Source: Deltaproteobacteria bacterium
Lineage (GTDB): Bacteria > Campylobacterota_A > Desulfurellia > JAGGSF01
DNA: 9,575 bases
Direction: 5' to 3'
Assembly (NCBI GenBank): GCA_021159235.1
Contig: JAGGSF010000103.1
Span: 1 to 9,575 of the forward strand
Shown here: one piece after another, positions 1 through 9,575 of the stretch
How positions within the stretch are numbered: position 1 is the first letter of the stretch
How the letters are laid out: each line of letters starts with the position of its first letter
Notes under the pieces: generated by a model
What the model was told of the DNA's origin: nothing
The model's input: only the letters and a program-made list of their open reading frames with translations
Database searches by the model: none
Translations under genes and position numbers: made by a program

Positions 1-81
1 AAAGCCCATGAGCTGGACCCTGAGGATAGGGTAGTGCGTTTCAATCTGAAGAAGATAAAAGAACTTATGGGAAAGGGATAG
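1..81 (+). CDS. C-terminal end of a probable TPR-repeat protein (5' end outside window)
   Basis: The window opens inside a coding frame that ends at the TAG at 79-81, leaving 26 residues. The visible peptide contains A-HELDPED-VVRFNLKKIKEL, which matches the end of a tetratricopeptide repeat: the LDPED turn followed by a helix of the 'VRFNL..IKEL' kind is common in the last repeat of TPR proteins. TPR proteins are protein-protein interaction scaffolds; nothing more specific can be said from this fragment. The next gene begins at the base directly after the stop codon, so the two are almost certainly cotranscribed, and the TPR protein may belong with the Roadblock genes. The family call rests on only one partial helix pair. 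Confidence 0.5.
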   Translation, partial: KAHELDPEDRVVRFNLKKIKELMGKG

Positions 82-462
82 ATGGCTGTTTCTAAGGCTG
101 AGATTATTGATTATATCTTATCTAAGTTGTTTACAATCTGTCCTTATATTGATACAGCGGTGGTGTGTGATTACGATGGGCTTATCATGGGAAGTATGAG
201 CAGGATGCCGTTTGAAGCGGAGACTGTAGGAGCTATTTCTTCTCTGGTTTTTCATAATGCAGGCAGGGTTGTGTCTGAGCTTAAAGAGGGTAATCTGGAA
301 GATATAATTATAATAGGCGAGGATGGCTATGTATTGGTGATTAAGGTGCTGGATTTTGCTATACTCGTTGTTGCTTCCGCCGATAAGACAAAACTTATTG
401 AAAGTTACGGACCTGCTTATAAAGCGGCCATGGCTATTTCTCTACTAAAAAAGGTTGTTTGA
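82..462 (+). CDS. Roadblock/LC7 domain protein (first of two)
   Basis: A 126-residue single-domain protein. It shows the Roadblock/LC7 pattern: an N-terminal helix (about 5-18), a strand ending in the CDYDGLIMGS turn (29-38), a long Ala-rich helix (46-67), the 'LKEGNLEDIIIIGEDGYVLVIKV' strand pair (67-89), a further strand (90-100), and a C-terminal helix. Bacterial members of this family (MglB-like) form homodimers that act as GTPase-activating proteins or scaffolds for Ras-like MglA GTPases in cell polarity and motility. No MglA gene is in the window, so the partner is unknown. The ATG at 82 follows the upstream stop directly and is preceded by an AAGGGA Shine-Dalgarno-like sequence at about 73-78. 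It differs clearly from the second Roadblock protein at 886-1299, so the pair is not a recent duplication. The family call is firm; the role is inferred. Confidence 0.88.
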   Translation: MAVSKAEIIDYILSKLFTICPYIDTAVVCDYDGLIMGSMSRMPFEAETVGAISSLVFHNAGRVVSELKEGNLEDIIIIGEDGYVLVIKVLDFAILVVASADKTKLIESYGPAYKAAMAISLLKKVV

Positions 463-463
463 G

Positions 464-898
464 ATGGATATAGAGAAAGCCTTGAAAGATGAGATCGATA
501 GCATTTTTGCTTCCGATTACACGCCGGATGAAGTTGAGAAAATAATCCACAGGACACGCAGGAAGGTGTCGGGGGATGCCTTTTTAATTGTGAAGTCGGG
601 AGGGGAGACAGTATCTATTCTTCTCTCCCGGATTGATGGTGTCTATCGCATCTCTATGGAGATGACCTCTTTTTTATTGAGGGATAAAAAACTTGAAAGA
701 GGTGGAAAAATATACAGGTTGTATGAGCATTTGAGTTCTCTTTCTGAAATGCAGGAAAAATATTTGATTCTGTTTGAGACAGAGAATAAAGAGGCAAAAT
801 TTTTGATATGTGATGAACTTTTAGGGCGGACAAGCTTACCGGTAGAGTTTGAAGAAAATAATGTTACGTTTCTAATAAGGTTAAAATGCTTGTTTTAG
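464..898 (+). CDS. Small protein, probable divergent CheW-like domain
   Basis: A 144-residue cytoplasmic protein without signal peptide or membrane segment. Residues 1-36 look helical. From about 39 onward the order of strands resembles a CheW domain: a 'FLIVKSGGETVSILLSRIDG' strand pair (40-59), a 'GGKIYRLYEHLS' segment (80-91) where CheW has its 'RGxIxPVxDL' strand, then 'KYLILFET' (99-106), 'AKFLICDELLG' (111-121, compare 'xGLLVDxVLG' in CheW) and a final hydrophobic strand 'VTFLIRLKCLF' (134-144). CheW proteins link chemoreceptors to the CheA kinase. The match is by eye and the canonical Arg-Gly is reduced to Gly-Gly, so this stays a hypothesis; an unrelated small beta protein is the alternative. 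The gene sits between two Roadblock genes, one base after the first and overlapping the second by 13 bases. I chose ATG 464 over the in-frame TTG 455 because AAGG at 451-454 suits only the ATG. Confidence 0.5.
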   Translation: MDIEKALKDEIDSIFASDYTPDEVEKIIHRTRRKVSGDAFLIVKSGGETVSILLSRIDGVYRISMEMTSFLLRDKKLERGGKIYRLYEHLSSLSEMQEKYLILFETENKEAKFLICDELLGRTSLPVEFEENNVTFLIRLKCLF

Positions 899-1299
899 AT
901 CCGGAGGAATTACAGAAAATAGGTGATTGTATTAAGGAAAACCTGATTAAAGCTGCTAATGTGTCTGGTGTTCTGCTGATTGATATGGGAGGAAATGTTA
1001 TTGTTGATGCAGGTTTTAAGGATAATAATATAGATGTGGCTTCTCTGGCTGCCTTATCTGCAGCTAATTTTGCAGCAATGGCAGAAATTGCCAGATTGAT
1101 TGGAGAAACGGAGTTTTCTCTCCTCTTTCACAAGGGAAAGCAGGAGAATATCTATTTTACTAAGGCGGGCAGGTCATTTATTTTGGTTACTGTTTTTGGG
1201 AATGATATTTCCTTGGGATTAATGAGACTTAAGGTTTCCCATGTGAAAGAGGAAATTGAAAAAGAAATTGCTTCCGGAAGACTGAAAGAGGTATTTTAA
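886..1299 (+). CDS. Roadblock/LC7 domain protein (second of two)
   Basis: A 137-residue Roadblock/LC7 protein. An N-terminal helix (6-24) leads to the strand 'VSGVLLIDMGGNVIVDAG' (26-43), the long Ala-rich helix typical of the family (50-70, ASLAALSAANFAAMAEIARL), a strand pair (76-92), the strand 'RSFILVTVFG' (96-105), and 'ISLGLMRLKVSHVKEEIEKEI' as C-terminal helix. The charged 15-20 residue C-terminal extension is longer than in the first copy. As in MglB-type proteins it probably dimerises and binds a Ras-like GTPase or a scaffold; with two different paralogues side by side a heterodimer is possible. The ATG at 886 lies inside the end of the preceding gene, with TAAGG at 876-880 as ribosome binding site at a normal distance. 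Family assignment is firm, partner unknown. Confidence 0.87.
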   Translation: MLVLDPEELQKIGDCIKENLIKAANVSGVLLIDMGGNVIVDAGFKDNNIDVASLAALSAANFAAMAEIARLIGETEFSLLFHKGKQENIYFTKAGRSFILVTVFGNDISLGLMRLKVSHVKEEIEKEIASGRLKEVF

Positions 1300-1309
1300 C
1301 CCCATTTTA

Positions 1310-1338
1310 TTGATTTAGTGGTTTTCTTCTGTTAGACT
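1310..1338 (+). promoter_or_regulatory. Possible sigma-70-type promoter giving a nearly leaderless transcript
   Basis: In the only real gap of the left half, TTGATT (1310-1315) and TAGACT (1333-1338) lie exactly 17 bases apart, each matching four of six consensus positions. Transcription would start near 1345, only a few bases before the ATG at 1348. That would fit the absence of a good Shine-Dalgarno sequence before this gene. In AT-rich DNA such matches occur by chance, so this is weak. Confidence 0.25.
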
Positions 1339-1347
1339 GGATTCCAT

Positions 1348-2544
1348 ATGACTGAAAGAAAGTTTGTAAGCATAGGCAGCAAAATAACAGCGGTAAACGT
1401 TTCCATAGTGCTTATTTCTATAGTGGTGTTATTTTCTATCTCAGTGCTGGGTCTTATATATTTTAAGAATGATGCACTTAAAAGGACAGAGGGAGCACTT
1501 GAAGAGCAGATCAGAAAATCCCTGGAATGCAAAGCTGTTGCCTTAAGCACAAAGATAAGAATAGCACTAAAGGATAAGATTTCCGCAGTAGGGGTTATAG
1601 GTGAATGTTTGAAAAATAGAATGTGCATGTATGCAAGAACGAAGAATCCCTCATTCATCGAGGAAATGAAGGATAAATTCCCTTTTTTTCGCAAAAGAAT
1701 TGGAGCAAGATGTGTTGCTCTCTATACCAAAGAGGGGCTCATACTTAAATATCCCTTAGAAAAACCTATTGTTCCCATTACACCGGAAAAGATAGAAACC
1801 ACCTGTAGGTCGGAAGAAGGATGTTTTGTTGACTTTCATGTAAATGAAGATGGTGAGATATCTCACAGTGTAACTGTTCCTATTACCTGTAGAGAGAAGA
1901 TAGTAGCCATATTGTTTGTGGATTTCTATCCCGATGATATATATGCTATTCTGCAGGCAGAGCAACCCGAGGAACGTTCTGAGATCTATGCCTGGATGAT
2001 AAACAAGAAGGGAATACTTATCTTTGACCCACCGACAACTGCTCATGAATTGATAACCTTGAAGGATAACGTGGATTTATCAAATCCGAAGGAAGGGGAA
2101 GCATTAGCGAAAATTGTAAGAAATCATATTCTTAAGGGAGAAACAGGCTCTTCACGGTATATATTCAGAGGAATAGATAAGTTTGTAGGATATAGCTATA
2201 TAAAAGAGACAGGGTGGGGGATAGGCCTAACCTATCCTACAAGAGAACTCTTTGTGCCGATTAGCGACTTAAAAAAAGGTATTAACGAGCGCATTGTTGT
2301 CATCTTGGTGGTGCTCAGTTTGTTTGGTATTTTTGTTGTTTTTGTTGCGGTAGGGGTGAGTTTCTGGTTATCGAAGAGATTGGTTAAGCCTATAATAGAA
2401 AGTATAGATACGATTAACCATATTATTGAGGGAGATATTTCTCGAAGGTTGGAGACAAAGCATAATGATGAAATTGGAGAGTTAGCTGAAGCGGTGAATA
2501 GATTGATGGATTCTGTGGCTCGAAAGCTGAGGGAAAAGACTTGA
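1348..2544 (+). CDS. Membrane sensor: double-Cache-type domain plus HAMP, no output domain
   Basis: A 398-residue protein laid out like the front half of a chemoreceptor or sensor kinase. A first membrane helix (about 12-39) is followed by a 270-residue extracytoplasmic region. Its distal part (about 115-200: VALYTKEGLILKYP, ISHSVTVPIT, EKIVAILFVDFYPDD) and proximal part (about 212-300: AWMINKKGILIFDP, GYSYIKETGWGIGLTYPTREL) read as a dCache-type ligand-binding domain. A second membrane helix (315-341) leads to a HAMP domain (342-397) with 'LVKPI' and 'DEIGELAEAVNRL'. The protein then stops; no methyl-accepting, kinase, cyclase or phosphatase domain follows, and the next gene starts on the stop codon. 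Seven cysteines (61, 87, 93, 122, 153, 159, 181) all lie in the membrane-distal half of the sensor region. ATG 1348 is the first possible start after an in-frame TAG at 1333. The ligand cannot be predicted. Confidence 0.85.
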   Translation: MTERKFVSIGSKITAVNVSIVLISIVVLFSISVLGLIYFKNDALKRTEGALEEQIRKSLECKAVALSTKIRIALKDKISAVGVIGECLKNRMCMYARTKNPSFIEEMKDKFPFFRKRIGARCVALYTKEGLILKYPLEKPIVPITPEKIETTCRSEEGCFVDFHVNEDGEISHSVTVPITCREKIVAILFVDFYPDDIYAILQAEQPEERSEIYAWMINKKGILIFDPPTTAHELITLKDNVDLSNPKEGEALAKIVRNHILKGETGSSRYIFRGIDKFVGYSYIKETGWGIGLTYPTRELFVPISDLKKGINERIVVILVVLSLFGIFVVFVAVGVSFWLSKRLVKPIIESIDTINHIIEGDISRRLETKHNDEIGELAEAVNRLMDSVARKLREKT

Positions 2545-3434
2545 TTCTCAGAGCGCAGAGCATTAAGAAATCTTTCTCTGTAGGCAGGAGGAAACTTCCG
2601 GTTGTAAAGGATGTGGATATATATGTGAAAAAAGGGGAAAATGTTTCTATAGTTGGAGAATCGGGAGCGGGAAAAACAACACTTGTTCATTGTTTATCTC
2701 TTTTAGAAGAGTATGATGGGGGGAAAATCTATTTTAAAGAAAAACCGATAGACAGGAAAAATATTCATGTTTTGAGAAGTGGAGTACAGATGGTATTTCA
2801 GAATTTTTCTGCCTCTTTAGATCCGAGAATGAATATAAAGGAAGCAATGGCGGAACCGTTGAGGATAAAAAGATTTCCTCTTTCATATATAGAGGAAAGG
2901 GTAAAAGAGGTAGTAGATATTGTGCATCTTCCAAGACATGTGCTTATGAGGAAAAAGAGCGGTCTAAGCGGTGGGGAACTGCAGCGGGTGGCTATTGCAA
3001 GAGCCTTGATAAGTTCACCAGAGCTGGTAATATTTGATGAAGCTACATCGGCTCTGGATACCTCTACTCAGGCTATCATTCTCAATCTGTTGATAGATTT
3101 AAAGATGAAATTTTCGCTGAGCTATTTGTTTGTCACCCATGATCTGACTCTGGCCAACTTTATTACGGATAGAATATATGTAATGTATAGAGGGAGAATT
3201 ATAGAAGAAGCTCCTACGGAAGAGTTGTTCAGATATCCCTTACATCCCTATACCATGCTACTCAAGAAGGGGATCTTTGGATGCATGATGCAGGTTCGGG
3301 AGGGAAACAGTGAAGATGGATGTGAGTTTTATCCATTTTGTCGGTGGGCAACAAAGGAATGTGGGGAGCATCTTCCTTCTTTACAAAAGGTAAATGATAA
3401 GCATTTTGTAAGGTGTTTTCTTTATAGAAGATGA
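2541..3434 (+). CDS. ABC transporter ATP-binding protein, oligopeptide/dipeptide (OppF/DppF) type
   Basis: A 297-residue ATPase of the peptide/nickel ABC importer family. It shows Walker A GESGAGKT (39-46), Q-loop Gln87 in VFQN, signature LSGGELQ (142-148), Walker B LVIFDE (162-167), the D-loop SALD, and switch His200 in VTHD. The C-terminal oligo_HPY extension is present: '[10 protein letters not shown]' (234-243) and four cysteines (261, 267, 274, 292) in the spacing typical of OppD/DppD/OppF proteins, where they have been reported to hold an iron-sulfur cluster in some members. This protein normally works at the inner face of the membrane with a second ATPase, two permeases and a binding protein; none of these is in the window. 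The TTG start overlaps the stop of the sensor gene (TTGA), with GAGGG at 2529-2533 as ribosome binding site. Substrate is unknown; peptides are the family default. Confidence 0.9.
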
Positions 3435-3814
3435 AATACGGGGAAGAGGCTATCTTACAGAGCCAGTTAGAGGTCTGGGAAAATGATTTTCCAGACAGGG
3501 ATTATAAGATTCATATAGAGTTTCCCGAGTTTACCTGTTTGTGTCCTCGTTCCGGTTATCCGGATTTTGGTACTATAAAGATAGTTTATATCCCGGATAA
3601 ATATGTAGTGGAATTGAAATCTCTGAAGTTATTTTTGAACAAATACAGGAAGCGGTACATTTCTCATGAGAATGCAACAAATGAGATATTCAATGCCCTG
3701 TATGATGTTTTAAAACCCAAATATCTGCAGGTGATAGGGGATTTTAATCCTCGGGGAAATATGAAGACAGTAGTTGAGGTAAATAGTGAAATGTTGAGGA
3801 GGAAACATGACTGA
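3431..3814 (+). CDS. queF: NADPH-dependent 7-cyano-7-deazaguanine reductase QueF
   Basis: A 127-residue cytoplasmic enzyme of the short (type I, YkvM-like) QueF class. It reduces preQ0 to preQ1, the nitrile-to-amine step of queuosine tRNA modification. The catalytic motif '[13 protein letters not shown]' (34-46) places the thioimide-forming Cys at 38 and the proton-donating Asp at 45. The QueF signature 'ELKSLKLF' (61-68), which binds NADPH, and the 'SHE' His79/Glu80 pair that holds the substrate are intact, as is 'GDFNPRG' (103-109). Length is about 30-40 residues shorter than the Bacillus enzyme, with the loss at the N-terminus. The start overlaps the upstream stop (ATGA), and no good Shine-Dalgarno is seen, so translation is probably coupled. 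No other queuosine genes lie nearby. Confidence 0.95.
3796..3802 (+). promoter_or_regulatory. Strong ribosome binding site for the PEPCK-like gene
   Basis: GAGGAGG lies inside the end of queF, four bases before ATG 3807. It is the most complete Shine-Dalgarno sequence in the window. It fixes the start of the next gene and shows that the 8-base overlap with queF is genuine. Confidence 0.75.
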
Positions 3815-5306
3815 TGCAGTTTTTGTAGAAGAGATTGAGTGTGGAAACCTGTGGTATGATCTTTCCAGTGAAGAGTTGAAGATGATGGCAAATAGAACTT
3901 CTATACACAATGAATGGGGCATTACCGTTTATCATACCAGGGTGAAATCCCGCAGTGCAAAGTTTACCTATGTGGTGAAAGAGGTTACACCGGAAATAGA
4001 GCGAGAGTTAAAAGCGGTGAGGGACTATTTGAAGGGAACAGATGTAATACTGGTAAGGAGAGATATCTGCCAGAACATTAGAAATAGGTTCAGGGTGGAT
4101 TTCTTTGTTACCAGAGAGTATGCTCGTCTGGCGCATATGTTTAGTAACAGTTTTTTTGAGCCTCATGACAAGGATGCAGAACCGGATATTGTAGTGGTTC
4201 AGGTGCCGGAGTGGAAAGAAACTAAGATATACATCCATCCTACGGAAGACGGGAGGGTGTTCACATTCTGTCTGGGATCTGATTATTATGGAGAGACAAA
4301 GATGGCAGCACTAAGAGCTGCTATGTATTTGATGAGGGAATATAGAAATGGATTGGGAATGCACGCCGGGGGGAAATTGTACAGACTGAGAATAGGCAAA
4401 GATATAAAGCGTTTTGGTGTTCTTATTCTGGGTTTGAGTGGTACAGGTAAAACCACGATAACCTTAAGTGACCATGGACTGAAGTCGCCGGAAGGGATAT
4501 CTATAAAGCAAGACGACATTATGCTGTTACGCAACGATAGCTTTGCCTATGGCACAGAAAATATGTTTTATATAAAAACAGACAATGTAACCAGTCAACC
4601 TTATCTATTTTATGCTACGCAGGTGCCGGGTGCTATAGCGGAGAATGCATGGGTAGATGATGAAGGAGAGATTGATTTTGATAACTGGACGATCACTACA
4701 AATGGCAGATGCATTGTTCCCCGGTATGCTATTCCACATACAGAGAACAATGTGGACTTACCTCGAACGGATTTTATCTTTTTCAACACTCGAAGATATG
4801 ATCTTCCTCCCCTGGGAAGACTTATTTCTCCAGAGCAAGCGGCGTGTTATCTCATGTTGGGTGAGTCGTCCATCACCTCTGCAGAAGATCCAACCAGGGT
4901 TGGTGAGTCGAAAAGGGTGGTAGCATTTAATCCCTTTATTATAGATGATCCTCACAAGGAAGGAAATAAATTTTATGAGATATTGAAGAAAAATCCACAT
5001 ATAAAGGTATTTCTCATAAATACAGGATTTGTGGGAGGGGAGAAAGGAGTAAAGATAAAACCACAGGATACGATGAATCTGATAGTAGATGCATTGTCAG
5101 GGAATATTGAGTGGCAGTTTGATCCTGTTTTAGGTTATGAGGTAGTAAAAAGCTCAAGGCGGGTAGAGATGGAGAAATTTGACCCTTATAGAATTTACGG
5201 AAGAAGCAGATATGAAGAAATTTTAAATAAGTTGTTTAAAGAACGAAAGGGGTGGTTATCACAGTTTGAGGGCTTGCTTCCAGAGATTAAAAAGGCTTTG
5301 AGGTAG
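3807..5306 (+). CDS. Divergent ATP-type phosphoenolpyruvate carboxykinase homologue
   Basis: A 499-residue protein that aligns by eye along most of ATP-dependent PEPCK, the enzyme interconverting oxaloacetate plus ATP and phosphoenolpyruvate plus CO2. Landmarks: '[10 protein letters not shown]' (48-57; the Arg65 region of the E. coli enzyme), 'DYYGETKM' (159-166; Lys165 for metal-binding Lys213), 'MH' (185-186; His for His232), the P-loop GLSGTGKT (209-216), Asp236/Asp237 in KQDD (for the DD of GDDEHGW), 'TTNGR' with Arg301 (for Arg333), '[17 protein letters not shown]' (333-349), and '[10 protein letters not shown]' (402-411). Differences are clear: EHGW after the DD is replaced by IMLL, the 'FNFEGGCYAKT' strand reads '[12 protein letters not shown]', and 'CSAN' after MH is missing. 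Most chemistry residues survive, so carboxykinase activity is plausible, but a related kinase function is not excluded. Family call confident, exact reaction moderate. Cotranscribed with queF and the PfpI-like gene. Confidence 0.8.
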
Positions 5307-5310
5307 GAGG
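5305..5310 (+). promoter_or_regulatory. Ribosome binding site deciding the start of the PfpI-like gene
   Basis: AGGAGG ends one base before the ATG at 5312 but four bases before the adjacent in-frame ATG at 5315. The second ATG therefore has the workable spacing. The site overlaps the stop codon of the upstream gene. Confidence 0.65.
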
Positions 5311-5314
5311 AATG

Positions 5315-5824
5315 ATGAAAATAGTATTACTTATTCATGATGGATTTGAAGATTTGGAATATTTTGTGCCTAAGTATGTTCTTGAGGTTTCGGGATATGA
5401 AACACTTACCGTGGGCATAAGGGAAGGAAAAGAATGTAAGGGAAGGTGGGGATTGACGGCAAAGGTGGAAAAGGTAATTACAGATGTTCAGGTATCCGAC
5501 ATTGAAGGTGTTATTGTTCCTGGAGCTTATGCACCGGATAAGTTGAGGAGGTATGCACCTGTTTTAAAATTGGTTAGAGAGGTTTATGAAGCGGGAAAAC
5601 TTGTATGCATGAGCTGTCATGGAGGACAGGTAGGCATTTCAGCCAACATTGTGAAGAATCATCATGCTACGGGTTCATTTGGAATCAAGGATGATCTTAT
5701 AAATGCCGGTGCTATATATGAGGACAAACCCTGTGTGGTGGATGGGAACATTATATGGGCACAAGGGGTGCACGGTTTAGTAGAATACTGCCAGGAAATT
5801 TTGAGATATTTGAAACGAATGTAA
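5315..5824 (+). CDS. DJ-1/PfpI family protein
   Basis: A 169-residue cytoplasmic protein of the DJ-1/PfpI superfamily (numbering here counts from ATG 5312, one residue more). 'KIVLLIHDGFEDLEY' (3-17) carries the conserved active-site Glu13. 'GVIVPGAYAPDKLRRY' (66-81) is the typical loop of the PfpI/YhbO branch. The nucleophile elbow is 'CMSCHGGQVG' (99-108) with Cys102 and His103, and 'GSFGIKDDLINAGAIYED' (121-138) is the conserved C-terminal part. Relatives have been described as intracellular proteases, glyoxalases/deglycases or chaperones; which of these applies cannot be read from sequence. The usual Pro of 'CHGPQ' is Gly here. The gene follows the PEPCK-like gene by 5-8 bases and is probably in the same operon. 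Confidence 0.9.
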   Translation: MKIVLLIHDGFEDLEYFVPKYVLEVSGYETLTVGIREGKECKGRWGLTAKVEKVITDVQVSDIEGVIVPGAYAPDKLRRYAPVLKLVREVYEAGKLVCMSCHGGQVGISANIVKNHHATGSFGIKDDLINAGAIYEDKPCVVDGNIIWAQGVHGLVEYCQEILRYLKRM

Positions 5825-5838
5825 TTAATCTTTGGGTT

Positions 5839-5842
5839 GAGG
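5839..5842 (+). promoter_or_regulatory. Ribosome binding site deciding the valS start
   Basis: GAGG lies six bases before ATG 5849. It overlaps the alternative in-frame TTG at 5837, which has no ribosome binding site of its own, so 5849 is the better start. Confidence 0.6.
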
Positions 5843-5848
5843 ATAAAA

Positions 5849-8464
5849 ATGACCGCTTATAATCCCGATTTTGAAGAAGGAATATATAATATGTGGGAGA
5901 AGAGTAATCTTTTCTGCCCAAAGACGGATGAGAAAAAGGAAAACTTTTGTATTGTAATACCACCTCCTAATATTACAGGTATTTTGCACATTGGTCATGC
6001 CTTGAATGAGACTCTGCAAGATATTCTCGTAAGGTGGAGGAGGATGCAGGGATACAATGTTTTGTGGCTTCCGGGAGTGGATCATGCAGGTATTGCTACC
6101 CAGAATGTAGTGGAAAGGGAATTGAATAAAGAAGGTATTTCACGCTTTCAGATGGGTAGAGAAGCATTTATAAAGAAGGTGTGGGAATGGAAGGGGAGAT
6201 ATGAAGATAGGATTGTTAAACAGATAAAACGATTGGGTGCCTCCTGCGATTGGTCAAGGATGCGTTTTACGATGGATGAAGGCCTGTCCCGTGCGGTTAA
6301 AGAGGCATTTGTAAAACTTTATGAGGAAGGTTTGATATATAGAGGCCACTATATTGTAAATTGGTGTCCGCATTGTCTTACTGCATTATCCGACCTGGAG
6401 GTGGAATACAAAGAGGAAAATGGAAAATTGTATTACATTCTTTATCCTTTTAAAAATAGAAAGGGTGGACTTGTGGTTGCTACAACCAGACCGGAGACGA
6501 TGTTTGGAGATGCCGCTGTTGCTGTGAATCCTGAGGATAAAAGGTATAAAGAGTTTGTGGGGGAAGATGTGGTTTTACCTGTAAGGGAAAGGATTATCCC
6601 TGTTATTGCAGATAGTTATGTAGATACCGCTTTTGGAACGGGTGTTTTAAAGATTACACCTGCTCACGATGCAAACGATTTTCTGGTGGGAAAGAGACAT
6701 AACCTGAAAGAGATAAATGTGATAGATGAAAAGGGGTTTATGAATGAAGAAGCGGGTGTATTTGCAGGTATGGACAGAAATACCTGCAGGAAGGCATTGG
6801 TAAAGAAACTCTATGAGGATGGGTATCTGGTAAAGGTTGAAGATTACGAACATGCGGTAGGGCATTGTTACAGGTGTGGTACACCGGTAGAGCCTAAAAT
6901 TTCGGAGCAATGGTTTTTGAAGATGAAACCATTAGCTAAAAGAGCAATTCGTGTGGTAGAGGAAGGAAAGGTAAATTTTATACCCGGGAATTGGAAGAAT
7001 GTTTATCTTGAATGGATGAACAATATAAGGGATTGGTGCATCTCTCGGCAGATCTGGTGGGGACACAGAATTCCTGCTTACAGATGTATGAATTGTGGAA
7101 AATATAATGTTTCTATAGATAAACCTGAAAGGTGTAAGTGGTGTGGGGGAAGAGACTTTACCCAGGAAGAAGATGTATTGGATACCTGGTTTTCTTCTGC
7201 TCTATGGCCCTTTTCTACATTAGGATGGCCAGAGAAAACAGATAGTTTAAAGAGATTTTATCCTACCAGTGTTTTGGTTACGGGTTTTGATATTATCTTT
7301 TTCTGGGTAGCAAGGATGATAATGATGGGTCTTTACTTTATGGATGATGTTCCTTTCAGGGATGTTTATATTCATGCCCTGGTGAGGGATGAACATGGAC
7401 AGAAGATGAGCAAAACGAAAAACAATGTTATAGATCCTATGGATGCAGTGAAAAAATACGGAGCGGATACTCTGAGATTTACCCTTTCTGCACTGGCTGT
7501 TCAGGGGAGAGATATCAGGCTTTCTGAGAAACGTATTGAGGGTTACAGACACTTTATGAATAAGATCTGGAATGCCTACAGGTTTATTGCCATCAATACA
7601 GAAGATTATGTTTTTAAAGGAAAACCTGATTCCCTTGATGCAGCATCACGATGGATAAGAAGCAGGTTTTACAGGACTGTGGATATGGTAAACAGACATC
7701 TGGAGAATTACAGGTTTAGTAGTGCTGCACTTTGCGCATATCAATTTGCATGGCATGAGTTTTGTGATTTTTATATAGAGATGAGTAAGATACATCTAAG
7801 AAGAGAAACGGAGAGGTATGGCACACAATTTGTTTTACTTGAGGTTTTTGAAGCTCTTTTGCGTCTTTTACACCCCTTTATTCCCTTTATAACTGAATAT
7901 CTGTGGCAAAGATTGCCCGGCAGAAAAGAAAAAAGCATAATGATTAGCTCTTACCCACAGAGAGAGGATGAGTATATATTGCCTGTTGTGGAAAAGGAGA
8001 TGGAGGTGGTTATTGGTTTTTCCAAGGCGGTAAGAAATATCAGAAGTGAAAACCTTATTTCACCATCCAAAAAACTTGAGGCATACTTCAGGGTTTTGGA
8101 TGGTGAAATAAAGGAAATTGTTGAAAGATACAAGGAATATATATGTGTTCTGGCTGGCATTTCTCAAATTACTGTAGGTGAAGATGTGCCTGAGGGAGCT
8201 TGTTTTTCACAGCCTATGATGTATGGAGATGTATATGTATATATGGAAGGGATAGTGGATAAAGGGAAGGAAATAGATAGATTAAAAAAGCAGATGAAAA
8301 AATTGAGTGAAACGATGCGATTTTTGAGCAAGAAACTGTCAAATAAAGAATTTCTTTCTAAAGCACCGAAAGATCTGGTGGAGCTTAAGAGGAAGGAGTA
8401 CAGTGAGGCGAGTTTGCTTTATCAAAAGCTGCAGGAGCAAATAGAAAAAATAAAAAACATATGA
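5849..8464 (+). CDS. valS: Valyl-tRNA synthetase
   Basis: A complete 871-residue class I aminoacyl-tRNA synthetase that charges tRNA-Val. 'PPPNITGILHIGHALN' gives the HIGH motif at residues 47-50, and KMSK sits at 519-522 ('DEHGQKMSKTKNNVIDP'); both, with their flanks, are specific for ValRS rather than Ile- or LeuRS. The CP1 editing domain (about 190-330) contains 'TTRPETMFGDAAVAVNP' and 'ITPAHDANDF', which hydrolyse Thr-tRNA-Val. Cysteine pairs at 173/176 and 340/343 flank the editing domain and probably form one zinc site; C413, C416, C429 and C432 form a second zinc ribbon. The helical anticodon-binding domain follows, and the last 70 residues ('DRLKKQMKKLSE' onward) are the usual coiled-coil arm. 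I chose ATG 5849 over TTG 5837 on spacing to GAGG. Length is normal and no key motif is missing. It lies 24 bases after the PfpI-like gene. Confidence 0.97.
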   Translation: MTAYNPDFEEGIYNMWEKSNLFCPKTDEKKENFCIVIPPPNITGILHIGHALNETLQDILVRWRRMQGYNVLWLPGVDHAGIATQNVVERELNKEGISRFQMGREAFIKKVWEWKGRYEDRIVKQIKRLGASCDWSRMRFTMDEGLSRAVKEAFVKLYEEGLIYRGHYIVNWCPHCLTALSDLEVEYKEENGKLYYILYPFKNRKGGLVVATTRPETMFGDAAVAVNPEDKRYKEFVGEDVVLPVRERIIPVIADSYVDTAFGTGVLKITPAHDANDFLVGKRHNLKEINVIDEKGFMNEEAGVFAGMDRNTCRKALVKKLYEDGYLVKVEDYEHAVGHCYRCGTPVEPKISEQWFLKMKPLAKRAIRVVEEGKVNFIPGNWKNVYLEWMNNIRDWCISRQIWWGHRIPAYRCMNCGKYNVSIDKPERCKWCGGRDFTQEEDVLDTWFSSALWPFSTLGWPEKTDSLKRFYPTSVLVTGFDIIFFWVARMIMMGLYFMDDVPFRDVYIHALVRDEHGQKMSKTKNNVIDPMDAVKKYGADTLRFTLSALAVQGRDIRLSEKRIEGYRHFMNKIWNAYRFIAINTEDYVFKGKPDSLDAASRWIRSRFYRTVDMVNRHLENYRFSSAALCAYQFAWHEFCDFYIEMSKIHLRRETERYGTQFVLLEVFEALLRLLHPFIPFITEYLWQRLPGRKEKSIMISSYPQREDEYILPVVEKEMEVVIGFSKAVRNIRSENLISPSKKLEAYFRVLDGEIKEIVERYKEYICVLAGISQITVGEDVPEGACFSQPMMYGDVYVYMEGIVDKGKEIDRLKKQMKKLSETMRFLSKKLSNKEFLSKAPKDLVELKRKEYSEASLLYQKLQEQIEKIKNI

Positions 8465-9575
8465 TACGGTTTTTCCTCTTATTTTTGCTATTGTTTATAC
8501 TGCCAGTACCCGTTTTTCCAGATTCTTTTGAAGATATAGCAAGGGATGTTTCCTCAAAACTGCTCCCTCAACATGGTTTGGTGGTGGAAGTAAAAGAGGG
8601 AATGATAAAGCTGAGCAAAGGAAAAAATAGTGGTTTGTTCTCTGGTGAGACGGTGTTCGTCTACAGGCCTGGGGGTGTAGTGAAAGATCCTTATAGCGGT
8701 GAGGTTTTTGAGGTAAAAAAGGGACTGGCTTATGCCATTATTACGGATTTGGAAGAAAACAGCGCCTGGGCAGAGATCATTGGAGGGGCAGAGGAAGAAA
8801 GAAGGCGTATCTTGGGCGTAATACCCAAAGGATTTAGAGATGTGGTCGGAAAGATAAAGATAGGAGATAGGTGGCAGGCAGGGGCAACTACCATGAGAGT
8901 GGGAGTAGTGACGCGGAAACCTGTTGTTTATAAAAGGTTAAAAGAAGCACTGGAAAAGACGGGTAGATTTCATGTAGTAGGTGCCGATGAATTTCAGATT
9001 GCTCTGACTGCTGAAAAGATAGTTGACTTGAATAGTAAAGAGAATAGAGCGGCCATAGGAAGGGCATTGAATCTTGGGATGTTGTTTTTTGTGAGTGTAG
9101 AGGACGGTAGAGATGTAAGTTGCCGTGTTTTCTCCGGTTATGATGGCAGGAGAATTGCTCGTTATAGCTTTTCTTTGGATAAGGAATTGGTATCAAGTAA
9201 GGAGTCCATCCCTGCGCAAAATCTTGTTCCTTCTTCCTTGGAGTTGAAACCGCGTTTGACATTTTATGAAAAGGCTTTAAACACACTGGGTCTTTACGCT
9301 CCATTACATATGCCTTCTTCTACCCCTGCCTTTGAACTTATTGCATCTTCAAGCCTGCGTGCTTTAAGCACGGCCTTTTGTATGGAGGATATAGATAATG
9401 ATGGTAAGGTGGAGATTGTGGTGGCTCTGGGTAGAAAGGTTGTTGTTTATCATTTTAACGGTGATAGTTTTACCCCTGTTATGTCCTTTCGTCATGGATG
9501 GAACATAGTTAATATGGATTGTGCTGATATAGATAACGATGGATTAAAAGAGATATTCTTTTCAAATTTTGATCG
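8461..9575 (+). CDS. Exported protein with FlgT-like N-terminal region and FG-GAP/VCBS-type repeats (3' end outside window)
   Basis: An open frame of 371 codons runs off the right edge. Residues 1-20 are a signal peptide or membrane anchor (basic MIR, then a Phe/Leu-rich core), without a clear Ala-X-Ala cleavage site or a lipobox. Residues about 39-108 resemble the C-terminal domain of the flagellar protein FlgT ('GLVVEVKEGMIKLSKGKNSG', 'VYRPGGVVKDPYSGEVFEV', then a strand ending in 'AWAEIIGG'). Residues 145-240 ('MRVGVVTRKPVVYKRLKEAL', 'GRFHVVGADEF', 'ALNLGMLFFVSVE') look like the LpoB/FlgT-middle type of envelope domain. From about 300, two repeats spaced 46 residues apart carry 'DIDNDG' Ca-binding loops followed by 'EIVVA' or 'EIFFS' (310-322 and 356-368), the start of an FG-GAP/VCBS beta-propeller. 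The protein is probably periplasmic or at the outer membrane. Its ATG overlaps the valS stop (ATGA); no Shine-Dalgarno lies at a normal distance, so translation is likely coupled. Domain names are by-eye matches. Confidence 0.8.
   Translation, partial: MIRFFLLFLLLFILPVPVFPDSFEDIARDVSSKLLPQHGLVVEVKEGMIKLSKGKNSGLFSGETVFVYRPGGVVKDPYSGEVFEVKKGLAYAIITDLEENSAWAEIIGGAEEERRRILGVIPKGFRDVVGKIKIGDRWQAGATTMRVGVVTRKPVVYKRLKEALEKTGRFHVVGADEFQIALTAEKIVDLNSKENRAAIGRALNLGMLFFVSVEDGRDVSCRVFSGYDGRRIARYSFSLDKELVSSKESIPAQNLVPSSLELKPRLTFYEKALNTLGLYAPLHMPSSTPAFELIASSSLRALSTAFCMEDIDNDGKVEIVVALGRKVVVYHFNGDSFTPVMSFRHGWNIVNMDCADIDNDGLKEIFFSNFD

Follow-up and report, generated by a model that had tools for sequence, protein, structure and literature searches.

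Can a membrane receptor whose chain stops at the HAMP domain, and whose gene lies among those for Roadblock proteins, pass its signal straight to a small GTPase? The question is raised by a locus in the window, i.e., the whole 9,575-nucleotide stretch of DNA analysed here. The GTP state of MglA, a Ras-like switch, depends on MglB and helper proteins; in other bacteria, the MglA/MglB pair sets cell polarity and drives pili. The known routes by which external signals reach MglA are mainly the Frz chemosensory system and the response regulators of Myxococcus and, in conservons, kinases. In our main reading of the locus, the MglA/MglB cycle is gated by a receptor that lacks a kinase, probably so as to control type IV pili; we put the probability of this reading at roughly 0.6.

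The window is the entire contig C42 of a 1.127-Mb genome in 122 contigs, from a genus represented by three species (G000, G001, and G002) in a class sample of 25 genomes. The four open frames listed in the sequence-only reading (82-462, 464-898, 886-1299, and 1348-2544) are present and evolve as real genes, with dN/dS values of 0.10-0.30 in comparisons of the window's genome with the two sister species. A GTPase gene had been predicted upstream. Because the terminal 55 bases of contig C50 equal window bases 1-55, this contig is placed directly upstream of the window, and an mglA gene was found on it, about 4 kb before the window start. The window carries the 3′ half of the mglA operon, which extends beyond it. 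Single contigs of the two sister species hold the entire region, with MglA and the rest on one contig. The genes of the operon are as follows (coordinates beginning with L004 are on C50, the others in the window):

L004:4220-4870, forward strand, MglA GTPase
L004:4857-6017, forward strand, 386-aa coiled-coil protein
L004:6019-6516, forward strand, V4R gene, missing from both sister species
L004:6545-7093, forward strand, 182-aa protein
L004:7103-7468, forward strand, Roadblock 1
L004:7485-7820, forward strand, 111-aa protein
L004:7790-8297 and then window 1-81 (3′ end), forward strand, DUF4388 (PATAN) plus TPR gene
82-462, forward strand, Roadblock 2, 126 aa, a diverged paralogue of Roadblock 1
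464-898, forward strand, 144-aa protein found in this genus alone
886-1299, forward strand, Roadblock 3, assigned as MglB, 137 aa, with a short C-terminal tail
1348-2544, forward strand, Cache-HAMP membrane receptor without an output domain, 398 aa

The genes overlap or have a few to some tens of bases between them, and their order is kept across the three species for all operon genes save V4R. The grouping of the sensor with the Roadblock proteins, the GTPase, and the TPR protein, initially proposed from the window, stands: all of them stay together in the three species, and the TPR protein upstream is identified as DUF4388/PATAN plus TPR. Every cluster gene compared has a dN/dS well below 1, indicating purifying selection. 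Since the species are close relatives and the housekeeping genes downstream are equally syntenic in all three, synteny inside the genus proves little and cannot alone define a module. Window positions 2541-3434 encode an oligopeptide-type ABC ATPase; its gene overlaps the receptor stop codon by 4 bases and has no adjoining permease gene.

The upstream GTPase aligns with M. xanthus MglA (E 2.4e-55), with the P-loop GPGKSGKT and the TVPGQ motif present, and on this alignment it is assigned as a true MglA of the Myxococcus (Group 1) type. Residues R188 and K192 are basic, at positions that equal those of the M. xanthus pocket residues K181 and K185. The intrinsic arginine finger site (R53 in M. 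xanthus MglA) is occupied by Arg in the window's genome and by Lys in both sister species (L008:33-686 and L046:13471-14121; L008 and L047 are one and the same contig). MglA is present in about one third of the genomes sampled across bacteria; within the sampled phylum, a true MglA was found in this genus only.

Both Roadblock calls made from the window hold (PF03259, E 7.7e-11 for the 82-462 protein and 7.5e-10 for the 886-1299 protein). Two points go beyond the sequence-only reading: the 886-1299 product is MglB itself, and a third Roadblock gene, Roadblock 1, lies upstream. The best PDB matches of the 886-1299 protein are to M. xanthus MglB (E 7e-25), and a profile made from the genus's Roadblock 3 alone retrieves mglA-linked MglBs of other bacteria with E-values up to 1e-29; on these matches, we assign it as the MglB orthologue. 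The tail of this protein past the domain is 17 aa long, ends in LKEVF, and has no acidic motif, while the median tail among 70 mglA-linked MglBs, the genus's three included, is 39 aa. Examination of the tail did not reveal the acidic MglA-binding C-terminal helix in the genus's MglB. Because such a helix belongs to many MglBs but not all (PMC6785124), the assignment holds despite its absence. Roadblock 2 matches PDB entry 7f8m (E 1.9e-7) and is 90% identical across the three species.

The features of the receptor are as follows:

1402-1458, forward strand, transmembrane helix 1 (hydropathy)
1843-2226, forward strand, dCache_1 match, part of the outer domain (PF02743, E 6.7e-7, under the curated cut-off)
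2293-2349, forward strand, transmembrane helix 2 (hydropathy)
2365-2517, forward strand, HAMP domain (E 1.4e-8, above the cut-off)

Thus, a Cache/HAMP sensor lacking an output domain, as recognized earlier from the letters alone, is indeed encoded here, with its dCache_1 match below the cut-off. The two transmembrane helices and the HAMP domain are followed by just 6 residues before the stop, and the stop point after HAMP is identical in all three species (dN/dS 0.17-0.19). The frame lies about 40-48 bp behind mglB on the same strand. The receptor is the sole HAMP protein found in each of the genus's three genomes.

Recurrence of this arrangement was surveyed in 140 MglA neighbourhoods outside the genus (about 2.1 Mb), which were scanned with locally built profiles. 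The kind of receptor proposed has two transmembrane helices and a HAMP domain no more than 20 aa from the C terminus, and is encoded on the same strand within 2 kb of mglA or mglB; the window's receptor, with two transmembrane helices, a terminal HAMP domain, and linkage to mglB, is of this kind. Output-less HAMP receptors were found in seven of the 140 loci, in five families (f140, f249, f78, f101, and f57). They are 244-276 aa long, extend 10-14 aa past HAMP, and are encoded on the same strand about 1 kb or less from mglA. Pfam reports HAMP in every carrier scanned (in L097 only below the cut-off) and single-Cache domains in most, and the receptors vary among loci in Cache type and gene position. 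In ten control genomes with MglA, two HAMP matches in frames shorter than 300 aa were found in 27.6 Mb, corresponding to about 0.15 expected in the surveyed DNA, a rough figure because the controls were selected among genomes lacking this type of receptor at the locus surveyed. Five carrier genomes were tested, and none has a HAMP match in a frame below 300 aa other than the mglAB-linked gene.

The linkage of an output-less HAMP receptor with mglAB is well supported, and the tie between such a sensor and GTPase/Roadblock genes, first suggested for this locus, recurs in other lineages. On the MglA tree, carriers occupy three separate positions (the window's genus; f140; and a single clade comprising f249, f78, f101, and f57), which gives three separate origins of the arrangement, the window's genus included. 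The same pairing in at least two unrelated bacterial lineages suggests that the receptor talks straight to the small GTPase. MglA does not need such a receptor, since only seven of 140 MglA loci have one. A search of the open-access literature on MglA with HAMP, Cache, or transmembrane sensors found no account of a HAMP receptor lacking a kinase next to mglAB; a survey of prokaryotic Ras-like GTPases describes varied neighbourhoods for Group 1 mglA, in which PATAN genes occur now and then, and mentions HAMP for conservon kinases alone (PMC4316618).

The receptor could instead signal to a scaffold of Roadblock 1 or 2 with the PATAN/TPR and V4R proteins, with an output other than pili (for example, control of the envelope or secretion) and with MglB standing apart. 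Roadblock 1 occurs class-wide, in 20 of 25 genomes, also where MglA is missing; V4R and PATAN are ligand or scaffold domains; and in f140 the receptor adjoins a TPR-Roadblock gene and not mglB. However, the receptor gene is the immediate neighbour of mglB in four of the five other families as well as in the window's genus, and we consider the scaffold explanation unlikely. V4R itself is not a core part of the operon, because G000, G003, and G018 are the only genomes with it near Roadblock 1, and the two sister species lack it. The same distribution led us to reject V4R-Roadblock as a class-wide pair, a TRAPP-like idea (PMC2253512, PMC10933270). The single Roadblock genes of other class members were likewise rejected as orthologues of the whole module: they share Roadblock 1 alone, and MglA is absent. 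V4R, whose family is related to the TRAPP subunit Bet3, adjoins Roadblock 1 in two other class members (L050:7742-8218 and L052:1541-2104); in the window's genome, a single gene separates the two. Elsewhere, a cysteine-containing protein of about 345 aa is encoded beside Roadblock 1 (L049:6342-7379 and L048:7509-8555); it has no clear Pfam family and is vaguely like the operon's 182-aa protein.

We judge it quite unlikely that the receptor has no relation to the neighbouring MglA system and is carried along as a passenger or left over from a methyl-accepting protein or histidine kinase. Its gene is the last before an unrelated ABC ATPase gene and is set off from mglB by the gap described above, and relics would be expected in a genus that has lost chemotaxis. 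Yet the shared stop past HAMP under a low dN/dS, the occurrence of similar genes next to mglAB in five further families, at a frequency far exceeding background, and their being the only short-frame HAMP matches in the carrier genomes tested all argue against a passenger.

That the 464-898 protein is a CheW-like adaptor coupling the HAMP sensor to the Roadblocks, a stripped-down chemosensory link, is very improbable: its size and a strand run that looks vaguely CheW-like by eye favour the idea, but no match to CheW (PF01584) was obtained in Pfam up to E 10, none in PDB, and none by profile-profile comparison (hhalign) with CheW proteins from this class, and 7-12% of shuffled sequences equal its score against the CheW profile. 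An AF2 model shows a mixed alpha/beta fold with a pLDDT of 41 from a three-sequence alignment, too poor for judging the fold. CheW/CheA (PF01584) and MCP (PF00015) domains were not found in the genus's three genomes, while CheW is present in most class members and MCPs in those tested from larger families. The 464-898 protein is thus not detectably CheW-like, and the genus lacks CheW, CheA, and MCPs; hence, the CheW part of the sequence-only reading, and with it the chemosensory link, fails. As a side observation, these 1.1-Mb genomes combine the loss of CheW, CheA, and MCPs with a single HAMP protein, while most class relatives keep chemotaxis. CheW identity was also rejected for the C-terminal part of the 386-aa protein, which has no match in Pfam, hhalign, or PDB and a score reached by 4-6% of shuffles; its AF2 model has a pLDDT of 48 (three-sequence alignment).

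The orthologues of the 464-898 protein in the three species are about 67% identical, and no relatives were found outside the genus, including none near MglA in the 140 other loci. One orthologue (L046:9538-10053) has an in-frame tandem duplication in which SGQLPSSYQQMEHL occurs twice, and the length of the mid-region differs by species. A 28-bp DNA match of window positions 684-711 to contig C39 was dismissed as chance, since the reading frame in which it lies is unrelated.

The MglB of M. xanthus has an acidic C-terminal helix that binds a pocket of MglA, to which K181 and K185 contribute, and promotes nucleotide exchange; a Glu-rich helix of RomR can stand in for it (PMC6785124). A segment of the 464-898 protein resembles this motif:

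476-508, forward strand, KALKDEIDSIF, codons 5-15 of the 464-898 protein

A weight matrix was built from MglB tails belonging to other genera (28, non-redundant) and run against the cluster's eleven proteins; the best score among all of them was obtained for residues 5-15 of the 464-898 protein. The scores of the three orthologues were reached by 18, 0, and 0 of 4008 background segments, the window's own sequence being the weakest (18), and by 27, 6, and 2 of 2000 shuffles. Invariant residues among the orthologues make up 18 of 20 at positions 1-20 versus 83 of 124 in the remainder. Because the motif was seen before testing and eleven proteins were scanned, the match is a good lead and no more. 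The KDEIDSIF N terminus may be a detached exchange helix, replacing the one missing from the genus's MglB.

We infer the contacts, signal direction, output to pili, and action of the helix in trans as follows. The Cache domain of the receptor would bind an extracellular ligand, and HAMP would relay the change through the membrane. Because nothing follows HAMP, the partner that its end contacts would have to be a separate cytoplasmic protein, most likely MglB or another Roadblock protein. Ligand binding would then change GTP hydrolysis or exchange by MglA, with no kinase, CheA, or response regulator involved, and the 464-898 protein may provide in trans an acidic helix that enters the allosteric pocket of MglA and speeds nucleotide exchange. 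A path from HAMP to Roadblock to MglA, with the exchange helix in trans, is the proposed mechanism that fits best. Its fullest form, in which HAMP binds a Roadblock protein and the receptor drives the GTPase directly, the GAP (MglB) and exchange (464-898) functions are split, and such receptors have at least three origins, is rather doubtful as a whole.

A receptor that ends at HAMP beside mglB would be a shorter route, from receptor to GTPase regulator, with a logic like that of eukaryotic receptor-G-protein coupling. If this is true, HAMP would be shown to pass its signal to a separate protein; the system is also small enough to be tested readily. Should the 464-898 protein act in trans, the hydrolysis- and exchange-promoting roles of MglB, which are fused in Myxococcus, would be separated here.

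The output is probably type IV pili. PilB-PilT-PilC are encoded in the window's genome, PilB/PilT lie near MglA in six of 140 surveyed loci, and MglA has a known role in type IV pili (PMC4316618, PMC9481161), so pili are the likeliest output. In L097, L099, L120, L126, and L165, which belong to several families, mglAB and several Roadblock genes directly adjoin pilB and pilT.

Several known systems resemble the one proposed. Conservons (CvnA-D; PMC13343842) also encode a HAMP membrane sensor, an MglB-type Roadblock protein, and an MglA-type GTPase together. Their CvnA is, however, a histidine kinase, and CvnC is present; no match to a histidine kinase domain or to CvnC was found in our cluster, the receptor stops after HAMP, leaving no CvnA equivalent, and the MglA is of the Myxococcus type. 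The RomR/RomX exchange factor (PMC6785124) offers an example of a protein other than MglB with an acidic helix for the MglA allosteric pocket, as proposed for the 464-898 protein, which differs in having no receiver domain and in matching no known family by sequence. Frz-type chemosensory systems also provide membrane input to MglA, but the genus lacks MCP, CheA, and CheW domains.

The M. xanthus MglA/MglB module (Group 1; PMC4316618) likewise has a canonical MglA and MglB, and its MglB has further partners, as proposed here: MglC, a Roadblock paralogue that binds MglB directly (PMC7949163), and RomY, which stimulates the GAP activity of MglB (PMC9481161). M. xanthus MglB has a long acidic tail, whereas the genus's MglB is without one. 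Input in M. xanthus comes from the Frz chemosensory system via RomR; here, there are no chemosensory genes, and a kinase-free Cache-HAMP receptor is encoded in the operon. PATAN genes occur occasionally near Group 1 mglA, as in this operon. In one MglA clade (L154:2117-8438, L149:4146-9354, and L214:8454-12501), a PATAN gene precedes receptor-mglB-mglA; in L154 and L149, the preceding genes also include one resembling a histidine kinase gene and others for small proteins of no clear family, so that a larger cluster is formed.
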